From positions 62,001 through 126,000 of the forward strand of contig NZ_JAJLRA010000013.1 in NCBI RefSeq assembly GCF_020991365.1: a stretch of 64,000 nucleotides of DNA. Direction: 5' to 3'. The translations under genes were made by a program, and so were the position numbers. The notes under the pieces are model-generated. The model saw only the letters and a list, made by a program, of their open reading frames with translations. It did no database searches and was not told where the DNA came from. Source of the stretch: Streptacidiphilus sp. ASG 303. GTDB taxonomy: Bacteria; Actinomycetota; Actinomycetes; Streptomycetales; Streptomycetaceae. Position 1 is the first letter of the stretch; each line of letters opens with the position of its first letter. Shown here in pieces: positions 1-64,000 of the stretch.

Positions 1-1045
1 CGACGACGGTCTCCCCGGCCCGGATGCGGTGTCCGGCGAACTCCACGTCCTCGCGCGCCACCCGGACGGTGCCGAACTGGACGATGCTCAGGTGGCGCAG
101 CAGCTCCTCCACCGCACGTCCGACGCGGTCGGGGTGCTCGCGCAGGAGGCGCAGCTGGTCGGGGTGGCGGAGCAGGGCGTAGGTGCCGAGGGCCAGCATG
201 TTGGCGGTCGTCTCGTGGCCGGCGATCAGCAGCAGGCGGCCGACGCCCGCCACCTCCTCGTCGCTCAGGGCGGCCTCCGGCTCGTCCCGGTGGAGGAGGG
301 CGCTGAGCAGGGCGTCGTCGGGCCGGTCCCGCTTGGCGGCGACGAGGTCGAGCATGTACCGCCGCAGGGCCTCCATCGCGGCGTAGGTCCCGGCCTCCTC
401 GCCGCCGACCCGCAGCAGGGCGGCCGACCAGGCCTGGAAGCGGGCGCGGTCCTCGTACGGGACGCCGAGCAGCTCGCAGATGACGAGCGAGGGGACGGGG
501 AGGGCGAAGGCCCGGACGAGGTCGACGGGGGGTCCGGTGCGCTCCATGGCGTCGAGGTGGTCCTCGACGATCCGCTCGACGGCCGGGGCGAGGGCGCGCA
601 TCCGCCGCACGGTGAAGTAGCGGGTGAGGATCCGGCGGTAGCGGGTGTGCTCCGGGGGGTCCATGCCGATGAAGACGCCCGCGCGCGACGCGGGGTCGGC
701 GGGCGGCCGCACCGTGCGCACCGGGGAGGAGGCGTGCAGGCGGTCCGCGCTGAACCGGTCGTCGGCGAGGAGGGCGCGGACGTCCTCGTGCCGGGTGAGC
801 AGCCGGCCGGTCCCCCCGTCGGGGAAGGCGAGCCGGCTGACGGGGTCCTCCTCCCGCAGGCGCCGGTACTCCGGCGGCGGGTCGAAGGGGCAGGTGCGGC
901 GGACGGGCAGGGCGGCCGGTGCCGGTCCGGGGGCGGTGGGTCCGGACGCGGTCGTGTCGCTTGCGGTGGGTCCGGACGCGGTCGTGTCGGGCGCGGTGGG
1001 CCGGGCCCCGGTCGGTCCGGTCGCAGCCGGTTCGGTCGTGCGCAT
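1..1045 (-). CDS. Cytochrome P450 monooxygenase (3' end cut by window edge)
   Basis: A heme-thiolate monooxygenase using O2 and electrons from a ferredoxin; the substrate cannot be told. The 348 visible residues include the I-helix oxygen-binding motif AGHETT (about 275-280) and the K-helix ExxR (E314/R317); sequence stops before the Cys heme loop, so roughly 50-60 residues lie outside. ATG at 1045 is the first good start after a long upstream gap. The first 45 residues are a low-complexity Pro/Thr/Ala tail with a 10-residue repeat, encoded by a 30-bp DNA repeat and absent from ordinary soluble P450s. It is divergent from the OB-fold/SPFH genes. Family assignment is firm; function is unknown. 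Confidence 0.93.
   Translation of the reverse strand, partial: MRTTEPAATGPTGARPTAPDTTASGPTASDTTASGPTAPGPAPAALPVRRTCPFDPPPEYRRLREEDPVSRLAFPDGGTGRLLTRHEDVRALLADDRFSADRLHASSPVRTVRPPADPASRAGVFIGMDPPEHTRYRRILTRYFTVRRMRALAPAVERIVEDHLDAMERTGPPVDLVRAFALPVPSLVICELLGVPYEDRARFQAWSAALLRVGGEEAGTYAAMEALRRYMLDLVAAKRDRPDDALLSALLHRDEPEAALSDEEVAGVGRLLLIAGHETTANMLALGTYALLRHPDQLRLLREHPDRVGRAVEELLRHLSIVQFGTVRVAREDVEFAGHRIRAGETVV
933..1004. repeat. 30-bp direct repeat in the P450 N-terminus
   Basis: A 27-bp identical block occurs at 933-959 and 963-989 with a 30-bp period, and a third partial copy runs to 1004. It keeps the P450 frame open and encodes a repeated Asp-Thr-Thr-Ala-Ser-Gly-Pro-Thr-type decapeptide in the disordered tail. 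Confidence 0.85.
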
Positions 1046-1385
1046 GGCGGCAGTGCCTCCGTCCGACGTGCCGCCGGCAGCCTGCGGGGGCTGCCGCGGC
1101 GGGGCCGCGCCCGGTCGGCCGGACGCCGCCGGACCTGCACCTCAGGGTAGTCCGGCGGCGCGGCCCGCGCCGGGGGGCCGGGGCCGTTCGGGCGGTGCGG
1201 CCGGGCGGCGGTCCCGGCCCTCCGGGGTGCCCGGGCGCACGGGTCCGCCCGTGCGGGGCGCGGTGTACGGTGGAAGACATCAAGGACATTTCCGGCATCG
1301 AGCACGGTGGCGGGCGTCACCGGCGTCCGGCGGGACGGGAGGCGCGGGCCTCCGGGAGGCGGTGTCGCCCCCGTGACGGCCGACG
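1046..1385. other. Divergent intergenic region, P450 / OB-fold gene
   Basis: This 340-base stretch contains no ORF with coding-like codon positions. The least GC-rich patch (about 1261-1310) is the likeliest site of the divergent promoters, but no clear -35/-10 pair could be picked. Confidence 0.4.
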
Positions 1386-1652
1386 GTGCGGATGCAGCGA
1401 CGGGCGGAGCCTCACGTGGCACGTGGACGCACGGACGCGGCCGATGACTCCTCGCAGAGCCCGGTCGGGGCCGTCGGCAGGGTGACGGTGCCGATCCCGC
1501 CGGACGGCCCGGGTGAGGTCCTGGTCGCCGTGCGGGGCGGGTCGGAGGCGTTCGCCGCGTGGTCCGCGAAGCCGGTCGGCAGGGACGCCCGTGTGGTGGT
1601 CGTGGACTCCCTCTCGGCCCGCTCGGTGGTCGTCGAACCCCTGCCGTCCTGA
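1386..1652 (+). CDS. Small OB-fold (NfeD C-terminal-like) protein paired with SPFH gene
   Basis: An 88-residue ORF whose last 55 residues read as a compact beta-rich domain (GRVTVPIPPDGPGEVLVAVR, then RVVVVDSLSARSVVVEPLP), the style of the OB-fold of NfeD proteins that partner SPFH/flotillin proteins. It lies 47 bases ahead of the SPFH gene on the same strand, as expected for a functional pair. The GTG at 1386 (or ATG at 1392) is the longest start; the first 30 codons have weak third-position bias, so translation may begin downstream, for example at GTG 1482. The domain call is from pattern resemblance; no membrane segment is present, unlike full NfeD. Confidence 0.6.
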   Translation: MRMQRRAEPHVARGRTDAADDSSQSPVGAVGRVTVPIPPDGPGEVLVAVRGGSEAFAAWSAKPVGRDARVVVVDSLSARSVVVEPLPS

Positions 1653-1699
1653 ACCGCAGCACCCCAGTACCGAACCAGGAAGATCCGCAGGTGGTCGCC

Positions 1700-2887
1700 A
1701 TGCTGTTCTGGCACGTCCCCGCGCCCAACGAGGCCATGCTCATCTCCGGCTCCAAGCGGCAGGCCCAGGAGACGCAGTTCCGCATCGTCACCGGCCACGG
1801 CAGCTTCGTCCTCCCCGTGAAGCAGAAGGCCCGCATGCTCTCCCTGGCCCTGCGGGAGGCGGAGATCGCGGAGGACTGCGTGACGCAGCAGGGGATCCGG
1901 CTCACCGTGCGGGCGGTCTGCGTCTTCAAGGTCGGCGACGACGCGGTGTCGATCGCCAACGCCGCACGCCGCTTCCTGGCGGAGCAGAACCGGATGGAGG
2001 AGCTGGTCGGCCGGATCTTCGCCGGGCACCTGCGCTCCATCGTCGGCGGGCTGACCGTGGAGCAGATCATCCGGGAGCGCAGCCGGGTCGCCCAGGAGGT
2101 CGTGGCGGGCAGCCACGGCGAGATGGAGAAGCTCGGCCTCGTCGTGGACGCGCTGCAGATCCAGGAGATCGAGGACGCCACCGGGTACATCGACAACCTC
2201 GCCGCGCCGCACGCGGCCGCGGTCGCCAGCCAGGCGCGCATCGCCCGGGCCAGGGCCGACCAGGAGGCGACCGAGCGCGAGCAGCAGGCCGCCGCCCTCA
2301 AGGCCGAGTACGAGCGCGACACGGCGATCAAGCGGGCCGGCTTCCTGGCGCAGACGGAGGAGTCCAACGCCCGCGCCGCCCAGGCGGGGCCGCTCGCGCA
2401 GGCCCGGGCGTCGCAGGAGGTCGTCGAGGAGCGGACCGCCCTGGCCCAGCGGGAGGCCGGGCTGACGGCGCAGCGCCTGGAGGCGGAGGTGCGGCGGCCT
2501 GCGGACGCCGAGGCGTACCGGCAGCGGACCCTGGCCGAGGCGGGCCGCGACCGGGCGAGGTTCGAGGCGGACGGCGGCGCCTACACCGAGCGGACGCTCG
2601 CACAGGCCCAGGCGGACGCCAACTCCGCCCGCGCCGCCTCGCTGCGGAACGGGAACCAGGAGCTCATCGCGGCCAACCGCGTCGTGGAGAACCTGCCCGC
2701 CCTGGCCGAGGCGGCCGCCCGCGGCATCTCGGGGGCCAGCGTCACGGTCCTCAACGGCACCGAGGGCGTGAACCAGGTGGCGGCGGGCATCGTGGGCCAG
2801 GGCCTGGCCATCCTCCGCTCCCTCCAGCGGGCGGCGGCCCCCGCCGTCCCCGGACGGCCGGCCGCGCACATCCCGGAGAAGCCCTGA
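1700..2887 (+). CDS. SPFH/flotillin-like protein without membrane anchor
   Basis: A 395-residue scaffold protein of the SPFH (stomatin/prohibitin/flotillin/HflK) class. Residues 1-170 form the SPFH domain (RNRMEELVGRIFAGHLRSIV-type helix, then EQIIRERSRVAQEV and GLVVDALQIQEIED); residues 180-330 are a long Ala/Glu/Arg-rich coiled coil with flotillin-type repeats. Typical actinobacterial flotillins start with a transmembrane helix; here the protein begins directly at MLFWHVPAPNEAML with none visible, so it may rely on the upstream OB-fold partner or lipid contacts. ATG 1700 was chosen because upstream codons in frame look non-coding; GTG 1691 is an alternative. A hairpin follows the stop. Confidence 0.85.
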   Translation: MLFWHVPAPNEAMLISGSKRQAQETQFRIVTGHGSFVLPVKQKARMLSLALREAEIAEDCVTQQGIRLTVRAVCVFKVGDDAVSIANAARRFLAEQNRMEELVGRIFAGHLRSIVGGLTVEQIIRERSRVAQEVVAGSHGEMEKLGLVVDALQIQEIEDATGYIDNLAAPHAAAVASQARIARARADQEATEREQQAAALKAEYERDTAIKRAGFLAQTEESNARAAQAGPLAQARASQEVVEERTALAQREAGLTAQRLEAEVRRPADAEAYRQRTLAEAGRDRARFEADGGAYTERTLAQAQADANSARAASLRNGNQELIAANRVVENLPALAEAAARGISGASVTVLNGTEGVNQVAAGIVGQGLAILRSLQRAAAPAVPGRPAAHIPEKP

Positions 2888-2903
2888 CCCGCGGCCGGAC
2901 CCC

Positions 2904-2936
2904 CGCGCCCCCGGAGGGTCCTCCCCCGGGGGCGCG
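2904..2936 (+). terminator. GC hairpin terminator after SPFH gene
   Basis: An 11-bp perfect inverted repeat (2904-2914 with 2926-2936) lies 16 bases after the SPFH stop. No U-tract. Confidence 0.6.
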
Positions 2937-3097
2937 CCGGCACCGGCCCCGGGCCGGAGGGGCGGCCCCGGCACGGGGACGTGCGGTGCCGGTGCCGCAC
3001 ACGGGGGGGGCGGGGAGGCCCGGCGGCGTCCCTAGAATGGCCTGTGAGGACGGCCGCCGGCGCGAAGGGGCACCGGGGCCGGCGACAGGAGGTGTGC

Positions 3098-4900
3098 GTG
3101 GCGGCCGGTTCCCCCGAGGTGCCCCCCGCGGTGCTGGGCGCGCGGGGACGGGTGGGGGCCCTGCGGGACGCCGGCCTGACGGCGGCCCCCGACGCGGACA
3201 TGGACCGCCTCGCCCGGATGGTGACCCGCATCCTGGACGTGCCCGTGGCCCTGGTGTCGCTGGTGGAGGAGGACCGCCAGGTCTTCCCCGGGATGGTGGG
3301 GCTCGCCGAACCGTGGGCGGGCCGCCGGCAGACCCCGCTGTCGCACTCCCTGTGCCGGTACGTGGTGGCGTCCGCGCGCCCGCTCGTGCTGGCCGACGCC
3401 CGGGAGCACGACCTGACGTGCACCAGCCCGGCCATCCCCGACCTGGACGTCGTCGCCTACGCCGGGATGCCGCTGACCGACGCCGACGGGCACGTCCTGG
3501 GCTCGCTGTGCGCGATCGACGGGTCCGCGCGGGAGTGGACCGACCGCGAGCTCCAGGACCTGGCGGACCTGGCCGAGTCGTGCTCGGCGGGACTGCGCCT
3601 GCGGATCGCCTCCCGGCACGCCCGGGACATGGCCGACCAGGCCCGCCGGTCCCTGGCCAGCGCCGAGGTCCTGCTGCGCGCCGCCGAGGACCTGACGGGG
3701 GCGTCGAGCCTGACCGACGTGCGCCGCCGGGTGCGCGACCTGGTCGGCGGCGACCTCAGGCCGGCCTACGTGGGCCTGGTCCTCGCCGAGAACGGCCGCC
3801 TGCGCCGGGTGCCGGACCCCGACGTCGCCCACCTGCTGGAGTCCCTCCACTCCTCGTACGAGACCGGGGCCCCCTTCCCCACCGCGCGGGCGTTCCGCGA
3901 GCGGCGGACGGTCGCCGTGCCCGACCGCGGCCACCTGCTGCGCCACTTCGGCCCCGAGTCGCTCGCCGCGGCCGACTCCCTGGGCCTGCAGTCCTCGGTG
4001 TCCCTGCCCCTGGTGGGCACCCGCGGGCCGGTCGGCGCGCTGACCCTGGGCTGGGCCGAGCCGCACCGGGTGGGGCTGCAGGAGCAGGCCGTGCTGACCT
4101 CGGTGGCCGCCTACACCGCCCAGGCGGTGGAGCGGGCGGTGTTCCTGGAGGAGCGCGTCCAGGTGGCGCGCCGGCTGCAGCACGCCATGCTCACCGACCT
4201 GCCGTCCGTGCCCGGCCTGGACATGGCCGCCCTGTACCTGCCCGCCGCCGCGGACGACATGGTCGGCGGGGACTGGTACGACAGCTACCGCCTGTCCCCC
4301 ACCCCCGCGGGCGAGGGCGGGTGGGCGGTGACGGTGGGCGACATCACCGGCCACGACGTCAACGCGGCCGCCGTCATGGGACAGGTGCGCGCCATGCTGC
4401 GCCAGGCCACCCTGGACCACCCCGGCCAGGAGCCCTCGACCGGCGTCAACGCCCTGGAGCGCGCCTGCGCCCGCCTGTCCCTCCGGGCGAGCGGCACCCT
4501 CGTGCACGCCCACCTCGACCGGCGGGGCGACGGCTGGGAGCTGCGGTGGACCAACGCGGGCCACCCCCCGCCGCTGCTGCACTCCCCCGACGGCGGCACC
4601 CGCCTCCTCGAGGAGCACGACGCCCTGGTGCACCACGCCCTGGGCCCGCTTCCCCGCACCGACCACCGCCACCTGCTGGCGCCCGGCTCGACCCTGCTGC
4701 TGTACACGGACGGGCTCGTCGAACGCCGGGGCACCTCCTGGGACGCCGCCATGGACCGCCTCGCCGCCGCGCTGTCCGACAGCCGCGGGGAGCCGCTCCC
4801 CGAGCTGCTGGACCGCCTCGTCGACCGGACGGGCAGCGCCGCGCCCGACGACGACGTCGTGCTCCTCGCCCTGCGCCCCCGCCCCGCGGCCGGCGGCTGA
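3098..4900 (+). CDS. GAF-GAF-SpoIIE (PP2C) serine phosphatase
   Basis: A 600-residue cytoplasmic sensor phosphatase, presumably removing phosphate from an anti-sigma-factor antagonist in a partner-switching cascade. Two GAF-type domains come first (about 25-175, with LVSLVEEDRQVF and GMPLTDADGHVLGSLCAIDG, and about 195-345), followed by a SpoIIE/PP2C domain (about 375-595) with the metal motifs GGDWYDSY (near 389), VGDITGHD (near 414) and a terminal DDDVVLL. GTG 3098 is selected by a perfect AGGAGG at 3087-3092. It lacks the HATPase (RsbW-like) domain fused to many Streptomyces homologues. Convergent with the FAD oxidase gene 42 bases away. Confidence 0.92.
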   Translation: MAAGSPEVPPAVLGARGRVGALRDAGLTAAPDADMDRLARMVTRILDVPVALVSLVEEDRQVFPGMVGLAEPWAGRRQTPLSHSLCRYVVASARPLVLADAREHDLTCTSPAIPDLDVVAYAGMPLTDADGHVLGSLCAIDGSAREWTDRELQDLADLAESCSAGLRLRIASRHARDMADQARRSLASAEVLLRAAEDLTGASSLTDVRRRVRDLVGGDLRPAYVGLVLAENGRLRRVPDPDVAHLLESLHSSYETGAPFPTARAFRERRTVAVPDRGHLLRHFGPESLAAADSLGLQSSVSLPLVGTRGPVGALTLGWAEPHRVGLQEQAVLTSVAAYTAQAVERAVFLEERVQVARRLQHAMLTDLPSVPGLDMAALYLPAAADDMVGGDWYDSYRLSPTPAGEGGWAVTVGDITGHDVNAAAVMGQVRAMLRQATLDHPGQEPSTGVNALERACARLSLRASGTLVHAHLDRRGDGWELRWTNAGHPPPLLHSPDGGTRLLEEHDALVHHALGPLPRTDHRHLLAPGSTLLLYTDGLVERRGTSWDAAMDRLAAALSDSRGEPLPELLDRLVDRTGSAAPDDDVVLLALRPRPAAGG

Positions 4901-4942
4901 ACCCGCCGGCCGCCCCTCCCCGTCGCCGGGGCGCTCCCCCGC

Positions 4943-6682
4943 TCAGCCGTTGGGCACGGCCTGGGGGAAGGTGAAGAGCCGCCCGGGGTCGTAGGCGGCC
5001 TTGACCCGCCGCAGCCGCGCCAGGTTGCCGCCGTAGTAGGCCTGCTGCCAGTCGGTCAGCTGCGGGTCGACGTAGTTCTGGTACGCCCGGCCGCTCGCGT
5101 ACGGCCGCATGGAGCGCCACACCCCGTCCAGCCACGCCTGGTTGCGCGGCACCGAGGCGCCCTCCGGCCAGTTGGCGATGTACTGGGCGAGGAACAGCCC
5201 GTCGCGGTGCACGAACGCCGTGTCCTGCGGCCGCACCCGGTTGATCGCGCCGCCCAGCGCGTCCAGCGCCACCGCGCAGCTGCCCCCGGCGGGGACGGTG
5301 CGGGAGTACCGCTCCACCCCGGCCAGCAGGGCCCGGACCGCCGCGTCGGACAGGCCGCGGTTGTAGAAGTCGGAGCGCGCCCCGTAGGACTCCCGCACCA
5401 CCCGTCCCTGCGGCCGCCGGCCGGGCAGGTCCCCCGGCAGGTGGTTCTGGGCGATGCTCCAGCCCAGGGTGCCCGCCATCGCCAGCATGGTGTCCAGGTA
5501 CGGGCGGCTGCGCACCACCGCCGTGGCGGGCGCGGCGCCCACCGCGGCCTCCAGCCGGGACAGCTGGGCCTGCAGGCCCGAGGCGGACCCCAGGTGGACC
5601 ACGGTCACCCCGACCCGCTGCGGGCCGGTGTGGTTCGCGGACAGGTGCAGGCTCGACCAGTACGGGTCGGGCGCGGCCGGGGCCCAGCGCTGCCAGCCCC
5701 GCAGGACGGCGGCGGCCTGCCGCCACGGCCAGTACAGGAAGGCGTAGGAGCAGGCCGGGGCGGGGTGGGTGCGGAAGTCCAGGCGGGTGACCACGCCGAA
5801 GTTGCCGCCGCCCCCGCCGCGCAGGGCCCAGAACAGGTCCGGGTCGTGCCGCGCGTCCACGGTGCGGATGCGGCCGTCCGCGGTGACGATCTGGGCCGCG
5901 GTGAGGTTGTCCGAGGTCAGCCCGTACGCCCGCCCGGTGACGCCCACGCCGCCGCCCAGCGCCAGCCCCGCCACGCCCACGGTCGGGCACGACCCGGCGG
6001 GCACCGTCACCCCGTGGGCGGCGAGCCCCGCGTACACGTCCACCAGGCGGGCGCCCGCGCCCACCGAGGCCGCGCCGCGCGAGGCGGAGACGGAGGCCAT
6101 CCGGCCCGTGTCGACCAGCAGGCCGGTCGTGGTGGACCAGCCCGCGTAGGAGTGGCCGCCGCCGCGGACCGCCACCGGCAGCCGGTGGCGGCGGGCGAAG
6201 GCGAGGCAGGTGGCGACGTCCTGGGGGTTGGCCGGATAGGCGACGGCCGCGGGGTGCGCGGTGTCGTAGCGCGGCTGGAAGCTCTCCCGCGCCACGGGGT
6301 AGCGGCGGTCGCCCGGGCGGACCAGGTACCCGTCCAGGTCGCGGGAGAGCGCCGCCCAGTCGCCGGGGCCGGCCGCGGTCGGCGAGGCCGCGGCGTACCG
6401 GGTGGCCGGGCGCGCGGACGGCGCCACGGACCCGGTGGCGGGGAGCCCGTCGCCGGCCGGGGCGGCGGGGAGTCCGCCGCCTGCCGGGGCGGCGGCGGGG
6501 GCCCGTCCGGCGGCCGGGGAGCAGGCGGCCAGCCACAGGGCGGCCGCCGCTCCCGTCCCCGCCCGGAGCAGCGTGCGGCGGCCGGTCGTGGAGGGGGCCC
6601 CGGCCCCGTCCGGCCCGGCGGGCCCGGGGGCGGGGGTCCGCGACTCGGGGGTCTGCGGCTCGGGGGTCTGCGGCTCGGCCAT
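4943..6682 (-). CDS. Tat-exported FAD-linked (BBE-type) oxidoreductase lipoprotein
   Basis: A 579-residue berberine-bridge/hexose-oxidase class flavoenzyme that oxidises an alcohol, sugar or amine with O2. The N-terminus holds a Tat twin-arginine motif (GRRTLLR) and hydrophobic stretch ending in the lipobox LAAC, so it is likely exported folded and lipid-anchored. The FAD domain has VRGGGHSYAGWS, whose His normally makes the 8-alpha flavin bond, and AGSCPTVGVAGL, whose Cys normally makes the second, 6-S-cysteinyl bond; a bicovalent flavin is predicted. The BBE tail (YYGGNLARLRRVKAAYDPG) is intact. Residues 1-30 carry a PQTPE repeat. Substrate unknown; single gene with its own upstream region. 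Confidence 0.92.
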   Translation of the reverse strand: MAEPQTPEPQTPESRTPAPGPAGPDGAGAPSTTGRRTLLRAGTGAAAALWLAACSPAAGRAPAAAPAGGGLPAAPAGDGLPATGSVAPSARPATRYAAASPTAAGPGDWAALSRDLDGYLVRPGDRRYPVARESFQPRYDTAHPAAVAYPANPQDVATCLAFARRHRLPVAVRGGGHSYAGWSTTTGLLVDTGRMASVSASRGAASVGAGARLVDVYAGLAAHGVTVPAGSCPTVGVAGLALGGGVGVTGRAYGLTSDNLTAAQIVTADGRIRTVDARHDPDLFWALRGGGGGNFGVVTRLDFRTHPAPACSYAFLYWPWRQAAAVLRGWQRWAPAAPDPYWSSLHLSANHTGPQRVGVTVVHLGSASGLQAQLSRLEAAVGAAPATAVVRSRPYLDTMLAMAGTLGWSIAQNHLPGDLPGRRPQGRVVRESYGARSDFYNRGLSDAAVRALLAGVERYSRTVPAGGSCAVALDALGGAINRVRPQDTAFVHRDGLFLAQYIANWPEGASVPRNQAWLDGVWRSMRPYASGRAYQNYVDPQLTDWQQAYYGGNLARLRRVKAAYDPGRLFTFPQAVPNG

Positions 6683-7179
6683 CTCCGGTCACCTCTCGGC
6701 AGGCGCGCCGCGCACCGTTCCGTCCGGCGGACGGGGTGCGCTGCGCACATCGTGCGAGAAGGACGACGTCGCCGCATCCCGAACGGTTGTCGGAAAAGGG
6801 GAAAAGTGTCCGGAAGGGCGGAGAGAAACGGAGAATCGGGCAGGAAAGGGGCGCTCCGGGGCCGGAACCGCTGCGGGGGCCGAACGGTGGAACACCCCCG
6901 GGACCGCCGGCGGCGCACCGCGGACCGGCCGCCGCCCCGGGCCCTCCCGGGCGCGGGACACCGGCGGTCCCAGGGGAGACGGCGTCCCGCCGCGGTCGGC
7001 GGGCCGGGCCCGGCGGAACGTGGAATGCTGCGAGACGGGCACGGGCACGGCCCGCGCCGGACGCCGGCCGGCACCGCCGGCCCGCGGGACCCCGCCCGCA
7101 CGGACGGCCCGCGCCGGCCCCACGGACGGCCCCGCACCCGCGGGCGCCGCCGCCCTGAGCGCACACACCGGGAGTGGAC
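6683..7179. other. Divergent intergenic region, FAD oxidase / oxidoreductase
   Basis: About 500 bases between divergent starts. The part at 6760-6860 is clearly less GC-rich and probably holds both promoters; no convincing operator repeat, small gene or terminator was found. Confidence 0.4.
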
Positions 7180-8133
7180 GTGTCGAACACCATGCACGCC
7201 GTGCGGGCGCACCGCCGCGGCGGACCCGAGCAGCTGGTCCACGAGGAGGCGCCGCGCCCGGAGCCGGGCCCGGGCGAGGTGCTGGTCGCCGTGCGGTCCG
7301 CCTCCATCACCTCGGGCGAGCTCACCTGGGACGCGAGCTGGACCGACAGCTTCGACGGGACGGGGCACGACCGCACCCCGGTCATCCCCTCGCACGAGTT
7401 CTCCGGCGTCGTGGCCGCCCTGGGCGGCGGCGTGACCTCCTGGGCCGAGGGCGACGAGGTGTACGGGCTGGTCCCGTTCACGCAGGACGGCGCGGCCGCC
7501 GAGTACGTGTGCCTGGCCGCGGACATCCTCGCCCCCAAGCCCGCCGCCGTGGACCACGACCGGGCGGCCGCCGCCCCCCTGGCCGGCCTCACCGCCTGGC
7601 AGGCGCTGGTGGACCACGCCGGACTGCGGGCGGGGCAGCACGTCCTGGTGCACGGCGGCGCCGGGGGCGTCGGCTCGTTCGTGGTGCAGATCGCCGCCGC
7701 CCTGGGCGCCGAGGTCACCGCCACGGCGGGCGCCGCGGACCTGGACTTCGTCCGGGGGCTGGGCGCCACGAGGGTCGTGGACTACGCGCACGGGCACTTC
7801 GAGGACCACGTCGGCGACGTGGACGTGGTCGTCGACCTGGCCGGCGGGGCCACGCTGGCGCGTTCGTGGGCCGTGCTGCGGCCGGGCGGGGTCCTGGTCG
7901 GCATCGCGGAGCCACCGGACCCGCAGGAGGCCGCGCGGCACGGCGTCCGGGGCGTCTTCTTCGTGGTGGAGCCCGACTCCGCGGGGCTGCGGTCCGTCGG
8001 CCGGCTCATCGACGAGGGGCGGCTCACCCCGGCCGTGGACCGGGTCCTGCCGCTCTCCGAGGCCCGCGCCGGCTACGAGGCCCTCGCCCGGGAGCACCGC
8101 CGGGGCAAGGTCGTGCTCCACGTGTCCGGCTAG
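7180..8133 (+). CDS. NADP-dependent quinone-type oxidoreductase (zinc-free MDR family)
   Basis: A 317-residue medium-chain reductase of the quinone oxidoreductase/enoyl-reductase type, which reduces an activated double bond or quinone with NADPH. It has the GroES-like N-terminal half (residues 8-120) and a Rossmann half with the nucleotide loop VHGGAGGVGSFVVQIAAALG (about 148-167) and VVDLAGG. The zinc ligands of alcohol dehydrogenases are missing. GTG 7180 is preferred because GGGAG ends 5 bases upstream; GTG 7174 and ATG 7192 are alternatives. Monocistronic as far as visible; a hairpin follows at 8172. Confidence 0.88.
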   Translation: MSNTMHAVRAHRRGGPEQLVHEEAPRPEPGPGEVLVAVRSASITSGELTWDASWTDSFDGTGHDRTPVIPSHEFSGVVAALGGGVTSWAEGDEVYGLVPFTQDGAAAEYVCLAADILAPKPAAVDHDRAAAAPLAGLTAWQALVDHAGLRAGQHVLVHGGAGGVGSFVVQIAAALGAEVTATAGAADLDFVRGLGATRVVDYAHGHFEDHVGDVDVVVDLAGGATLARSWAVLRPGGVLVGIAEPPDPQEAARHGVRGVFFVVEPDSAGLRSVGRLIDEGRLTPAVDRVLPLSEARAGYEALAREHRRGKVVLHVSG

Positions 8134-8483
8134 GGCCTGTGCGACGTCGTGGTCGACGGTGCGGTCCCGTGCCTGCCGGGTGCGGGATCCGGCAGGACGT
8201 CGCGGGGGCGCGTGGGCGGCTCGCCGGCGGGCGGCGGACGTCCGTCGGGCCGCTCCTGCCGGTCGGCGCGTGCGGCCCGCTCCCCCGGAGGCTGCGGGAT
8301 CAGTCCGGAGGAGTGAGCCGGCGGTTCCCCTCCGGTGCCCGGTGGAGGAAGGACCGGGCCGCCGACCGGAAGGAGCAGGACCGCCGGGGCACTCGCCGGC
8401 CCGCCGGTTCCGGGCTGCCCCGAGGCGGTCGCCCGACGGGTGGCGGGGGCGGGAGGCACGCACGAGGTGTGCCTGCGGCGGGT
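8134..8483. other. Intergenic region with weak terminator hairpin
   Basis: A 350-base stretch between convergent genes. It contains an 8-bp inverted repeat (8172-8179 with 8189-8196) that may end the oxidoreductase transcript. ORFs crossing it lack third-position GC bias and were not called. Confidence 0.4.
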
Positions 8484-8903
8484 CTACGCGTCCCGTTCTG
8501 CGGTGAGGCGCCGGAGCAGGTCGAGCAGGGTTGCGCGGTCCGCGTCGGGCAGGGCCGAGAAGCAGGCGGCGAGCACCTCGTCGGCAACCGCGTGGCCGGC
8601 CGCCAGGAGCTGCTCGCCGGCGGGCGTGAGATGGTGCTCGATGCGTCGGCCGTGTCCCGGTCGGCGCTCGACGAGGGACTGGGCCGTGAGGCGGCCGGCG
8701 AGCGTTCCGAAGGCCTGCTCGGTCTGGAACGTCGCCGCGGCCAGCTCGCGGGCCGATGCCCCGGGTGAGCGGCTGATCGCGCGCAGCGCGTCCCACTGGG
8801 CCAGCGTCGTGCCGACGGCGGAGAGCGCGCTGTCGAGGGCCCGGTGCTGTCGGTACTGGGCGTGTTTGACCGCTCTGCCGAGTTCTTGCAGCTCACTGTG
8901 CAC
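8484..8903 (-). CDS. MarR-family transcriptional regulator
   Basis: A 139-residue winged-helix dimer, a repressor that usually releases DNA on binding a small phenolic or lipophilic ligand or on oxidation. The fold is visible from TLAQWDALRAISRSPGASAREL (split over helices 2-3), the recognition region TFQTEQAFGTLAGRLTAQSL and the wing RRPGHGRRIEHHLTPAG. GTG 8903 starts the ORF. It is divergent from the alpha/beta hydrolase with a strikingly AT-rich 61-base gap containing an inverted repeat, so auto- and cross-regulation of the hydrolase is the natural reading. Confidence 0.9.
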   Translation of the reverse strand: MHSELQELGRAVKHAQYRQHRALDSALSAVGTTLAQWDALRAISRSPGASARELAAATFQTEQAFGTLAGRLTAQSLVERRPGHGRRIEHHLTPAGEQLLAAGHAVADEVLAACFSALPDADRATLLDLLRRLTAERDA

Positions 8904-8930
8904 GGAGCCAGTCTACGCCACGACCAAGCT

Positions 8931-8958
8931 AGCTTATTTAAATATGTTTAGTTAAGCT
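8931..8958. promoter_or_regulatory. AT-rich inverted repeat, probable MarR operator
   Basis: AGCTTA at 8931-8936 is repeated in inverse as TAAGCT at 8953-8958, enclosing TTTAAATATG. This is the most AT-rich patch near any gene in the window. It sits between MarR and the hydrolase and ends 6 bases before the hydrolase ATG, so a bound repressor would block both promoters. Confidence 0.6.
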
Positions 8959-8964
8959 GGGGAC

Positions 8965-9759
8965 ATGCCCACAGACGCATCAGCCACACACGCCGACCTG
9001 TCCCTCACGCTGGACGAGGCCGGAACCGGCAGGCCGGTCCTCATCCTGCACGGCGGCGGAGGCCGCGCCACGGTCGCCGGCATCGCCCGGCATCTCTCCC
9101 GCACCGCACACACCATCACGCCCGTGCACCCCGGCTGGGACGGCACCCACCGCCCCGCATGGCTCACCGGCATCGGCGACCTCGCCCTCGCCTACCTCCA
9201 CCACCTGCACGAACGCGGACTGCGCGACGTTCTCGTCGTCGGCTCCTCGCTCGGCGGCTGGACGGCCGCCGAGATGGCCGTACGCGACAGCGCGGGAACG
9301 ATCACCGGCCTCGTCCTGATCGACGCCGTCGGCGTGCAGGTCGAGACGGAGCCGATCACCGACGTCTTCGCCCTCGACGCCCGCGGCGTCGCGGAGCACT
9401 CCTGGCACGACCCGGACCGGTACCACCTCGACCCGGCCGACGTCCCGGTCGAGGAGCTCGCACGCAGGCGGGCCAACATGGCCACCATGCGCATCCTCGC
9501 CGGCGACCCCTACATGCACGACCCCGGACTGCTGAGCCGGCTCGGACAGGTCCGGGCGCCCGCCCTCCTGCTCTGGGGCGGGAGCGACCGCATCGTCACC
9601 CCCGCCTACGGCGCGGCGTACGCCGACGCCTTCGGCGACGGCCGACTCGAGGTCATCCCCGAGGCGGGCCACCTTCCGCAGATCGAACAGCCCGAAGCCA
9701 CCTTCGCCCTGATCGAGGCCCACCTGCGCCGGACGGGCACCCCGTCCCCCCACCGGTGA
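8965..9759 (+). CDS. Alpha/beta-hydrolase
   Basis: A 264-residue soluble hydrolase, probably an esterase or C-C/lactone hydrolase. The triad is readable: nucleophile elbow GSSLGG (about 93-98), Asp in LLWGGSDRIVTP (about 205) and His in PEAGHLPQIEQPE (about 233). The oxyanion-hole HGGGGR motif lies at 30-35. ATG 8965 is only a few bases after the AT-rich operator, and no normal ribosome binding site fits, so the message may be leaderless or nearly so. Probably controlled by the divergent MarR protein. Confidence 0.88.
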   Translation: MPTDASATHADLSLTLDEAGTGRPVLILHGGGGRATVAGIARHLSRTAHTITPVHPGWDGTHRPAWLTGIGDLALAYLHHLHERGLRDVLVVGSSLGGWTAAEMAVRDSAGTITGLVLIDAVGVQVETEPITDVFALDARGVAEHSWHDPDRYHLDPADVPVEELARRRANMATMRILAGDPYMHDPGLLSRLGQVRAPALLLWGGSDRIVTPAYGAAYADAFGDGRLEVIPEAGHLPQIEQPEATFALIEAHLRRTGTPSPHR

Positions 9760-9763
9760 GCGG

Positions 9764-9806
9764 CCGCCGGCGGCCGGTCGCCTCCCCACCGACCGGCCGC
9801 CGGCGG
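9764..9806. terminator. Bidirectional hairpin between convergent hydrolase and TetR genes
   Basis: A 17-bp perfect inverted repeat (9764-9780 with 9790-9806, 9-base loop) begins 4 bases after the hydrolase stop and lies downstream of the convergent TetR gene. Confidence 0.65.
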
Positions 9807-9898
9807 GGAATCGCAGCCGGCCGCCGTCACACCCTCGCACAGGCCCCAGCGCTCCGACCGCGAGGGCCCGCCCGCCCCGCACGGCCCGCGGCCGTGCG

Positions 9899-10507
9899 TC
9901 AGCCGGGGAGGAGCACGGCGGGCAGCACGACGGCGTCGAAGTAGGCCTGCAGCTGACCGGCGTCGCACTCCTCGCCCTGGAGCAGGGTGGCGGTCAGGAC
10001 GGGGGCGACGACCAGCTGCGGGAAGTAGGGCAGGGCGGGGGCGGCGGGGTCCGCCTCGCCGCGGTCGACCGCGCGCCGGGCCATCGCAGCGAGGGCGGCC
10101 GCCTCGGTGTCGAAGAGGGTCTCCCTCAGGGTCCGCGCCAGCTCCTCGTCGGTGCGCATGGCGTGGCAGACCGCGCTCAGCAGGGCGCCGGACTCCACCG
10201 CGCGGTCGGTGACCCTCCTGGCCACCTCGTGGAGGTCGCCCCGGAGCGAGCCGGTGTCGACCGTGGAGATCTTCGCGGGCTCCGCGTGGCGCAGCGCTGC
10301 GACCACGAGCCGGCTCTTGCTGTGCCACCGGCGGTAGAGGGTGGCCTTGCTGACGTGGGCCCGGACGGACACGGTGTCCATGGTGAGCCCCTCGTAGCCG
10401 ACGTCCCTGAGGACCTGCAGGACGGCGTCGTAGAGGTCGTGCTCGCGCTCCTTGGGCAGGCGCGAGTAGCGGTCCCCCGGGGCGGCGGGGGGCGTGGAGC
10501 TGGTCAT
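9899..10507 (-). CDS. TetR-family regulator of the adjacent efflux pump
   Basis: A 202-residue repressor. The helix-turn-helix is at about residues 38-58 (TMDTVSVRAHVSKATLYRRW), followed by a TetR C-terminal ligand domain. ATG 10507 follows AAGGA with 7-base spacing; that binding site lies inside a small inverted repeat GTGAT/ATCAC (10511-10524), which could add feedback control. It lies downstream of the MFS gene on the same strand but two strong hairpins separate them, so it may have its own promoter or depend on read-through. The likely target is the 25-bp palindrome ahead of the pump gene. Confidence 0.88.
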   Translation of the reverse strand: MTSSTPPAAPGDRYSRLPKEREHDLYDAVLQVLRDVGYEGLTMDTVSVRAHVSKATLYRRWHSKSRLVVAALRHAEPAKISTVDTGSLRGDLHEVARRVTDRAVESGALLSAVCHAMRTDEELARTLRETLFDTEAAALAAMARRAVDRGEADPAAPALPYFPQLVVAPVLTATLLQGEECDAGQLQAYFDAVVLPAVLLPG

Positions 10508-10551
10508 GGCGGTGATCCTTATCACACGTGGCGGCGGTGAGTCCGGCACGT

Positions 10552-10587
10552 CTCCGGGCCGGCGCCCTGGCGGGCGCCGGCCCGGAG
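10552..10587 (-). terminator. Hairpin 2 downstream of MFS gene
   Basis: A 16-bp perfect inverted repeat (10552-10567 with 10572-10587, TGGC loop). It is the second of two back-to-back hairpins between the pump and TetR genes. Confidence 0.6.
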
Positions 10588-10590
10588 GGG

Positions 10591-10625
10591 GTGTCCGGCC
10601 GGGCCGTGCGGGCCCGGCCGGACAC
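10591..10625 (-). terminator. Hairpin 1 downstream of MFS gene
   Basis: A 15-bp perfect inverted repeat (10591-10605 with 10611-10625, 5-base loop), ending 10 bases after the pump stop codon. Confidence 0.65.
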
Positions 10626-10635
10626 CGTCGGGCGG

Positions 10636-12132
10636 TCACATGTGCACGACGGGCCCCTGCGTGCGGGCGGCCTCGGGCACGCCGCGGCGGTACAGCACGG
10701 CCGCGATGAGGGCGCCGACGGCGAACAGGCCCGCCGCCCACCAGAACGCGGCCGAGTAGCTCTCGATGCCCGCCTGGGCGAGCACCTGCGGGGAGGGGCG
10801 CTTCCCCTCCAGGTAGGACTCCGCCGCCCGGGCGGCGATGGTGGACAGCAGCGCCGTCCCGATCGAGCCGCCGACCTGCTGCACCACGTTGACGCTGGCG
10901 GAGGCGGCGCCGGCGTCGGCCGGGTCGACGCCGGCGGTGCCGAGGCTCATCGCGGACGAGAAGAGCACGCCCATGCCGAGGCCCATGAGGAACAGCGGGG
11001 GCAGGATGTCGCTCGCGTAGTGGCTGTCCATGTCGAGCCGGGTGAGCATCGCCAGCGCGACGGCGGCGAGGGCCATGCCGGCCGGGACGAGGATCTTCGG
11101 CGAGACGCGCGGGCCGAGGAGCGCGTTGCCGCCGACCGCCGTGATCATGATGCCGGCGACCATCGGCAGGAACGCCTCACCGGTCTTCACCGGGTTGTAG
11201 GCGAGGTTCTGCTGGAGGTAGTAGGTCAGGAAGAGGAAGACCGCGAACATCGCGGCCCCCGCGACGAGCAGCGAGAGGAACGAGGCGGCCCGGTCGCGGT
11301 CGAGCAGGATGCGCATGGGCAGCAGCGGGTGGGCGGCGCGCGTCTGCCACCAGGCGAACGCGGCCAGCAGGACGACGCCGGCGGCGAGGAAGCCCCAGGT
11401 GCCCGGGTGCCCCCAGTCCTTGGTCTCGGCGTTGGCGAAGCCGTACACGACGGAGAACAGCCCGGCCGTGACCAGCAGGGCGCCCGCCACGTCCAGGGCG
11501 GGGCGCTCGTCGGCGCGGTCGTTGCCCTTGAGCAGCGCGAGCGCGCCGGCCAGGACGGGGACGGCGATCGCGACGTTCACGAAGAGGCACCAGCGCCAGT
11601 CCAGGTGCTGCGTCAGGAGGCCGCCCAGCAGCAGGCCGACCGCGGCTCCCATGCCGGCGACGGCGCCGTAGATGCCGAACGCCTTGGCGCGCTCCCGGGG
11701 CTCCGTGAAGGTGAGGTTGAGCAGCGACAGGCACGCCGGCGCCACCAGCGCGCCGAAGACGCCCTGCAGGGCGCGGGCGGTGACGAGGACCTCGAAGTTC
11801 CCGGCGGCTCCGCCCAGGGCGGAGGCGGCGGCGAACCCGACGAGTCCCACCGTGAACGTGAGGCGGTAGCCGAAGAAGTCACCGATGCGGCCGCCGATCA
11901 GCAGGAGGCTGCCGAACGCGAGGGAGTAGGCGGTGACGATCCACTGCCTGCTGTCGTTGCTGAAGCCGAGGTCCTGCTGGGCCGAGGGCAGCGCGATGTT
12001 CACGATGGTGGCGTCGAGCACCACCATCAGCTGCGCGAGGGCGATCATGCCCAGGACGAGCCACCGGTGCCGGGATCCGCCGCGGCCCTGGGCCGAGACG
12101 GCCGTGGCGCCTGTGGCGGTGGACGTTGACAT
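10636..12132 (-). CDS. DHA2-family MFS drug efflux transporter
   Basis: A 498-residue, about 14-helix proton-driven antiporter of the EmrB/QacA type. Diagnostic features are LDATIVNIALPSAQQDLGFS in helix 1, GGRIGDFFGYR after helix 2 and GAVAGMGAAVGLLLGGLL (motif C). It probably expels a toxic compound or antibiotic. ATG 12132 follows GAAGGGA. The upstream region has the palindrome at 12282-12306, the likely site of repression by the TetR protein encoded immediately downstream. The exported compound cannot be deduced. Confidence 0.92.
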   Translation of the reverse strand: MSTSTATGATAVSAQGRGGSRHRWLVLGMIALAQLMVVLDATIVNIALPSAQQDLGFSNDSRQWIVTAYSLAFGSLLLIGGRIGDFFGYRLTFTVGLVGFAAASALGGAAGNFEVLVTARALQGVFGALVAPACLSLLNLTFTEPRERAKAFGIYGAVAGMGAAVGLLLGGLLTQHLDWRWCLFVNVAIAVPVLAGALALLKGNDRADERPALDVAGALLVTAGLFSVVYGFANAETKDWGHPGTWGFLAAGVVLLAAFAWWQTRAAHPLLPMRILLDRDRAASFLSLLVAGAAMFAVFLFLTYYLQQNLAYNPVKTGEAFLPMVAGIMITAVGGNALLGPRVSPKILVPAGMALAAVALAMLTRLDMDSHYASDILPPLFLMGLGMGVLFSSAMSLGTAGVDPADAGAASASVNVVQQVGGSIGTALLSTIAARAAESYLEGKRPSPQVLAQAGIESYSAAFWWAAGLFAVGALIAAVLYRRGVPEAARTQGPVVHM

Positions 12133-12281
12133 GCGGGTTTCCCTTCGAAAGGGGTCGTGCGGTCCGGCGGTCTGCCGTCACCGCGCACACGGGTGCCGCC
12201 GTGGCAGCGGCGGATGCCGCAGCGGCCGGGGCCCGGAGCCGGGCTCCCGGCCGGCACCGCTGCGCACGTGCGGAAACACTT

Positions 12282-12306
12282 TGTGAACGAAACTGTTTCG
12301 TTCACA
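12282..12306. promoter_or_regulatory. 25-bp perfect palindrome, probable TetR operator
   Basis: TGTGAACGAAAC and GTTTCGTTCACA flank a single T, giving 12-bp perfect arms about 150 bases ahead of the pump start. An odd-centred palindrome of this size, with GAAAC/GTTTC cores, is typical of TetR operators. A degenerate half-site (cgaaacgcaaacgttcacc) follows at about 12330-12348. Confidence 0.75.
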
Positions 12307-12435
12307 TGGGACGCTACCCCCTCGCCCGATCGAAACGCAAACGTTCACCTCGTCCGGCGACGCACCGGGACGGGCCGGAGGGGCGAGGGGCCGGAGGGGC
12401 GAGGGGCCGGACGACACCGGACGGACCGGAGGACG

Positions 12436-12479
12436 CCGGAGGGGTGGCGGTCCCGGCTTCGGGACCGCCACCCCTCCGG
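12436..12479 (-). terminator. 20-bp-arm terminator of the helicase gene
   Basis: A perfect 20-bp inverted repeat (12436-12455 with 12460-12479, GCTT loop) starting 12 bases beyond the helicase stop. It also insulates the pump promoter region from helicase transcription. Confidence 0.8.
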
Positions 12480-12491
12480 GGCTGCGGGTTC

Positions 12492-14027
12492 TCAGGCGGC
12501 GAGGGACGAGCGGCGGGCTCCCGGGGAGCGGCGCCCGCCGTTGCCGTTGCCGTTGCCGTTGCTGCTTCCGTTGCTGCCGTTGCTGCCGCCGCGTCCGCCG
12601 TTGCCGCGTCCGCCGCGGCGCCCGCCGGAGCCGGCCGGGCGGCGGGTCGCGCTCGGGGCCGGGGCGGGCTCGGCGACGGTGACCGGGACGCCGCTGGGGG
12701 TGCGGGCCCCGGTGATGCGGGCGAGTTCGGCGTCGCCGGGCCGGACGCGCGCGGTGCGCGCGGTGACGCCGGCGTCGGCCATCAGCCGGGTCGTCCCGCG
12801 GCGCTGGTGCGGCAGGACGAGGGTGACCACGGTGCCGGACTCGCCCGCGCGGGCGGTGCGGCCGCCGCGGTGCAGGTAGTCCTTGTGGTCGGCCGGCGGG
12901 TCCACGTTGACGACCAGGTCCAGGCCGTCGATGTGGATGCCGCGCGCCGCGACGTCGGTGGCGACCAGGGCGGTGACGCGGCCCTCGCGGAACTGCGTCA
13001 GGGTCCGGGTGCGCTGCGGCTGGGACTTGCCGCCGTGCAGGGCCGCGGCGCGCACGCCGCTGGCGAGCAGGTGGCGCACCATGCGGTCGGCGGCGCGCTT
13101 GGTGTCCAGGAACATGATCACGCGCCCGTCGCGGGCCGCGATGCGGGTGGCGACGTCGCCCTTCTCCGCGTCCTCGACGTGCAGCAGGTGGTGCTCCATC
13201 GTGCTGACCACACCGGCCGTGGGGTCGACCGAGTGGGTGACCGGGTCGGTGAGGTAGGTGCGCACCAGGCGGTCGACGTTGCGGTCGAGGGTGGCGGAGA
13301 ACAGCATCCGCTGCCCGTCGGGCCGCACCTGGTCCAGCAGCGCGGTGACCTGCGGCATGAAGCCCATGTCGGTCATCTGGTCGGCCTCGTCCAGGACGGT
13401 GGTGCGGACCTGGTCCAGCCGGCAGTCGCCGCGGTCGATGAGGTCCTTGAGCCGTCCCGGCGTGGCGACGACGACCTCCGCCCCGCGGCCCAGGGCCTGC
13501 GCCTGCCGGCCGATCGACATGCCGCCGACGACGGTGGTCAGCCGCAGCCGCACCGCGTGGGCGTACGGGGTGAGGGCGTCGGTGACCTGCTGGGCCAGCT
13601 CGCGCGTCGGCACGAGGACCAGGGCGAGGGGGCGCCGGGCGTCGGCGCGCCGCCCTGCGGTGCGCGCGAGCATCGCGAGCCCGAAGGCGAGGGTCTTGCC
13701 GGAGCCGGTGCGGCCGCGCCCCAGCACGTCGCGGCCGGCCAGGGCGTCGGGCAGGGTCGCCGCCTGGATGGGGAAGGGCGTGGTCACACCCTGGCGGGTG
13801 AGGGCGGCCAGCAGGGGCGCGGGCATCTCGAGGTCGCTGAAGGCGTCCACCGGCGGCAGGGGCGGCGTGGTGGACACCGGCACCGCGAAGTCGCCCTGCG
13901 GGGCGGGGGCCCGGCGGCGCTCGGGGGCCCGGCCGGAGGCGGGGCGGGGAGCGGAGCCGGAGCCCGGGCCGCCGGCGCGGTTCCGGCGGAAGCGGTCGGG
14001 CGATCGGGGGGTGCGGTCGCGATTCAT
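12492..14027 (-). CDS. DEAD-box RNA helicase with Asn-Gly tail
   Basis: A 511-residue ATP-dependent RNA-unwinding enzyme, probably helping remove RNA structure at low temperature or in ribosome assembly. All motifs are present: Q-motif (TTPFPIQAATLP), Walker A GRTGSGKT, PTRELAQQ, TPGRL, DEAD in VLDEADQM, SAT, TDVAARGIHI and HRGGRTARAG. Both tails are Arg/Gly/Pro-rich and disordered; the C-terminus has a GSNGSNGSSNGNGNGNG repeat, likely for RNA binding. ATG 14027 follows GAGGAG. It lies 390 bases downstream of a cold-shock gene on the same strand, a common actinobacterial arrangement, but a hairpin lies between them. Confidence 0.94.
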   Translation of the reverse strand: MNRDRTPRSPDRFRRNRAGGPGSGSAPRPASGRAPERRRAPAPQGDFAVPVSTTPPLPPVDAFSDLEMPAPLLAALTRQGVTTPFPIQAATLPDALAGRDVLGRGRTGSGKTLAFGLAMLARTAGRRADARRPLALVLVPTRELAQQVTDALTPYAHAVRLRLTTVVGGMSIGRQAQALGRGAEVVVATPGRLKDLIDRGDCRLDQVRTTVLDEADQMTDMGFMPQVTALLDQVRPDGQRMLFSATLDRNVDRLVRTYLTDPVTHSVDPTAGVVSTMEHHLLHVEDAEKGDVATRIAARDGRVIMFLDTKRAADRMVRHLLASGVRAAALHGGKSQPQRTRTLTQFREGRVTALVATDVAARGIHIDGLDLVVNVDPPADHKDYLHRGGRTARAGESGTVVTLVLPHQRRGTTRLMADAGVTARTARVRPGDAELARITGARTPSGVPVTVAEPAPAPSATRRPAGSGGRRGGRGNGGRGGSNGSNGSSNGNGNGNGGRRSPGARRSSLAA

Positions 14028-14416
14028 GCGGAGTTCTCCTCGATGACCGCGCGTGTCGAGGAGGAATCCACGGAATGCGGCACGCGGAACTCGGCAGGAA
14101 CGGCCGTGAATGGGGCGAAGCGTGGACGGTTGGAGCCGTACGGAATGCTTCTCGTGCAGAGGACGGCGGCGGCGCTGTGCGGCCGCCGCGGTGTGCGGCG
14201 CGGACGCGCGGGGCCCCGGCGGGGTCACCGGTGTGCGGCGGGCCGCGGGCCCGGCGCCGGCCTCCCGGCGCCGGGAGCGGCGCGGGGCCGGGCTGCGCCC
14301 GGGAGGGCGGCGGCGGCGGACGCCGGCCGGCCGGTCCCCCGGGCACGGTGCGCGGGCCCGCACCGGAGTGCGGGCCCGCGACGGGTGCGTGGCCTGCGCC
14401 ACGCGTCATCCCTGGT
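14028..14416. other. Leader region of helicase gene
   Basis: About 390 bases between the cold-shock and helicase genes. It contains the hairpin at 14351-14380 and otherwise no coding-like ORF. The lower-GC part at 14040-14170, directly ahead of the helicase, probably holds its promoter and a long 5' UTR. Confidence 0.45.
14351..14380 (-). terminator. Terminator hairpin after cold-shock gene
   Basis: A 13-bp perfect inverted repeat (14351-14363 with 14368-14380, CGGA loop) 36 bases beyond the cold-shock stop codon. Confidence 0.7.
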
Positions 14417-14620
14417 TCAGAGGATGGTGATGTTCTCGGCCTGCGGGCCCTTCTGGCCCTGCGTCACGTCGAACTCCACCTTCTGGCCCTCCTGCAGCTC
14501 ACGGAAGCCCTGGGCGTTGATGTTGGAGTAGTGGGCGAAGACGTCGGCGCCGCCGCCGTCCTGCTCGATGAAGCCGAAGCCCTTTTCGCCGTTGAACCAC
14601 TTGACGGTACCGGTGGCCAT
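14417..14620 (-). CDS. Cold-shock protein, CspA family
   Basis: A 67-residue single-strand nucleic-acid chaperone with a single OB-fold. RNP1 (KGFGFI) and RNP2 (VFAHY) are intact, and the length equals standard Csp proteins. ATG 14620 follows GAAGGAGAG. It melts RNA structure and probably works with the downstream helicase. The upstream leader holds a hairpin followed by a U-rich run (see 14709-14749) and a candidate -10 element about 168 bases upstream. Confidence 0.97.
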
Positions 14621-14967
14621 GTTCTCTCCTTCGGGGCAGTGCCGCAGGGCCGCACCGTGCGGTCCCGCGCGTCGCCGTGATGATCGCCCCGCCGAGAAAG
14701 AACCTCGGAAAACAAAAGTGCGCCTGGGTGGTCACAACCAGCAGGCGCACACACAAGTTCATGGGAACCACAACTGCAACTGGGACCACGGTAGCACGCC
14801 GCTGAGTCGGCCGGAGGATTTCCCGCGGCGTTCCCCGAGGTCCCCGGCGCGCGGGCGGGCACCCGGCCCGTGGGCCGCAGGGATCCGCCCGCCGGCGCGC
14901 CGTACCGGGCGGCCCGGCGGCCGACAGCGCCGGGATCGGGCGCGGGATCGGGCGCGGCGGTCGCCCG
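14621..14967. other. Leader of cold-shock gene / 3' side of phosphatase gene
   Basis: A 347-base region on the shared minus-strand path from the phosphatase to the cold-shock gene. It contains a U-tract hairpin (14709-14749), a second small hairpin (14692-14696 with 14704-14708) and a candidate -10 TACCGT (14788-14793). The part at 14940-14967 is a short cgggatcgggcg tandem. Confidence 0.5.
14709..14749 (-). terminator. U-tract intrinsic terminator or csp leader attenuator
   Basis: On the minus strand TGCGCCTG (14749-14742) pairs with CAGGCGCA (14726-14719), with an inner TGGT/ACCA stem, followed directly by CTTTTGTTTT. It lies 220 bases after the phosphatase stop and 90 bases before the cold-shock start. 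It could terminate the phosphatase transcript or act inside the cold-shock 5' UTR. Confidence 0.75.
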
Positions 14968-16734
14968 TCATCCCCCGGCGGGCACGCGCACGGCGATGAC
15001 GGTGACGTCGTCGTCGGCGGTGCCCAGGGAGTCCATCAGGGCGGTGCACAGCTCGCCGAGGGGCAGGCCGGCCAGCACGGCGGCCTCCCGCCGCAGGCGC
15101 TCCAGGCCGGTGTCCAGGGGCCGCAGGCGCGACTCGACCAGGCCGTCGGTGTAGAGGAGCAGTGTGGCGCCCGGCGGCAGGGGGACGACGGCCGTGAGGC
15201 GCGGGATGTCCGGGAGGATCCCGAGCAGCGCCCCGTGCCCCTCGGCCAGCAGGGCGGTGCGGCCGTCGGGGCGGACGAGCAGGGGCGGCGGGTGGCCCGC
15301 GCTGGACCAGTCGAACCGCCAGGCGCCGGCGGCCTCACGGTGCAGGTGGCCGTAGACCGCGGTGGCCGAGTCGGCCGCGTCCAGGTGGCTCATGACCGTG
15401 TCCAGGCGGTGCAGGGTGCTTCCGGGGGGTTCGGGGCGGTCCACGGCCAGGGCGCGCAGCATGTTGCGGAGCGCGCCCATGCGGGTGGCGGCCTGCAGGT
15501 CGTGGCCGGCGACGTCGCCGACGGCCAGGGCCAGGGGTCCGCCGGGCAGCGGGAAGGCGTCGTACCAGTCCCCGCCGATCTCCGCGCTGCGCCCTGCGGG
15601 CCGGTAGCGGGCGGCCAGCTCCAGCCCCTCGACGGGCGGCAGGTCGGTGAGCATGCTGCGCTGGAGCGTCGCGGCGATGTCGGCCTGCTCCGCGTACAGG
15701 CGCGCGTTCTCCAGGGTGAGCGCGGCCCGCAGGCCCACCTCCTCGGCCAGTTCCACCTCCGCCGGGGTGAAGGCACGGCCGGAACCGGTGCGGGCCAGCG
15801 TCATCGCCCCGTAGGTGTGCTCGCGCAACCGCAGGGGCACGACCAGGGCGACCGCCGCACCGAGACCGGGCTGCTCCTGCCACCGGACGGGGGGCGAGGG
15901 GACCGGGGGCGCCGGAGGCGCCGGGGGGCCGCCGCCCGGTCCGGCCGCGCCCGGGGCGGACTGCTGCGTGCCGGATCCGAGCAGCACCCGGCCCAGCGGC
16001 TCGGAGGAGGGGACCCGGAACTGCTGCGGTGCGCCGCTGGCGGACACCGGCCCGGCGGCTCCGGAACGGTCCGCGCAGGCGGCCCTCCGGACCAGGCCGG
16101 GTTCGGCCACCAGGTCGAGCGCCGCCCGGTCGGCCAGACGCGGCACCAGCAGCCGCGCCAGCCGCCCCAGCCTCTCCTCCGTGTCCGCCGCCGACACCAG
16201 TTCCATGGTCACCTCGGCCAACCAGGCCAGCGCGGCGTTCACGTCCTCGGCGCGCTGCAGTGCCCGCTCCCCGCTCGCGAGCAGCGCCTCGTGCCGCGCC
16301 CGCTCGTCCCGCCGGGCGGTGACGTCCTGGAAGGCCACCACCGCGCCGCCGTCCGGGGACGCCGGGGACAGCGGGGTGCAGGTCCACATGACCTCCAGCG
16401 GCGCGCCGTCCGCGCGCAGGAACACGTCCTCGTCGCACCTGGCGGCCCGTCCCTCGCGCAGGGCGTCCCGCAGGCGGCACGCGGTCCCGGCCGGGCGGTC
16501 CCCCGGCCGGCGGCCCGTCCCCGCCACGTCCTGGAGGTCCCGGCCGGCCAGTCCCCCGGGCGGACGGCCCAGCAGGCGCTCGGCGGCCGGGTTGCCCAGG
16601 AGGACCGCGCCGCCCGCGTCCACCAGGCACACGCCGAGGCCGAGGGCGGCGAAGACCTCCCGGAACACGTCCGCCCCCGCCGCCGGCCCGGGGCACGGCG
16701 GGGGGCTGTACGGGACACCCGCGGGAAGCTTCAC
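14968..16734 (-). CDS. PAS-GAF-SpoIIE (PP2C) serine phosphatase
   Basis: A 588-residue sensor phosphatase. A PAS domain (about 25-150: GVCLVDAGGAVLLGNPAAER, later PDGGAVVAFQDVTARRDER) is followed by a GAF domain (about 185-345) and a SpoIIE/PP2C domain (about 370-585) with GGDWYDAF, VGDVAGHD and a terminal DDDVTVIAV. It presumably dephosphorylates an anti-anti-sigma factor. GTG 16734 is chosen for the purine-rich AGAGGAGACTGGAGG just upstream, but the frame stays open to 17385 and coding-type base composition continues upstream in this frame to about 16905, so the true protein could be longer (ATG 16869, or a frameshift-joined start). Confidence 0.88.
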   Translation of the reverse strand: MKLPAGVPYSPPPCPGPAAGADVFREVFAALGLGVCLVDAGGAVLLGNPAAERLLGRPPGGLAGRDLQDVAGTGRRPGDRPAGTACRLRDALREGRAARCDEDVFLRADGAPLEVMWTCTPLSPASPDGGAVVAFQDVTARRDERARHEALLASGERALQRAEDVNAALAWLAEVTMELVSAADTEERLGRLARLLVPRLADRAALDLVAEPGLVRRAACADRSGAAGPVSASGAPQQFRVPSSEPLGRVLLGSGTQQSAPGAAGPGGGPPAPPAPPVPSPPVRWQEQPGLGAAVALVVPLRLREHTYGAMTLARTGSGRAFTPAEVELAEEVGLRAALTLENARLYAEQADIAATLQRSMLTDLPPVEGLELAARYRPAGRSAEIGGDWYDAFPLPGGPLALAVGDVAGHDLQAATRMGALRNMLRALAVDRPEPPGSTLHRLDTVMSHLDAADSATAVYGHLHREAAGAWRFDWSSAGHPPPLLVRPDGRTALLAEGHGALLGILPDIPRLTAVVPLPPGATLLLYTDGLVESRLRPLDTGLERLRREAAVLAGLPLGELCTALMDSLGTADDDVTVIAVRVPAGG

Positions 16735-17186
16735 CCCTCCAGTCTCCTCTCCGACGGCCCGGACGGCGTGCGCGACCGGGTCCGGCCCCCGCCCCCGCCC
16801 CCGCCCCCGCCCCCGGGAGAGGACCGCGGTGAGGACCGCGACGGCGGCGCCGACCGGGACGGGGTCCATGAGGGCGGCCTCGAGGGCGACGACCGGGGCG
16901 CGCGCTGGGCGAGGAGCAGCAGGACCCCGGCGACGGTGGCGACGGCCGCGACGGCCGCGACGACGGGCGGCAGGCGCCGGGCGAGGCGGCGGTCCGGGTC
17001 CGCCTGACCGGCCGGGGCCCCGCCGACGCGGAGGGTCCGGCCGGGGTGTCCGGCGGCCGCCGCGGACAGGACCGTGCCGCTCAGGCCGTCGACGAGCCGC
17101 GCCGTGGCGGGGCCGGTGTCGGCGGCGGCGTCGGCGGCGGCGCTGCCGCTGCCGTGACGGTCGTCTCCCGTTCCACGAGCGTTCAA
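16731..17186 (-). CDS. Uncertain upstream ORF with one membrane segment (possible frameshifted 5' part of the phosphatase)
   Basis: A 151-codon ORF from TTG 17186 whose stop TGA overlaps the phosphatase GTG (GTGA). Residues 1-95 have good coding composition: an Ala/Asp-rich start, LVDGLSGTVLSAAAAGHPGR, then a hydrophobic helix RRLPPVVAAVAAVATVAGVLLLLAQ. After about codon 96 (near 16905) coding bias moves to the phosphatase frame (-1), and this frame degenerates into Ser/Pro then poly-Gly from a 6-bp repeat. Either the ORF is a short coupled membrane gene with a junk tail, or an indel or slippage separates it from the phosphatase. Confidence 0.35.
   Translation of the reverse strand: MNARGTGDDRHGSGSAAADAAADTGPATARLVDGLSGTVLSAAAAGHPGRTLRVGGAPAGQADPDRRLARRLPPVVAAVAAVATVAGVLLLLAQRAPRSSPSRPPSWTPSRSAPPSRSSPRSSPGGGGGGGGGGRTRSRTPSGPSERRLEG
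16785..16814. repeat. Five-unit GCCCCC hexanucleotide repeat
   Basis: Five consecutive 6-bp GCCCCC units lie just ahead of the phosphatase start. On the minus strand they encode Arg-Gly repeats in the phosphatase frame and poly-Gly in the upstream ORF frame. The tract is a plausible slippage or indel site. Confidence 0.85.
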
Positions 17187-17251
17187 CCCGCCACCCCCGC
17201 CTGCGTCGTGTGCCCTCCCTACGTTCCTTGGTGGTTCGAAAGGAGGGACTG

Positions 17252-18193
17252 ATGGAGACGCTCCCCGCAGTCCGGGCCCGTGGGATCACCAAGCGCTTCG
17301 GCGACGTCGTCGCCCTCGACGGCGTCGACCTGGACGTGGCCCCAGGCCGGATCCACGGACTGGTCGGACCGAACGGCGCCGGCAAGACGACACTGCTCGG
17401 CCTCCTGCTGGGCCTGGCCGCCCCCGACGGCGGCCGCCTGGAGGTCCTGGGGACGCCGGTCGGGCGGGCGCCCGCCGCTCCCGACGGTGTCGCCGGCTTC
17501 GTGGACGGGCCCGGCCTCTACCCCTCGCTCACCGCCCGGCAGAACCTCGCCGCGCTGGCCGCCCTCCGCGGCCCCGACGCCCGGACGGCGGGGATCGACG
17601 ACGTGCTCGGCCAGGTCGGGCTCACCGATGTCGCCGACGACCGCGCCCGCGGCTTCTCCCTGGGCATGCGTCAGCGGCTCGGACTCGCCGCCGCCCTGCT
17701 CACCCGGCCCCGGCTGCTCGTGCTCGACGAGCCCTCCAACGGCCTCGACCCGGCCGGCGCGAGGCACGTCCACGGCGTCCTCACCCGCCTCGCGGCGGAC
17801 GGGACCGCCGTCGTGCTCTCCAGCCACCGGATGGACGACCTGGAGGCCCTGTGCGCCGAGGTCACCGTCGTCGCCACCGGACGGGTGGTCTTCTCCGGCC
17901 CTCCGGAGAAGCTGGCCGCCGAGAACCGTGAACTCGACTACCGGCTGCTCACCTCCGACCCGCGGACCGCCCACCGGCTGGCGGCCGGCACCGCCGGGGT
18001 GCGGGTCGTCGACGACGCCGGGCCGCGGCGCGGCGCCGGGGCGCTCGTCGTGCGCGCGCCGGTGCCCGCCCTCGACGCACTGGTGGCGCGGCTCGTGCAC
18101 GCGGGTGTCGCGGTGCGGGGGCTCGCACCCGTGGTACCGCCGCTCGAGGCCGCGTTCCTCGCCCTCACCGGGCAGCAGGAGGCCGGCCGGTGA
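17252..18193 (+). CDS. ABC transporter ATP-binding protein
   Basis: A 313-residue ATPase of the drug/lipid exporter (CcmA/DrrA-like) group. Walker A GPNGAGKT (about 39-46), signature FSLGMRQRL and Walker B LLVLDEPSNGLDP are intact, followed by an 80-residue C-terminal extension typical of the group. ATG 17252 has a strong AGGAGGG five bases upstream. Its stop overlaps the permease start (GTGA), so the two are translationally coupled and form one exporter. Confidence 0.94.
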   Translation: METLPAVRARGITKRFGDVVALDGVDLDVAPGRIHGLVGPNGAGKTTLLGLLLGLAAPDGGRLEVLGTPVGRAPAAPDGVAGFVDGPGLYPSLTARQNLAALAALRGPDARTAGIDDVLGQVGLTDVADDRARGFSLGMRQRLGLAAALLTRPRLLVLDEPSNGLDPAGARHVHGVLTRLAADGTAVVLSSHRMDDLEALCAEVTVVATGRVVFSGPPEKLAAENRELDYRLLTSDPRTAHRLAAGTAGVRVVDDAGPRRGAGALVVRAPVPALDALVARLVHAGVAVRGLAPVVPPLEAAFLALTGQQEAGR

Positions 18194-19545
18194 CCGCGGC
18201 CGCCGCCGACGTCCGCACCGCCGGCGGACGCCGCGTCCCGGTGGTGCGCGTCTACCGCTTCGAGCTGGTCAAGCTGGTCTCGCAGTGGCGGATCCGCCTG
18301 CTGCTCCTCGCCTGCTGGACCGTGCCGGGGCTCTTCGTCGCCGCGGTGGGCCGGCAGGGCCCGCTCCCCGTCGACACCCTCTTCGGCCGCTGGATGCACG
18401 CCACGGGATGGGCCGGGCCGCTGGTGGTGCTCGGCTTCGCGGGCACCTGGGTGCTCCCGCTGCTGGCCTCCGTGGTCGCCGGCGACGTGTTCGCCTCCGA
18501 GGACCGGCTCGGCACCTGGCGCCACCTGCTCGTGGCGGTCCGGTCGCCCCGGCGGGTCTTCGCCGGGAAGGCACTGGCCGGCCTCACCGTCGTCCTGCTG
18601 CTCGTGGCCGGCCTGGCCTGCTCCGGTACGGCCGGCGGGATCGCGTCGGCCGGCGACCGCCCGCTGGTCGGCCTCGACGGCCACCTGCTGGCCCCGGCGG
18701 ACGCCGCCTGGGCGGTCCTCCTCGCCTGGGTCTCCGTCCTGGCCCCGACCCTGGCCCTCGCCGCGGTCGGGCTGCTCGGGTCGGTCGCGCTGGGACGGTC
18801 CCCGACGGGGCTGCTGCTGCCCGCGCTCGTCGCGCTCGCGATGCAGCTCGCCCAGATGCTGCCGCTGCCCGCCGCCGTGCGCCTCGCCCTGCCCGGCTAC
18901 GCCTTCACCGCCTGGAACGGCCTGTTCACCAGCCCGGTGCAGGCCGGCCCGATCCTGGTGTCCACCGCGGTCGGCCTGGGGTGGGCCGTGGCCGCGACCG
19001 CGTCGGCCCACCTGCTCTTCCTGCGGCGCGACTTCACCGGCCCGGCCCACGACGGCACCGGGCTCCGCGCGGCCGCCGTCGGGCTCCTGCCGGCGGCCGG
19101 ACTGGCCGCGCTCACGGTCGCGGCCGTCACCGCGGCGGTCCCGTCCCCGGGCTCCGGGATCGGGCGGGACGAGGTGGAGCGGTCGGTCGCCACGGCGTTC
19201 GCCCACCTCTACCGCCTGCAGACCGGGCAGCTCAACCGCCCCGACGTCACCGAGGCGCAGCTGCGGACCACGGCGGCGTGCACCAGGGGCGTCGGCCGGG
19301 CCGCGGCCCGGGGGCCGGGCAACGACTGGCGCTGCGTCGTCACCTGGCACCTCCCCGGCGCCGAGGCCGCGGGGACGGCCGTCTACCAGCTCGACGTCAC
19401 CTCGGACGGGCGGTTCGTCGCTGACGGCGACGGACCGAAGGAGGTGAACGGCTACTTCCTGGTGCGGACCCCGGCCGGGGACGCGCCGAACCCGCTCTGG
19501 CAGTTCGACGGCACCGTCGGACTGCTCCGCCTCTCGAAGGGATGA
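18190..19545 (+). CDS. ABC transporter permease with C-terminal extracytoplasmic domain
   Basis: A 451-residue membrane protein with about six hydrophobic helices in residues 30-330, of the ABC-2 type. The last 115-120 residues are hydrophilic (LNRPDVTEAQLRTTAACTRG, then NDWRCVVTWHL), with two Cys that could form a disulfide outside the cell; this appendix is unusual for ABC-2 permeases. It follows the ATPase by a GTGA overlap and precedes the secreted phosphoesterase by 4 bases, so all three are co-transcribed. Substrate unknown. Confidence 0.85.
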   Translation: MTAAAADVRTAGGRRVPVVRVYRFELVKLVSQWRIRLLLLACWTVPGLFVAAVGRQGPLPVDTLFGRWMHATGWAGPLVVLGFAGTWVLPLLASVVAGDVFASEDRLGTWRHLLVAVRSPRRVFAGKALAGLTVVLLLVAGLACSGTAGGIASAGDRPLVGLDGHLLAPADAAWAVLLAWVSVLAPTLALAAVGLLGSVALGRSPTGLLLPALVALAMQLAQMLPLPAAVRLALPGYAFTAWNGLFTSPVQAGPILVSTAVGLGWAVAATASAHLLFLRRDFTGPAHDGTGLRAAAVGLLPAAGLAALTVAAVTAAVPSPGSGIGRDEVERSVATAFAHLYRLQTGQLNRPDVTEAQLRTTAACTRGVGRAAARGPGNDWRCVVTWHLPGAEAAGTAVYQLDVTSDGRFVADGDGPKEVNGYFLVRTPAGDAPNPLWQFDGTVGLLRLSKG

Positions 19546-19549
19546 CCCC

Positions 19550-22297
19550 ATGCAGGTAACCCGCAACCGCCGGCCGGTCCGGGCCGGGTCGCGCGGCGGA
19601 CGCGCCGGCCGCCGGACCACCCTCACGGCGGCCGCCACCGCGGTGGTCCTCGCCGCCACCGCCGGCGTCGGCTACGCCCGGACGCACCGGTTCGGCACCG
19701 ACCAGGTCGGCCAGGTCACCCGCGACGGGCGGGTCGTCTCCAGCGACCAGTACATCGCCCCGTACGGCGACCGGCTCGTCATCGACAACGGCAAGATCAT
19801 GTCGTCCTCGGTCAGCCCGGACGGCACCCACCTCGCGGCCTCGCTCGCCGACGGCGGGAGTGCGCTGGCCGTCGTCGACGTGAGGACCCGGCGGGTGCAG
19901 CAGGTCGTCGGCGCCGCCGCGTCGTCGCAGCCCCGCCTCGGCAGCAACGCCGTGGGCCAGGAGGGCCCCGTGTACTCGCCCGACGGCAGGCAGCTGTGGC
20001 TGGGCCAGACCGACGGGTACACCAGGTTCACGGTCGGCCCGGACGGCACGGTCTCCGACCCGAGGCCCGTCACCATTCCGGCGGACGGCTCCAGGCGCGC
20101 GCTCGTCGGCCGGGCGGTGTTCTCGCCCGACGGCTCCACCGTGTACGCCGCGGTCAACGGCCAGAACCGGGTGGTCGCCATCGACGCGGCGACCGGGGCC
20201 GTCCGGCGGAGCTGGCCCGTGGGCAACGCGCCCCGCGGCATGGCCCTCGTCGGCGACCGGCTCTACGTCGGCAACGAGGGCGGCCGTCCGGCGAGGCCCG
20301 GTGACACGACCATCGACTCGTACGGCACCCAGGTGCCGGCCGACCCCCGGACCGGCGCCGCCACCACCGGCACGGTCAGCGTCATCGACCTGGCGCACCC
20401 GGACGCGGCCCCCACGGGCATCGACGTCGGCCTGCACCCCACCGCCCTGTACGCCAAGGGCGGGGCCCTGTTCGTCACCGACACGGCCTCCGACGACGTG
20501 TCGGTCATCGACACCGGCAAGGGCAGGGTCGTGCAGACCATCGACACCCGGCCGTGGCCGGAGGCGTCGGTGGGCTACGAGCCCACCGCCGTGGCGCTCA
20601 CGGACGACGGCCGCCTCCTGGTGACGCTCGGCCGAGCCGACGCGGTCGCCGTCTACCGGTACAAGGGCCCGCAGGAGCCGGTGGGCTACGTCGGCCTGCT
20701 CCCGACGGACTACTTCCCCGCGGAGGTCACGACCGTCGGCGACCGGGTGCTGGTCTCCAACACCCGCGGCATCGACGCCCGCCGCCCGAACAACCCCGCC
20801 GGGCACGGCACCCACGACACCACGTCGAGCGTGCAGTGGTTCACGCTGCCGGACGACCGCGGCATCAGGTCCCTGACGGCGAAGGTCTTCCGGCAGAACG
20901 GCTGGACCGCCGGCTCCGTGGAGCTCGCCGGGCACGGGGGCGGCGCCAGGCCGGTACCGGTGCCGAAGCGGCTCGGGGACCCGTCGACGATCAGGCACGT
21001 CTTCCTGGTCGTCAAGGAGAACCGGACCTACGACCAGGTCTTCGGCGACATGCCGCAGGGCGACGGCGACCCGTCGCTGACGCAGTTCGGCGAGAACGTG
21101 ACGCCGAACCAGCACGCGCTGGCGCGGCAGTTCGGGCTGTACGACAACACGTACGACGTCGGCACGAACTCCGCCGAGGGGCACAACTGGCTGATGCAGG
21201 CCGACGACCCGGAGTACACCGAGTCCTCGGCCGGCGCGTACCAGCGCAGCTACGACACCGAGAACGACGCCCTCGGACACCAGCGGTCCGGCTTCCTCTG
21301 GACCGGCGCGCAGGCGGCCGGGAGGAGCGTGCGGGACTTCGGCGAGTTCCAGTCGTTCGAGAGCAAGCCGGCGGGGGCGTCCTGGCAGAACCTGTACTGC
21401 GACGCCAAGGACATGGCGGCCACCGGCCGGCCCTCCGCGTACCCCATCCGGACGGGCTCGGCGATCCCGTCGCTCAACGCGGTCTCGGCGCCCGGCTTCC
21501 CCATGTTCGACCTCGACGTCCCGGACGTCTACAAGTACGAGGTCTGGAAGCAGGACTTCGAGAAGAACGGTCCGGCGGACCTGAACATGTTCTGGCTCTC
21601 CAACGACCACACCGGCGGCCCGGCGAGCGCGGCGGCCCAGGTGGCGGACAACGACCTCGCGGTCGGCCGGCTGGTCGACGAGATCTCGCACAGCCCGTAC
21701 TGGAAGGACTCGGCGGTCTTCGTCGTCGAGGACGACTCCCAGGCGGGCCTCGACCACGTCGACGGCCACCGCGCCCCGGTCCAGATCATCAGCCCCTGGG
21801 CCCGGCACGGCGCCGTCGACAGCCACTACTACTCGCAGATCACGATCATCCGCACCATCGAGCAGATCCTCGGGATCCACCCGATGAACCAGAAGGACAG
21901 CGCGGCCAGCCCGATGGAGGGGGCGTTCACCCGGCAGCCGGACGGCACGCCGTTCACCGCGCTGCCCAACCGGATCCCGCTGACCGACGGCCTCAGGACC
22001 CAGCCGGCCTGCGGCCCGGACACCGCGGCGCCGCAGAACCGCCGTGCGGCGGCCGCCCCGTCGGCGAGCGTGCCGGCGGACAGGCGGCAGGTCGCGGCGG
22101 AGTGGGACCGGTGGAAGTCGCACCAGCGGCTGACCGGGCCGAACGCCGTCCCCGACTTCGCGAACCCCGCGCAGATGGACCACTTCACGTGGTACCAGAC
22201 GCACGGGTGGAGGAAGCCGTACCCCGGCGAGGACAGGATCTTCGCACCGGCGGACGTGCCGGGCGCCTTCATCCCGTCGCCGGAGTCCGACGGCTGA
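19550..22297 (+). CDS. Secreted bifunctional YncE-type beta-propeller / phosphoesterase
   Basis: A 915-residue exported protein. A charged N-terminus and helix (RTTLTAAATAVVLAATAGVG) form the signal peptide. Residues 60-450 are beta-propeller repeats of the YncE/YVTN kind (VFSPDGSTVYAAVNGQN, SVIDTGKGRVVQTID). Residues 460-840 are an alkaline-phosphatase-superfamily phosphoesterase like acid phosphatase/phospholipase C (FLVVKENRTYDQVFGDM, SAEGHNWLMQADDPEY, VFVVEDDSQAGLDHVDGHR). This matches the known bifunctional YncE/alkaline phosphatase family; the true substrate is not established. It sits 4 bases after the ABC permease, implying work at the same surface. Two strong hairpins follow. Confidence 0.9.
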   Translation: MQVTRNRRPVRAGSRGGRAGRRTTLTAAATAVVLAATAGVGYARTHRFGTDQVGQVTRDGRVVSSDQYIAPYGDRLVIDNGKIMSSSVSPDGTHLAASLADGGSALAVVDVRTRRVQQVVGAAASSQPRLGSNAVGQEGPVYSPDGRQLWLGQTDGYTRFTVGPDGTVSDPRPVTIPADGSRRALVGRAVFSPDGSTVYAAVNGQNRVVAIDAATGAVRRSWPVGNAPRGMALVGDRLYVGNEGGRPARPGDTTIDSYGTQVPADPRTGAATTGTVSVIDLAHPDAAPTGIDVGLHPTALYAKGGALFVTDTASDDVSVIDTGKGRVVQTIDTRPWPEASVGYEPTAVALTDDGRLLVTLGRADAVAVYRYKGPQEPVGYVGLLPTDYFPAEVTTVGDRVLVSNTRGIDARRPNNPAGHGTHDTTSSVQWFTLPDDRGIRSLTAKVFRQNGWTAGSVELAGHGGGARPVPVPKRLGDPSTIRHVFLVVKENRTYDQVFGDMPQGDGDPSLTQFGENVTPNQHALARQFGLYDNTYDVGTNSAEGHNWLMQADDPEYTESSAGAYQRSYDTENDALGHQRSGFLWTGAQAAGRSVRDFGEFQSFESKPAGASWQNLYCDAKDMAATGRPSAYPIRTGSAIPSLNAVSAPGFPMFDLDVPDVYKYEVWKQDFEKNGPADLNMFWLSNDHTGGPASAAAQVADNDLAVGRLVDEISHSPYWKDSAVFVVEDDSQAGLDHVDGHRAPVQIISPWARHGAVDSHYYSQITIIRTIEQILGIHPMNQKDSAASPMEGAFTRQPDGTPFTALPNRIPLTDGLRTQPACGPDTAAPQNRRAAAAPSASVPADRRQVAAEWDRWKSHQRLTGPNAVPDFANPAQMDHFTWYQTHGWRKPYPGEDRIFAPADVPGAFIPSPESDG

Positions 22298-22343
22298 CGT
22301 CCGCGCCGACGTCCGCGGGAGCGCCGCGGACCGACCGCACCCA

Positions 22344-22381
22344 GGGGCCCCCGGCCGGCGTCACCGCCGGCCGGGGGCCCC
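22344..22381 (+). terminator. Terminator hairpin A after the YncE/phosphoesterase gene
   Basis: A 17-bp perfect inverted repeat (22344-22360 with 22365-22381, TCAC loop), 46 bases past the stop. Confidence 0.75.
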
Positions 22382-22422
22382 GCCCCTTGCCCGCCCGGGT
22401 CCCGGGCGGGCAAGGGGCGGGG
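22378..22422 (+). terminator. Terminator hairpin B overlapping hairpin A
   Basis: A 45-bp palindrome with 22-bp perfect arms around a single T (22400). Its first four bases are also the last four of hairpin A, so the two stems compete for the same nucleotides. Confidence 0.75.
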
Positions 22423-22500
22423 AGCCGGCCGGGGAGGGCGGGCCGGACCGGTCAGGAACGGAGAAGCGCGGACCACCGTGCCGCGCCTACCGTGATGGCC

Positions 22501-22911
22501 ATGGACATCACCATTCACACGAGCGTCCTCCCGCACGAGGACCCGGACGCCTCCCTGGCCTTCTACCGCGACACCCTCGGCTTCGAGGTCCGCAGCGACG
22601 TCGGGCAGGGCAGGATGCGCTGGATCACGGTCGGCCCCGCCGGCCAGCCCGACACGTCCATCCTGCTGGCCCCGCCGGCCGCCGACCCCGGGGTCACCGA
22701 GGACGAGCGCCGCACCATCCGCGAGATGATGGCCAAGGGCACCTACGGCTGGATCCTGCTGGCCACCCGGGACCTCGACGGCACCTTCGAGAAGCTGCAG
22801 GCCGGCGACGCCGAGGTCGTCCAGGAGCCGACCGAGCAGCCGTACGGCATCCGCGACTGCGCCTTCCGCGACCCGGCGGGCAACCTGGTCCGCCTCCAGG
22901 AGCTCCGCTGA
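22501..22911 (+). CDS. VOC-family (glyoxalase-like) protein
   Basis: A 136-residue vicinal-oxygen-chelate fold protein, probably a metal-dependent dioxygenase, glyoxalase or small-molecule binding protein. The paired beta-alpha-beta-beta-beta modules are visible (DPDASLAFYRDTLGFEV at the start; YGIRDCAFRDPAGNLVRLQE at the end). ATG 22501 gives the usual MDITIH N-terminus; ATG 22495 is in frame. An AraC-type regulator gene follows 195 bases later on the same strand, a recurring Streptomyces arrangement. Confidence 0.9.
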   Translation: MDITIHTSVLPHEDPDASLAFYRDTLGFEVRSDVGQGRMRWITVGPAGQPDTSILLAPPAADPGVTEDERRTIREMMAKGTYGWILLATRDLDGTFEKLQAGDAEVVQEPTEQPYGIRDCAFRDPAGNLVRLQELR

Positions 22912-23106
22912 GCCGTCCGGTGACCGGGCGCCGGGCCGGGCCGACCCTGCCGGTCACGCCGGTCGCGCCGGCGGCGGAAGCGCCCCCGGCGGCCGCCCCC
23001 GCCCCGCCCCCACCGGCGGGCGTCCCATCCCCACCCGCGGGCACCCCGCCGCCCACCCCACCGGGCGGCCCGGGGCCCGCGGACACCGACGCAAGGGAGT
23101 TCCCGC

Positions 23107-23586
23107 ATGTGCCATCCCGCATGGGGGCGCGCACGCGCCGAGGCGATGCTCCTGGCAGACCTGGCACGGCTGCGCCGCGTCCGCGACCGGATCACCCGGG
23201 AGTACGCGCGGCCGCTGGACGTCGAGGCGCTCGCCCGCGACGCGGGCATGCCGCCCGGGCAGCTCGGGCGCCGGTTCCGGCTCGCCTACGGCGCGTCGCC
23301 GTACGCCTGGCTGACGGCGCGTCGCATCGAGCGTGCGGCGGCGCTGCTGCGCCGCGGCGACCTCGGCGTCGCCGAGGTCCGCTCGCTGGTCGGCTACCGG
23401 TCGCCGGGCGTCTTCGGCACCCGCTTCACCGAGCTGGTGGGCACGCCGCCCGGCGCGTACCGGCGCGGGGCGGCGGCCCCGGCGGCCGCCGCCGCAGCGG
23501 CGGGTGTGCCGCCGCACGTGGCGGAACGGGCGGCCGGACCGGCAGGATGCCGGGAGGCGCCGGCCGCCGAACCGCAGCCGGCGTGA
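23107..23586 (+). CDS. AraC-family helix-turn-helix regulator
   Basis: A 159-residue DNA-binding protein made almost only of the AraC domain (two helix-turn-helix motifs, about residues 25-122: [20 protein letters not shown] and [20 protein letters not shown], then GTPPGAYRR). It lacks the ligand-binding arm of full-length AraC proteins, so any signal input must come from elsewhere. The Ala/Pro tail is disordered. ATG 23107 has AAGGGAG upstream. It probably controls the preceding VOC gene. Confidence 0.9.
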
Positions 23587-23712
23587 CCGCGGCCGGCCGG
23601 TGCGCAGGCGGCGGGTGTGCGCCGCCACCGCGCCCGCCCGGACGGCAGGCCGGTCACGGAGCGGCCCGCCGCCGGGACGGACCCCGGCAGGGGGCGGCCC
23701 CGGCCGGGCGCT

Positions 23713-23766
23713 TCGAGCACGTCACGCACATCGAGCACGTCGAGCATGTCGAGCACGTCACGAGAG
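23713..23766. repeat. Six 9-bp units directly ahead of the DUF1801 gene
   Basis: Units of TCGAGCACG or close variants (TCACGCACA, TCGAGCATG, TCACGAGAG) are stacked from 23713 to 23766, ending in the ribosome binding site of the next gene. Confidence 0.7.
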
Positions 23767-23776
23767 GAGACCTGCG

Positions 23777-24265
23777 ATGGGAAGCACGCGGACGTCCGCC
23801 GGTGGCACCGGCGCGGCCGGGAAGAAGGCCGACGGGACCTACGACGGGTTCACGGAGGAGGAACGGGCCGCGATGAAGGAGCGCGCCGGCGAGCTGAAGG
23901 CGTCGGCGCGGCGCGGCTCGCGCGCGGCCAAGCCGGACGGGGAGAGCGAGGTGCGCGCGAAGATCGCCGAGATGCCGGAGGCGGACCGCGTGCTCGCCGA
24001 GCGCATCCACGCCGTCGTCAGGTCCAGCGCGCCGGACCTCACGCCGAGGCTCTGGTACGGCATGCCCGCGTACGCCAGGGACGGCAAGGTCGTCTGCTTC
24101 TTCCAGAGCGCGCAGAAGTTCAAGACGCGGTACGCCACGCTCGGCTTCAGCGACCAGGCGAAGCTCGACGACGGCACCATGTGGCCGGCCGCCTACGCCC
24201 TGGCCGGGCTGAGCGCCGACGACGAGGAGCGGATCGCCGCACTCATCAAGCGGGCGGTGGGCTGA
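23777..24265 (+). CDS. DUF1801-family (YdhG-like) protein
   Basis: A 162-residue cytoplasmic protein of the DUF1801/YdhG group, named after a frataxin-like iron chaperone in Bacillus but of mostly unproven function. The core is residues 60-162 ([54 protein letters not shown]). The first 55 residues are a Lys/Ala/Arg-rich tail. ATG 23777 follows AGAGGAG. Monocistronic, with a very strong terminator 9 bases after the stop. Confidence 0.85.
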
Positions 24266-24618
24266 GGCCGGTGCGACGTGCGGGCGGCCGGACCCGGACG
24301 GGTCCGGCCGCCCGCACGTCGGGCGCCGCCGGGCCCTCTCCCGAAGGTGCCGCGGCCCCGGCGTCCGCGGCGCCCGCCGGGGTCGGCGCCCGCCCTCTCC
24401 CCGCCCGCACGCGCACGCGCGGGACCCCCGGCGAGCGGGACGCCGGGGCTCCCCGTCGCGGTGTCGCGGCGGCTCTCCCGCACCGGAGGCGGAAAGCGCG
24501 CCGGAATGTGCTTGCCCGGCGCCCCGCGAGCACATAACGTCCCATCTCGTCGGACGATTCGTCCAGGAAGACCGGACATCGGACGCCCTCCCCCTTCCCC
24601 GCCCGCAAGGAGACGACC
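24266..24618. other. Intergenic region with terminator and promoter-like patch
   Basis: After the terminator at 24274-24321 comes about 200 bases of extreme GC content with no coding signal. A lower-GC patch at 24528-24590 contains a 13-bp palindrome (GGACGA-T-TCGTCC, 24552-24564) and is the likely promoter of the small ORF that follows. Confidence 0.45.
24274..24321 (+). terminator. 22-bp-arm terminator of the DUF1801 gene
   Basis: A perfect 22-bp inverted repeat (24274-24295 with 24300-24321, GGAC loop). Confidence 0.8.
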
Positions 24619-24870
24619 GTGACGGACACCGGCGAGCTCCCGGCGCGGACCGCCGGACCGCCGCCCCGCCGCGCGGCCCCGGACCGGTTCGGCGTCGGCC
24701 TCGGCCTCGGCCTGGATCTCGGCCTCGGTCTCGGGCTCCTGGAGCTCACCGCCGCCCCGCAGCACCCGGCCGGCACCGCCGCCGGCAGCACCTCCCCCGC
24801 CGCGGACGGCCTCTCCGGCGACGCCGCCGGCAGGGCCGGCCCCGGCCGGTGGACCGACCCCCTGCAGTGA
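24619..24870 (+). CDS. Small Gly-Leu repeat protein of unknown function
   Basis: An 83-residue ORF from GTG 24619 with a good AAGGAG six bases upstream. The centre is a hydrophobic (Gly-Leu)n run with one Asp (VGLGLGLDLGLGLGLLEL), flanked by Pro/Arg-rich and Ala/Gly/Ser-rich hydrophilic ends; there is no Cys. The GL run could form one membrane-embedded helix or an amyloid-like strand, but low-complexity DNA can create such runs by chance. A promoter-like patch with a palindrome precedes it. No family is recognised. Confidence 0.45.
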   Translation: MTDTGELPARTAGPPPRRAAPDRFGVGLGLGLDLGLGLGLLELTAAPQHPAGTAAGSTSPAADGLSGDAAGRAGPGRWTDPLQ

Positions 24871-25361
24871 CCCCCGGACCGCCGGGTGCCCGCGTTCCCC
24901 CCCGACCGCGGGCGCCCGGTGCAACGCCTCCCGGATCCCTCCGCCCGGCCCGGACCTCTCGGGGTCCACCGCCCCGCCGCGGGCGGCGGACACACCCGGC
25001 CCGCTCGGCAGCGGATCCGGGAGGCACGCCCTCACAGGGCCTCCCCCTTCCTCCGCCCCTCCCGCCCCCGCGCCGGGCGGCGCGTCCGGGCGGGGAGGCG
25101 CCGGCCCGCCCGCCGGCGCCCGAACCGTTCCGCGCGGGAGCGCGCGCCCCCCTCCGGACACCGTACCGTCGCGCACCCGCGCTGCCGCACCGCCCCGGGG
25201 CAGGGGCGTCCGGGCAGGGGCGTCCGGGCAGGGGCGTCCCGGCCGTCGAATTTCCGGCATGACGGGCGTATCGTGACGGAACGACGTGGTGTGCCCCGCT
25301 CGCGGGCCCGGTCCGGCAGCGGCCGGACTCCCCCACTCCGCCCGCTCCCCCGGAGGCCGCC
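24871..25361. other. Gene-free region upstream of gltD-like gene
   Basis: About 490 bases without coding signal. It contains a 3 x 14-bp tandem repeat (25198-25239) and, right after it, the only AT-containing patch (gtcgaatttccggcatgacgg, about 25243-25263), probably the promoter. Confidence 0.45.
25198..25239. repeat. Three perfect 14-bp tandem units
   Basis: GGGCAGGGGCGTCC occurs three times head to tail immediately before the presumed promoter of the gltD-like gene. Confidence 0.85.
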
Positions 25362-26978
25362 GTGGCCGACCCCAAGGGCTTCCTCAGCATCCCGCGCCGC
25401 CCGCTGCCGCGCCGCCCGGTCCGGGAGCGGGTCGCCGACTGGAACGAGGTCCACACCGGCCAGGAGCTGCTGCCGGTGGTGGCGGCGCAGGCCGACCGCT
25501 GCATGGACTGCGGCATCCCCTTCTGCCACAGCGGCTGTCCGCTCGGGAACCTGATCCCGGAATGGAACGAGCTGGCCGCCCGGGGCGACTGGCGGGCCGC
25601 GGGCGAGCGGCTGCACGCGACCGACAACTTCCCGGAGTTCACCGGCCGGCTCTGCCCCGCGCCGTGCGAGTCCGCCTGCGTGCTGGGGATCAACGCCGAC
25701 CCGGTGACGATCAGGGACGTGGAGGTGGCCGTCGCCGACCACGCCTGGGCGGGCGGGGCGCTCCCCGCCCGCCCGCCGGAGCGGCTCTCGGGCCGGACCG
25801 TCGCGGTGGTCGGCTCCGGCCCGGCGGGCCTGGCCGCGGCCCAGCAGCTGACCCGCGCGGGGCACACCGTCACCGTCTACGAGCGGGCCGACCGCGTCGG
25901 CGGGCTGCTGCGGTACGGCATCCCCGAGTTCAAGATGGAGAAGCGCCACCTGGACCGGCGGATCCGGCAGATGCGGGAGGAGGGCACCCGCTTCCGGACC
26001 GGGGTGCGGGTGGGGGCCGACCTGGACGCCGCCGACCTGCTGCGGCGCAGCGACGCGGTGGTGGTCGCCGTCGGAGCCACCGACCCCCGCGAGCTCCCGG
26101 TGCCCGGCCGGGGGCTGGCCGGGGTTCACCAGGCGATGGAGTACCTGCCGCTGGCCAACCGGGTGTGCGAGGGCGACTTCGCGGTGCCGCCGGTCACGGC
26201 CGAGGGCAGGGACGTGGTGATCGTCGGCGGGGGCGACACCGGCGCGGACTGCCTGGGGACGGTCCTGCGGCAGCGCGCGGCCTCCGTGGTGCAGCTGGAC
26301 ATCAACCCGCGGCCGGGCGGGGACCGGGCGGAGGACGAGCCGTGGCCGGTGTACCCGCGGGTGTACCGGGTCTCCCCCGCGCACGAGGAGGCACGGGCGC
26401 TGGCCCTGCCGCACGGCACCGGGCCGCAGGGCCCGGGACCGGGCTGGGCGGGCCCCTGCGGCGGGGCGGACCCGGGCGGTCCCGGGCACCGCGGCGGGGC
26501 GGCCTCCGGCGGGGAGCCGTCGGGCGCGGACCTGCCGCCGCCCGGGGCGGTGGGCGACGTGCGCGTCTTCTCCGCGTCGACCCTGCGGTTCGAGGGGGAC
26601 GCCGTCGGCCGGGTCCGGGCGCTCCACCTGGCCGAGGCGGAGCCCGGCAGCAGGCGCCCGCGGCCCGGCACGGAGCGGGCGGTCCCGGTGCAGCTGGTCC
26701 TGCTGGCGCTCGGCTTCCGCGGACCGGAGCGGGACGGGGGCCTGGTGGAGCAGCTGGGCCTGCGGTTCGACGCACGCGGCACCCTGGCCCGGGACGCCGG
26801 CTTCGGCGCGGGCACCGAGGGGGTGTTCGTGGCGGGCGACGCGGGCCGGGGGCAGTCCCTGGTGGTCTGGGCGATCGCGGAGGGGCGGTCGGCGGCGGCG
26901 GCCGTGGACCGCTACCTGACGGGCGGCACGGACCTGCCGGCCCCGGTCCGTCCCGCCGACCGGCCGCTGGCGGTGTGA
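25362..26978 (+). CDS. gltD: Glutamate synthase small-subunit-like flavoprotein with a Gly/Pro insert
   Basis: A 538-residue FAD/NADPH protein related to the beta subunit of glutamate synthase, which feeds NADPH electrons to the large subunit through [4Fe-4S] clusters. The Cys motifs are present (CMDCGIPFCHSGCPLGN and CPAPCESAC), as are the FAD fold GSGPAGLAAAQQL and the NADPH fold GGGDTGADC. Ordinary GltD is about 480-490 residues; the excess is a disordered Gly/Pro/Ala insert at about 350-395, inside the NADPH half. No gltB lies nearby, so it may serve a distant GltB or act as a separate GltD-like oxidoreductase. GTG 25362 has GGAGG upstream. Confidence 0.88.
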   Translation: MADPKGFLSIPRRPLPRRPVRERVADWNEVHTGQELLPVVAAQADRCMDCGIPFCHSGCPLGNLIPEWNELAARGDWRAAGERLHATDNFPEFTGRLCPAPCESACVLGINADPVTIRDVEVAVADHAWAGGALPARPPERLSGRTVAVVGSGPAGLAAAQQLTRAGHTVTVYERADRVGGLLRYGIPEFKMEKRHLDRRIRQMREEGTRFRTGVRVGADLDAADLLRRSDAVVVAVGATDPRELPVPGRGLAGVHQAMEYLPLANRVCEGDFAVPPVTAEGRDVVIVGGGDTGADCLGTVLRQRAASVVQLDINPRPGGDRAEDEPWPVYPRVYRVSPAHEEARALALPHGTGPQGPGPGWAGPCGGADPGGPGHRGGAASGGEPSGADLPPPGAVGDVRVFSASTLRFEGDAVGRVRALHLAEAEPGSRRPRPGTERAVPVQLVLLALGFRGPERDGGLVEQLGLRFDARGTLARDAGFGAGTEGVFVAGDAGRGQSLVVWAIAEGRSAAAAVDRYLTGGTDLPAPVRPADRPLAV

Positions 26979-27165
26979 CCGGCCCCCGCACCGGGCCGCC
27001 CGCCGGGACCGGTCGGATGCCGGGCGCGCAGGCGTATGGGCGTGCGGGCGTGCGGGGCGGAAGGTGGGACCGGCCGGGCCCGGCGTCCGCAGGCGAAGGC
27101 CCCGCCGGACCGCCGCGCCCCGCCGGGCCGGACGGCCCTCCGGAGGCGGCGGGCGCGTGCCCGGC

Positions 27166-27202
27166 CGGACCCCGCGCCCCGGAGGGGGGCGGCCGGGGTC
27201 CG
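27166..27202. terminator. Weak hairpin between convergent gltD-like and aminotransferase genes
   Basis: CGGACCCCG (27166-27174) pairs with CGGGGTCCG (27194-27202). It lies between two convergent genes and could end the biosynthetic operon on the minus strand. Confidence 0.4.
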
Positions 27203-27252
27203 TGCCGCGCGCCCCGGGGCACGGGACGTGCGGCACGGCTCCCGACGGTGCG

Positions 27253-28646
27253 TCAGACGGCGTACCGGTCGGCTGCCTCCAGCGCCTCGTCGAGGATCTC
27301 CAGCCCCTGCCGGGCCTCGTCGTCCGTGATGGTGCACGGCGGCACGAGGTGGATGCGGTTGTAGTTGTACACCGGCCACATGCCGCGCTCCTTGCAGGCG
27401 GCGACGACCTCGTCCACGGGCCGGGTCTCGGCGCCGCCCGCCGCGTAGGGGACGAGCATCTCCCGCGTCGCGCGGTCGCGCACCAGCTCGACCGCCCAGA
27501 AGACGCCGAGGCCGCGGACCTCGCCGACCGAGGGGTGGCGTCCGGCGATCTCGCGCAGGCCGGGGCCGATCACCTCCTCGCCGATCCGGGCGGCGTTCTC
27601 GACGACGCCCTCCTCCTTCATGGCGGTGATGGCGGCGACCGCGGCGGCGCAGGCGAGCGGGTGCCCGGAGTAGGTCAGGCCGCCCGGGTAGGGCACGTCG
27701 CGGAACGTCTCGTGGATCGCGTCGGAGATGAGCACGCCGCCGAGGGGCACGTAGCCGGAGTTGACGCCCTTCGCGAAGGTGATGAGGTCGGGGACGACCC
27801 CCCAGTGGTCGATCGCGAACCACTCCCCCGCCCGGCCGAAGCCCGACATCACCTCGTCGGCGATGAGGACGATGCCGTACCGGTCGCACAGGGCTCGGAC
27901 GCCCGCCAGGTAGCCGGGCGGGGGCACGAGGACGCCCGCGGTCCCCACGATGCTCTCCAGCAGGACCGCCGCGACGGTGGACGGACCCTCGAAGGCGATC
28001 ACCTGCTCCAGGTGGGCGAGGGCGCGCGCGGACTCCTCGGCCTCCGTGGCGGCGTGGAAGTGCGAGCGGTAGAGGTAGGGGCCGAAGAAGTGGGCCACGT
28101 TCCCCGAGGCGCTGCCGGACCGCTCGTTGGCCCAGCGCCGGGGGTCGCCGGTGAGGCTGATCGCGGTCGAGGTCCCGCCGTGGTACGAGCGGTAGGCCGA
28201 CAGCACCTTGGGGCGGCCGGTGTGCATCCGGGCCATCCGGACGGCGTGCTCGTTGGCCTCGGCCCCGCCGTTGGTGAAGAACACGCGGTTCAGGTCGCCC
28301 GGGGCCAGCTCGGCGATCAGCCGCGCGGCCTCCCCGCGCCGGTCGTTGGCGAAGGTGGAGGCGACCATGCAGATGCGGTCGGCCTGCTCCTTGATCGCCG
28401 CGACCACCTTGGGGTGGGCGTGGCCGATGTTCAGGTTGATGAACTGGGACGAGAAGTCGAGGTAGCGCTTGCCGTCGTAGTCCCAGAAGTGGCGGCCGGA
28501 GGCCCCCGCGACCGGGAGGGGGGCGACCGAGCCCTGGGCGGCCCAGGAGTGGAAGAGGTGCGCGCGGTCGTCGGCGAGGACCCTCCTCCCCTCCTCGGGG
28601 TCGGGGGCGGGGACGGGCTGCTGCGGGGGCAGGTCTCGGGTCGTCA

Positions 28647-28647
<1 letters not shown>
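27253..28647 (-). CDS. Class III PLP aminotransferase (biosynthetic operon)
   Basis: A 464-residue fold-type I aminotransferase that moves an amino group between an omega- or beta-amino acid and an oxo acid. Visible are FTNGGAEANEHAVRMAR (cofactor phosphate site), VLLESIVG, LIADEVMSGFGR and the PLP lysine in ITFAKGVNSGYVPLGG. It resembles beta-alanine/taurine-type transaminases. ATG 28647 overlaps the glutamate mutase stop by one base, so it is translationally coupled. In this operon it may act on 3-aminoisobutyrate or another amino building block; that is inference. It is the last gene of the operon. Confidence 0.9.
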
Positions 28648-30051
<1,404 letters not shown>

Positions 30052-30059
<8 letters not shown>

Positions 30060-30498
30060 GCTGCGGCTCGGGCTCCCGGGCGGCGGCGTCCAGCATGTCG
30101 AGCAGCAGGACGAGGCCTCCGGCGTCGGGGAGGATGTGGTCCACCCCGAGGTCCCGCAGGCGCTGCAGGTCGGCGTCGGTCGTGCGGCTGCCGACGGACA
30201 GGTTGCCGCCCAGCACCACCGGGCGGCGGAGCCGGCCGGCGGCGCGGAGTTCGGGCAGGGCGCGCAGGTCCTGGTGGGCGTGGCCGTTGAGGCTGCCGAT
30301 CAGGACGGCCTCGGCGCGGGGGTGGCGGTCGAGGGCGTCCGCGAAGTCCGCGAGCGGCGTGCACACGCCGAGGTTGACCACGGTGAAGCCGTGCTCGCGC
30401 AGCTGCATGGCGATCAGGTGGTTGGCGACGGCGTGCGCGTCGCTCTCGGCCACCCCCAGGATGACCAGGCGTTCGCTCCGCCCGTGAAGCGTGTCCAT
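30052..30498 (-). CDS. glmS: Glutamate mutase small (cobalamin-binding) subunit, GlmS/MutS type
   Basis: A 148-residue Rossmann-like B12-binding subunit. The signature normally reads SDCHAVGN with DxHxxG; here it is ESDAHAVANHL (about 20-30), keeping Asp and the cobalt-ligand His but replacing the Gly by Ala. The downstream loops SLNGHAHQD and VVLGGNLSVG match the family. ATG 30498 follows GGAGAG at 7-base spacing; the GTG two codons earlier is less well placed. It overlaps the large subunit by 8 bases. With GlmE it forms the holoenzyme. Confidence 0.9.
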
Positions 30499-30526
30499 GG
30501 GCACTCTCTCCGTTGCGTGGGCTGCT

Positions 30527-30580
30527 GTCGGTGCGGTCGGGACCCGCGGGGTCGTCGGTGCGGTCGGGGCCCGCGGGGCC
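30527..30580. repeat. 27-bp tandem duplication in the operon
   Basis: Two adjacent 27-bp copies (30527-30553 and 30554-30580) differing at two positions lie in the 96-base spacer between the desaturase and glutamate mutase genes, the widest gap in the operon. Confidence 0.8.
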
Positions 30581-30594
30581 GCCGGGTGCGCGGC

Positions 30595-31812
30595 TCAGTC
30601 CTCGAAGGCCGCGAACAGGTGGCGCCGGCTGACCTCGGCGAGCCGGTCCGGGTGGTACTCCGCCGGGTCGGCGGTCCGCAGCGAGTCGAAGACGAGGTCG
30701 ACGGCGGCGACCAGGCCCCAGACGTGGCGGTAGGGGGGCCGGCCCGGGCGCGCCCGCCGGTGGTCCTCCTCCCTCGCGAAGAGGTAGTTGGCCCAGTCGC
30801 GGCTCATCGGGGCCCGGTGGTGGTAGTCGTGCACGACGGTGTCGCCGGTGAGCACCAGGTACCGCGCCGGGAAGTGGACCAGCAGCATGCGGCACCACCA
30901 GCGCACCCAGGCCGCCGCCCGCCGGACGGGGGGCAGGTCCGGGGCGGGGGCGGCCTCGCCGAGGAAGATGGCGTTGGTCAGGCCGGCGAAGTACTCCCTG
31001 CCGCGCCGGACGGCCGGGCCGGGCTGCGGGAAGGTGTGCTTGACGCAGAGCCGGAGGACGTTGCTGACCTGGTAGGGCACGGTCATCGGGAAGACCCAGG
31101 CCACCAGGACGGGGATCCACAGGTGGAGCCAGGTCGCGGCCCCGGCCGCCGCGGCCGCGGCCGCCAGGGTCCCGGCGCGCCAGGCCGGCGGGGCCCCGTG
31201 GACGTGGGACCGGACGCGGGCGGCCAGGAACCGGGCGTGGAACAGCGGGGAGGCGCACTTGCCGAGGACCCTCCGCCACATCTGACGCCGGGTCATGCCG
31301 GGCCGCAGCTCCAGGCTCACCAGGAACGCCTGGACGGTGGGGTCGCGCAGGGTCATGTGGTGCAGGGCGTGGTGGTCGCCGACGTGCTCGGCGCTGTAGC
31401 TCCCGAAGTCCTGGACCATCAGCAGCGCGGCGACGAGCCTCCCCAGCAGGACGTCCCGTCGGGGCCGCCCCCACATGTTCAGGTGGGCGCACTGGTGGTA
31501 GATCATCATGCGGAGGTTCCTGGCGCCGTGGAGGGTCATCGCCCAGCCGGGGAGCAGCAGGAGCAGGACCCAGCCGCCGGCCGCCGTCGCGGACGCGCCG
31601 ACGGCCACCCCGGCGGCGACCGACAGGAGGGCGTTGAGCAGGTGCCTGGTCGGCGTGTACCTGGTCCGGCGCTGGCCGGCGTGCGGACGGCCGGTGAGCA
31701 GGGTCAGCGGCAGGTCGAACACGCGCGGCAGCCGCCGCATGGACTCGCGGACGGGGTCGTCCGTCCCGGATTCCCGCAGCGGGGGCGCGGGCGGGTGGTG
31801 CACCTCAGGCAT
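30595..31812 (-). CDS. Membrane di-iron fatty-acid desaturase-like enzyme
   Basis: A 405-residue integral membrane protein with several hydrophobic helices and the three His boxes of the acyl-lipid desaturase/hydroxylase superfamily: HQCAH, HVGDHHALHH and HDYHHR. These bind two irons that activate O2 for desaturation or hydroxylation, and some relatives in biosynthetic operons make unusual functional groups. ATG 31812 follows GGGAGAGAG. It lies between the decarboxylase and glutamate mutase genes. With no fatty-acid or carrier-protein gene nearby, it more likely modifies an amino-acid-derived intermediate; this is inference. Confidence 0.85.
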   Translation of the reverse strand: MPEVHHPPAPPLRESGTDDPVRESMRRLPRVFDLPLTLLTGRPHAGQRRTRYTPTRHLLNALLSVAAGVAVGASATAAGGWVLLLLLPGWAMTLHGARNLRMMIYHQCAHLNMWGRPRRDVLLGRLVAALLMVQDFGSYSAEHVGDHHALHHMTLRDPTVQAFLVSLELRPGMTRRQMWRRVLGKCASPLFHARFLAARVRSHVHGAPPAWRAGTLAAAAAAAGAATWLHLWIPVLVAWVFPMTVPYQVSNVLRLCVKHTFPQPGPAVRRGREYFAGLTNAIFLGEAAPAPDLPPVRRAAAWVRWWCRMLLVHFPARYLVLTGDTVVHDYHHRAPMSRDWANYLFAREEDHRRARPGRPPYRHVWGLVAAVDLVFDSLRTADPAEYHPDRLAEVSRRHLFAAFED

Positions 31813-31844
31813 CGCCGATCTCTCTCCCGGGCGTGGTGGTGCGG

Positions 31845-33365
31845 TCAGGCGTCGGCCGCCGCGGCCTCCATGGCCGCGGCCAGCGCCAGCAGGTCGTCGA
31901 GGACCAGGTCGAGCTGGCCCGTGGTCGTCTCCGGATTGAGCAGCATGAGCTTGAGGAAGACCCGGCTGCCGCCGTCCTCCTGCGCGATGTGGGTGCGGGC
32001 GAGGAGGGCCCGTCCCTCCTCCATCACGCGGCGGCGGAGCCTGCCGTTGAAGTCGTCGGCGTCCAGGCCGTGGCCGGGGAGGTAGCGGAAGAGCACGGCG
32101 GTGAGCGGCGGTTCGGTGCCCAGTTCGAGGCGCGGCTCGGCGGCGATGCGGGCGGCGGCGTGCCGGGCCAGGTCGTGGCAGGTGTCGACCATGGCGGCGA
32201 CGGTCTCCCGGCCCAGCGCCCGCATGGAGACCGCGATCTTGAGGGCGTCGACCCGGCGGGTGGTCTGCAGGGAGGTGTTCTGCGCACCGATGTAGCCGGC
32301 GCAGGTGTCGTCGTCGGCACTCAGGCAGGTGGTGGGCTGGAGGCCGAAGGAGGACATGGTCTCGGCCCGGCGCACCAGCAGGGCGGCCGAGGAGGCGGGG
32401 GTCCAGCCGAACTTGTGCAGGTCCAGGGTGACCGAGTCGGCCTGGGCGAGTCCGTCGAGCATCGGGCGCAGCCGGGGCGAGAAGAGCGCGCCGGCGCCGT
32501 AGGCGGCGTCGGCGTGCAGCCAGACGCCGTGCCGGCGGGCGACCGCGGCGAGCTCGGGCAGCGGGTCGACGATGCCGAGGTCGGTGGAGCCGGCCACGGC
32601 GACCAGGGCGACGGCGATCCGGTCCTCGGGGAGCCCGGTGAGGATGCGGTCGGCCTCCTCGGGGATCATCCTCCCCTGCTTGTCGACCGGGACGGTGATG
32701 ATGTTGTCCTCGCCGATGCCGAGCAGGCGCACGGCGCGCTCGACCGAGAAGTGGACGCCCCGGGGGCAGAGCACCACGGGCTGGACGCCCAGCCGGAGCA
32801 GGCCCTCCTGGAAGGCGTACCGGCCGAGCTTCTCCGCGATGGTGGTGTCCCGGGCCATGGTCATGGCCATCAGGTTGGAGACGCTGCCGCCGGAGGTGAG
32901 GGTGCCGCCGGCCTCGGCGCCGTCGTAGCCGACGAGTTCGGCGAGCTGCCCGATCACCCAGCGGTCCAGCTCCAGCGCGAAGGGGCCGCTCTCCCAGGCG
33001 TGGAGGGACTGGTTGAGGACGGCGCCGACCAGTTCGGCGGCGGCGGCCACGTCGGTGGGCGGGGGCTGCATCCGGGCCAGCGCGGCCGGGTGGGTGATGT
33101 CCACCGACCACTGCGCGTAGGGGCGCACCAGGCCGGCGAGGACCTCGCCGGGGTCGCCGCCCCGCTCGGGCAGCAGCGGTGCGGCGAGGGCCTCGGCGGC
33201 GGCGGCGCGGGCGCCCCCGGGGCCGCCCGGCGCGACCGGGCCGGTCCGGGCCGCGGAGACCTCCCGGAGGATGTCGAGGGCGGTGTCGACCAGGCGGCGC
33301 ACGCTCTCCAGGCCGGCGGGGGTGCCGGCGGGCTGGTACAGGGGGCCGGGCGCGCTCGTGCTCAC
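31845..33365 (-). CDS. PLP-dependent group II amino-acid decarboxylase
   Basis: A 506-residue decarboxylase of the aspartate/glutamate/diaminobutyrate/aromatic group. Key elements are TSGGSVSNLMAM (cofactor phosphate), HADAAYGAG (ring-stacking Asp region) and the PLP lysine in LDLHKFGW. It removes the alpha-carboxyl from an amino acid; with glutamate mutase next door, 3-methylaspartate (giving 3-aminoisobutyrate) is the attractive candidate, paralleling the logic of vicenistatin starter formation. GTG 33365 follows GAGGAG. A glutamate or diaminobutyrate substrate cannot be excluded. Confidence 0.9.
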   Translation of the reverse strand: MSTSAPGPLYQPAGTPAGLESVRRLVDTALDILREVSAARTGPVAPGGPGGARAAAAEALAAPLLPERGGDPGEVLAGLVRPYAQWSVDITHPAALARMQPPPTDVAAAAELVGAVLNQSLHAWESGPFALELDRWVIGQLAELVGYDGAEAGGTLTSGGSVSNLMAMTMARDTTIAEKLGRYAFQEGLLRLGVQPVVLCPRGVHFSVERAVRLLGIGEDNIITVPVDKQGRMIPEEADRILTGLPEDRIAVALVAVAGSTDLGIVDPLPELAAVARRHGVWLHADAAYGAGALFSPRLRPMLDGLAQADSVTLDLHKFGWTPASSAALLVRRAETMSSFGLQPTTCLSADDDTCAGYIGAQNTSLQTTRRVDALKIAVSMRALGRETVAAMVDTCHDLARHAAARIAAEPRLELGTEPPLTAVLFRYLPGHGLDADDFNGRLRRRVMEEGRALLARTHIAQEDGGSRVFLKLMLLNPETTTGQLDLVLDDLLALAAAMEAAAADA

Positions 33366-33443
33366 GGGTGCTCTCCTCGTGGGGGCGGGGCGGCTTCGGG
33401 CCGCTCGGGACGGGGCCGCCGGGGCGGGGCGGCGGCGGGGGGC

Positions 33444-34739
33444 TCAGGTCTGCGGGGTCGGGTCCGGTTCGGGCGCGTCCTGCGGCAGGGGCAGGGGGGC
33501 GGGGAAGTCCTTCATCCGGGGGACCGGCGAGAAGGCCACCCAGAGCAGGGCGAGGAGGAAGCAGGCGGAGGTGGCCCAGAGGGTGGCCCGCAGCCCGACG
33601 GCGTCGCCGAGGGAGCCGCCGGCCAGGGCGCCGAGCGGGAGCGGCCCCCAGGCGATGAACCGGCAGCCCGCGTTGACCCGGCCGAGCAGGTGGTCCGGGG
33701 TGATCACCTGGCGCAGGCTCACGGCGTGGATGGTCGACATGGTGGAGCCGAGGCCGCAGAGGGCGAAGGCGGCGGTGTACAGGACGTACGGGAGCGGGCC
33801 GGTGACGGGCGCGAGCGGGACGAGGGCGGGCGCGCAGCAGCAGAGGGCCAGTTCCACCATGACCGCCCGGCCCAGGCCCAGCCGGTCCTTCAGCGGTCCG
33901 GCGCCGACGGCGCCCAGCAGCGAGCCGACGGCGCCGACCCCCAGGACCAGGCCGATGGTGCCGGGGCTCATCCCGAGCTGCCGGGCCGCGTACAGCACGA
34001 AGACCGTCTGCAGGGACATCCAGCAGAAGTTGTACGTGCCGGCCTGGAGGGCGATGGCGCGGATGGAGGCGTTGCCGAGGACCATGCGCAGCCCCTCGGC
34101 GATGCTGCGCGCGGTGGAGGTGCGCACGGCGGGCTGCTCGGGCCGGGGCTCCTGGCGGCGGATGGACGCCAGGCCGGCCACCGAGACGAGGTAGGAGAGG
34201 CAGTTGACGAGGAGGGCGACCGGCGCGGTGAGCCAGCCGATCAGCAGGCCCGCCAGGCCCGGGCCCCCGATCTGGGCGACCGAGGTGGTGACGGACATCT
34301 TGCTGTTGCCCTCCACCAGGTGCTCCCGGTCGACCAGGGAGGGCAGGTAGGACTGGTAGGAGACGTCGAAGAGCACGGTCAGGACGCCGATGGCCAGCGC
34401 CGCCAGGTACAGGTACCCGATGTGGAGGACCCCGAGGACGGCGCACAGCGGCACGCTGCCGACGAGCAGGGCCCGCCCGAGGTTGGCGGAGACCATCAGC
34501 GGCCGGCGGCGGCGCCGGTCGACCCAGACGCCGATGAAGAGCGTCGCGCCGAGGAAGGGCGCGTAGCTGGCCGCGTTGAGCAGGCCCAGCTGGGTGGAGG
34601 TGGCGTGCAGCTGGTAGACCGCGGCGAGCGGCAGGGCCAGCTGGGTGACCTGGGCGCCCAGCTGGGAGACGGACTCGCCCGCCCAGAGCCTGAGGAAGTC
34701 GCGGTTGCCCCACAGGGCGCCGCGGCGCGGGGAGGTCAT
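33444..34739 (-). CDS. MFS exporter of the biosynthetic operon
   Basis: A 431-residue, 12-helix major facilitator of the enterobactin-exporter/MefA-like group (starts LWGNRDFLRLWAGESVSQLG; GVWVDRRRRRPLM loop 2-3; ends SFSPVPRMKDFP-like). It probably exports the finished metabolite and gives self-protection. ATG 34739 overlaps the stop of the double ATP-grasp gene (ATGA), tying its expression to biosynthesis. Confidence 0.9.
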   Translation of the reverse strand: MTSPRRGALWGNRDFLRLWAGESVSQLGAQVTQLALPLAAVYQLHATSTQLGLLNAASYAPFLGATLFIGVWVDRRRRRPLMVSANLGRALLVGSVPLCAVLGVLHIGYLYLAALAIGVLTVLFDVSYQSYLPSLVDREHLVEGNSKMSVTTSVAQIGGPGLAGLLIGWLTAPVALLVNCLSYLVSVAGLASIRRQEPRPEQPAVRTSTARSIAEGLRMVLGNASIRAIALQAGTYNFCWMSLQTVFVLYAARQLGMSPGTIGLVLGVGAVGSLLGAVGAGPLKDRLGLGRAVMVELALCCCAPALVPLAPVTGPLPYVLYTAAFALCGLGSTMSTIHAVSLRQVITPDHLLGRVNAGCRFIAWGPLPLGALAGGSLGDAVGLRATLWATSACFLLALLWVAFSPVPRMKDFPAPLPLPQDAPEPDPTPQT

Positions 34740-37357
34740 GCCGCTCCCCCGCCCGGTCCCGCGACGTGGAAGCAGCAGCCGATCTGCGCGCCGTTGGACA
34801 TGCTGACGATGCCGACCCCGGGGTCGGGGGTGCCGCGGACCAGCATGCCGGAGTACTCCGAGCCGACCATCAGCACGCCGTAGGCGACCACCATCCGCTC
34901 GAAGCCGCGGCCGGAGTCGGCGACGAACCGCTCCGCGACCGGCAGCACCCGCTCCTGGACCACGAAGGGCCCGCCGACGGCGCCGCGGACGTGCGCCTCC
35001 CACTCCTCCGGGCCGACCGACCAGCCGGGCACGACCCCGACGCCGCCGTACAGCAGGGTCGGCTTGAGGGCCAGGCGGTCCTGGTGGGCCAGGACGTACG
35101 GGAGCAGGTCGACGCTCTCGCCGTGCCGCTGGACCTTCTCGTCGCGCAGGAAGCGGGTCCACGGCAGGATGCGCTCGACCAGCGCGTGCTCGGCGGTGCC
35201 GAAGGCGCCGCGGTTGCGCTCGTCGCTGAGCATCGCCAGGCTGCCCTTGTTGCCGTAGAGCTCGCAGTCCAGTCCGGCGAAGAGGAAGGTGCGGCCGCGT
35301 TCGACGGCGTCGAGCAGCGGGTCGACCAGGTCGTGGCTGCGCTGCCCCTCCTCCAGTTCCCCGGGGAGGAAGATGCGGTAGACCACGTCCACGCGGCGGC
35401 CGTGGACGTAGGGGTCGCCGTCGCGGTAGTCGAGCTCGCCCAGGTGGCAGACGACGGCGTCGAAGCCGTTGCGCAGCCAGTCGGGGACGACGAAGTCGAG
35501 CCAGGGCTTGGTCTTGGCGTAGCCGTCCGGCCACTCGGTGATCGCCAGCACCGGGCGTTCGGGCAGGTCGAAGCCGGCGGCGGCGGCCTCCTCGCGCAGC
35601 ACCGCGGCGATGCGGGCGACCGGGTCGGGGTGGACCAGGTGCTCGGCGTCCGCGAAGGCGCGGAACGCCCGGTCCTCGCGGACCGTGCGGGCGAACTCGC
35701 CCATCTGCCAGCCGCCCAGCGAGCTGCCGGTGTTGAGCTCCATCAGCTTGAAGCCGGCCGGCTCGCGGTACATGTCGGCCCGGGACATCGGGGGCATCCG
35801 GCGGCCGGCGCCGCGCATCACCAGGTCGACCTGGGTGGGCGTCATGCCCACGGCCCGGGCGAAGGCCCGCCGGTCGCCGTCGAAGAGGCGGTCGGGGATG
35901 GTGGTGAGCAGGTCGAAGAGGCCGTTGAGGTCGGCCTCCAGGCGCAGCCGGTCCGCGGCGGCCAGGAAGACCGGCCGGTTGAGGGCCTGGCCGCCGCCGG
36001 CGCCGTAGCGGATCCAGTCGTTGCGCACGCCGGGGACGGTCATGTGCTCCAGGCCGCGCTCCGCCGCCAGGTACCGGCGGGTGACGGGGTTCTCCAGGAG
36101 CGCGCCGAGGCCGTCCATCGCGGATCCGGCCATCACGGGCCGGATCTCCGCCTCGGCGGCGTCCAGGGCGGCGGTGCAGGCGGCCGGGTCCGGCCCCACG
36201 GCGACGACGGCCGCGGTGCGCGGGGTGAGCGCCCGGGGCGGGAGCAGCAGCTCGTCGCCGGGCCCGGCCAGCGGCACCACCTCGGCGACGCCGGGCACCG
36301 CGGCGGCCGCGCCGAGGTCCAGGTGTTCCAGGACGCCGTCGTGGGGCGGGTAGAGGAAGCGGATCTCGGCCCAGCGGTCCTCGGCCGCGTCGAGGGCGGG
36401 CCGGCGGCCGAGGGCGAGCGCGGCGGCGGCGAGCGGCAGGTCGACACCGGTCGCCAGGGCCCCCACGCGGGGGATGAGGTCGCCGCCGAGGCGTCCGTTG
36501 AGCTCGATCAGCCGCGGCCCGGACGCGGTCAGCCGGATCTCGGTGTGGGTGACGCCCACCTCGATGCCGAGCGCCCGGTGGGCGGCCCGGACGAGGTCCT
36601 CGACGGGCCGGGCCCACGGCTCGTGGCGCCACGGCCCCACCAGGTGGCCGACCTCCTCGAACCCCGGGTCGAAGCCGAGCCGCTTGCGGGCGACGACCAC
36701 CGGCTCGGCCACGCCGTCCAGGACGCAGCTGTCGACGCTGATCTCGGGCCCGTCCAGGAACTCCTCGACCAGGACGCCGGCCTCGGCGGGCAGGCCGGGC
36801 AGGACGGTCGAGGCGGTCCGCGCCCAGGCGTCGGGGAACTCCTCCGGGCCGCGGACGAGGGTGACGCCCATGCTGCCGGCCAGCGCGCGCGGCTTGAGGA
36901 CCAGGGGGTAGCCGACCGCGGCGGCGGCCTCCGCGGCCTCCTCGGCGGTGTGCACCAGGCGGTGGCGCACGGCCGGCAGCCCGGCGCGGTCCAGGAGCCG
37001 GCGGGTGGCGTACTTGTCCCGGCAGGCCGCGGCCGCCGCGGCGGACAGGTGCGGCAGGCCCAGCTGCCCGGCCACCTCGGCGGTGGCGGTGAGCGACGAC
37101 TCGTCCCAGGTGTAGACGCCGGTCCGGGGACAGCCGTCGGCGGCCGCCTCGGCGAGCAGCTCCTCGACGGCGGGCCGGAGGGCGGCGGCGTCCGCGGTGT
37201 CGGCGATCCGGTGGGCCGTGACGTACTCCTGCTCCCAGGTGAGCGGGCGGGAGGTCACCAGGGCGAGGTCGTACTCCCCGGCCAGCGATGCCATCGCGTA
37301 CTCGCGGTAGGCACGCAGTCTGCTGCCCACCACGATGAGACGGTTCCTGTTGCGCAT
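34736..37357 (-). CDS. Tandem double ATP-grasp ligase
   Basis: An 873-residue fusion. Residues 1-400 form a canonical ATP-grasp (BacD/carnosine-synthase-like) with CRDKYATRRLLDRAGLP, the ATP lysine in YPLVLKPRALAGSMGVTLV, EEFLDGPEISVDS and the metal-binding LIELNGRLGGD. Residues 440-873 look like a second, circularly permuted ATP-grasp of the glutathionylspermidine-synthase style: FKLMELNTGSSLGGW, VVYRIFLPGE, GNKGSLAMLSDE and LALKPTLLYGGVGV. It would form one or two amide bonds via acyl phosphates. ATG 37357 follows GGAGAGGA; the stop overlaps the exporter. The second-domain call is from motif resemblance. Confidence 0.82.
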   Translation of the reverse strand: MRNRNRLIVVGSRLRAYREYAMASLAGEYDLALVTSRPLTWEQEYVTAHRIADTADAAALRPAVEELLAEAAADGCPRTGVYTWDESSLTATAEVAGQLGLPHLSAAAAAACRDKYATRRLLDRAGLPAVRHRLVHTAEEAAEAAAAVGYPLVLKPRALAGSMGVTLVRGPEEFPDAWARTASTVLPGLPAEAGVLVEEFLDGPEISVDSCVLDGVAEPVVVARKRLGFDPGFEEVGHLVGPWRHEPWARPVEDLVRAAHRALGIEVGVTHTEIRLTASGPRLIELNGRLGGDLIPRVGALATGVDLPLAAAALALGRRPALDAAEDRWAEIRFLYPPHDGVLEHLDLGAAAAVPGVAEVVPLAGPGDELLLPPRALTPRTAAVVAVGPDPAACTAALDAAEAEIRPVMAGSAMDGLGALLENPVTRRYLAAERGLEHMTVPGVRNDWIRYGAGGGQALNRPVFLAAADRLRLEADLNGLFDLLTTIPDRLFDGDRRAFARAVGMTPTQVDLVMRGAGRRMPPMSRADMYREPAGFKLMELNTGSSLGGWQMGEFARTVREDRAFRAFADAEHLVHPDPVARIAAVLREEAAAAGFDLPERPVLAITEWPDGYAKTKPWLDFVVPDWLRNGFDAVVCHLGELDYRDGDPYVHGRRVDVVYRIFLPGELEEGQRSHDLVDPLLDAVERGRTFLFAGLDCELYGNKGSLAMLSDERNRGAFGTAEHALVERILPWTRFLRDEKVQRHGESVDLLPYVLAHQDRLALKPTLLYGGVGVVPGWSVGPEEWEAHVRGAVGGPFVVQERVLPVAERFVADSGRGFERMVVAYGVLMVGSEYSGMLVRGTPDPGVGIVSMSNGAQIGCCFHVAGPGGGAA

Positions 37358-37423
37358 CGGGTCCTCTCCGCTTCCTGTTCCGTTCTCGTGCCGCCGCCCC
37401 GGGGGGACCGGCGACGGGTGCCC

Positions 37424-38692
37424 CTAGGGGGCCAGCGCCTCGCAGTGCACCCGCAGGGACGCCGCGGTCGTGACGATCGCGGCCTCGACCTCCCTGCTGG
37501 ACGCGCCGCGGAACCGGAGCCGGGCGGCGACGTGCTCGTAGCCGCCGACCTGCGGGATCACGGTCCCCGGCGCCGGCACCACCTGCGCGTACGGCCCCTC
37601 CCCCGCGGGCGGCCCGCCCTCGGTGCCGACCACGCGGCACGGCGGCGGGACCGGCAGGGGCAGCAGCAGCCAGCCGGCCGTGCCGCCCGGCCGCGCGGCG
37701 GGGACGGCGGGGGGCCGGCCCAGCTGGATCGCCGCCGCGGCGGCCATGAGGTCCACCCCGTGGACCTCGCGCCAGACGAACGGGATCTCCGCGCCGCCCA
37801 CGCGCGCGCCCGCCTCCAGGAAGGTCGGCACGGGCCCGTCCCCCGGACCGGTGCCGACGAACGCCTCCAGGTGGAACACCCAGGGAGCGTCCGCGCCCAG
37901 GGCCGCGGCCACCTCCGCGGTGAACCGCTCCAGGGTCGCGAGCAGGAGGGGGTCGTCGACCTCCACCGAGCCGAGGAAGGCCCCCCGGGTGAACTCCCGG
38001 CAGGTGTTGACGTAGCGCGAGGCCCGCCAGGGGCCCAGCCGGTCCCCGGTCCACAGGCCGTCGATGTGGAAGACCGGGGCCGGGACGAAGGACTGCACCA
38101 GGTGGGGCTCCGCGCCCGGCCCGGCCGCGCCGGCCGGGTCGAACAGGCCGTCGAGGTCGGCGGGGCCGCCGAGCACCGCCACGCCCCGGCTGGCGGTGCC
38201 CCGGCGCGGCTTGAGGACGACGGGCCAGCCGTGCTCCCCGGCGAAGGCCAGGACGGCGCCGGCGTCGGGCGCGTCGGCGTACGCCGGGACCCGCACGCCC
38301 GCGGCGTCGACCGCGGCCACCATCGTCAGCTTGTCCCGGAACCGTGCCAGGTCGTCGGGCCGCTGCCCCGGCAGACCCAGTTCGCCGCGCAGGGCGGCGG
38401 CCGTGTCGAGGTCCCCCTCGTTCAGCGCCACCAGGCGGTGCACGGGCCCGAACCGCCGTGCGTGGGCCTCGACGGCGTCCCTGACCTCGGCCAGGGCGTC
38501 GGTGGCGGCGACCACGGACACGGCGGCCGCGGCGGCGGGCACCGAGGCGCGGCCCAGCGCGGTCGTCACGTAGCTGACGCGGCAGGCCCGGTGGTCGAGG
38601 TACTCGGTGTAGTGGGCGTGCTGGTCGCGCCACCGGTGCAGGACGACGACGTGCGGGGGCCCGCCCTCCGCCGCGGGGCCGGGGCCGGTCAC
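37424..38692 (-). CDS. ATP-grasp amino-acid/peptide ligase
   Basis: A 422-residue ligase joining a carboxylate to an amine via an acyl phosphate. Visible are LARFRDKLTMVAAVDAAGVR (start of the grasp), the ATP lysine in WPVVLKPRRGTASRGVAVLG, VQSFVPAPVFHIDGL and the metal site PTFLEAGARVGGAEIPF. The acidic EAGAR replaces the common ExNxR: the metal-binding Asn is Gly, as in some BL00235-type ligases. GTG 38692 overlaps the hypF stop (GTGA), so carbamoyl-transfer and ligase genes are directly coupled. Substrates unknown. Confidence 0.88.
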   Translation of the reverse strand: MTGPGPAAEGGPPHVVVLHRWRDQHAHYTEYLDHRACRVSYVTTALGRASVPAAAAAVSVVAATDALAEVRDAVEAHARRFGPVHRLVALNEGDLDTAAALRGELGLPGQRPDDLARFRDKLTMVAAVDAAGVRVPAYADAPDAGAVLAFAGEHGWPVVLKPRRGTASRGVAVLGGPADLDGLFDPAGAAGPGAEPHLVQSFVPAPVFHIDGLWTGDRLGPWRASRYVNTCREFTRGAFLGSVEVDDPLLLATLERFTAEVAAALGADAPWVFHLEAFVGTGPGDGPVPTFLEAGARVGGAEIPFVWREVHGVDLMAAAAAIQLGRPPAVPAARPGGTAGWLLLPLPVPPPCRVVGTEGGPPAGEGPYAQVVPAPGTVIPQVGGYEHVAARLRFRGASSREVEAAIVTTAASLRVHCEALAP

Positions 38693-41121
38693 CGGTCCGC
38701 CTCCGCCAGGCGGGCGTGCGCCACCATGACCTGACCCAGCGCGATGCCGCCGTCGTTGGTCGGGACCTGCTGCTGGCAGTGGGGGTCGAAGCCCGCCCTC
38801 CGCAGCTCCACCAGGCAGTTGACGAGCAGGAACTCGTTGAGGAAGACCCCTCCGGACAGCACCACCTGGCGGGTCGCCGCCGCACCGGCGGCGTCGCGCA
38901 CCGCCCGGCAGCGGGCCACCACCATGTCGACCACGCCCGAGTGGAAGCGGCGGCTGACGGACGCGGTGTCGAGACCCGCCGCCAGGTCGGCGGCGATCGC
39001 GCGGACCACCGGCCGGGGGTCCACCTCGGTGGCGCCGCCGGCCTCGGCGGCTCCGAACCGGTACCGCTCGGCCGGGGGCGCCATGGCGAGGTCGCGCTCC
39101 ATCAGCCCCTCCAGCTCGATCGGCCCCTGGGCCTCGTACTCGGCGTGCGTCGTGACGCCCAGCAGGGCGGCGACACCGTCGAAGAGCCGGCCCATGCTGG
39201 AGGCGGGGGGCGCGTTGACGCCCCGCCGCGCCATGGTGGCGAAGACGTGCAGCTGCCGGTCGTCCAGCCGCTCCAGCACCGGGAAGGCCGCCACGGCGGC
39301 GTCGGTGCCGCCGAGGGCGTCCAGGGCCAGGGCCAGGCCGGTCCTGATCGGCTCCCGTACGGCCCGGTCGCCGCCCAGCAGGGGCACCGTGCGCAGGTGC
39401 GCCACCCGGCGCACCTCCCGGTAGTCGCCGAGCAGGAACTCGCCTCCCCAGGTGGTGCCGTCCTCGCCGTACCCCGCGCCGTCGAAGACGACGCCGAGCG
39501 TCTCGCCCTCCAGCCGGTTCTCCGCCATGCAGGAGGCCATGTGCGCGTGGTGGTGCTGGACCCGCACGACGCGGCCGAAGGCGCCGCCCTCCTCCTTGAG
39601 CGCGAAGCGGGTGGCGCGGAACTGCGGGTGCAGGTCGACGGCCGCGTGGCGGGGGCGGAGGCCGTGCAGGGCGGCCAGGTGCCGGACGGTGTCGCGGTGC
39701 GACGCGAAGGTCTCGTCGTTCTTCAGGTCGCCGATGTGCTGGCTGAGGTAGACGCGGGAGCCGTCGCTCAGGGCCACCGTGGTCTTGAGCTCGGCACCGT
39801 AGGCGACCAGGGGCGCGAGCGCGGTGCCGACCTCGACCGGGTAGGGGGCGTAGCCGCGGGCGCGGCGCAGGAAGCCCACCACCGGCTCGTCCAGCCCGGG
39901 GTGCTCGGAGTACCGGACGAGGGAGTCGTCGACGCGGGTCTCGATCCCGCGGTCGTGGTACAGGATCAGGTCGGCGACCTCGAAGAGCTGCTCCAGCGCG
40001 TCCTCGTTGCGGTGCACGATCGGGTAGCCGGAGATGTTGCCGCTGGTCATCACCAGCGCGTCGAGCCCGTCGTGGTCGGCCAGCAGGTGGTGGTGCGGCG
40101 CGGAGGGCAGCATCACGCCGAGGTTGGGGTTGCGCGGGGCGATCGCCTCGGGCAGGCCGCCGGACCGCTTGCGGAGCAGGACGATGGGGCGGGACGGCGA
40201 CCGCAGCAGGTCGGCCTCGGCCGGGCGGACGTGGGCGAAGGCGGTGGCGGCCGCCAGGTCGCGGGCCATGACCGCGAACGGCTTGGAGTCGCGCCGCTTG
40301 CGGGCCCTGAGCCGGGCGACGGCCCGGGCGTTGCGGGCGTCCACGGCGAGGTGGAAGCCCCCCACGCTCTTGACCGCCACGGTCCTGCCGGCGCGGAGCG
40401 CGGCCGCCGCGGCGGCGAGCGCGTCCTCGCCCTCGGCCGACTCCCCGGCGGGGCCGGCCAGCAGCAGCCGGGGGCCGCAGTCGGCGCAGGCGTTGGGCTG
40501 GGCGTGGTAGCGCCGGTCCAGCGGGTCCCGGTACTCGCGGGCGCAGGGCCCGCACATGGTGAAGGCCGCCATGGTGGTGGTCGCACGGTCGTACGGCAGC
40601 GCGCGCACGATGGAGTAGCGCGGACCGCAGTTGGTGCAGTTGATGAAGGGGTAGCGGTACCGGCGGTCCGCCGGGTCGCGCATCTCGGCGAGGCAGTCGG
40701 CGCACACGTGGGAGTCGGCGGGGACGACGGCGACCCTGCGGCCGCCGTGGGCGCTCTCCCGGATGGCGAAGCCGTCCGCCGCGGAGTGCGGACCCGGCAG
40801 CTCCTCCACCGTGACGGCGGCGACCCGCGCCTGGGGCGGCGCCTGCGTGGTGAGCGCCTCGGTGAAGCGGCGCACCGCGTCGGCGGGGCCGGACACCTCG
40901 GTCAGGACGCCCTCGGGGTCGTTGAGGACCCAGCCGGTCAGGTCGTGGGCGAGCGCGAGCTTGTACACGAAGGGCCGGAAGCCCACGCCCTGGACGACGC
41001 CCCCGACGCGGACGCGCCACCGGACCGCCGGCTGCCCCCCTGCCGCGCCGGCCCCCGCGGCGCGGGTCTCCCCCACGCCGGTCGCCGCCACGTCGTTCTC
41101 CGCCACGTCGTTCTCCGCCAT
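38689..41121 (-). CDS. hypF: Carbamoyltransferase HypF
   Basis: An 810-residue, complete HypF: acylphosphatase domain (VRVGGVVQGVGFRPFVYKLA), two zinc fingers (CADCLAEMRD...NCTNCGPRYS and CGPCAREYRD...ACADCGPRL), a YrdC domain and a Kae1-like carbamoyltransferase domain with the metal site VQHHHAHMASCMAEN and VVFDGAGYGEDGTTWGGEF. It uses carbamoyl phosphate and ATP to place a carbamoyl group on the C-terminal Cys of HypE. The N-terminus is extended by an AENDV repeat from a 15-bp DNA duplication. It normally serves [NiFe]-hydrogenase maturation, but only hypE accompanies it, inside an operon of ligases and amino-acid enzymes. Confidence 0.95.
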   Translation of the reverse strand: MAENDVAENDVAATGVGETRAAGAGAAGGQPAVRWRVRVGGVVQGVGFRPFVYKLALAHDLTGWVLNDPEGVLTEVSGPADAVRRFTEALTTQAPPQARVAAVTVEELPGPHSAADGFAIRESAHGGRRVAVVPADSHVCADCLAEMRDPADRRYRYPFINCTNCGPRYSIVRALPYDRATTTMAAFTMCGPCAREYRDPLDRRYHAQPNACADCGPRLLLAGPAGESAEGEDALAAAAAALRAGRTVAVKSVGGFHLAVDARNARAVARLRARKRRDSKPFAVMARDLAAATAFAHVRPAEADLLRSPSRPIVLLRKRSGGLPEAIAPRNPNLGVMLPSAPHHHLLADHDGLDALVMTSGNISGYPIVHRNEDALEQLFEVADLILYHDRGIETRVDDSLVRYSEHPGLDEPVVGFLRRARGYAPYPVEVGTALAPLVAYGAELKTTVALSDGSRVYLSQHIGDLKNDETFASHRDTVRHLAALHGLRPRHAAVDLHPQFRATRFALKEEGGAFGRVVRVQHHHAHMASCMAENRLEGETLGVVFDGAGYGEDGTTWGGEFLLGDYREVRRVAHLRTVPLLGGDRAVREPIRTGLALALDALGGTDAAVAAFPVLERLDDRQLHVFATMARRGVNAPPASSMGRLFDGVAALLGVTTHAEYEAQGPIELEGLMERDLAMAPPAERYRFGAAEAGGATEVDPRPVVRAIAADLAAGLDTASVSRRFHSGVVDMVVARCRAVRDAAGAAATRQVVLSGGVFLNEFLLVNCLVELRRAGFDPHCQQQVPTNDGGIALGQVMVAHARLAEADR

Positions 41122-41137
41122 GTCGCCGTGCCCCCGC

Positions 41138-42163
41138 TCAGCAGAGCCGGGGCAGTTCGGAGCCCTGGAGCTCCTCGACGACGGAGTCGCGGCCGTCGGC
41201 GTCGCGCATCAGCACGACCGCCCCGGCGTCCTCGGTGACCTCGCCGACGGTGACGGCGTCGGCACCGTAGCGGTGCGAGCGCAGCGCGGCCAGCACCTCC
41301 TGCTCGGCGGAGGGGTCCACGAAGAGGCAGACGCAGCCCTCGTTGGCCGCGTGGATGGCGTTGATGCCCAGCATGTCCGTGGCCATCACGGTCTCGAACT
41401 GGACGGGGAGCGCGGCCTGCTCGATCCGGATGGTGTGCCCCGATGAGGCCGCGTACTCGTGCAGCACGGCGGCCAGGCCGCCCCGGGTGACGTCCCGGAC
41501 GGAGTGCACGGCCCCCTCGCCGACCGCGGTGAACAGGTCGTCGAGCAGCCCGTTGAGCGGCGCGCAGTCGCTGAGGACCCGCTGCTCGAAGCCGAGCCCC
41601 TCGCGGATCGAGAGCAGGTGGACGGTGTGGTTGCCGATCGGCCCGCTGAGGACGACCCGGTCGCCCGGGCGGACGTCGCGCATCCGCAGCGGCGTGCGCT
41701 CGAAGACGCCGACGCCGGCGGTGTTGAGGTAGATCTGGTCGGCCTCGCCCTTGCGGACCACCTTGGTGTCGCCGCAGACGATGAGGACGCCGGCCTCGCG
41801 GGCCGTCTCCCGGATCGAGGTGAGCACCCGGACCAGGCGGTCGATCGGCAGCCCCGTCTCCAGGATCATGCCGAGGGTCAGGTAGAGCGGCCTGGCGCCG
41901 ACCACGGCGAGGTCGTTGACGGTCCCGCAGACCGCGATCTTGCCGATGTCGCCGTTGCCGAAGAACGGCGGGTCGACGACGAACGAGTCGGTGGTCATCG
42001 CGATCCTGCTGGCGGGGAGGGACAGCATCGCGCTGTCCTCCATCTCGCCGATGTAGACGTCGCCGAGCGTCTCGACGATGAGGGAGATCAGCTCGTGGCT
42101 GAGCTGGGCCCCGCTGCCGTGGTCGAGCACGACCTCGCCGGAGCCGGTCACCGGGCTTGTCAT
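41138..42163 (-). CDS. hypE: Carbamoyl dehydratase HypE
   Basis: A 341-residue PurM/AIRS-fold ATPase that dehydrates a carbamoyl group on its own C-terminal Cys to a thiocyanate, the CN donor for hydrogenase. The protein ends ELPRLC, matching the invariant PR(I/L)C tail, so the acceptor thiol is intact. TTDSFVVDPPFFGNGDIGKI and VCGDTKVV are family motifs for ATP and metal binding. The start is ATG 42163 with only a distant GAAGGGA. hypF follows after 16 bases. With no hydrogenase genes here, the S-cyanate may be passed to a small molecule. Confidence 0.95.
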   Translation of the reverse strand: MTSPVTGSGEVVLDHGSGAQLSHELISLIVETLGDVYIGEMEDSAMLSLPASRIAMTTDSFVVDPPFFGNGDIGKIAVCGTVNDLAVVGARPLYLTLGMILETGLPIDRLVRVLTSIRETAREAGVLIVCGDTKVVRKGEADQIYLNTAGVGVFERTPLRMRDVRPGDRVVLSGPIGNHTVHLLSIREGLGFEQRVLSDCAPLNGLLDDLFTAVGEGAVHSVRDVTRGGLAAVLHEYAASSGHTIRIEQAALPVQFETVMATDMLGINAIHAANEGCVCLFVDPSAEQEVLAALRSHRYGADAVTVGEVTEDAGAVVLMRDADGRDSVVEELQGSELPRLC

Positions 42164-42220
42164 GTGGAGTCGGTCCCTTCGGGACGTCGTGGGGGGAGGC
42201 GGCGGCCGTACCGGGGTCCG

Positions 42221-42811
42221 CTAGGGGAGGATCTTGACGACCTTGCGGGGGAGCCCGCCCTCGGCGTCGAGCACGGCGAAGATCTCCTTCGAGTCCGCCA
42301 CCGTGGCGCAGTAGCCGCCGAGCCACTCCAGGGCGCGGTCGCGGTCCTCGGGATTGCCGGACACCACGCAGTCGGAGGGGACCCAGACGTTGTAGCCGCG
42401 GAAGAACGCGTCGGCCGCCGTGGTCTGGACGCAGATCTGGGTCTGCAGTCCGGTGACGAGGACGGTGTCGACGCCGGCCTCCTGCAGCCGGTCGTGCAGC
42501 TCGGTCTCGTAGAACCCGCTGTCCTTGTTCTTCTCCACGACGACGTCGCCCTCCGCGAGGAAGTCGGCCAGGATGGCCGCCCCCTCCGAACCGCGCTGCA
42601 GGGGCAGGGTGCCGTCGAGGTCCCGCTCCACGTTCGGGTCGTCCGGCAGGTTCACCAGCTGCAGGTGGTAGACGGCGTGGCCGCGCCGGCGCATCTCGTC
42701 GAGGAAGGCGGTGAAGTGAGGCTGCGCCTCGGCCATCGCCGACGTGCGCTCGGGGGTCTTGTGGACCACGTCGGCCTGGAGGTCGTTGGTGAGAACGGCG
42801 ATCTTGCCCAT
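42221..42811 (-). CDS. Isochorismatase/nicotinamidase-like cysteine hydrolase
   Basis: A 196-residue cysteine amidohydrolase-fold protein with the Asp-Lys-Cys triad: Asp in VLTNDLQADVV (about 10), Lys in VVEKNKDSGFYETEL and Cys in LVTGLQTQICVQTTAADAFF. Relatives hydrolyse amides, ureas or vinyl ethers; here it could cleave an amide or carbamoyl side product or intermediate. ATG 42811 follows AAGGA. It is the first gene of the eleven-gene operon, about 220 bases downstream of a plausible promoter. Confidence 0.88.
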   Translation of the reverse strand: MGKIAVLTNDLQADVVHKTPERTSAMAEAQPHFTAFLDEMRRRGHAVYHLQLVNLPDDPNVERDLDGTLPLQRGSEGAAILADFLAEGDVVVEKNKDSGFYETELHDRLQEAGVDTVLVTGLQTQICVQTTAADAFFRGYNVWVPSDCVVSGNPEDRDRALEWLGGYCATVADSKEIFAVLDAEGGLPRKVVKILP

Positions 42812-43040
42812 GGGGATCCTTGCGAGGACGTGGAAGGCGCGGGAAGGAAGAACAGGGCCTTTCGGCAGGCAGGAGCCGGCGGCCGCCTTGCGGACGTGCG
42901 GGCCCGTGGTACGGGCGCCGATACAACGTCCGCACCACGAAGGGGAATACGTCGGCAATACGCATCCGGAAAACAAACGGAACGATTTCCGCCGTTCGCT
43001 CCGGCGGGTGGGGGCCACCGCCCCGGACGCGACGTCGGAG

Positions 43041-43070
43041 ACTCTGGCACAGGCCTTCGAGGGCAGTCAA
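43041..43070 (-). promoter_or_regulatory. Candidate promoter of the biosynthetic operon
   Basis: On the minus strand TTGACT (43070-43065) and CAGAGT (43046-43041) are separated by 18 bases, one mismatch each from the Streptomyces vegetative consensus TTGAC(R)/TAGRRT. Transcription would start near 43034, leaving a leader of about 220 bases. Confidence 0.4.
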
Positions 43071-43770
43071 GATCGCTATTCAGGCAGTTCTCCGGAAGCA
43101 ACTCCTCCGCCTCAAGAGGGATATGAAGACAATTCAGCCAATGGTTCGTCCAAGGAATTGGCGGCCGGCCAGGCACCTCCGGCGGACCGCGCGGCGAGGC
43201 CCGCGACCGCCCCTCCGCACACCGAGGATCCCGGGCCGCACCAGGGCAACGGCCGTTCGGCCCCCGCCTTCCGCGCGCCGGGCCGCCGGCCGCAGGGACC
43301 CGGGGAAGCCGTCGGCCGGGGCCGCCCGGGCGGCGCGAACCGGCCATTCGGCCGGGGATCGGCCGGGGCCCGAACGCGCGGAGGAGCGGCTTTCGGACCC
43401 CGGCGCGGCACGCCCGTGGGAAGGGTGGGACGGAATTTGGAAAACTCTTGGTAAGAACTGTTCCCACGGCCGTCGGCGGGACTTCACGACGAGCGGCCAC
43501 GGAGAGGCGCCCCGGGCTCCCGCCCGGCGCACCGGGTGCGGCCCGCGGGAGGGGGCCTTCACGTCCGGTCCGAGGGGCACGCCCGGGCCGCGCGGTCGAC
43601 GCGGGGCGGGTCGCCGCCTTCCACTTCCCGGCCCGGGGGCCGCGGGGAACGTCGCGGCGGCGTCCGCCCGCGCCGGGGCCGCGGCGGGTCCCGGCTCGGG
43701 CGGGCGGGCCGACACGGCCGCGGGCGGCTGCGGCGGGTCCCGGCTCGGGCGGACGGACGCGGCCGGGGAC

Positions 43771-43812
43771 GCGGCTGCGGCTGCGGCTGCGGCTGCGGCT
43801 GCGGCTGCGGCT
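43771..43812. repeat. Seven-unit GCGGCT hexanucleotide array
   Basis: Seven perfect head-to-tail 6-bp units. Read on the minus strand they would give a Gln-Pro run, but the flanking frame lacks coding bias. Confidence 0.9.
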
Positions 43813-43951
43813 GCGGGAGGCTCACGTCCCGGGCGGAGGAGCTCCCCGGGGCCCCGCCCGGGAGGCGGCGCCGCCGCCCGCCGGGAGCACCCGGGCCGGC
43901 CGGTCCGGCCCCGTCAGGGCCGGGACCCGGCGGGCGGGGCCGGACGCCGGA

Positions 43952-44440
43952 TCAGCGCGGGAGGTGGGACTCGACCGCCTTGACGACCTCCTCCGCCTCC
44001 GGCTCGGTGCGCGGCCGGATGCGGGCCACGGGCTCGCCCTCCGGCGAGAGGACCCACTTCTCGAAGTTCCACTGGACGTCGCCGGCCTCGCCGTCGGCGT
44101 CGGGTACCTGCGTGAGGGCGGCGAAGAGCGGGTGGCTGCCCTCGCCGTTGACCTCGATCTTCTCCATCAGCGGGAAGGACACCCCGTAGGTGGTCGAGCA
44201 GAAGGTGCTGATCTCCTCGGCGGTGCCCGGCTCCTGCCCGGCGAACTGGTTGCAGGGGAAGCCGAGCACGGTGAAGCCCCGGTCGGCGTAGCGCTGCTGG
44301 AGGCGCTCCAGGCCCTCGTACTGCGGGGTCAGGCCGCACTTGGAGGCGACGTTCACCAGCAGCAGCACCTTGCCGCGGTGGTCGGCGAGCGAGGTCGGCG
44401 CACCGTTCAGGGTGCGCAGGGGGAAGTCGTACAGGTCCAT
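43952..44440 (-). CDS. Glutathione peroxidase family (thioredoxin-type) peroxidase
   Basis: A 162-residue peroxidase that reduces hydrogen or lipid peroxides, probably with thioredoxin or mycothiol-linked reductant since actinomycetes lack glutathione. The catalytic Cys is in NVASKCGLTPQYEGL (about 36), with the partner residues Gln in CNQFAGQEPG and Trp in VQWNFEKW; the second Cys of GFPCNQF is usual. It is the Cys form, not selenocysteine. ATG 44440 follows GAGGGAG. Monocistronic. Confidence 0.95.
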   Translation of the reverse strand: MDLYDFPLRTLNGAPTSLADHRGKVLLLVNVASKCGLTPQYEGLERLQQRYADRGFTVLGFPCNQFAGQEPGTAEEISTFCSTTYGVSFPLMEKIEVNGEGSHPLFAALTQVPDADGEAGDVQWNFEKWVLSPEGEPVARIRPRTEPEAEEVVKAVESHLPR

Positions 44441-44599
44441 GGGGTCTCCCTCGGGGTGCGGGGGCGCGCGCCGCACCCCACCGCACAACCTACGCCCGGC
44501 CGGGGCCGCCCTCCTCCACCGCGGGAGCTCCCCGCGGGGGGCGCGGTCGCCAGGGCGGCAGGCCGCGCGGACGGGGCCGGCCGGGCGTCCGTGCCGGGG

Positions 44600-45262
44600 T
44601 CAGGCCGACCGGTGGGGGCCGAGGTCGCGCAGCACGGCGCCGAGCCCGTCCCGGGTGAGGGGGGTGCCGGGCAGCGGGACGGGCCCGCCGGCGCGCAGGC
44701 CGTCGAGGAGCAGGGCGAGGTAGCGCCGCCAGGCGTCGGGGGCGGCGGCGGTGAGGGCCGGTACGGCGCGGCCGAGGGCGGCGAAGGAGAAGAGCAGGTC
44801 CTCGGCGTTCACGTCGTCGCGCATGGCGCCCTGGGCCTGGGCGCGGGCGGCCAGGAGGGAGACGGTCTCCCGGTTCTCGGCGTGGAGCACCTCCAGGGCG
44901 GCGACGCCGGGGATGCCGGTGGTCATGAGGTCGTTGGCGCCGCGGTCGGCGGCGAGCCCGGCGAAGATCCGCTCCAGGTAGGCGGTGAGCCCGGCCCAGG
45001 CGTCCTCGCTGCGCCGGGCCTCCTCGCCCGCGCGCGCCGTGTCGGCGAGGACGCCCCGGAAGACGGCGCCGACGAGGGCGGCGCGGTCGGGGAAGTGCCG
45101 GTACAGGGTGGCGTTGCCGACGCCGGCGCGACGGGCGATCTCGTCCAGGGGGGCGTCGAGGCCCTGCTCGGCGAAGACCTCGGCGGCGGCGGCCGTCAGC
45201 CGTTCCCGGTTGCGCCGGGCGTCACGCCGCAGGGGCGCCGCACTCCGCCCGTCCGCCTCCAT
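44600..45262 (-). CDS. TetR-family regulator
   Basis: A 220-residue repressor with a helix-turn-helix at about residues 35-58 (PLDEIARRAGVGNATLYRHF) and a SACE_7040/AcrR-like C-terminal domain. The start ATG 45262 lacks a strong binding site. It is divergent from a patatin-like phospholipase gene; the 149-base gap contains a perfect 9-bp-arm inverted repeat of a well-known TetR operator type. Confidence 0.9.
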   Translation of the reverse strand: MEADGRSAAPLRRDARRNRERLTAAAAEVFAEQGLDAPLDEIARRAGVGNATLYRHFPDRAALVGAVFRGVLADTARAGEEARRSEDAWAGLTAYLERIFAGLAADRGANDLMTTGIPGVAALEVLHAENRETVSLLAARAQAQGAMRDDVNAEDLLFSFAALGRAVPALTAAAPDAWRRYLALLLDGLRAGGPVPLPGTPLTRDGLGAVLRDLGPHRSA

Positions 45263-45366
45263 CCGCCCGCCCGCTCCCGTCCGCCGCCGGTCCGCCGCCG
45301 CCCGTTCCCGCCCGGATCCCCCGAGGGTGGGCCGCCCGTCCGCCCCGATGCTATCGTCGGCGGGCA

Positions 45367-45388
45367 AAACGGGGAGCAGTCCCCGTTT
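45367..45388. promoter_or_regulatory. Inverted repeat, probable TetR operator
   Basis: AAACGGGGA (45367-45375) and TCCCCGTTT (45380-45388) flank GCAG. It lies 24 bases before the patatin-like gene and about 105 bases from the divergent TetR start. Confidence 0.7.
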
Positions 45389-45411
45389 ACCGGCTCGGGG
45401 AGGGGCGGACC

Positions 45412-46254
45412 ATGGCGGGCACGGCACTGGTGCTGGGGGGCGGCGGGTACACCGCGCAGGCGTGGCAGGCCGGCGTGCTGGCCGGACTGGCCGGGGCCGG
45501 GGTCGACCTCACCACCGCCGACCTCGTGCTCGGCACCTCGGCGGGCGCCGTGCTGGGCACCCGGCTGGCCTCCGGCGAGCCTCCCGACCGGCTCTACGGG
45601 AGGGAGCTGGAGGGCGGCCGGGACGGCCTCGACCTGCGGATCTCCCTCGCCGCCACCGCCCGGTTCCTGTGGGCGGTCCACGGCACCAGGGACCCCGGAC
45701 GCGCACGGCGGCGCCTGGGACGGCTCGCCCGGAGCGTCCGCACCGGCGTCGGCGAGGACGAGGTCCTCACCGCCGTCGCCTCCCTGACCGGGGTGCGGGA
45801 GTGGCCCGGCCGCGCGCTGCGCGTCGCCGCCGTCGACGTCTCCACCGGGGCCGTGGGCACCTTCGACGCGGGTGGCGGGGTGGACCTGCCGCGGGCCGTC
45901 GCGGCGAGCTGCGCGGTGCCGGGCATCTGGCCGCCGATCGCCGCGGACGGCCGCCGGTGGATGGACGGCGGCGTCCGCTCCACCACCAATGCCGACCTCG
46001 TCCGGGGGTACGGGCGGGTCGTGGTGCTGGCCCCGCTGCCGCGGCCCGTCGGGCCGGGGCCGGGCGCGGCGGACCATGTCGCGGAGCTGGCCGCGGGCGG
46101 CACCGAGGCCGTCCTCCTCACCCCGGACCGGGCCTCCCGCAGGGCCTTCGGCCGCAACCCGCTCGACCACGCCCGCAGGCCCGCCGCGGCCCGCGCCGGA
46201 CACGCGCAGGCGGCCGCCGCGGCCGGGGCCGTGGCGGCCGTCTGGCACGGCTGA
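45412..46254 (+). CDS. Patatin-like phospholipase / acyl hydrolase
   Basis: A 280-residue Ser-Asp dyad lipid acyl hydrolase. The oxyanion loop LVLGGGGYTAQAWQAGVL (about 6-23), nucleophile GTSAGA (about 42-47) and catalytic Asp in MDGGVRSTTNADL (about 184) are intact. No signal peptide is seen, so it acts in the cytoplasm or at the inner membrane face. ATG 45412 follows GGGGAGGGG. Probably repressed by the divergent TetR protein through the repeat at 45367-45388. Confidence 0.9.
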   Translation: MAGTALVLGGGGYTAQAWQAGVLAGLAGAGVDLTTADLVLGTSAGAVLGTRLASGEPPDRLYGRELEGGRDGLDLRISLAATARFLWAVHGTRDPGRARRRLGRLARSVRTGVGEDEVLTAVASLTGVREWPGRALRVAAVDVSTGAVGTFDAGGGVDLPRAVAASCAVPGIWPPIAADGRRWMDGGVRSTTNADLVRGYGRVVVLAPLPRPVGPGPGAADHVAELAAGGTEAVLLTPDRASRRAFGRNPLDHARRPAAARAGHAQAAAAAGAVAAVWHG

Positions 46255-46312
46255 CCCGGACGGGCCGGTTCGGACGGGCCGGTTCGGACGGACGGGCGGG
46301 CGCGGGCCGGGG

Positions 46313-46347
46313 CGGACCGGGCCGGGGCGCGCCGCCGGCCCGGTCCG
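46313..46347. terminator. Hairpin between patatin and ABC ATPase genes
   Basis: A 13-bp perfect inverted repeat (46313-46325 with 46335-46347) between convergent genes, starting 2 bases beyond the ATPase stop. A 15-bp direct repeat of ggacgggccggttc lies just before it. Confidence 0.65.
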
Positions 46348-46349
46348 GT

Positions 46350-47093
46350 TCAGCGCCGGTCGAGCACCCGGGAGAGGAAGCGCCGGGTCGACGGGTGCCG
46401 CGGATCGGTCAGCACCTGCTCCGCAGTGCCCTCCTCCCGGATCACACCGTCCTCCAGGAAGCAGACCCGGTCGGCGACCTGCCGGGCGAAGCCCATCTCG
46501 TGCGTGGCCATCAGGATGGTCATCCCCCGCTGCTTGAGGTCCGCGACCACGTCGAGGACCTCCCCCACTAGCTCCGGGTCGAGCGCCGAGGTGATCTCGT
46601 CGAGGAGCAGCAGCTCAGGCTCCGTCGCCAGGGCGCGGGCGATGGCGGCGCGCTGCTGCTGCCCGCCGGAGAGGCGGTCGGGGTGGTCCCGCTCCTTGTC
46701 CGCGAGCCCGAGCCTGGCCAGCAGTCCGCGGGCCGTCTCCTCGGCCTGCCGGCGCGGCACGCCGTGGACGATCCGGGGCGCGAGCGTGATGTTGTCGAGC
46801 ACGCTCAGGTGCGGGAAGAGGTTGTACGCCTGGAAGACGACGCCGATCCGCCGGCGGGCGACGTCGGCGTCCAGGCGGGGGTCGGTCAGCTCGGTGCCGC
46901 CCAGGTGGACGGTGCCGTCGTCGACGACGTCCAGCAGGTCCACGCAGCGCAGCAGGGTCGACTTGCCCGAGCCCGAGCCGCCGATGAGGCAGACGACCTC
47001 GTGCTCGGCGACGTCGAGGTCGACCGAGCGCAGGACCGTGCGGGAGCCGTACCGCTTGTGCAGGCCGCGGATCCTCAGCAGGGGCTCGTTCAC
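46350..47093 (-). CDS. Polar amino-acid ABC importer ATPase
   Basis: A 247-residue GlnQ/TcyN-type ATPase. Walker A GGSGSGKST, signature LSGGQQQR and Walker B LLLDEITSALDP are present; the usual Pro in DEPTSALDP is Ile. It powers uptake with the permease whose stop overlaps its GTG start (GTGA at 47093). Regulation is shared with the binding-protein gene upstream and its leader peptide, so cystine, methionine or another sulfur amino acid is a likely cargo. Confidence 0.93.
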   Translation of the reverse strand: MNEPLLRIRGLHKRYGSRTVLRSVDLDVAEHEVVCLIGGSGSGKSTLLRCVDLLDVVDDGTVHLGGTELTDPRLDADVARRRIGVVFQAYNLFPHLSVLDNITLAPRIVHGVPRRQAEETARGLLARLGLADKERDHPDRLSGGQQQRAAIARALATEPELLLLDEITSALDPELVGEVLDVVADLKQRGMTILMATHEMGFARQVADRVCFLEDGVIREEGTAEQVLTDPRHPSTRRFLSRVLDRR

Positions 47094-48094
47094 CGGGCCG
47101 CCTCCGCCCGGGTGCGCTGCGCCGCCCGCCGCTGCAGGCGGTCGGCGACGCGGGTCAGCGGGACGGTCACGGCGATGAAGAGCAGCGCCGCCCCGAGGTA
47201 GGGGGTGTAGTTGAAGTCGTAGTCCGCCTTGATCTGGGCGACCCGCAGGGCTTCGAGGGGACCGAGGACGGCGACCAGGGCGGTGTCCTTCTGGAGGGCG
47301 ATGAAGTCGTTGAGCAGGGGCGGGAGCACGTTCCGCACCGCCTGCGGCAGGACCACGTGCCGCAGGGTCTGCGAACCGCTCAGCCCCAGCGCCCGGGCGG
47401 CGTTGCGCTGGGCGGGGTGGACCGACTCCAGTCCGGCGCGTAGGACCTCGGCGACGTAGGCGGTGTAGGAGAGGACGAGGGCGATCACGCCGAGCACCCA
47501 CGGCTGCGACGGGGTGCCCTGCAGCCGGAGGGCCGGCAGGCCGAAGCCGACCAGGAAGACCAGCAGCAGGGTCGGCACCCCGCGGAAGACGTCCACGTAC
47601 ACGGTCGCGGCCAGCCGCAGCGGCTGGAGGCCGGGTGCCCGGGTCACCCGCACCAGGGCGACGGCGAGCCCGAGGACCAGGATCAGCGCCTCGGCGACGA
47701 GGAACATCCTGACGTTGAGCCAGAAGCCCTGCAGGATCTCGGGGAGGGCCGCCCGGAACTCCCCGGCGTCCAGGAAGAGGCCGTGGACCCGGTCCCAGCC
47801 CGGGGAGGCGACGGCGGCCGCCGCCAGCAGCCCCAGGAAGGCCAGGGTGGACAGGGCGGCGATCCAGGTGTCGCGCCGGCGGCGGGAGCGCCGGAACCGC
47901 TCCCGCTCCTGCTCACGGGGGCTCGGCCGGTGCTCCTCCTCCGCAGCCCCGGTGGCCGGTGCCACGGGGGCCGGTGCGCCGCTGGACGGTGCGCCGGGGG
48001 CGGGTGTGCCGGGTGCCGGTGTCGGGGTGGGCCGGTCCGGTACGGCTTGGTTCTCGGGCCCGGCGGTGCCGGGTTCGGTGGTGCCGTGTTCCAT
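47090..48094 (-). CDS. Polar amino-acid ABC importer permease with Pro/Ala-rich N-tail
   Basis: A 334-residue HisM/GlnP-type permease. The EAA loop (NAARALGLSGSQTLRHVVLP) contacts the ATPase, and hydrophobic helices fill residues 70-315. The first 55 residues are a cytoplasmic low-complexity tail with PAPGTPAPGAPSSGAPAP repeats, not found in the basic family. The ATG lies 10 bases after the binding-protein stop; it overlaps the ATPase by 4 bases. Confidence 0.93.
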   Translation of the reverse strand: MEHGTTEPGTAGPENQAVPDRPTPTPAPGTPAPGAPSSGAPAPVAPATGAAEEEHRPSPREQERERFRRSRRRRDTWIAALSTLAFLGLLAAAAVASPGWDRVHGLFLDAGEFRAALPEILQGFWLNVRMFLVAEALILVLGLAVALVRVTRAPGLQPLRLAATVYVDVFRGVPTLLLVFLVGFGLPALRLQGTPSQPWVLGVIALVLSYTAYVAEVLRAGLESVHPAQRNAARALGLSGSQTLRHVVLPQAVRNVLPPLLNDFIALQKDTALVAVLGPLEALRVAQIKADYDFNYTPYLGAALLFIAVTVPLTRVADRLQRRAAQRTRAEAAR

Positions 48095-48104
48095 GGCGGG
48101 TCCG

Positions 48105-48992
48105 TTACTGCTTCAGCTCGGGGACGTCGGCCGAGGCGGACAGCCACTGGTCGGTGATCCTCTTCAGCGTGCCGTCGGCCTTCAGGTCGGCGAGGGCGCG
48201 GTTCACGCAGGCGGTCAGTCCGCTGCCCTTCTTCAGGAGCAGGCCGAACTCCTCGGGCGTGCCGCCGCTGTAGCCGAACTGGCCGAGGATCCTGCCGTGC
48301 TCCAGCTCGGCGCCGGCCAGGTAGAACACGGTGGGCATGTCGGTGACGATCGCGTCGATCTGGCCGTTCTGCAGGGCGCGGATCTCGTCGTTGGTGGTGT
48401 TGAAGACGCTGGGCCGGTGCGAGGGCCCGATCCGGTCGAGCACGGCCTGGTAGCTGGTGGTGGCGACCTGCACGCCGATCCTGGCGCCCTTGAGCCCGGC
48501 CAGCGACGCGGTCTTCGCGTACGGCGACCCGTCCAGCACGAGGACGCCCTGGCTGGCCGTGTAGTAGCTGGTGGAGAAGTCCACCGCCTTGGCGCGCTGG
48601 GGGGTGACGGAGATCTGGTTGATGTCGAAGTCGAAGTTCTTGGCGCCCGGGGCGTAGGAGTTGTCGAAGGGTTCGACGACCCACGTCACCCGGCTGCGGT
48701 CGAAGCCGAGCTTCCCGGCCACCGCGTACGCGACCGCACTCTCGAAGCCCTTGCCGTTGGCGGGCTTGTTGTCCTGGAACCAGGGCGCGTAGGCCGGGGA
48801 GTCCGTCGCGACGGTCAGCCGGCCCCTGCGGTACAGGTGCGGGCTGTCCGGCGTGCAGGCGGAGGCGGCCTTGCCGGAGGGTGCGGCCGCGGCAGACGCG
48901 GGCTTCGCCTCGGGCTGGGGGGCGCACGCGGAGGCCGCCAGGGCGAGGGCGGCGCCCGCGCATGCGGAGACAAGGGTACGGAGACGGAGCAC
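48105..48992 (-). CDS. Polar amino-acid ABC substrate-binding lipoprotein
   Basis: A 295-residue family 3 solute-binding protein. The signal peptide LRTLVSACAGAALALAASAC ends in a lipobox-like ASAC, so it is probably lipid-anchored outside the cell. The ligand lobes show RGRLTVATDSPAYAPWF, FDFDINQISVTPQRAKAVDF and GQIDAIVTDMPTVFYL. GTG 48992 follows AAGGAAA; a GTG five codons upstream is in frame. A leaderless leader peptide of sulfur-gene type lies 66 bases upstream, pointing to a sulfur-containing amino acid. Confidence 0.93.
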   Translation of the reverse strand: MLRLRTLVSACAGAALALAASACAPQPEAKPASAAAAPSGKAASACTPDSPHLYRRGRLTVATDSPAYAPWFQDNKPANGKGFESAVAYAVAGKLGFDRSRVTWVVEPFDNSYAPGAKNFDFDINQISVTPQRAKAVDFSTSYYTASQGVLVLDGSPYAKTASLAGLKGARIGVQVATTSYQAVLDRIGPSHRPSVFNTTNDEIRALQNGQIDAIVTDMPTVFYLAGAELEHGRILGQFGYSGGTPEEFGLLLKKGSGLTACVNRALADLKADGTLKRITDQWLSASADVPELKQ

Positions 48993-49057
48993 GGGGGTTT
49001 CCTTCACAGGGGAGTCCGGAGAGGGACGGTACGGGGGGAGGGGCCTGGGTCGCGCGC

Positions 49058-49132
49058 TCAGCGGCACAGGTCGGCGGCACAGCGCACGTGGTCCACGTGG
49101 CGGCGGCGTACCAGCGGGAAGGGTCCGGACAT
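49058..49132 (-). CDS. Leader peptide (RRHVD...CR type) ahead of the ABC transporter
   Basis: A 24-codon ORF, beginning MSGPFPLV and continuing RRRHVDHVRCAADLCR. It matches the pattern of putative leader peptides (RRHVDL..R...A.CR) annotated ahead of sulfur and cysteine genes in Streptomyces. Seven bases separate its ATG from the -10 element, so the transcript is expected to start at the ATG (leaderless). Two Cys codons near the end and a CACGTG-gac-CACGTG stem inside the ORF suit Cys-dependent ribosome stalling. Confidence 0.8.
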   Translation of the reverse strand: MSGPFPLVRRRHVDHVRCAADLCR

Positions 49133-49139
49133 GCGTTTC

Positions 49140-49169
49140 AGCATTCCGGGCGGCCGAGCGCGGTGTCAA
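49140..49169 (-). promoter_or_regulatory. Promoter of leader peptide / ABC transporter operon
   Basis: Minus-strand TTGACA (49169-49164) and AATGCT (49145-49140) with an 18-base spacer. The -35 is a perfect match; the predicted start is the A of the leader ATG (49132). Confidence 0.7.
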
Positions 49170-49207
49170 TTGCGGCGATCACCTTCCGATAACACCGCGA
49201 CAACATG

Positions 49208-50062
49208 TCAGCTGGTGAGACGGAAGACCGGGTCGCCCTCACGCAGACCGAACAGTGCGGACGCGGAGCCGCCGCGCACCACGAGTTCGGCGAAGCCGAT
49301 TCCCGAACTCCCGACGGTGATCCCGGGCTCGCCGTACGGCACGTCGGGCAGCCGGTCGTAGCGGCGCACCAGGACGCTCCGGCCGTCGCGCCGGCTGCGG
49401 ACGGGCAGGGCGTCCGCGCCGCCCGGTCCGTCGGCGCCGTCCGCGCCGGGGAGGGCCGCGGCGGGCCGGTCCAGCTTGCAGTTGCCGAAGTTGTCCACGA
49501 CGGCGACCCGCACCTCCGCGGGCTCCGGGGCCTGGACGGCGTGCGGCTGCGCGGGGACCGGGCGGCCGTCGACCAGCCAGCGGGCCAGCAGCGGCGCGTA
49601 CCAGAGGCTGCGGAACTGGGTCCGGGCGATCTCCTCCACCTCGGCCGGACCGAGCCGCGCCCACTGCGCCGCGGCGGCCTCCAGGACCTCGCGCACGTCG
49701 GTGACCTGCACCTCCTCCAGGCCCAGGTAGGCCGCAAGCGGGGCGAGGACCCGGGGGTTCAGCGTGCTGACGACCAGGTGCTCCCCGTGGCGGAACCAGC
49801 AGAACGGCGCGCCGTTGGGCCAGTGGCCGTCCCGGGGGGCGATGTTGACCAGCACCACGGTCGGGTGGGTCGGCCCGCCGGTCAGGCCGGTGGAGCGCAG
49901 CAGGTCGAGCAGGGTGAGAGCGGCGGCGCCCTCCGGGTCCGGGCCGGCCAGCGGGAGGAGGCTCGGCGTGGCGCCGAAGAGCGCGGCGATCCGGGCGGAC
50001 TGCCGGGCCACCGCGTTGGGGTCGGCGCAGTCGGTGAGGGAGATGACGGGGGGACAGGACAT
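49208..50062 (-). CDS. Divergent SAM hydrolase / chlorinase-fluorinase (DUF62) family protein
   Basis: A 284-residue protein resembling S-adenosylmethionine hydroxide adenosyltransferases, which split SAM into adenosine and methionine. The N-terminal PPVISLTDCADPNAVAR aligns with the LTDFG start, and the C-terminal domain has VDNFGNCKL and GSSGIGFAELV. The usual central DPGVG is replaced by VNIAPRDG, so the active site differs from characterised enzymes and the reaction is uncertain. ATG 50062 follows GAAGGG. Expression looks attenuator-controlled by a Met-rich leader. The sulfur amino-acid ABC genes lie directly downstream but have their own promoter. Confidence 0.65.
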   Translation of the reverse strand: MSCPPVISLTDCADPNAVARQSARIAALFGATPSLLPLAGPDPEGAAALTLLDLLRSTGLTGGPTHPTVVLVNIAPRDGHWPNGAPFCWFRHGEHLVVSTLNPRVLAPLAAYLGLEEVQVTDVREVLEAAAAQWARLGPAEVEEIARTQFRSLWYAPLLARWLVDGRPVPAQPHAVQAPEPAEVRVAVVDNFGNCKLDRPAAALPGADGADGPGGADALPVRSRRDGRSVLVRRYDRLPDVPYGEPGITVGSSGIGFAELVVRGGSASALFGLREGDPVFRLTS

Positions 50063-50093
50063 GGCGGGCCCTTCGGATTCCACACGGGGACAA

Positions 50094-50123
50094 CAAAAAG
50101 GACCCTCCGTTTCCGGAGGGTCC
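50094..50123 (-). terminator. Intrinsic terminator in the leader of the SAM hydrolase-like gene
   Basis: Minus strand: GGACCCTCCG-GAAA-CGGAGGGTCC followed directly by TTTTTGTTG (10-bp stem, stable tetraloop, U-tract), ending 32 bases before the gene's ATG. A transcript stopping here would not include the gene. Confidence 0.85.
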
Positions 50124-50144
50124 GTCGCGTCGTGCGCGCACACG

Positions 50145-50160
50145 GCTTCGCTAGCGAAGC
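50145..50160 (-). promoter_or_regulatory. Perfect 16-bp palindrome at the leader ORF stop codon
   Basis: GCTTCGCTAGCGAAGC (8-bp arms) contains the TAG stop of the Met-rich leader peptide and lies 22 bases before the terminator stem. It can act as a pause hairpin that couples RNA polymerase to the translating ribosome. Confidence 0.65.
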
Positions 50161-50216
50161 GCCTCCGGTGTCGGGGGCATCATTCGCATCATGGCGGACG
50201 CGGCGGTGTGCGGCAT
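50151..50216 (-). CDS. Methionine-rich leader peptide
   Basis: A 21-residue ORF starting at ATG 50216: MPHTAASA, then MMRMM, then PPTPEALR and TAG. Five of 21 residues are Met, four clustered. Only seven bases separate the -10 element from the ATG, so it should be read from a leaderless mRNA. The codons for PEA (ccg-gag-gcg) carry CCGGAGG, which can pair with CCTCCGG in the 5' arm of the terminator. The arrangement is that of a ribosome-mediated attenuator reading Met-tRNA supply. Confidence 0.7.
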   Translation of the reverse strand: MPHTAASAMMRMMPPTPEALR

Positions 50217-50223
50217 GCGGCGA

Positions 50224-50253
50224 AATATAGCACCGCCGGATATCGCGCGTTCA
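50224..50253 (-). promoter_or_regulatory. Promoter of the Met-rich leader / SAM hydrolase-like gene
   Basis: Minus-strand -10 TATATT (50229-50224) in an AT-rich patch, with a weak -35 TGAACG (50253-50248) at 18-base spacing. Predicted start at or next to A of ATG 50216. Confidence 0.6.
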
Positions 50254-50488
50254 CCGCTTCCGGTCCGTGGACACGCGGCACGGCACGGCGGAGCGGGGCG
50301 GGGGGTGGCACGGCGGGGGTTGCACGGAGGGGGGTGCGCGGACCCCGGGCGGCGGGGCGGACCCGCGGGGAGCGGATGCGGGGTGCGGCGGCCCGGGTGT
50401 GGCACTGTGGGCACGGACGCCGCGGGGCGCACCCGCACCGCCGGCGCCGGGGGGTGTGGACACCGGTACGACAGCAGGAGGAGAGCCC

Positions 50489-50908
50489 ATGTCGAACCCG
50501 CCGCTCCCGGAGGCCGCGGTCGCCATGCTGAGGAAGCCGAACCCGGCGGTCATCACCACGCTCCGGTCCGACGGCCAGCCGGTGTCGACGGCCACCTGGT
50601 ACCTCTGGGACGACGGCCGGGTCCTGGTCAACATGGACGAGGGCCGCAAGCGGCTGGAGCACCTGCGCAACGACCCCCGGGTCACGCTCACCGTGCTGGA
50701 CGAGGGCGACTGGTACACCCACGTGAGCATCATCGGACGGGTCGTCGGGATCCGCGACGACGAGGGCCTCGCCGACATCGACCGGCTGTCCCGGCAGTAC
50801 ACGGGCAAGGACTACCCGCGACGGGACCGCGCGCGGGTCAGCGCCTGGATCGAGGTCGACCGGTGGCACGGCTGGGGCTCGCTCAAGGACAGCAGCCAGG
50901 CCGGCTGA
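50489..50908 (+). CDS. PPOX-class F420-dependent oxidoreductase
   Basis: A 139-residue split-beta-barrel flavin/deazaflavin protein of the actinobacterial F420-binding group, reducing an unsaturated or quinone-like substrate with F420H2. Family stretches are AVITTLRSDGQPVSTATWYLW, KRLEHLRNDPRVTLTVLD and DWYTHVSIIGRVVGIRDDEG. Size matches typical members. ATG 50489 follows AGGAGGAG. It is divergent from the Met-leader/SAM hydrolase unit and ends at a strong hairpin. Confidence 0.9.
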   Translation: MSNPPLPEAAVAMLRKPNPAVITTLRSDGQPVSTATWYLWDDGRVLVNMDEGRKRLEHLRNDPRVTLTVLDEGDWYTHVSIIGRVVGIRDDEGLADIDRLSRQYTGKDYPRRDRARVSAWIEVDRWHGWGSLKDSSQAG

Positions 50909-50919
50909 CGCCTCCGCCC

Positions 50920-50950
50920 CGCGCCCCCGCCCTCCCCGGGCGGGGGCGCG
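50920..50950 (+). terminator. Terminator of the F420 oxidoreductase gene
   Basis: A 13-bp perfect inverted repeat (50920-50932 with 50938-50950, TCCCC loop), 12 bases past the stop. Confidence 0.75.
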
Positions 50951-51000
50951 GCCGTTTCCCGGTACCGGCACGGCCCCGGCCGGGACGGCCAGGACGGCCG

Positions 51001-51070
51001 GTCGGAGGCGGCCGGTCGGAGGCGGCCGGTCGGAGGCGGCCGGTGCGAGACAGGCGGTCGGAGGCGGCCG
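51001..51070. repeat. Five-unit 14-bp tandem array
   Basis: GTCGGAGGCGGCCG is repeated three times in a row, then comes one diverged unit and a fourth perfect copy (51057-51070). Confidence 0.85.
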
Positions 51071-51423
51071 GCATTCCTCCGGACCGCGCTTTCCCCGGTC
51101 CGCGTTTTCCGCGATGCGTGTTTTCCGCGTTCCGCCGACGGGGCGGTGGGTCGCACCCTGGACGGCGACGGTTTTCCGGACCGCGCACCGCCCCTCTCCC
51201 GCCGGGCGCTCCCGATGACCGCCCGGCGGCCGCCCGGCAGCCTCCGGGATCCCCATGAGCAGCGGTTTTGCTGCTCACTGGCAAGACGGACATAAAGGCG
51301 GCGTAAGTTTCTTCCGGAGGTTGGAGAATTGCCGCCGAAAGGATGAAACGAGGATTCCCCGCCCGGTTTCCGGTGGTAGGAATGGAGCGTTCCACCCGCT
51401 CTCCGGAAAGGGAGAAACCCATT

Positions 51424-51750
51424 ATGGGAAACCGGTTCGTCCGCACGCTCGCCCTCGGTGCGGCCGCCACCGCACTCGTCGGCGGCGCCACGCTCACCTC
51501 GGCCTCGGCCGCCGCGGCCGTCCCCGCCCGCACGGCGGCCCCGGCCGCCGCGTCCTACGACCACGGCCACGACGGCGACCGCGACCGCGGTCGGGACCAC
51601 GCCCGCGGCCACGGCCGGGAGAGGTGCGCCTGGCACGCGGGCCACTGGACCCGGACCTGGCACAGGGGCCACCGCGACCGCCACCACCGCTGGCACGCGG
51701 GCTACTGGACCCCGGTCTGGCACCAGGGCTACCGGCACTGCCACCGGTGA
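51424..51750 (+). CDS. Small secreted His/Trp-rich repeat protein
   Basis: A 108-residue exported protein. The signal peptide FVRTLALGAAATALVGGATL ends in ASAAAA; mature residues from about 35 are rich in His, Arg, Asp and Trp. Two imperfect repeats, WHAGHWTRTWHRGHR and WHAGYWTPVWHQGYR, lie at 69-105, each near one Cys. The His density suggests metal or cell-wall binding, but no known domain is recognised. ATG 51424 follows AAGGGAG. It has a long lower-GC leader and its own terminator, so it is an independent transcript. Confidence 0.8.
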   Translation: MGNRFVRTLALGAAATALVGGATLTSASAAAAVPARTAAPAAASYDHGHDGDRDRGRDHARGHGRERCAWHAGHWTRTWHRGHRDRHHRWHAGYWTPVWHQGYRHCHR

Positions 51751-51774
51751 GCGCCGCCTAGGTCCGGCAGCGGT

Positions 51775-51803
51775 GGGAGGGCCCCGGTCCCCGGGGCCCT
51801 CCC
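51775..51803 (+). terminator. Terminator of the secreted protein gene
   Basis: A 13-bp perfect inverted repeat (51775-51787 with 51791-51803). Confidence 0.75.
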
Positions 51804-51819
51804 CCCTGCCCACGGGAAG

Positions 51820-51860
51820 GCACGCCACCGCCCCCGCGACGCGCGGGGGCGGTGGCGTGC
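51820..51860. terminator. Second hairpin with 19-bp arms
   Basis: A perfect 19-bp inverted repeat (51820-51838 with 51842-51860, 3-base loop). It is followed at once by a tandem repeat array and may also stop minus-strand transcription leaving the mannosidase gene. Confidence 0.7.
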
Positions 51861-51950
51861 GTCCCTGCCGTACGGACCACCTGTGCGTCCCTGCCGTTCG
51901 TCCCTGCTGTGCGTCCCGGCCGTGCGTTCCTGCCGTGCGGACCCCCGTCG
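51860..51950. repeat. Seven-unit 13-bp tandem array
   Basis: Seven consecutive 13-bp units close to CGTCCCTGCCGTG run from 51860 to 51950, with changes at a few positions per unit; units 2 and 7 are the most diverged. It lies between convergent genes, next to the 19-bp-arm hairpin. Confidence 0.8.
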
Positions 51951-52025
51951 GGGCCGGCGGGGTTCCGGGACCGCCCGGCGGACCCGGGGCGGGACCGGGA
52001 GGCCGGCACCGCCCCGGGCGCCGCC

Positions 52026-54740
52026 CTACCGCACGGGCGGGGCGGTGAGCCGCAGGGTCAGCAGGCCGCAGGGGCCCAGCGGGAGTTCCACCGGACCGCC
52101 CGGCACGGCGGGGGGCGCGAGGGCGGGGCCGTCCGCCGGCGACTCGTCGAGCCGGGCCGGCACGGCGTGCAGCCCGGCCGGCAGGCGGAGGCGGGCGGTG
52201 AGGGCCGACCGGGTGGGGTTCGAGATCCGCAGGACCAGGCCGTCACCGTCCTCGGCGGTCTTCAGCGCCGTCAGCAGCGCCCCCTCGACCCGCAGTCCGG
52301 GGTCGAGGACGGGCCGCGGGGCGGTCCCCGGCCGCACCTGGAGGGCGTGCAGCGGCGCGCGGGCGGCGGCGCCGAGCCGGGCGAGGCCGGGCTCCCCGGC
52401 GGTGTCCCCGTCCTCGCCGACGAGCACGTCGAGGTCGAAGCGCTGCGGGCCGCGGCACTGGGCCTCGGGGGTCGCGAGCATGGGCCCGGCGCCGGTGGTG
52501 CGGGAGGCCAGGTCGAACCGGGAGAGCCAGCCGACGGACCGCAGCAGGGTCACGGCGAGCTCCTCGGCGCCCGAGGGGCTGTGCTCAGGCGCGATGCCGG
52601 TGCGCTCGGGCAGGCCGGGGGCCGCGACGGCGACGCGCAGCGCCCCGGAGCCGACGGCGGAGACGCTCTGCACGGGGACGGCGCCGCACTCGGCCTCGTG
52701 GGCGCGCTCCTGCGGGAGCGGGCCGAGGTCGGGGCCGGTGGGGTGGTCGAGGAGGCTGTAGTGGGCGTCGGCGGTCCAGCGGCCGCGGGCCCCGGGGGTG
52801 GGGAAGTGCAGGCGCAGCCGGTGGTCGTCGGCGGTGTTGTCGAACCGGACGGTCCAGCGCAGCGGCGCGTGCCCGTGCCAGCTCTCCACGGCGATGCGGA
52901 CCGGCAGCGCGGTCGTCCCGGGGAGGCGGGCGGCGCGGTCGGGGGTGAGGCCGGCGGGCAGGTCGAGGACGGCGTCGAGCTCCAGCACGGTGCGGACGGC
53001 GGAGGTGCGGCGGCGCGCGGCGGTGAGCCGGGGGGCGGCGGGGCGGTCGCCGGGGACGGGGTCGAAGGTGTAGGTGTCGCCGCGGTCGCCCTCGTCGAGC
53101 AGCCTTCCCAGGCCGGGGAGCACGGTGCCGTCGGCGAGGCGGAGGGTGAGCGAGGCGTCGTCGGCGGCCTCGGCGCGGGCGCCGCCGGGGAGCGGCAGGG
53201 TGCGGGTGTCCGCCTCCGTCCGGACGCCGGCGGCGGGGGCGGGCGCGTCGCCGAGGCGGACGGTGTGCACGGCGCGGCCGAGCGGCGGGACGTCGCGGGC
53301 GAGCAGGGCCAGGCGGTGGCGCACGGCGGGCCGGGAGTCGGGCAGCAGGTCCAGGTCGGCCTCGAAGGCGGTCTCCTTGCCGAGCGTCTCGCACGCGAAG
53401 GGGACGTCGGTGCCGTCCGGGGCGGTGACGGCCTGCGGGTGGCGGCCGGGGGCGGTGAGGATCTCGACGAGGACCGGGCCGCTCGCGGTGTCGGCGTGCG
53501 GGTTGAGGACGGCGAAGGCGGCGGTGTCCGCGGCCGGGTCCCCGTACAGGCGGGTGTCGAGGCCGGAGGCGGCGAGGGCGCGGCGGACGACGTGGTCGCC
53601 GGCCTGGCGGACGCGGTCGAAGCGGACCTCGTTCTCGCGGTGGACCTCGTCGACGCTGCAGCCGCACAGGGAGTCGTGGGGGGCGTTGCGCAGCAGCAGC
53701 TCCCAGGCGTGGCGCAGCTCCGCGTGCAGGGCGGCGTCGTGCGGGGCGTGGAGGGCGGTGAGCGGTTCGGCCCAGCGCTCCAGCAGGGTCTGGGAGGCGG
53801 CGTTGGCCTGCTTGAGGCGGATGCGGGCGGAGAGGGTGCCGGGGAGGAGGAAGGTGAGCCGGCCGGGCCGGTGCCGCAGCGGGCCCTCGACGACGGGCAG
53901 GTCCCCGCCGGCGGCGGCGCTGCGGGCGGCGGCGAAGAACTCCTCCAGGGTGCTCTCGCGCAGGGCGGTGCCCTGCTCCTCGGCCGCGGCGGCCACGGCG
54001 CGCAGCGCGGCGGCGGGGTCGGTGGGCGCGAGGTGGTCGCCGCCGTTCATCAGCAGCCAGGGGCCCTCGGGGAGGCGGGTGCGCTCGGCGGCGGCGAACT
54101 CCTTGAGGCGCGCCGCCCGCCCGTCGTCGCCGTCCGGCTCCGGCCAGAGGACCTCGGCGGCGTGGTAGCCCTGCGAGGCCGCCAGCACCTCGGAGCCGTC
54201 CGGGGAGCGCCAGCGGAAGCGGGCGACCCCGTCGGGGGCGCCGCGCCACACGAGGGCGGTGTCCATGCCGAAGCCGCGCAGGATGCGGGGCAGGTCGGCG
54301 GGGTGGCCGAAGGCGTCGGGGCAGTAGCCGACGCCCGCGAGGGCGCCGGCCTCGGCGCCGTGGCGGCGGGCGGTGAGCAGGTTGCGGACCAGGTTCTCGC
54401 CGGAGACGAGCTGGTTGTCGGCGAGGACGTGCCAGGGGCCGACGGTGAGGCGGCCGGCGGCGGCGTGGGCGCGCAGCCGGTCGGCGAGGTCGGGGCGGAG
54501 GGCGGCGACGTCGGCGAGGACGATGGTCTGGCCGTCGAGGTGGAAGGTGCGCATGCGGCCGTCGTCGAGTTCGGCGCAGACCCGTTCGGCGAGTTCGATA
54601 AGGCGGGCGCGGAACGCCTCGAAGGGCCGGTACCACTCCCGGTCCCAGTGCACGTGGGTGACGACGTGGCAGTCGACGGTGCCGGTGCGGGGCGCGGGGG
54701 CGGCGGGGGCGGGGGAAGCGGCGGGTCCGGGGGGCGTCAC
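52026..54740 (-). CDS. Alpha-mannosidase, glycoside hydrolase family 38
   Basis: A 904-residue cytoplasmic zinc-dependent retaining alpha-mannosidase. The zinc site begins HVHWDREWY, the nucleophile Asp is in [16 protein letters not shown], and [16 protein letters not shown] is the family helical-domain motif; beta-sandwich domains follow to the end. It trims alpha-linked mannose from imported oligosaccharides. GTG 54740 overlaps the NanE stop (GTGA). It is the last gene of a nine-gene sugar operon. No signal peptide, so the substrate must be imported by the ABC system. Confidence 0.93.
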
Positions 54741-55459
54741 GACGGGGTCTCCTCGGTGCTGAGGGCGGCGGCGAAGCGGGCCGTCAGGGCGGCCGGGCGG
54801 GTGATGGCGCCGCCGACGACGACGGTGGCGGCGCCGGCGGCCAGGGCCGCCGCGGCCTGCTCGGGGGTGGCGATGCGGCCCTCGGCGACCACGGGCACGG
54901 CGAGGCGCGCGGCGAGGGCCGCGACCAGCTCCAGGTCGGGCCCGCTGCGGGCGGGACTGGCGGGGGTGTAGCCCGAGAGGGTGGTGGCCACCAGGTCGGC
55001 GCCGGCCGCCGCGGCGGCGAGGCCCTCGTCGAGGGTGGAGACGTCGGCCATCACGAGGGTGCCGCGCGCGTGGAGGGCGGCGGCGGTGGCGGCGAGGTCC
55101 AGTCCGTCGCCGCGGGGGCGGCCGGTGGCGTCGAGGGCGACGATGTCGGCGCCCGCCTCGGCGACGGCGAGGGCGTGGCGGAGCGTGGGCGTGATGTAGA
55201 CGCCCTCGTCGCCGTCCTTCCACAGGCCGATCACCGGGAGGCTGCTGGCGGCGCGGACGGCGGCGACGTCGGCGGGGCCGTTGATCCGCAGGCCCACGGC
55301 GCCGCCGAGCTCGGCCGCTCTGGCCATCTCGGCCATGAAGTGCGGTCCGTGCAGGGGCTCGCCGGGCAGCGCCTGGCAGGAGACCACCAGGCCGCCGGCG
55401 AGCGCCTGCGGGAGGGGCCGCTGCGGTGTGCGGCGGGGCGATGTGTCGTGGGGGTACAC
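54737..55459 (-). CDS. nanE: N-acetylmannosamine-6-phosphate 2-epimerase
   Basis: A 240-residue TIM-barrel epimerase converting ManNAc-6-phosphate to GlcNAc-6-phosphate. Family residues appear in [31 protein letters not shown] (catalytic Lys region), [16 protein letters not shown] and [20 protein letters not shown] 55459 follows AAAGG. Combined with the ROK kinase four genes earlier it would take in ManNAc or a related amino sugar; no sialate lyase (NanA) or NagA/NagB is present here. Confidence 0.92.
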
Positions 55460-55471
55460 CGGTTGCCTTTC

Positions 55472-57304
55472 TCAGCTGCGGGCACTGCGGTCCAGTGCCC
55501 GGTCCACGGCCGTCCCGAGGGCGGCGGTGACGTCCCGCCAGGTGGAGCCGGGGGCCGCCGGTCCGGCGGACGCGGCGGCACCGGGCGCGAGCCGCTCGGC
55601 GGCGGCGGCCAGGGCCCGCAGGTCGGCACCGGTGGCGGGCTCGTCCGGGAGGGCGTCGAGGGTGCCGGTCCGCGGACCGGCGAGGCCGCCCGCTGCGGCG
55701 AGCAGGTGGGCGGAGGGGAAGAGGGGGTCGTCGGACGCGACGTCGAGCAGCCAGGCGAGGGGGACGCCGTCGCGGGCGAGGGTGCGCTGCAGCAGGGCGC
55801 GTTCGCGGGGGTCGGCGACGACGCGGGCGGGGCCGGTGCCGCGTCCGGCGGCGTGCGCGGCCAGCGCCCCGGCGGCCTCGCCGACCGCCCACTCGCCGTG
55901 GTGGACCCGGTAGGCGGCCGCGGCGACCTGGGTGGCGGCGAGGTTCTTGGCGGCGGCCAGCAGGTTGGCGGGGGTGTCGGCGACGAGGGCGGAGAGCGGC
56001 ACCTGGAACGGCGCGGTGGGCGCGTACGCGGACTGCGGGTGCCCGACCCGGGCGTGCAGGTCGAGGTGGTACCAGGCGACGCCGGCGCCGTCGTGCCGGT
56101 GGGCTGCGCGGGCCTGCCCGGGGACGGGCAGCAGGTCCTGCTCGCGCACGGGGCGGTCGGTGAGCAGCCGCCGGGACTCGCGGACGTAGGGCTCGGCGGC
56201 CAGGCCGTCGGGGGTGCCCGCGGCGGCCGGGGCCAGGCGCAGGCCGGGGTAGCCGCGGCCGGAGCCGTCGTCACGGGGGCACTCGGTCTGCAGCCAGTGG
56301 AGGAAGGCGAGGGAGAGGGCGCGGGCCTCGGCGCGGGCGCGGCGGGGCTCGTGGATCAGGGAGGCGTCGGCGTAGTCGTTGCCGGCCCAGTTGACCAGGG
56401 CGGTGTCGCGGCCGCCGAGCAGGGCGCCGTCGCGCAGCCGCCGGTAGGTCCAGAACGGCGGGTGGCCGTCGGGGCCGTCGGCGAACATGCGGTAGCGGTG
56501 GAGGCGGTCGTCCCAGCCGGCGATCTCCAGGGTGAAGGGCTGGGAGTCGCGCCAGCGCCGGTAGCCCGCGGGGCGGGGGACGGTGTGGTCCTCCCCCGGG
56601 CGGTGCTCGACGGCGAAGCCGACGGTGCAGGACTGCACGGCGTGCGGCTGCGGGCCGCCGGGCAGGGCGAGGCCCTCGCCGTGGGCGTCGCGGCCCTCGG
56701 AGCCGACGGTCCAGGGGGCGCCGGCGAGGGGCAGCAGCTCACCGGTCTCGGTGGCGTCGCAGAAGACGTCGGCGGCGAGGGCGAGACGGCCGTCCGCCCC
56801 GGCGGGGCCGTCCTGCGGCCCCGGGCGGTCCGGGGCGGTCGCGGGCGGGGGGGCCTCGGCCAGGTGGACCTCGGCGAGGCGGTCCCCGTCGCGCCGCGCC
56901 GCGTACGGGCGGACGCCGGTGAGGACGCGCAGCCGGCCGGCGGCGACGTGGGGGGCGAGCAGGTCGGCGAGGGCCTGCTCGGCGGCGGCGGGTTCGAAGC
57001 ACAGGCGGCTCACCCAGCCGCCGCCCGGGTTGGCCAGGCCGCCGTAGCGGGAGCGGACGAGGGTGCGGAACTCCCGGTAGGAGGCGGACACGCCGCCCTG
57101 CTCGACGTGGGGGTGCTCGTCGAGGGCGGGGACGAGCTGCGAGGTGACCTGGCCGCCGAGCACGGGCTGGTCGCAGGTGAGCACGACGGTGCGCCCGGCC
57201 CGGGCGGCGGCGAGGGCGGCGGCGACACCGCCGAGGCCGCCGCCGACGACGGCGACGTCGGCGGTCAGGGTGCGGGACGGCCTGCCGTCCTGACGGTTCG
57301 TCAC
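55472..57304 (-). CDS. FAD-dependent oxidoreductase (FAD_oxidored type)
   Basis: A 610-residue flavoprotein. The dinucleotide fold VAVVGGGLGGVAAALAAARAG opens the protein; VLGGQVTSQLVPALDEH and FCDATETGELLPLAG are typical of the FAD_oxidored family common in actinobacterial and planctomycete glycan operons. It probably oxidises a sugar or sugar-derived intermediate; the reaction is not known for most members. GTG 57304 overlaps the DUF4127 stop (GTGA), and the stop is 12 bases before nanE. Confidence 0.9.
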   Translation of the reverse strand: MTNRQDGRPSRTLTADVAVVGGGLGGVAAALAAARAGRTVVLTCDQPVLGGQVTSQLVPALDEHPHVEQGGVSASYREFRTLVRSRYGGLANPGGGWVSRLCFEPAAAEQALADLLAPHVAAGRLRVLTGVRPYAARRDGDRLAEVHLAEAPPPATAPDRPGPQDGPAGADGRLALAADVFCDATETGELLPLAGAPWTVGSEGRDAHGEGLALPGGPQPHAVQSCTVGFAVEHRPGEDHTVPRPAGYRRWRDSQPFTLEIAGWDDRLHRYRMFADGPDGHPPFWTYRRLRDGALLGGRDTALVNWAGNDYADASLIHEPRRARAEARALSLAFLHWLQTECPRDDGSGRGYPGLRLAPAAAGTPDGLAAEPYVRESRRLLTDRPVREQDLLPVPGQARAAHRHDGAGVAWYHLDLHARVGHPQSAYAPTAPFQVPLSALVADTPANLLAAAKNLAATQVAAAAYRVHHGEWAVGEAAGALAAHAAGRGTGPARVVADPRERALLQRTLARDGVPLAWLLDVASDDPLFPSAHLLAAAGGLAGPRTGTLDALPDEPATGADLRALAAAAERLAPGAAASAGPAAPGSTWRDVTAALGTAVDRALDRSARS

Positions 57305-58971
57305 TCCTGCTCCTCGGCCGGACGTGCGCCGGCCGCGGGGCCGGTGGCGGTGACGGGGACGGCGGTGACCGGGACGTCGGCGGTGGCCGGGACGGCGGCG
57401 GCGCCCTGCGTGAGGGCGAAGTCGACCTCGAAGGTGCGGTTCCACGGCAGCACGACGGACCGGGGGTCCACGGCCAGGCCGCCGAAGCCGGGCAGCCGGT
57501 CGCGGCAGGCGGCGAGGTCGGCGGCGACGGCGGCGAGCACGGGGTGGTCCGCCGGGACGCGGTCGTGGCGGGCGGGGTCGCTGCCGAGGGCGGCACGGGC
57601 CCGGCCGCGGGCGGACGCCATGTACCCCCAGTCCTCCAGGAGGCGGTGGAGCAGGAGCCTGCGGTGGGCGTCCGCGTCGAAGCGGCCGGTGCGGCGCGCG
57701 GCGACGGCGGCCACCGTGTGCGCGGCCACGGTGCCGAGGGTGTTGCCGGCGGTGTTCCAGCCCGCGTAGGAGGTGAGCCGCTCCAGGACGCCCTCGGCGG
57801 CGAGCGCCGCGACCAGGGCCGGGTCGGCGCCGTTGGGCTGGGCGCAGTCGGCGACGGCGACGGCGTGGCCCCCGTCCAGCAGGCGGGCGGCGCGGGCGGC
57901 CAGGGCGGCGGACGGGGCCGGGTCGGTGGCGGCGGGCGGCGCGACGGCCCAGTCGCCGGCCCCGTCGGGGGTGTGCACGAGGAGGACGGCGTCCGGGGCG
58001 GGCCCCTCCGGGGCGACGGCGGTCGCCCCGCACGCCTCCAGCTGGCGGGCGGCGGTCGTGCCGACGGGCACGTTCTCGTACGGGGCGGTGCGCCGCAGTC
58101 CGGCGGGGTCGACGGCCTCGACGCGCACGACCACCGGTCCCCCGCCGAGGAGGCCGAGGAGGGTGCGGGCGACGAGCGCGGTGCAGGCCTCGTCGGCGCC
58201 GGGGCGGACCGCGACGCGGCCGCGCAGGCCGAGCCAGTCCGCCCACCGGTCGAGCCAGTGCAGCTCCGCGGTGGCCAGGCCGTGGGGGGCGGTGTCGTCG
58301 GCGCCGACGACGAGGGAGCGGACGGTGCCGTCGGCGGCCAGTTCCAGGGCGGCGAGGTTGACGGCGTGGTTGCGCAGCCGCCGGGTGAGGAAGTCGGCGC
58401 GGACCTCCGGCGGCACACGGCCGGCGGCGTCCCGGGCCTCGGCGGCGGCGCCCGCCTCCCCGTCCGCGGCGCGGTGCAGGGCGGCGGAGAGCCGGTGGAG
58501 GTCCGGGCCGTGGGGGTCCCAGTAGGCGGGCTCCTCCATGGCGTCGGCGGAGTCGGGGGTGCGGGTGACGAGCGTGACCGCGTGGACGGGGGTGCCGCGG
58601 GCGGCGAGCGCGCGCAGGGGCTCCCAGGCGGCGGTGGCGGAGGCGACCGTCGCCGGCCGGGTGCGGGAGGCGATGAGTCCGCCGTGGCCGAGGGTCTCCA
58701 GGGACACCACGGCGGCGTCGGCGTCCGTGGCGGCGAGCCAGGAGCCGAGCGCGGCGGGGTCGCCGGGGCGGCGCAGCGCGGGGAGGGCGGCGGCGGGCGG
58801 CAGCAGCAGGTCGGCGCCGGCCACGGCGGCGACCATGCGGGGCAGCGCGGTGCAGGCGGGGCGCTCGTCGAGGGGGACGAGGGCGATCCGGGGCCTGCCG
58901 CCGGGGCGCTGGACCGTGGCGTGCGGGGCGGCGGTGTACGGGGCGGTGGGGCGGCCGGGGCCGGCGGTCAC
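57301..58971 (-). CDS. DUF4127-family protein
   Basis: A 556-residue protein of the DUF4127 family, whose biochemical role is unknown. Family-type segments include RIALVPLDERPACTALPRM, DAAVVSLETLGHGGLIASR, RNHAVNLAALELAADG and SYAGWNTAGNTLGTVAAH. No signal peptide or membrane segment is seen. Translationally coupled on both sides (GTGA overlaps), so it works in the same sugar pathway; homologues often sit next to sugar ABC transporters and glycosidases. Confidence 0.85.
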   Translation of the reverse strand: MTAGPGRPTAPYTAAPHATVQRPGGRPRIALVPLDERPACTALPRMVAAVAGADLLLPPAAALPALRRPGDPAALGSWLAATDADAAVVSLETLGHGGLIASRTRPATVASATAAWEPLRALAARGTPVHAVTLVTRTPDSADAMEEPAYWDPHGPDLHRLSAALHRAADGEAGAAAEARDAAGRVPPEVRADFLTRRLRNHAVNLAALELAADGTVRSLVVGADDTAPHGLATAELHWLDRWADWLGLRGRVAVRPGADEACTALVARTLLGLLGGGPVVVRVEAVDPAGLRRTAPYENVPVGTTAARQLEACGATAVAPEGPAPDAVLLVHTPDGAGDWAVAPPAATDPAPSAALAARAARLLDGGHAVAVADCAQPNGADPALVAALAAEGVLERLTSYAGWNTAGNTLGTVAAHTVAAVAARRTGRFDADAHRRLLLHRLLEDWGYMASARGRARAALGSDPARHDRVPADHPVLAAVAADLAACRDRLPGFGGLAVDPRSVVLPWNRTFEVDFALTQGAAAVPATADVPVTAVPVTATGPAAGARPAEEQE

Positions 58972-60017
58972 GCGGTGGCTCCGTTCGGGTGGGCGGGAAC
59001 GGCGTCGGCGGGTGCGCCGGGAGCGGCGGGGGCGGGGTCCGCGAGGGCGGCGCGGGCCTCGGCCGCCGCGCCGAGGAGGACGGCGTCCGCGTCCAGCACC
59101 GACTGCACGACCGGGACCGCGCGCAGCAGCGGCAGGGTGTGCCGGGCCAGGGCGGAGCGCAGGGCGTCCGCGTACCATGGCCCGGCGGCCAGGACGCCGC
59201 CGCCGAGCACGACGACGTCCGGGTCGAGGACGGCGACCACCCCGGCCAGGGCCGTGCCCAGGGCCTCGCCGCCGGCGCGCAGCACGCCGGCCGCGGCGGG
59301 GTCGCCGTCGCGGGCCAGCCGGGCCGCCGCGCGCAGGTCGGGCACCGGCAGGCCGGGCCGCAGCCGCCGGACCCCGGCGGCCATCGCGGGCCCGGAGGCC
59401 AGCGCCTCCACGTGGCCGTCGCGCCCGCAGGGGCAGGGCCGGCCCTCCGCGCCGGGGACGGGGACGTGGCCGAGGTGGCCCGCGGCCCCGGACGCGCCCC
59501 GCAGGACGCGCCCGCCGACGGCGACGGCGCCGCCGATGCCGGTCCCGGCCATCGCGGCGACGGCGAGGTACGCGCCGCGGGCGGCCCCGGCGGCGGCCTC
59601 GCCGGCCAGGAACGCCTGGACGTCGCCGAGGACCGTGGCGGGGACGCCGAGCGCCTCCTCGAACCGGTCGGCGACCGCGGTCCCGGCCCAGCCGGGGAGG
59701 GCGGAGGTCGCCGCGGCGACCGTGCGGCCGTCGGGGCCGACGACGCCCGCCGTGCCGACGCCGGCGGCGGCCGGGGCGGCCGCACCGCGGTCGGCCGCGG
59801 CGTCGCGGACGGCGCGGGCCAGGCGCAGCGCGGTGGCGAGGACGGCGTCGGGGCCGTCCTGCGCCGGGGTGGGCGCGGCCGCCCGGGCGGCGATGCGGTG
59901 GCCGGGGAGGACGGCGGCGGCCGTGGTCGTGGTGCCGCCGATGTCGACGGCGAGCACGGGGACGGGCGGGGGGACGGGGCGGGCGGGTGCGGGCGCGGAG
60001 GGGTCCGCGGGGTTCAT
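58968..60017 (-). CDS. ROK-family sugar kinase
   Basis: A 349-residue ATP-dependent sugar kinase; with nanE in the operon, N-acetylmannosamine or a related hexosamine is a likely substrate. The ATP site AVDIGGTTTTAAAV is at about 22-36, and AGTGIGGAV binds phosphate. The zinc motif normally CxCGxxGCxE reads CPCGRDGHVE, with the third Cys replaced by His, which may still bind zinc. Having no DNA-binding domain, it is an enzyme and not a ROK repressor. ATG 60017 overlaps the GntR stop (ATGA). Confidence 0.9.
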   Translation of the reverse strand: MNPADPSAPAPARPVPPPVPVLAVDIGGTTTTAAAVLPGHRIAARAAAPTPAQDGPDAVLATALRLARAVRDAAADRGAAAPAAAGVGTAGVVGPDGRTVAAATSALPGWAGTAVADRFEEALGVPATVLGDVQAFLAGEAAAGAARGAYLAVAAMAGTGIGGAVAVGGRVLRGASGAAGHLGHVPVPGAEGRPCPCGRDGHVEALASGPAMAAGVRRLRPGLPVPDLRAAARLARDGDPAAAGVLRAGGEALGTALAGVVAVLDPDVVVLGGGVLAAGPWYADALRSALARHTLPLLRAVPVVQSVLDADAVLLGAAAEARAALADPAPAAPGAPADAVPAHPNGATA

Positions 60018-60823
60018 GTGCGGCGCTCCCGGGTGATGGTGAGGCGGAAGTCGTACCGGTCGGCGCGGTAGAGGCTGACGGCGCGCTCGACGGCGCGGCC
60101 GCGGCCGTCGCGGGTGACCCGCTCGACGTGCAGGGCGGGGAACTGCGGCGGCACGTGCAGCAGTGCGGCCTGCCGGGCGTCGACGACGGTGGCGCGGACG
60201 GTCTGCTCGGCGCTCTCGGGTGCGGACCCGGCCCGCTCCAGCCACCCGTACAGGGAGCCGGGGTCGCCGTGCTCCAGCAGTCCGGGCACGAGCTGCTCGG
60301 GCAGCCAGACGTTCTCCAGGCACATCGGCTCACCGTCGGCGGTGCGCAGCCGCTCCAGGTGCACCAGGGGCGCGCCGGGCTCGACGAACAGGTCGCGGGC
60401 GTTGGTGACGTCGGCGTGGACGCGCTCCAGGACGAGCAGCCGGCCGGCGGGGACCATGCGGCGCTCGCGGATGTCCTCCGAGAAGGAGGTCAGGCGCAGC
60501 GACTTGCTGATGGTCGCCGGTTCGGCGACGAAGGTGCCCGCGCCCTGGACGCGGTAGATGCGGCCCTCCTGGCCGAGGCGCTCCACGGCGCGCCGCACGG
60601 TGACCCGGCTGACGTCGTAGCGCTGCATCAGCTCCCGCTCGCTGGGGAGCATCTGGTGCGGGCTGCCGGCCTCGACGAGGTCGAGCAGGGCGCGGCGCAG
60701 CACCTCGTGCTTGGGCTCGCGCGGAGCGTCCCGGTCCGGGGGCGCCGCCTCCGTGCCGGTGCCCGTGGCCGTGGCCGTGCCGGTGTCCGTACCGGTGCCG
60801 GTTCCCGTGTCCGTGGTGCTCAT
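60014..60823 (-). CDS. GntR-family (HutC subfamily) regulator of the sugar operon
   Basis: A 269-residue repressor with an N-terminal winged helix (about 35-100: MLPSERELMQRYDVSRVTVR, GQEGRIYRVQGAGTFVA) and a C-terminal UTRA ligand domain that binds the inducing sugar or its phosphate. The first 24 residues are a Thr-Gly/Asp repeat. It lies inside the operon between permease and kinase genes (ATGA overlaps both sides), so it should be co-expressed and sense a pathway sugar. Its operator is expected ahead of the operon, beyond base 64000. Confidence 0.93.
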   Translation of the reverse strand: MSTTDTGTGTGTDTGTATATGTGTEAAPPDRDAPREPKHEVLRRALLDLVEAGSPHQMLPSERELMQRYDVSRVTVRRAVERLGQEGRIYRVQGAGTFVAEPATISKSLRLTSFSEDIRERRMVPAGRLLVLERVHADVTNARDLFVEPGAPLVHLERLRTADGEPMCLENVWLPEQLVPGLLEHGDPGSLYGWLERAGSAPESAEQTVRATVVDARQAALLHVPPQFPALHVERVTRDGRGRAVERAVSLYRADRYDFRLTITRERRT

Positions 60824-61764
60824 CCCTTGACCGCCCCCTCGCCTGCGCCTCGGAAGAAGAGCCGCTGCAGGGCGAAGAAGAGCGCGAGCAGCGGCACGAC
60901 GGCCATCATCGTGCCCGCCGCGATCACCCGCTGGTCGTTGGTGAAGGTGCCGGACAGGTACTGGATGCCCACGGTCAGCGTGTAGTGGGCCGGGTCGGAG
61001 AGCACGACGAGCGGCCAGAGGAAGTCGTCCCAGGCGAAGACGAAGCTGAAGACGGCGACGGCGGCGAGGGTGCCGCGGGCCGACGGCAGGGCGATGCTCC
61101 GGAAGCGCTGCCACTCCCCCGCGCCGTCCAGGACGGCCGCCTCCTCGACCTCGGCGGGCAGCCGGCGGAAGGCGTTGCGCATGAGGAGCACCGACAGGCC
61201 GGAGGCGGCGAGCGGCAGCATGACGCCGAGCAGCGTGTCGGTGAGGTGCAGGGAGCGGGCCACCAGGAACTCGGAGACCATGATGCTCTCGAAGGGGATG
61301 ATCATCGTGGCGAGGAAGACGCCGACGGCGACCGCCCGGCCGCGGAACCGCATCCGGGCGAGCGCGTACCCGGCCATGGACCCGAAGAGGCAGTTGGTGA
61401 CGACGGAGCCGACGGCGACGACCAGGGAGTTCCCGGCGTACCGCAGGACAGGCACGGTGTCGAGGACCTCGCCGTAGTGGCGCAGCGTCGGGTGGTGGGG
61501 CACGAGCTGCGGCGGGTAGCCGAAGACCCGCTCGCCGTTGCCCTTGAGGGAGGTGGACAGCTGCCACAGGAAGGGGCCGACGGTGAGGACCAGCACGGCG
61601 GTGAGCAGCAGGTAGCGGACCGCGAGGCCGGCGGCGCGGCGCGCGCGGCGCGGGTCGCGGGTGCGGGGGGCCGGTCCGGGGGCGGCACCGGCGGTCCGGT
61701 CGTCGGCGGAGGCGGAGGCGGGTGCGGACGCCGATGCGGCGGCCCCGGTGTGCAGGGACGTCAT
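60820..61764 (-). CDS. Carbohydrate ABC permease 2 (MalG type)
   Basis: A 314-residue inner-membrane permease with six helices and the EAA loop EEAAVLDGAGEWQRFRSIAL. The first 45 residues are an Ala/Ser/Pro-rich cytoplasmic tail. ATG 61764 overlaps permease 1 (ATGA). It pairs with permease 1 and the binding protein; no ATPase gene is present, so a shared MsiK-type ATPase encoded elsewhere is expected, as is usual in Streptomyces. Confidence 0.94.
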   Translation of the reverse strand: MTSLHTGAAASASAPASASADDRTAGAAPGPAPRTRDPRRARRAAGLAVRYLLLTAVLVLTVGPFLWQLSTSLKGNGERVFGYPPQLVPHHPTLRHYGEVLDTVPVLRYAGNSLVVAVGSVVTNCLFGSMAGYALARMRFRGRAVAVGVFLATMIIPFESIMVSEFLVARSLHLTDTLLGVMLPLAASGLSVLLMRNAFRRLPAEVEEAAVLDGAGEWQRFRSIALPSARGTLAAVAVFSFVFAWDDFLWPLVVLSDPAHYTLTVGIQYLSGTFTNDQRVIAAGTMMAVVPLLALFFALQRLFFRGAGEGAVKG

Positions 61765-62639
61765 GCGCGCTCCTCCCGGGTGTTGAGGCGGGTGACGGCG
61801 ACCGACAGGCCGAGGGTGCCGAGGAAGAGGACGAGGCTCATCGCGGAGGCGTAGCCGGCCTCGCCGCCGAGGCCGAGGCCGGTCTCGCGGATGGTGTAGA
61901 CGAGGGTGCGGGCCTCGCCGCCCGGTCCGGCGGTGCCGCTGCTGAGGGTGAAGACCTCCGCGAAGACCTTGGCGCCGGCGATGGCCGACAGGGTGGCGAC
62001 CAGCACCATGGTGGGCCGGACCAGCGGCAGGGTGACGCTGCGGAAGCGGCGCACGGGGCCCGCGCCGTCGACCTCGGCGGCCTCCAGCAGCGACCGGGGG
62101 ACGTTGGCGAGGGCGGCGAGGTAGACGACCATGTAGTAGCCCAGGCCCTTCCACACGGTCATGGCCATGGAGCCGAGGAGCAGCATCCGGGCGTCGGTGA
62201 GGAAGGGCAGCGGCGCGTCCACCAGGTGCAGTCCGCGCAGCAGGGAGTTGACGAGGCCGTCGCTGGACAGCAGCCACGACCAGATCAGGCCCGCGACCAC
62301 CATCGAGGCGACGACCGGCGAGTAGAAGACGGCGCGGAAGAAGCCGATGCCGGCGACCCGGCGCTGGACGAGCACGGCGAGCAGCAGCGGCAGCACGACC
62401 ATGCAGGGCACCACGACGGCGACGTAGAGGGCGGTGTTCCGCACCGAGAGCCAGAAGTCGGGGTCGTGCGCGAGCCGGACGTAGTTGTGCAGCCCGGTGA
62501 AGGTGCCTCCGCCCAGGGTGCTGGCGTCGGTGAAGGACAGCACGACGGTGTTGGCGAAGGGGACGAGGAAGAAGGCCGTGGCGACGGCCAGCGCCGGGGT
62601 GAGGAAGAGCCAGGGGACGTACCAGCGGCGGCCGGTCAC
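61761..62639 (-). CDS. Carbohydrate ABC permease 1 (MalF type)
   Basis: A 292-residue permease with six membrane helices (first WLFLTPALAVATAFFLVPF) and the EAA loop EAAEVDGAGPVRRFRSVTLP. GTG 62639 follows AAGGAGG, 98 bases downstream of the binding-protein stop, the widest gap of the operon. It imports a sugar or oligosaccharide with its partners. Confidence 0.94.
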   Translation of the reverse strand: MTGRRWYVPWLFLTPALAVATAFFLVPFANTVVLSFTDASTLGGGTFTGLHNYVRLAHDPDFWLSVRNTALYVAVVVPCMVVLPLLLAVLVQRRVAGIGFFRAVFYSPVVASMVVAGLIWSWLLSSDGLVNSLLRGLHLVDAPLPFLTDARMLLLGSMAMTVWKGLGYYMVVYLAALANVPRSLLEAAEVDGAGPVRRFRSVTLPLVRPTMVLVATLSAIAGAKVFAEVFTLSSGTAGPGGEARTLVYTIRETGLGLGGEAGYASAMSLVLFLGTLGLSVAVTRLNTREERA

Positions 62640-62737
62640 GGATGCCTCCTTGTCCTGCGGGAGCAGGGGGTCTCGGGAGCGCGGGGGCCGCGGGCCGGGA
62701 GCGGTGCGCGCCCGGCCCGGCGGCGGTCCTGCGCGGG

Positions 62738-64000
62738 TCAGCCGGCGGCGCCGGTGATGCGGTTCGCGGCGTCGACGGCCTCGTCGAGCGCCTTCTGCGG
62801 CGCCAGGCGGCCCTGGAGGGCGAGCTGGACCTTGCCGATGACGGCGGCGGTCACGCGGGCGTCGTACTGGACGGGCACCAGGTTCTTCGCGCGGGCGATC
62901 TGCTCGGCGGAGATCCGGCGGGCCTTCGCCTCGGGCGAGCCGTCGCCGGCGGCGGTGAAGTACGGGTCCTTGAGGGAGGAGAGGGTGCTGGGCAGGATCG
63001 TCACGATCTTGCTGAAGGCGAGCTGGTTCTGCGCGTTGGACAGGTACTTGGCGAAGTCCAGGGCGGTGGCGCGGTTCTTGCTGCTCTTCGGGACCATCAG
63101 ACCCATGACGGACATGTTGACGGCGCCGTCGGGGCCGGTGATCTGGGGGCCGACACCCGTGTCGGCGGCGATGTCGGCGGCGTTCTGCTTGACGACGGCG
63201 AGGAAGTTCGGGCCCGAGGGGAAGAGGCCGATGCGCCCGGCCTGGTAGGCCTCGGTCTCCTTGCTGTGGTTCTGGGTGAGGGAGTCCTTCGGGAAGACGC
63301 CGCCCTTGTAGGCGTCCACCAGCTTCTGCAGGTAGGCGGCGGCCTCGGGGGTGTTGAAGGTCCACTTCTTCCCGGAGGCGTCCAGCAGGGGCACGCCCTG
63401 CTTGGCGAGGTCGGTGATGAACCGGTTCTCCAGGGCGGGGTGGATGCCGTAGAAGTCGCCGTGGCCCGCGTCGGAGAGCTTCCGGCCGTCGGCGAGCAGC
63501 TCGTCGAAGGTCGTCGGGGGCTTCTCGGGGTCCAGGCCGGCCTTCTGGAACAGCTTCTTGTTGTACATGGTGACCTCGGAGGTGAGGTACCACGGCAGGC
63601 CGAAGGAGCCGGTCCGGCCGGGGACGGCGAAGGCCTCCCACGCGCCGGGCACGTAGCCGGACTTCACGTCGGCCGCGGCCTGGTCCATGTCGACGAAGAG
63701 GCCCTTGGACTCCAGCGCCTGGGCGAACTGCGGGTTGAGGTTGACCACGTCGGGCAGCGCCCCGGCGGCGGCGTCGGCGGTGAGCTTCTCCTGGGCCCCC
63801 TCGAAGGGGATGTCCACCCACTTCACGGTGGTGCCGGGGTGGGACTTCTCGTAGGCCTTGACCACGCCGTTCATGTAGTCGGTGAACGTCGGCTTGAGCT
63901 GGAGGGTCTCCAGTGTGATGGTGCCGCCGACCTTCCCCCCGCCGGACGCGGCGCCCGTGTCGGTGGACGAGCCGTCGGAGCCGAGCCCGCACGCACTGCT
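62738..64000 (-). CDS. Carbohydrate ABC solute-binding lipoprotein (5' end cut by window edge)
   Basis: 420 residues are visible of a family 1 sugar-binding protein that captures the sugar outside the membrane. The first visible residues SSACG contain the probable lipobox Cys, so only the signal peptide is missing. Typical elements are LPDVVNLNPQFAQALESKGL, LPWYLTSEVTMYNKKLFQKA and GRIGLFPSGPNFL. It is the first gene of the operon in this window. Confidence 0.94.
   Translation of the reverse strand, partial: SSACGLGSDGSSTDTGAASGGGKVGGTITLETLQLKPTFTDYMNGVVKAYEKSHPGTTVKWVDIPFEGAQEKLTADAAAGALPDVVNLNPQFAQALESKGLFVDMDQAAADVKSGYVPGAWEAFAVPGRTGSFGLPWYLTSEVTMYNKKLFQKAGLDPEKPPTTFDELLADGRKLSDAGHGDFYGIHPALENRFITDLAKQGVPLLDASGKKWTFNTPEAAAYLQKLVDAYKGGVFPKDSLTQNHSKETEAYQAGRIGLFPSGPNFLAVVKQNAADIAADTGVGPQITGPDGAVNMSVMGLMVPKSSKNRATALDFAKYLSNAQNQLAFSKIVTILPSTLSSLKDPYFTAAGDGSPEAKARRISAEQIARAKNLVPVQYDARVTAAVIGKVQLALQGRLAPQKALDEAVDAANRITGAAG

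Follow-up and report, generated by a model that had tools for sequence, protein, structure and literature searches.

A Conserved Leaderless Leader ORF and Candidate Methionine Attenuator Upstream of a SAM-Hydrolase-Fold Gene in Actinobacteria

Introduction

Transcription attenuators that depend on a translated leader are known in Actinobacteria upstream of trp, leu and ilv genes, where a short, often leaderless ORF carrying regulatory codons is combined with a terminator and a competing antiterminator (PMC1262725; PMC8079986). For methionine, the literature searched contains hardly any description of a ribosome-mediated attenuator, and in a survey of Actinobacteria published in 2005, methionine operons were reported to have no conserved RNA structure in front of them (PMC1262725). 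A leaderless, Met-containing leader peptide, metL, has been proposed in front of metNIQ in Streptomyces lividans, its authors finding no typical Rho-independent terminator (PMC8079986). Other cis-regulation of Met and SAM genes in this group of organisms is represented in Rfam by SAM riboswitches, T-boxes and the Streptomyces-metH and Streptomyces-metK RNAs, and NCBIfam holds a short Cys-type “putative leader peptide”, the cis_reg_atten family NF042934.

The element analyzed here shares the anatomy of the trp, leu and ilv attenuators but differs from them in that its regulatory codons are methionine codons arranged around an invariant CGA. When the window (the whole 64,000-nucleotide stretch analyzed) was searched with the Rfam covariance models, no family reached its gathering score, the SAM riboswitches, T-boxes and Streptomyces-metH/-metK RNAs included; weak matches such as Phe_leader were rejected as reflecting a generic leader-plus-terminator shape. 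The Met-rich leader peptide (P0002) had no match in an NCBIfam search that included NF042934, whereas a peptide similar to that family precedes the next operon of the locus. The metL leader differs as well, being a 29-aa Cys/Met peptide of unrelated sequence in front of another gene. No published description of the element was found in the literature searched, which covered few subscription journals.

Organization of the Locus

A first-pass annotation of this DNA had reported a −10 element, a seven-nucleotide gap, a 21-codon ORF, a palindrome, a terminator and a downstream gene; all were confirmed on the minus strand, at the coordinates that follow.

50224..50229, minus strand: −10 element TATATT, a TANNNT box with the leader geometry found in 56/56 leaders.
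50151..50216, minus strand: leaderless leader ORF of 21 codons, MPHTAASAMMRMMPPTPEALR followed by the stop, from the sole correctly spaced start in frame with the motif.
50178..50192, minus strand: candidate stall-site codons ATG ATG CGA ATG ATG (codons 9–13), from the NTG CGA ATG NTG common to all clades and the ribosome walk.
50154..50186, minus strand: segment 1:2 hairpin, GCGAA..GCC.CC with GG.GGC..UUCGC, from the consensus fold, with −12.5 kcal/mol in the window sequence, which sequesters the antiterminator.
50162..50168, minus strand: segment 2, CCGGAGG, the antiterminator strand in leader codons 17–19, from conservation and position-specific pairing.
50145..50160, minus strand: 16-nt palindrome GCTTCGCTAGCGAAGC spanning the TAG stop, with which UUCGC could pair instead, kept in Streptomycetaceae and Actinospica only.
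50113..50119, minus strand: segment 3, CCTCCGG, the terminator 5′ arm and partner of segment 2; CCTCCG is invariant and the 3′ arm takes G.U.
50100..50123, minus strand: intrinsic terminator hairpin with a 10-bp stem, GGACCCTCCG/GAAA/CGGAGGGTCC, −21.6 kcal/mol, at a similar distance past the ATG in all clades.
50095..50099, minus strand: terminator U-tract TTTTT, from the sequence.
49208..50062, minus strand: regulated gene, a protein of the SAM hydroxide adenosyltransferase/fluorinase fold, from PF20257, an AlphaFold2 model and structure matches.
49058..49132, minus strand: second leader peptide, Cys type, MSGPFPLVRRRHVDHVRCAADLCR followed by the stop, before an ABC transporter; NF042934 below cut-off, strict pattern found in relatives.
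48105..49007, minus strand: amino-acid-type ABC transporter substrate-binding protein with an inferred start, from domain matches and neighborhood.

Exactly 7 nt separate TATATT from the leader ATG at 50216, and the 127-nt leader RNA folds 5.7 standard deviations better than shuffled sequences (z −5.7); the arrangement is not a product of chance. ATG makes up 5/21 leader codons, compared with 10/2110 codons in five likely genes of the window.

Distribution and Linkage to the Downstream Gene

A search with the downstream protein returned relatives in Streptomyces, Kitasatospora, Streptacidiphilus, Actinospica, Kribbella, Jiangella and Catellatospora. The upstream leader is present at all of them but one (L043), where the gene match covers residues 124–284 only and lies inside the contig. 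In total, 56 distinct sequences, drawn from Streptomycetaceae, Actinospica, Kribbella, Jiangella and Catellatospora, have the leader in front of this gene. Among 395 Streptomycetaceae genomes, the full-length gene occurs in 15, and the identical 15 bear the leader element, each scoring strongly against a covariance model built for it (E 1.8e-30 or better in the 395 searched); none was found elsewhere in these genomes beyond the 15 real loci. The exact pattern ATGATGCGAATGMTG is present in 16 of the 395 and its reversed form in none of them; in 15 of the 16 it belongs to the true element, and in the last (L078) it stands bare, in a different context and with none of the element around it. The strongest of the weak covariance-model matches (L106) was rejected as a tRNA-like stretch followed by a terminator, and no relative of the element was found in plasmids and viral contigs.

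A further genome (G206) has a truncated gene, with neither the motif nor a covariance-model match. L043 and G206 are both Kitasatospora-group records, possibly of one strain, in which the N-terminal half of the SAM-fold gene is missing and no leader is present. The leader of another locus (L037) is frameshifted, probably by a sequencing error, because the length of its downstream gene match is not a multiple of three either.

The Leader ORF and Its Codons

In 56/56 leaders, the only ATG or GTG located 6–8 nt past the TANNNT box is in frame with the motif. The spacing from box to start is 7 nt in 52 of the 56 (range 6–8), and the distance from start to motif is always 24, 27, 30, 33 or 36 nt; in the Streptomycetaceae relatives, the −10 element is mostly of the form TGnTAnnnT. 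Alignments show that insertions have lengths in multiples of three in the 5′ portion of the ORF but often not outside it, and the stop codons lie 21–36 nt past the invariant ATG, the frameshifted leader excepted. As judged by this comparison of sequences, frame and geometry are conserved, which supports a leader ORF that is translated and leaderless.

The Streptomycetaceae peptide is rich in methionine, with the consensus M-x-H-T-x-x-L-A-M-M-R-M-M-P-x-x-x-E-A-L-R, and its core is retained as [ML]-R-M-[ML] in the leader peptides of every clade. Internal Met codons number at least four in Streptomycetaceae and Actinospica (every Streptomycetaceae leader has four, no exception), three to five in Jiangella and one or two in Kribbella and Catellatospora. 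The Met cluster, on whose conservation the first-pass annotation had staked its proposal, is accordingly kept in Streptomycetaceae and Actinospica. Catellatospora reads CTG CGA ATG ATG, and one Kribbella leader (L031) reads CTG CGA ATG CTG, with a single internal Met left.

Directly 5′ of the invariant ATG, the CGA codon (codon 11 in the window, 50184–50186) is conserved in 56/56 leaders, no less strictly than any Met codon, although it is rare among the genes of the window, where it accounts for 5/236 Arg codons (2%). Conservation for base pairing was considered: CGA takes part in GCGAA:UUCGC in Streptomycetaceae and, to some extent, in Jiangella. In Kribbella and Catellatospora a matching strand is not evident, so that base pairing does not by itself account for CGA. 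In most bacteria, CGA is decoded by an inosine-34 tRNA, and in yeast, codon pairs that contain CGA slow the ribosome. CGA-CGA pairs have been dealt with specifically (PMC6301793). In the leader, CGA may serve to hold the ribosome over the sensing Met codon.

Terminator and Competing Antiterminator

The terminator starts 52–64 nt past the invariant ATG in all clades, its position having been set by hand for Catellatospora (L021) and L035. The 5′ arm of the terminator pairs best with a segment that begins at +12 to +16 from the same ATG, or at +23 in Catellatospora. The pairing sequences themselves differ by clade: CGGAGG:CCUCCG in Streptomycetaceae, GUGCGG:CCGCAC in Jiangella, and GCGGGAGG and variants in Kribbella. 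The mean pairing energies at that position are −17.3, −16.4 and −14.8 kcal/mol in Streptomycetaceae, Jiangella and Kribbella, respectively, and when strands are swapped between Streptomycetaceae and Jiangella the pairing falls to about −11 kcal/mol, versus about −17 for the cognate strands. The complementarity of CCGGAGG and CCTCCGG noticed in the first-pass annotation is thus kept, as CGGAGG/CCUCCG, in Streptomycetaceae and Actinospica, where CGGAGG is invariant in 30/30 aligned leaders, and the other clades realize the same architecture with other sequences.

In shuffling controls, p per sequence is about 0.015 in Streptomycetaceae, 0.12–0.15 in Kribbella and Jiangella and 0.24 in Catellatospora; because these values are weak outside Streptomycetaceae, the case between clades rests on position and replacement and not on raw significance. 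Clade alignments and consensus folds gave no base-by-base covariation within clades, the segment 1:2 hairpin included. The pairing strands are nearly invariant, which makes covariation within clades uninformative, and replacement between clades is relied on instead. Within Streptomycetaceae, the CCUCCG 5′ arm is invariant and the 3′ arm of the terminator tolerates wobble; a second partner for the 5′ arm is therefore indicated. Overall, the antiterminator is strong in Streptomycetaceae, moderate in Jiangella and Kribbella and weak in Catellatospora.

The motif is enclosed by a stem in each clade, again from differing sequences: UACGCCGC:GCGGCGUA in Kribbella (L022), GGCCAG:CUGGCC in Jiangella (L024), CAGUCU:AGACUG in Catellatospora (L021) and GCACAC:GUGUGC in most Streptomycetaceae.

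Dependence on Ribosome Position

The choice between the two structures was followed in silico by a ribosome walk, in which the leader is masked to 12 nt past the A-site codon and the RNA is folded before the 3′ arm of the terminator has emerged, with the probability that the 5′ arm is captured as the readout. For the window, the probability of antitermination is 0.95 with the ribosome at codons 10–13 (Met-Arg-Met-Met), 0.48 at codon 14, 0.14 at the stop and 0.12 with no ribosome, and the values at codons 11–13 are little affected when the edge of the footprint is shifted within 10–14 nt. With the A site at the invariant ATG or at either of the codons next to it, it is 0.76–0.89 in Streptomycetaceae, Actinospica, Kribbella and Jiangella and 0.73–0.75 in Catellatospora, compared with 0.07–0.29 for RNA with no ribosome. 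It drops two codons past the ATG in Streptomycetaceae, Actinospica and Jiangella and later in Kribbella and Catellatospora. When ranked among the values for shuffled spacers, these probabilities stand at 0.01–0.08, and at 0.33 in Catellatospora.

At equilibrium, the complete terminator of the window (−21.6 kcal/mol) is more stable than the antiterminator (−12.7 kcal/mol) and the switch must therefore be kinetic, as also holds in other attenuators. Together with the comparison of clades, this in silico dependence on ribosome position supports the attenuator anatomy and the trp/leu-type logic that had been proposed for the locus.

The Regulated Protein and Its Gene Neighborhood

Along its full length, the AlphaFold2 model of the regulated protein (pLDDT 90) resembles SAM hydroxide adenosyltransferases and halogenases related to them, with Z up to 19.3 (18.3 to 2wr8). 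The protein shares its fold and C-terminal domain, matched by PF20257, with the SAM hydroxide adenosyltransferase/fluorinase family (DUF62, PF01887/PF20257), but differs from it in that the domain search found no match to the family’s N-terminal Pfam domain and in that two triad positions align with other residues. The water-activating Asp-Arg-His triad of the family is D68-R75-H127 (PMC4859513); in a profile alignment that includes canonical members from Actinobacteria and is weak in the N-terminal part, the Asp position is occupied by Ile74/Asn73 and the His position by Phe150. Judged from this alignment, two residues of the SAM-hydrolase triad, Asp and His, appear to be absent from the regulated protein. 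The earlier suggestion that the gene recycles methionine from SAM therefore finds no support and recycling is unproven; the gene should best be called a SAM-hydrolase-fold gene of unproven function. Distant relatives (L044–L064, 27–37% identity) occur mostly in genomes of Patescibacteria (CPR) and retain the N-x-APR and QFRS motifs.

In Catellatospora, the leader heads a run of genes on the same strand that includes metK and metG; as the genome has two full copies of each, those of the operon are extra copies. The order at L021:4995-10822 is leader, SAM-fold gene, second metK, a weakly PheT-like protein, a methyltransferase, a protein resembling TIR plus pentapeptide repeats (by eye) and second metG. 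Extra copies of metK and metG would be expected targets of a Met-tRNA sensor, on the evidence of one genome, because 200 other genomes of the same family gave no further homologue. The operon could also confer resistance to a Met analogue or to an inhibitor of MetRS. In Streptomycetaceae and Actinospica, the next operon encodes an amino-acid ABC transporter, and by a strict pattern its Cys-type leader, which scores below the NF042934 cut-off, precedes it in at least 22 of 31 relatives. The second metK and metG of Catellatospora and this Cys-type leader support a Met/SAM/sulfur theme of the locus.

Proposed Mechanism and Alternatives

Transcription would start at or adjoining the leader AUG. 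With sufficient Met-tRNA, the ribosome would pass AUG AUG CGA AUG AUG, reach the stop and cover CCGGAGG, so that the terminator forms and the gene is off. Slow decoding of these codons, most likely for lack of charged Met-tRNA and with the rare CGA helping to hold the ribosome, would leave the 5′ arm of the 1:2 hairpin masked and CCGGAGG free; the latter would then capture CCUCCGG as it emerges, no terminator would form and the SAM-hydrolase-fold gene would be transcribed. RNA without translation would also terminate, because the 1:2 hairpin hides CCGGAGG. That the element is a ribosome-mediated transcription attenuator is considered highly probable. For the full claim, in which Met-tRNA is in addition the signal, we estimate a probability of about 0.68. 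The idea that Met codons act as the sensor, taken from the first-pass annotation, draws support from the Met/SAM/sulfur theme; its plainest form, sensing by the number of Met codons, is not supported, because CGA is invariant and L031 retains a single internal Met codon.

This raises the question of what stalls the ribosome. The same attenuator could respond to a nascent [ML]-R-M-[ML] peptide that, with CGA, arrests in the presence of SAM, an antibiotic or some other small molecule, and not to a lack of Met-tRNA. The invariant unit is indeed NTG CGA ATG NTG and not a number of Met codons, the regulated protein has a SAM-binding fold, and the antitermination window covers these very codons, such that any stall there would work. 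Such an arrest is nevertheless rather unlikely, given the metG and metK of the Catellatospora operon and the four internal Met codons that Streptomycetaceae keep; no known arrest peptide was matched, although this was judged without comparison to an arrest-peptide library. Sensing of arginine or of general translation speed through CGA, with the Met codons as bystanders, would account for a codon that is ubiquitous in the leaders and rare in the genes of the window, but it is the least credible reading, for the stall window contains a single Arg codon and is enriched in Met codons, and the operon partners relate to Met and SAM and not to Arg.

A riboswitch that works independently of the ribosome, in which UGCGAAUG and the surrounding stems bind a ligand and the ORF is incidental, would fit the strong nucleotide conservation beyond the codons and the enclosing stem that every clade forms from different sequences. 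It is made improbable by the ORF, in frame with its leaderless start in 56/56 leaders, by the folded RNA, which leaves the terminator free when no ribosome is present, and by the lack of an Rfam match to SAM or other riboswitches. Returning to stalling at the Met codons, a broader proposal is put forward only tentatively, as one more doubtful than not: the invariant NTG-CGA-AUG-NTG may program a stall that reads Met/SAM status and controls an uncharacterized SAM-fold enzyme, either via a Met-tRNA step held by CGA or via SAM acting on the nascent [ML]RM[ML].

Implications

An element of this kind, with its terminator, antiterminator and leaderless start, is conserved across orders and tied to one uncharacterized gene. 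It thereby offers a functional lead for a gene family whose distant relatives extend to the Patescibacteria, and an accessible system for the coupling of leaderless-ORF translation to transcription and for the way in which a CGA codon may tune stalling at the codon next to it.
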